The notes beneath the pieces were generated by a model. That model made no database searches, had not been told where the DNA came from, and saw only the letters and a list, made by a program, of their open reading frames with translations. 6,299 nt of DNA from the NCBI GenBank assembly GCA_005880175.1, contig VBJR01000229.1, positions 16,967-23,265 of the forward strand, in the 5' to 3' direction. How positions within the stretch are numbered: position 1 is the first letter of the stretch; each line of letters starts with the position of its first letter. This document shows positions 1 through 6,299 of this stretch, in pieces. Position numbers and translations under genes: made by a program. The stretch comes from Chloroflexota bacterium. GTDB lineage: Bacteria; Chloroflexota; Dormibacteria; Dormibacterales; Dormibacteraceae.

Positions 1-133
1 CCGCTTGTCCCGGACGTTCGGGGCGCCTGCGGCGCATCCCTCCGGGTCTGAAGCCACCGGCTGGGCGATCTCGGGAAGACGGACTCACACACAGGGCGGA
101 GCCGGTGCTCACGACCACCCTGGGGATCACCGG
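1..133 (+). promoter_or_regulatory. Structured leader of larB; possible 3' part of a cobalamin riboswitch
   Basis: No convincing gene lies upstream of the larB start. The segment contains pieces that resemble, in order and rough spacing, the 3' half of the cobalamin riboswitch as I remember it: CCGC..TGT near positions 1-8, AAGCCACCG at 52-60 (consensus AxGCCACTG), GGGAAG at 74-79, and GGAGCC near 98-103. Next to the start codon are two mutually exclusive hairpins. CCGGTG (102-107) can pair with CACCGG (128-133), or CACCC (116-120) can pair with GGGTG (132-136), which includes the GTG start. That could act as a translational switch. The window edge cuts off the 5' half, so the call is tentative. 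An alternative is that frame 3, open from the edge to a TGA at 135-137, is the tail of an upstream gene overlapping larB by GTGA. Confidence 0.35.
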
Positions 134-955
134 GTGAGGAGCGTCCTGCGCCGGCTGCTGGCCGGCGAGCTGTCCGAGGCGGAGGCCGAGGCGGAGCTGC
201 GCCGTGTGCAGCTGGAGGAGCTGGCCGGCCGGGCCCGGCTCGACGTCGGCCGGGGCGGCCGGCGCGGCCTGCCCGAGGTCGTGCTGGCCAGCGGCAAGCT
301 GCCCGACGAGGCGGCCCGGCTGGCCGTGGCGCTGGCCGGTGAGCTCGGCCAGGGCCTGGTCAGCCGGCTGGGCCCGGACCACTGGCGGGCGCTCGACGCG
401 CAGGCGGCCGAGGCCGGCCTCGACGTGCGCCGGTACCACTCGGCAGCGGCCGTGCTCCGGCCCGGCTTCGCGCCCGAGCGCCGGCCGGGGCGGGTGGGGC
501 TGCTGACGGCGGGGACCTCGGACCTGCCGGCGGCCGACGAGGCCAGGATGGTGGTCGAGGCGTGCGGCCTGGAGGCTCGGCTGGAGGCGGACCTGGGCGT
601 GGCCGGCCTGCACCGGCTGCTCGGCCCGCTGGCCGAGCTGCACGCCTGGGGGCCGGACGTGCTGGTGGTCGCCGCCGGGATGGACGGCGTGCTGCCGGGC
701 GTGGTCGCCGGGCTCGTGGACGTGCCCGTGATCGGCCTGCCGGTCAGCGTCGGCTACGGCGCCGGGGGCGCGGGCGAGGCCGCCCTGCTGACCATGCTGC
801 AGTCGTGCAGCACCGGGCTCGTCGTGGTGAACATCGACAACGGGGTGGGCGCGGGCGCGGCCGCGGTGCTCATCGCCGCCCGCGCCGGGGCGGCCTCACC
901 GCGGCGATCGCGACCAGCACGAGCGCGCCGAGGATCAGCAGGACCAGGACGCTGA
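134..955 (+). CDS. larB: Nickel pincer cofactor biosynthesis protein LarB
   Basis: LarB is pyridinium-3,5-biscarboxylic acid mononucleotide synthase. It carboxylates the pyridinium ring of nicotinic acid adenine dinucleotide and releases AMP, the first step towards the nickel-pincer nucleotide of lactate racemase and related enzymes. The protein is 273 aa. The N-terminal helix GELSEAEAEAELR is followed by GLPEVV (45-50), the AIR-carboxylase-like core with AGTSDLPAADEA (126-137), AAGMDGVLPGVVAGL (about 180-194), PVIGLPVSVGYG (198-209) and a QSC motif with Cys225, expected to be the catalytic cysteine. VNIDNGVGAG closes the core. The GTG start at 134 is chosen because the 43 in-frame codons upstream do not look like LarB and a GGGGA-like ribosome site lies at 122-126. 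The normal family end is near residue 251; the last 22 residues (Arg/Pro/Ala rich) are antisense to the neighbouring membrane-protein gene and look like read-through of an unconstrained frame. larC and larE are not in the window. Confidence 0.93.
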   Translation: MRSVLRRLLAGELSEAEAEAELRRVQLEELAGRARLDVGRGGRRGLPEVVLASGKLPDEAARLAVALAGELGQGLVSRLGPDHWRALDAQAAEAGLDVRRYHSAAAVLRPGFAPERRPGRVGLLTAGTSDLPAADEARMVVEACGLEARLEADLGVAGLHRLLGPLAELHAWGPDVLVVAAGMDGVLPGVVAGLVDVPVIGLPVSVGYGAGGAGEAALLTMLQSCSTGLVVVNIDNGVGAGAAAVLIAARAGAASPRRSRPARARRGSAGPGR

Positions 956-1121
956 CGGTCAGGACGATCGCCAGGCGGCTCAGGTCGGCGCCGTGGGGCA
1001 GGCCGTACAGCGCGCCCAGGAAGACAACGGCGACGATCAGCGCCACCAGCAGGCCCGGGAAGCCGCGCCGCTTCCTTCCATGGAAGAAGAGCCACAACCG
1101 CCCCGGCCGCTTCCGGCTCAC
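870..1121 (-). CDS. Small two-helix membrane protein, function unknown
   Basis: This 83-residue protein begins at a GTG that overlaps the stop codon of the upstream HAD gene by four bases (GTGA), indicating translational coupling. The N-terminus is strongly basic (SRKRPGRLW, HGRKRRG). Two hydrophobic helices follow, at about residues 22-41 and 49-75, joined by a short LPHGADLS linker, and the protein ends in a basic tail (RPPRRGRR). The positive ends and two-span layout suggest both termini are cytoplasmic. No family is recognised. The last 86 nt overlap the 3' end of larB in convergent orientation, but most of that overlap falls in the non-conserved LarB tail, so both genes can be real. The shared operon with a HAD hydrolase does not reveal a role. 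Confidence 0.6.
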   Translation of the reverse strand: MSRKRPGRLWLFFHGRKRRGFPGLLVALIVAVVFLGALYGLPHGADLSRLAIVLTVSVLVLLILGALVLVAIAAVRPPRRGRR

Positions 1122-1819
1122 GTCAGCGCGTCCACATAGGCAGGCAGGTCGGCGAGGCCCGCGATGGTGGGCACCCCGTCCGGCACCGCGCGCCGGGCCA
1201 GCCCGGTGCAGAGCACGGCCCGCATGCCCAGCCGGCGGGGTCCCTCGTAGTCCTCGACGACCCGGTCGCCGACGTACAGCGCCTCGCCGGCGGGCACGCC
1301 CAGCCGGTCCAGCGCGGCCTGGTACAGCTCGGGGGCCGGCTTCCGCCGGCCGACCTCCGACGAGAACACGACCGCGTCCACGCGATCGGCGATGCCGGTC
1401 AGCTCGATCTGCCGGTGCATCATCGCGGGCGGGAACGGGGCGTTCGAGGCGACCGCCGTGCGCAGGCCGCGAGCCCGCAGCGCCGCCAGGGCCTCCAGCG
1501 CGCCCGCGGCGACGCGCACCGCCCGGTCCCAGCAGCCCTGCTCCAGGTCGAGGATCCGCAGCAGCGTCTCGCGCGGCACCTCCAGGCCGGCCCGGCGCCA
1601 GGCTCGCTCGTAGAACGCCAGGTAGTCGACCTCGTCCTCCGCGATCGTGTCCAGGTCGGCCTCCAGGGGCTCCAGCACGTCGCGCATCAGCGCCCCGGCA
1701 TCGGGCGCGCCGGGACCGAGCCAGGCCCGCGCCTGGTCGAGGACGCACAGCAGCTCCTCGCGCGGGAACGTGAAGGAGACCAGGGTCAGGCCGTAGTCGA
1801 GGAGGACGGCGCGCGGCAC
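1118..1819 (-). CDS. HAD-superfamily (subfamily IA-like) hydrolase
   Basis: A cytoplasmic HAD hydrolase of 233 aa with a helical cap inserted after motif I. Motif I is L-L-D8-Y-G-L-T-L: nucleophile Asp8 is present, but the usual general acid/base Asp at position +2 is Gly10. Motif II is S125-N126. Motif III is K160 in GRRKPAPELYQAAL. Motif IV is VGD185-RVVED190 with the following YEGPRRLGM, typical of phosphoglycolate phosphatase and haloacid dehalogenase relatives. The substrate cannot be inferred. The +2 glycine also occurs in active family members such as YihX-type phosphatases, so it does not prove inactivity. The start is GTG at 1817-1819 with AGGA eight bases upstream (1828-1831). The gene diverges from moaC across 32 bp and is followed by the overlapping membrane-protein gene. 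Confidence 0.88.
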   Translation of the reverse strand: MPRAVLLDYGLTLVSFTFPREELLCVLDQARAWLGPGAPDAGALMRDVLEPLEADLDTIAEDEVDYLAFYERAWRRAGLEVPRETLLRILDLEQGCWDRAVRVAAGALEALAALRARGLRTAVASNAPFPPAMMHRQIELTGIADRVDAVVFSSEVGRRKPAPELYQAALDRLGVPAGEALYVGDRVVEDYEGPRRLGMRAVLCTGLARRAVPDGVPTIAGLADLPAYVDALT

Positions 1820-1839
1820 ACCGCTAATCCTGCGCTCCC

Positions 1840-1845
1840 TATCCT
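1840..1845 (+). promoter_or_regulatory. -10 element for a leaderless moaC transcript
   Basis: TATCCT lies in the 32-bp spacer between the divergent HAD and moaC genes. It ends 6 bp before the moaC GTG, so transcription would start at or very near the initiation codon. There is no room for a normal Shine-Dalgarno leader. No clear -35 is visible. Confidence 0.45.
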
Positions 1846-1851
1846 TGGGCT

Positions 1852-2328
1852 GTGTCGGAGGGACGGCTGACCCACCTGGACGAGGGGGGCGCGGCCCGGA
1901 TGGTGGACGTCGGCGCCAAGGCCGAGACCCGCCGCGAGGCGACCGCCGAGTGCTTCGTGCGCATGGCGGCGCCCACGGTCCGGGCGCTGCGCGAGGCGAC
2001 GCTGGCGAAGGGCGACGCGCTGGGCGTGGCCCGGGTCGCCGGCATCATGGCCGCCAAGCGGACGCCCGACCTGATCCCGCTGTGCCACCCGCTGCCGCTG
2101 ACCGCGGTGGAGGTCGGCTTCGACGTCCGCGACGACGGCGTCCGGGTCGAGGCGACCGCCCGGGTGACCGGCCAGACCGGCGTCGAGATGGAGGCGCTGA
2201 CGGCGGCCGCGGTCGCCGGCCTGACGCTGATCGACATGGTCAAGGCCGTCGAAAAAGGGGTCTCGCTGGAGCACGTGCGGCTGCTGGCCAAGAGCGGCGG
2301 CCGGTCGGGCGAGTGGCGCCGGGAGTGA
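1852..2328 (+). CDS. moaC: Cyclic pyranopterin monophosphate synthase MoaC
   Basis: MoaC works with the radical-SAM enzyme MoaA in the first stage of molybdenum cofactor synthesis, converting 3',8-cyclo-7,8-dihydro-GTP to cyclic pyranopterin monophosphate in the cytoplasm. The protein is 158 aa, the usual family length. Hallmarks in order are [19 protein letters not shown] (17-30), [29 protein letters not shown] (53-81, with His79), TGVEMEAL (109-116) and the catalytic stretch D128-M-V-K131 followed by AVEKG, then [12 protein letters not shown] at the C-terminus. The GTG start at 1852 gives the expected N-terminus and sits just after a -10-like TATCCT, which suggests a leaderless mRNA. The stop overlaps the start of the next gene by GTGA, so the two molybdopterin genes form a coupled operon. 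No moaA, moaD, moaE or moeA is in view. Confidence 0.97.
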
Positions 2329-2801
2329 GCTGGCGCGCCGCCGTGCTGACCGTCAGCGACCGCGCCTCGGCCGGCACGATGACGGACGAGAGCGGGCCGG
2401 CCGTGCAGCGCATCCTGGCCGGGGCCGGCTTCGACGTGTCCGAGGTGACGCTGGTGCCGGACGAGCGGGAGCGGATCGCGGCCTGGGTGGTGGCCGCGTC
2501 CGAGGCGCACGAGCTGGTCGTGACCACGGGCGGCACGGGCCTCGGGCCGCGCGACGTCACCCCGCAGGCGACCCGGCCGCTGCTCGACTACGAGGTGCCC
2601 GGCCTGGCCGAGCAGATGCGCGCCGAGGGGCTGCGCAAGACCCCGATGGCGGCGCTCTCCCGGTCCGTCGCGGGCGTGCGCGGCCGGACGCTCGTCCTCA
2701 ACCTGCCCGGCAGCGTCAAGGGCGCGACCGAGTCGCTGGAGGCGGTGGTCCCCGTGCTCCGGCACGCGGTCGCCCAGCTGGCCGGCCAGACGTCCCACTA
2801 G
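2325..2801 (+). CDS. mogA: MogA/MoaB-family molybdopterin adenylyltransferase
   Basis: This family adenylylates molybdopterin with MgATP so that MoeA can insert molybdate. The 158-aa protein carries the family motifs: [10 protein letters not shown] (8-17), DESGPAV (21-27), [19 protein letters not shown] (65-83) forming the nucleotide and pterin site, and [17 protein letters not shown] (125-141). The GTG start overlaps the moaC TGA by four bases (GTGA) and gives an N-terminus beginning directly before the first beta strand, as is normal. The long open frame extending upstream through moaC is a shadow. MogA and MoaB paralogues cannot be told apart by eye, so the symbol is provisional. Translational coupling to moaC and the shared pathway make the functional assignment secure. 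Confidence 0.93.
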
Positions 2802-2811
2802 GGTCCGTCAG

Positions 2812-2817
2812 TACACT
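2812..2817 (+). promoter_or_regulatory. -10 element of the peroxiredoxin gene
   Basis: TACACT lies 11 bases before the ATG at 2829, just after the mogA stop. A start point near 2824 would give a leader of about five bases. No Shine-Dalgarno sequence precedes the ATG, which fits. No good -35 is seen. Confidence 0.45.
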
Positions 2818-2828
2818 TTCACACCGCG

Positions 2829-3314
2829 ATGCTCGAAGTCGATCAGCAGGCACCCGACCTGAAGCTTCCGAGCAGCGGCGGCGAGGACGTCCGGCTGTCG
2901 GAGGCGTTCGCGCGGAACCGCGCCACGGTCCTTGCGTTCTACGTCCTCGACTTCACGCCCGGTTGAAAGACCGAGCTGACCGAGTTCCGGTCACGGATGG
3001 ATGAGCTCACCGACGCGGGCGTCGCGCTCTACGGCATCAGCGTGGACAGCGTGTTCTCGCACAGGGCGTTCGCCGAGCAGCTCGGCGGCCTGCCGTTCGA
3101 GCTGATCGCCGACTTCGAGCGGAAGATGGTCGAGGCGTACGGGGTCCGCCGCGAGGACGTGCCCGGCTACTCGGGCATGCCCCAGCGCTCGGTGTTCGTG
3201 GTCGATCCCCAGGGGGTCATCCGCTGGACGTGGCAGCGCTCGCAGGAGCAGCCGCTGCCCGACTTCGACCAGGTGATCGCCGAGGCGCGCAGGGTGGCCG
3301 CGCAGGCCGGCTGA
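2829..3314 (+). CDS. Probable selenocysteine peroxiredoxin (AhpC/TSA family), in-frame UGA at the peroxidatic position
   Basis: This is a thiol-type peroxidase reducing hydrogen or organic peroxides. The frame from ATG 2829 to TGA 3312-3314 gives 161 residues if the internal TGA at 2964-2966 (codon 46) is read. The N-terminus reads MLEVDQQAPDLKLP, then LSEAF and VLAFYVLDFTPG before the UGA. The family active site is PxxxTxxC, commonly FYPxDFTPGC; here Thr43-Pro-Gly-UGA places the stop exactly at the peroxidatic cysteine. After it the frame continues as KTELTEFRSRMDEL, LYGISVDS, HRAFAEQLGGLPFELIADFE, AYGVRRED and PQRSVFVVDPQGVIRW, with the conserved Arg of the peroxidase site. There is no cysteine anywhere, so without selenocysteine the enzyme would lack its nucleophile; if it is Sec, this is a one-Sec peroxiredoxin with no resolving thiol. 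Val39 replaces the usual active-site Pro. The alternative is a Cys-to-stop point mutation or sequencing error. Confidence 0.85.
2964..2966 (+). other. In-frame UGA, predicted selenocysteine codon
   Basis: The TGA is codon 46 of the peroxiredoxin frame. It replaces the catalytic Cys codon between FTPG and KTELTEF. A hairpin begins four bases downstream. Decoding would need SelB, SelC tRNA and SelA/SelD elsewhere in the genome. Confidence 0.78.
2971..2996 (+). promoter_or_regulatory. Candidate bacterial SECIS hairpin
   Basis: Directly after UGA-AAGA the RNA can fold with an upper stem UGACCG (2977-2982) pairing with CGGUCA (2988-2993) around the five-base loop AGUUC (2983-2987). A lower stem CCG (2971-2973) pairs with CGG (2994-2996), leaving an AGC bulge on the 5' side. 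Sixteen bases separate the UGA from the loop, and the second loop base is G followed by U. Both fit my recollection of bacterial SECIS rules (G in the first two loop positions, 16-37 nt spacing). In such a GC-rich gene a hairpin could arise by chance, so this is supporting evidence rather than proof. Confidence 0.55.
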
Positions 3315-3315
3315 C

Positions 3316-3329
3316 GCCGGTCCGCCGGC
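3316..3329. terminator. Weak GC hairpin between convergent genes
   Basis: GCCGG-TCCG-CCGGC lies two bases after the peroxiredoxin stop, in the 34-bp gap before the convergent WGR gene end. It could help terminate transcription from either side, but there is no T-tract, so it is only a candidate. Confidence 0.25.
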
Positions 3330-3348
3330 TCGCGCCGCGGTGCCCGCG

Positions 3349-3729
3349 TCAGCCCGGCGATGGGCACCAGAGCACCACCGGTGCGCTGGGCACGAAGCGG
3401 GCCGGCAGCGCCCGAGCCCGGTAGCCGTGCCGCAGACGGACGCGGACGGCCTCGGCCAGCGGCTCGAGCACGTCGCCCCTGCGCTCGTAGTGCTCCACGA
3501 TGCGGCGGTGCATCGACTGGGTGGGCGCCAGACGGCCCCACTCGCGCACCAGGTCCAGGCCGCCGAACAGCGTCGGCTGCAGCGTCAGGCGGTAGAAGCA
3601 CTGACAGCCCGGCCCAGCCTTGGTGAACAGGATGCCCCCGTCGGCAAGGACGCGCTCCACCAGCGCGACCTCCAGCCCGGCGGTGTCGGGCGGGCGCGGC
3701 GGGCGGACGGCGGCTGCGTGCGAAACCAT
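3349..3729 (-). CDS. Small WGR-domain protein
   Basis: The protein is 126 aa and its centre matches the WGR domain: CFYRLTLQPTLFGGLDLVREWGRL (44-67, with Trp64-Gly-Arg66), then HRRIVEHYERR and a closing RLRHGY (98-103), equivalent to the usual RRGY end. WGR domains occur in poly(ADP-ribose) polymerases and MolR-like regulators, where they contact nucleic acid, and also as short stand-alone bacterial proteins of unknown role. The N-terminal 40 residues and the C-terminal 23 (with a WCPSP end) are not recognised; Cys42 and Cys44 form a CxC. The ATG at 3727-3729 is preferred because GAGGG (3738-3742) sits eight bases upstream; the in-frame ATG at 3777 would lie inside the divergent kinase gene. 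It is convergent with the peroxiredoxin and divergent from the kinase across 35 bp. Confidence 0.78.
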   Translation of the reverse strand: MVSHAAAVRPPRPPDTAGLEVALVERVLADGGILFTKAGPGCQCFYRLTLQPTLFGGLDLVREWGRLAPTQSMHRRIVEHYERRGDVLEPLAEAVRVRLRHGYRARALPARFVPSAPVVLWCPSPG

Positions 3730-3743
3730 GGCAGTGGCCCTCA

Positions 3744-3749
3744 ATGCTA
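3744..3749 (-). promoter_or_regulatory. -10 element of the WGR gene
   Basis: On the minus strand the bases read TAGCAT, 14 bp before the WGR ATG and just upstream of its GAGGG ribosome site. It overlaps the kinase -10 element on the other strand, so the two promoters would compete for polymerase. Confidence 0.4.
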
Positions 3750-3753
3750 AGGT
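3745..3753 (+). promoter_or_regulatory. Extended -10 promoter of the kinase gene
   Basis: TGC followed by TAAGGT is an extended -10 arrangement, ending 11 bases before the ATG at 3765. It argues for 3765 rather than the in-frame ATG at 3744, which lies within the promoter. No recognisable -35 is present. Confidence 0.45.
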
Positions 3754-3764
3754 CGCGAGCGGGG

Positions 3765-5046
3765 ATGAGGGCAGCACCTCCGGGGTACGAACTCGTGCAC
3801 GAGCTCGGTCAAGGGGCCGCGGGCACCGTGCACCTGGCGCGGCAGGTGGCGCTGGACCGCGAGGTGGTCATCAAGCGCATCGTGGGCGGCGCCTCGTCGC
3901 AGGACCCCGAGACGGTCCTCCGCTTCGAGCGCCAGGCGCGCCTGCTGGCCCGCCTCGACCACCCCGGCATCGTTCGGGTGCACGAGGTGGTCCGCGTCGG
4001 CTCGGACCTGTGCGTGGTGATGGAGCACGTCTCTGATGGCGACCTCCGCGACCTGCTCGCCGCCGGCCCGCCGCCGCCTGACGTGGCGGCCCGCGTCCTG
4101 GGCGAGATCGCGGCGGCCCTGGACCTCGCCCACGAGCGGGGGCTGGTCCACCTGGACCTGCGGCCGGCCAACGTGCTTCTGGACTCGAGCGGCGCCATCC
4201 GGGTGAGCGACTTCGGCCTCGCGTCGCTGCTGGAGCGCCAGGCCGGCTCGCGCGCCGGCCGGCCCGGAGCCGTCGAGGGCCTCGCGTACATGGCGCCGGA
4301 GCTGGCGCGCGGCGACGTCGCCGTCGACCGCCGCGCCGATGTCTACAGCCTGGGCGCGATCGCGTACGAGATGCTGGTCGGCCGGGCGCCCTTCCCGGTG
4401 GACCCGGCCGACCCGTACGCGACGGTGCGCGCCCAGATGGACGCTGGAGAAGCCGCCCGAGCGCCGTCCCGCCACCGCCGGCGAGCTGGCCGCCTCCCTG
4501 CGCGACGGCCTGACGCTGTCGCCCACGATCGGGGCGTACGGCCGTCCCGGGCCGGTGCTGGCCCGGGCGGCGGGCGCGGCCGACGCGGGCGGGGGCCAGG
4601 AACGGACGCGGTCGCGCGGCCGCCGGCGCCTCACGATCGGGGCCGCCGGGGCCGCAGTGCTCGCCGTCGCGATCGCCGCCGTCGCCGGCGTCCGGCTCCT
4701 CCAGCCGTCTCCGGCCCCGGCGCCGCCGCTCGCCGTCACCGCGGTCGCCGCCGCCGCCGACCCCGCGGACGGCGCCGGCCACTGCCCGGCCGCCACGATC
4801 ACCCTGCGCGCCACCGTGACCACGAACGGGGCGCCGGGGACGCTCACGTACGAGTGGCTCCGGCCCGACGGCGGCGCCGCGTCCACCGGCCGCGTGGCCC
4901 TGCGCCGCGGCGACCGCACCGCCACCGTCCAGCTCCCCCTGGCCTATTCCGGCGCCGCCGCCGTCCAGGGCGTGGCGGCGCTCCACGTGCTCAGCCCGGC
5001 CGGCGTGTACTCCCGGCCACTCCGGGTCACCTACGCCTGCCCCTGA
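3765..5046 (+). pseudogene. Membrane Ser/Thr protein kinase (PknB-like), frame broken near 4440
   Basis: The first part (residues 1-225 from ATG 3765) is a Hanks-type kinase domain: glycine loop G15-Q-G-A-A-G20, Lys37 in VVIK, Glu55, catalytic loop H129-L-D131-L-R-P-A-N136, D149-F-G151, and A177-P-E179, then DVYSLGAIAYEMLVGRAPFP. The HRD Arg is Leu and the DLKP Lys is Arg, so this is a non-RD kinase with an altered loop. After VRAQM (ending 4439) the protein sense moves to the next frame, resuming at 4441 as TLEKPPERRPATAGELAASL, the usual end of the domain. About 30-40 residues expected between these points are absent, so a deletion of a length 2 mod 3 is likely. The second frame continues with a basic stretch, a membrane helix (about 4630-4695) and an extracytoplasmic Ig-like domain with cysteines in GHCP and YACP, ending at TGA 5044-5046. 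It may be a pseudogene or an assembly error. Confidence 0.8.
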
Positions 5047-5459
5047 TCCGCACCGGCGGCCATGCGGGCGTACGTCAGCGTGTGGTGCGCGACCAGACGC
5101 CCGCCGGCACTCGTCTCGGCCGTGCCGTAGACCAGCCGGCGGCCCAGGCGCAGCACGCAGGCCCTGCAGCGCAGCGGCTCCCGGCTCGCGCTGCCCAGGA
5201 AGGCGGTGGTCATCGAGCTGGTCACGGAGGCGTCCTCCAGGCCCAGCCGGGTCTTGATCGCCAGCCAGAACGCGACGTCCGCCGCGTGGACGTAGACCTG
5301 GCCGCTGACGATGCCGCCGGGCCGGTCGTACTCCGGCTGGTACGGCACCTCCAGCTCGCACTCGCCGTCGCCCAGCGCGACCACGCGCAGGGCCATGCGC
5401 CGCGTGAACTCGTGCGCGGCCAGCAGGTCGTTCAGGAGCGGGATGCTGATCGAGGGCAT
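5031..5459 (-). CDS. PaaI-like hotdog-fold thioesterase
   Basis: A 142-aa single hotdog domain. The central helix region reads YDRPGGIVSGQVYVHAADVAFWLAI (44-68), matching the PaaI layout of a Gly-Gly/Gly turn followed by a helix with an acidic residue (Asp61), although the usual HGG is replaced by VSGQ. The strands VTSSMTTAFLGSASREPLRCRACVLRLGRRLVYGTAE (79-115) and LVAHHTLTYA are typical of acyl-CoA thioesterases acting on phenylacetate or other acyl-CoAs; the substrate is unknown. The ATG at 5457-5459 is chosen because an earlier in-frame ATG at 5585 would overlap the divergent regulator's start and give an unrelated N-terminus. The 3' end overlaps the kinase gene end by 16 bp, convergent. 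Its promoter region is shared with the HxlR gene, suggesting regulation by that protein. Confidence 0.85.
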   Translation of the reverse strand: MPSISIPLLNDLLAAHEFTRRMALRVVALGDGECELEVPYQPEYDRPGGIVSGQVYVHAADVAFWLAIKTRLGLEDASVTSSMTTAFLGSASREPLRCRACVLRLGRRLVYGTAETSAGGRLVAHHTLTYARMAAGADQGQA

Positions 5460-5497
5460 GTCCAGACAGTGTGCGGGACCGCTTTCCCGCGCGAACG

Positions 5498-5527
5498 TGA
5501 CGCGCGTCAAGGCACCGATTGCTTGAC
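5498..5527. promoter_or_regulatory. Overlapping dyads, candidate operator between thioesterase and HxlR genes
   Basis: TGACGCGCGTCA (5498-5509) is a perfect 12-bp palindrome. Overlapping it, GTCAAG (5506-5511) and CTTGAC (5522-5527) form an inverted repeat with a 10-bp spacer, so the half-site TGAC/GTCA recurs. They lie 38 bp from the thioesterase ATG and upstream of the HxlR promoter, the expected place for an autoregulated HxlR-type dimer. Confidence 0.45.
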
Positions 5528-5545
5528 AATCTGAAAAACCAAGTA

Positions 5546-5575
5546 TTGGAAGATGAGGCTGCCAGGACGTAGAAT
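5546..5575 (+). promoter_or_regulatory. Sigma-70-type promoter of the HxlR gene
   Basis: TTGGAA (5546-5551) and TAGAAT (5570-5575) are separated by 18 bp, a good housekeeping match in an AT-richer patch. The ATG follows only 8 bases after the -10, so the mRNA is probably leaderless. A short CCAA-GTA-TTGG dyad (5539-5549) overlaps the -35. Confidence 0.6.
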
Positions 5576-5583
5576 TCCCGCCC

Positions 5584-5928
5584 ATGGTTCCCCAGGCAGT
5601 GGACTACAGTGCGCCCTTCCAGCGGGCCATCGAGCTGATCGGGAAGCGTTGGACGGGCGCCGTGATCCGGGCGCTGATGGCGGGCGCGGCGCGGTTCAAC
5701 CAGCTGCTGATGGGCATTCCCGGCATCAGCGATCGCGTGCTCACGGAGCGCCTGCGGGAGCTCGAGAACGAAGGTCTGGTCGAGCGGCTCGTCGATCCCG
5801 GGCCCCCGGTCCGGGTCAGCTACCGGCTCACCCAGCGAGGCCGCGCCTTAAGCCCGGTGATCGCGTCGGTCGACGCCTGGGCCGCGGACTGGATGACGCA
5901 GCCCTCCAGCGCGTCTGTAGCCAGTTAG
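5584..5928 (+). CDS. HxlR-family winged-helix transcriptional regulator
   Basis: The 114-aa protein matches the HxlR/MarR-like winged helix: AIELIGKRWTGAVIRALMAGAARFNQLLMGIPGISDRVLTERLRELENEGLVERLV (15-70), then the wing VRVSYRLTQRGRALSPVI (76-93) and the C-terminal helix DAWAADWM used for dimerisation. Members bind short dyads and often control an adjacent divergent gene in response to thiols, aldehydes or metabolites. The cysteine common near the N-terminus of redox- or aldehyde-sensing members (the CPV segment) is absent, and the protein has no cysteine at all, so direct thiol sensing is unlikely. The start at 5584 is supported by the promoter 8 bp upstream. It is divergent from the thioesterase, its most likely target besides itself. 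Confidence 0.93.
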   Translation: MVPQAVDYSAPFQRAIELIGKRWTGAVIRALMAGAARFNQLLMGIPGISDRVLTERLRELENEGLVERLVDPGPPVRVSYRLTQRGRALSPVIASVDAWAADWMTQPSSASVAS

Positions 5929-5967
5929 ACGGGCCTCACCGCCCCGTTGGTCGAAGTTTCGGTCCAA
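5929..5967. repeat. Two inverted repeats after the HxlR gene
   Basis: ACGGG (5929-5933) pairs with CCCGT (5943-5947) directly after the HxlR stop and may be a weak terminator lacking a T-run. An imperfect hairpin from TTGG (5947-5950) and CGAA (5952-5955) to TTCG (5958-5961) and CCAA (5964-5967) follows. It sits about where the -35 of the next gene would be, so it could be an operator. Confidence 0.3.
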
Positions 5968-5975
5968 CTGCCCGC

Positions 5976-5984
5976 TGCTATGCT
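5976..5984 (+). promoter_or_regulatory. Extended -10 promoter of the zinc-ribbon/GGDEF gene
   Basis: TGC followed by TATGCT ends 9 bases before the ATG at 5994, the same short-leader layout as the kinase promoter. No clear -35 is visible. Confidence 0.45.
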
Positions 5985-5993
5985 CAGGCAGCG

Positions 5994-6299
5994 ATGCCTC
6001 TGGGCGACCTTTTTCGCCGCCGACCGCCGGACGCCGAGAACTGTCCGGCTTGCGGCGCGCTGCTACCGAACGGAGCCAACTACTGCCCCAACTGCGGCAT
6101 CCGGATCGACGAGCCGGATGCCCAACCGCTGCACATCGTCGATCGCGCGACGGGGCTGTTCAACGAGCGGTTCATCCGGCCCGTGCTGGAGGACGAGCTG
6201 CACCGGGCGCACCGGTACGGCCGGCCTCTCGGCATCGTGCTGATCGAGCCCATCCCGGGCAGCAACCACAGCAGCCCGGAGGCCGACGAGGAGACGCTG
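5994..6299 (+). CDS. Zinc-ribbon plus GGDEF-like domain protein, 3' end outside the window
   Basis: The frame is open from ATG 5994 to the right edge, giving 102 residues without a stop. A short basic N-terminus (DLFRRRPP) precedes a zinc ribbon with Cys17, Cys20, Cys31 and Cys34 in CPACG...YCPNCG. From residue 47 the sequence HIVDRATGLFNERFIRPVLEDELHRAHRYGRPLGIVLIE matches the start of a GGDEF (diguanylate cyclase) domain, including the DxxTGLxN signature at 50-57. The next canonical segment (DIDxFKxxND) is not recognisable: Glu84 occupies the metal-ligand Asp position and the following residues read PIPGSNHSSPEADEE. The protein may therefore be a degenerate, non-catalytic member. The GGDEF motif itself would lie beyond the window. 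No transmembrane segment is seen, so it is probably cytoplasmic. Confidence 0.75.
   Translation, partial: MPLGDLFRRRPPDAENCPACGALLPNGANYCPNCGIRIDEPDAQPLHIVDRATGLFNERFIRPVLEDELHRAHRYGRPLGIVLIEPIPGSNHSSPEADEETL

Follow-up and report, generated by a model that had tools for sequence, protein, structure and literature searches.

Gene organization of the locus and the in-frame UGA codon

The stretch of Chloroflexota DNA analyzed here (6,299 nucleotides, hereafter the window) carries a gene encoding a member of the peroxiredoxin superfamily, prx, whose reading frame contains a TGA codon. With this UGA read as selenocysteine (Sec), the coding sequence extends from position 2829 to 3314 of the forward strand, encodes 161 residues and terminates at a second TGA (3312-3314), an assignment based on the frame, the Pfam match and full-length relatives. 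The internal codon (2964-2966, forward strand) corresponds to residue 46, the peroxidatic position, where it aligns with UGA in the relatives and is preceded by a TxxU motif within the sequence FTPGU. Translation and alignment further place the Thr of this motif, Thr43, at 2955-2957, and Val39, which precedes Thr43 by four residues and residue 46 by seven and stands where the active-site Pro is expected, at 2943-2945; Arg120 is encoded at 3186-3188, all on the forward strand. The read-through protein matched the AhpC-TSA family (PF00578) with 124.6 bits over residues 4-133 (cut-off 26), and the parts on either side of the UGA each matched the same family alone, with 29.1 and 66.6 bits. A preliminary description of this DNA had placed the TGA in frame at the peroxidatic position, with 45 codons before it and 115 after it in a single frame, in a protein devoid of Cys; the read-through translation bore out each of these points. 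It had also anticipated that an automatic gene caller would start at 2997, and the open reading frame (ORF) list indeed contains a truncated ORF of 105 amino acids at 2997-3314 (forward strand), which equals the database entry P0004.

Two genes of molybdenum cofactor synthesis precede prx on the same strand, moaC (1852-2328, PF01967) and mogA (2325-2801, PF00994). The latter shares the frame of prx and ends with a TAG codon, with 27 nt between this TAG and the prx ATG (TAG and gap together 2799-2828). The gene order larB-HAD-moaC-prx, in which the HAD hydrolase gene has the opposite orientation, was kept in all ten loci with enough flanking sequence (L002 and L137-L145). A mogA-like ORF is found at the start of the relative's locus L001 and in genome G373, where a gene with the start MNLNSDLGEG lies between mogA and prx; we take this gene to belong to the LamB/PxpA family. 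In the database proteins P0124-P0127, mogA runs stop-free into the N-terminal half of prx and ends right before residue 46, and the two seem to form one ORF there. Taken together, the predicted neighbors of prx point to molybdenum cofactor synthesis and name no reductant for the peroxiredoxin. Further downstream in the window, a serine/threonine kinase gene (3744-5046) has its PF00069 part and its likely C-terminal part in different frames, with the change near 4440, and appears to be either frame-shifted or affected by an assembly error.

Conservation of the UGA codon in relatives

A search of a protein database with the window protein returned 640 relatives, of which the best 120 were compared by BLASTP. 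In this set, 117 proteins, the window's own entry P0004 among them, begin at query positions 47-72, with the starts clustered at positions 72 (28 proteins), 50 (24), 65 (19) and 48 (15). Starting past the place of the UGA, these entries lose the active site, as expected if each gene has a stop there, a point known here from the proteins. The other three are full-length and have Trp at residue 46; they are probably gene calls made with genetic code 4. Cys at residue 46 was found in none of the best 120 of the 640 proteins. An additional search with residues 8-60, aimed at full-length Cys relatives, gave four candidates, all of them mogA-prx ORFs, and is uninformative on Cys forms because it also missed the entry P0002.

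At the DNA level, two 'Chloroflexi bacterium' genomes (loci L001 and L002) have TGA at the codon equivalent to residue 46. A six-row alignment of the window protein, the proteins of L001 and L002 and the three with Trp then served as query against 400 genomes from a single phylum, 282 of which gave a match at 1e-15 or better. The top 23 genome matches (229-314 bits, all above 200) cover the query from residue 1 or 2 to residue 157-159, and each contains exactly one TGA, at the aligned codon, so its placement is not due to chance; one of these genomes, G001, is that of L001, itself a row of the query alignment. A gap in score separates the 23rd match (229 bits) from the next (122 bits); the matches from there downward are a broad range of more remote peroxiredoxins, some with Sec and some with Cys. 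No Cys version of the window's clade was seen in the 400-genome draw.

For the comparison of individual residues we aligned 111 rows, comprising the window, L001, L002 and 108 further loci; the set includes all 66 TGA-bearing rows and 43 of the 84 TGA-less rows among the matches listed. The TGA aligned with residue 46 in 66 of the 66 TGA-bearing rows among these matches, and every aligned relative has either UGA (68 rows, the window included) or Cys (43 rows) at this position. The preliminary description had considered that close relatives might carry other disruptions in the gene; the 23 closest genes have no further stop. Pairwise omega values by the NG86 method, which are rough since dS was often near 1, were 0.11-0.37 between the window and its relatives for the N-terminal half (six pairs, a seventh being saturated) and 0.23-0.59 for the C-terminal half (seven pairs).

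A predicted SECIS hairpin downstream of the UGA codon

A bacterial SECIS (bSECIS) hairpin was predicted at 2977-2993 of the forward strand, corresponding to nt 14-30 when the U of the UGA is taken as nt 1. It consists of a 6-bp stem (2977-2982 paired with 2988-2993) and a 5-nt loop (2983-2987) with G in second place followed by U, has 16 nt between the UGA and the loop, and has a folding energy of -7.7 kcal/mol. These values lie within the bSECIS limits given in the available text of a 2026 review, namely a loop of 3-9 nt, a stem of 4-16 bp, a G at loop position 1 or 2, a spacing of 16-37 nt and an energy of -7.5 kcal/mol or less (PMC13188914). An Rfam scan of the window gave two matches, both chance-like and below the gathering score. 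Among distant genes, the stems following the UGA differ in sequence (GACCG/CGGUC, UUCCG/CGGAA, CACCUC/GAGGUG, GUCCC/GGGAC, ACCUCC/GGAGGU and GCCUUC/GAAGGC) and occupy about the same place. Since the stems shift by one base between subfamilies, a count of base pairs in a fixed register was uninformative and was replaced by a codon test, in which the folding energy of nt 10-36 was compared with that of random synonymous codons encoding the same protein.

In a first run with 57 Sec loci, the mean energy was -8.80, compared with -5.52 ± 0.27 for the shuffles. Individually, 24 of these loci reached p < 0.05 and 33 had p of 0.05 or above, and eight showed no excess (z above 0; seven above 0.1 and the eighth at 0.04). 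The window hairpin alone was not significant against its synonymous shuffles (p 0.13). The excess was present both in the window's clade (n = 25; -9.01 vs -5.66 ± 0.38 for the shuffles; 11 rows with p < 0.05) and in the other Sec rows (n = 43; -8.45 vs -5.06 ± 0.31; 18 rows with p < 0.05). In contrast, the same region of the Cys paralogues (n = 43) folded no more stably than its shuffles (-4.73 vs -4.85 ± 0.27; four rows with p < 0.05), and control places at nt 64-90 and 124-150 of the same genes gave family z values of only -2.1 to 0.6. Relatedness among the genes inflates such z values; the Cys rows and the control places are also related, yet they show little or no excess. When the strict bSECIS limits were applied with an unbroken stem, hairpins were found in 28 of 68 Sec rows (shuffles 4.0 ± 1.7, maximum 8), of which 15 belong to the window's 25-row clade, and in 2 of 43 Cys rows (shuffles 1.5 ± 1.2). 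The synonymous-codon comparison thus indicates that the hairpin is under selection in the Sec genes as a group.

Selenocysteine machinery in the genomes of relatives

The genes for Sec synthesis and insertion were assessed in genomes of prx-bearing relatives. Both the L001 and the L002 genome contain tRNA-Sec (69.3 and 72.5 bits, anticodon tca in both), selB (341 and 350 bits) and, adjoining selB, selA (about 505 bits); selD was found with 288 bits and an in-frame TGA in one of them and as a weak match in the other. We examined 12 further prx-bearing genomes, representing 12 of the 22 other top-match genomes. Eleven of the 12 have tRNA-Sec over the cut-off, 11 have selB, and all 12 have selD over the cut-off, with one in-frame TGA in 11, which suggests that selenophosphate synthetase is probably also a selenoprotein in these organisms; the selD of G249 has no TGA. 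G373, the nearest sampled genome, contains tRNA-Sec, selA, selB and selD, and its products share with those of the window 74% identity in the peroxiredoxin and, over the aligned parts, 82% of the residues in MoaC and 79% in LarB.

The selA gene was present in 22 of the 23 top-match genomes (G001 being also within the L001/L002 count) and in 321 of the 400 genomes of the phylum, so that its co-occurrence with prx is a consistency check and a weak test. Individual components were missing from three genomes (selA and selB from G097, tRNA-Sec over the cut-off from G326, and a good selD from G002), and these absences may be gaps, as the genomes are in many contigs. Relatives bearing prx mostly contain the Sec machinery. 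With the conservation of the codon and the hairpin taken into account as well, selenocysteine is very likely the residue encoded by the UGA of prx.

Active-site residues of the Sec and Cys forms

The Pro-Thr-Cys-Arg active site of peroxiredoxins is among the best-studied in redox biology. The earlier claim that Val replaces the active-site Pro in the window protein held on alignment, with Val39 standing where 42 of 43 Cys rows have Pro and the remaining one has Val. The 68 Sec rows have at this position V (45 rows), P (9), H (7), L (3), A (2), Y (1) or E (1). Thus, the Pro of the PxxxT/SxxC motif is replaced in 59 of the 68 sampled Sec genes and kept in 42 of the 43 Cys paralogues, in a sample whose ranking by similarity to queries lacking the Pro favors Pro-less Sec rows. 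Residue 43 is T or S except in four Sec rows, which have G (e.g., YLFDFGRIU), and Arg occupies position 120 in all 111 rows.

We built a quick tree without columns 39 and 46, in which 36 of 108 inner branches were well supported. The window falls within a clade of 25 rows (SH-aLRT 99), all of which have Sec, Val39 and Thr43. No Cys at all is present in 21 of these 25 proteins; in one of the four that contain Cys, L027, the reading was extended to 248 residues. The tree requires at least 8 changes between Sec and Cys and at least 10 between Pro and other residues. An independent-pairs test of Sec against Pro loss gave 2 and 5 pairs with the supported branches and 8 and 10 pairs with all branches (median p 1), so the link between the two characters is not proven, the independent pairs being too few. 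Pro loss accompanies Sec in the sampled rows, an association that is suggestive only and may not be causal, given that the sample was ranked toward Pro-less queries and that nine Sec rows keep the Pro.

The active site described here, with Val in place of the Pro of PxxxT/SxxC throughout a clade, appears to be new. As a tentative reading, to which we assign somewhat less than an even chance, the Sec peroxiredoxins of this phylum may repeatedly have given up the Pro of PxxxTxxC, selenium making this residue dispensable, and the clade may represent an ancient peroxidase lineage with Sec forms only, devoid of the Pro and largely of Cys, for which a return to Cys would be difficult. If this is true, the lineage would offer an experiment of nature on the contributions that sulfur, but not selenium, requires from the protein. 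Two further observations concern the Pro place: the same phylum contains many additional Sec subfamilies, some with His, Leu, Tyr, Ala or Glu there, and the sole Cys row without Pro, L134 (FYVEDGTPSC), is on a long branch.

Proposed mechanism and alternative readings

Insertion of Sec at the UGA codon 2964-2966, taken by itself, appears to us very likely from the conservation of the codon, the hairpin and the machinery present in relatives. This reading was put forward in the preliminary description and is supported by the checks proposed there on aligned relatives, on the hairpin and on the sel genes of related genomes. SelB bound to the hairpin just downstream would help the ribosome to insert Sec. 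Sec46, held by Thr43 and Arg120, would attack a hydroperoxide and be converted to selenenic acid. An external thiol or redox protein would then have to reduce the oxidized residue, because the peroxiredoxin has no resolving Cys. The selenenic-acid cycle and external reduction are family chemistry. As to the loss of the PxxxTxxC Pro in the clade, we speculate that a selenolate perhaps needs less help from the protein for its reactivity. The combined reading, in which Sec is inserted and the product functions as a one-Sec peroxiredoxin, is probable, with a confidence clearly below that for insertion.

The most serious alternative is that Sec is inserted into a protein that is not mainly a peroxidase and acts as a peroxide sensor or on another substrate, the Pro and the resolving Cys both being absent. 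The uniform Val39 and the rarity of Cys in the clade speak for this possibility. However, Thr43 is retained throughout the clade and Arg120 in all rows, and one-Cys peroxiredoxins function without a resolving Cys. We therefore consider a non-peroxidase function unlikely and retain the assignment as a one-Sec peroxiredoxin.

It is far less probable that the UGA is a true stop that splits the gene into a 45-residue N-terminal piece and a restarted C-terminal piece. The clustering of the database starts among the best 120 of the 640 proteins would agree with a restart, but no single start is common to all of them; moreover, conservation extends over both halves in a single frame, Thr43 and Arg120 belong to one active site, and the hairpin excess is found in the UGA genes and not in the Cys genes. 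An organism-wide reading of UGA as another amino acid, either Trp (code 4) or other, is equally remote: the three entries with Trp at residue 46 would fit it, whereas TGA is the stop codon of prx in the window, in L001 and in L002 and of moaC in the window, relatives possess tRNA-Sec and the rest of the Sec machinery, and the codon is at a redox-active place. Finally, a sequencing error (TGA for TGC or TGT) or a pseudogene formed by a recent nonsense mutation can practically be dismissed, for although TGA is one base from a Cys codon and the kinase gene in the window seems frame-shifted, independent genomes share the TGA at this codon (all 23 close genomes and every TGA-bearing row among the matches listed) and Cys is absent from residue 46 in the best 120 of the 640 proteins. 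The conserved UGA, the TGA stops, the hairpin and the single frame led us to reject all of these readings of the codon in favor of Sec.

Relation to known peroxiredoxin families and structures

Sec peroxiredoxins are already known as a kind. As described in the available text of the respective reports, a Sargasso Sea survey found 43 Sec peroxiredoxin genes with TxxU (PMC1088965), a 2006 survey listed 12 Sec peroxiredoxins and, for Chloroflexi, three selenoproteins in all (PMC1794560), and a 2016 survey counted 91 Sec peroxiredoxins in 78 organisms (PMC5029168). The available text of the 2026 review describes PxxxTxxU as highly conserved in the Sec forms (PMC13188914); in contrast, the window protein has Val39 and no Pro before its TxxU. 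The main text of this review contains no match to 'chloroflex', and that of the deep-Sep paper (PMC12013277) none to 'peroxiredoxin'. Among the titles and abstract openings covered by our literature search, which took in few subscription papers, none named the window's clade. The window protein reaches no NCBIfam cut-off, remaining below those of all 12 families matched, and we therefore regard it as a variant of the known Sec peroxiredoxins, with a Pro-less active site.

The preliminary description had drawn a parallel with PrxU of Eubacterium acidaminophilum (NF040737). This parallel stands for the Sec at the peroxidatic place, the TxxU motif and the PF00578 domain; by the NCBI model, however, the window protein is of a different subfamily, scoring 64.4 bits against a cut-off of 270. 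The curated PrxQ/BCP models likewise gave scores below their cut-offs (59.1 vs 140 for the thiol peroxidase NF006960 and 61.5 vs 260 for PrxQ, NF053650), and the Prx-SUH thiol peroxidase (NF045827) was a weak peroxiredoxin-type match (38 bits vs a cut-off of 298).

AhpE of Mycobacterium tuberculosis (Rv2238c) resembles the window protein in its single peroxidatic residue, similar length and lack of a resolving Cys, but it is a Cys form and only weakly similar, its match of about 58 bits being below those of the PrxQ/BCP and several 2-Cys chains; we take Rv2238c to be AhpE and of the one-Cys type. The nearest solved relatives are archaeal PrxQ/BCP-type chains with 28-32% identity to the window protein, namely 2cx3 and 4gqc from Aeropyrum pernix and 3hjp (Bcp4) and 3drn (Bcp1) from Sulfolobus solfataricus. 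By sequence the nearest structure was 2cx3 (122 bits), which differs in being a Cys form with the Pro in place and with further Cys in the matched stretch. An AlphaFold2 model of the window protein was of middling quality (mean pLDDT 72.9, with about 54 for residues 41-50; pTM 0.74) and was used for its overall fold alone, and by this fold the nearest structure was 3hjp (E 2.2e-11).
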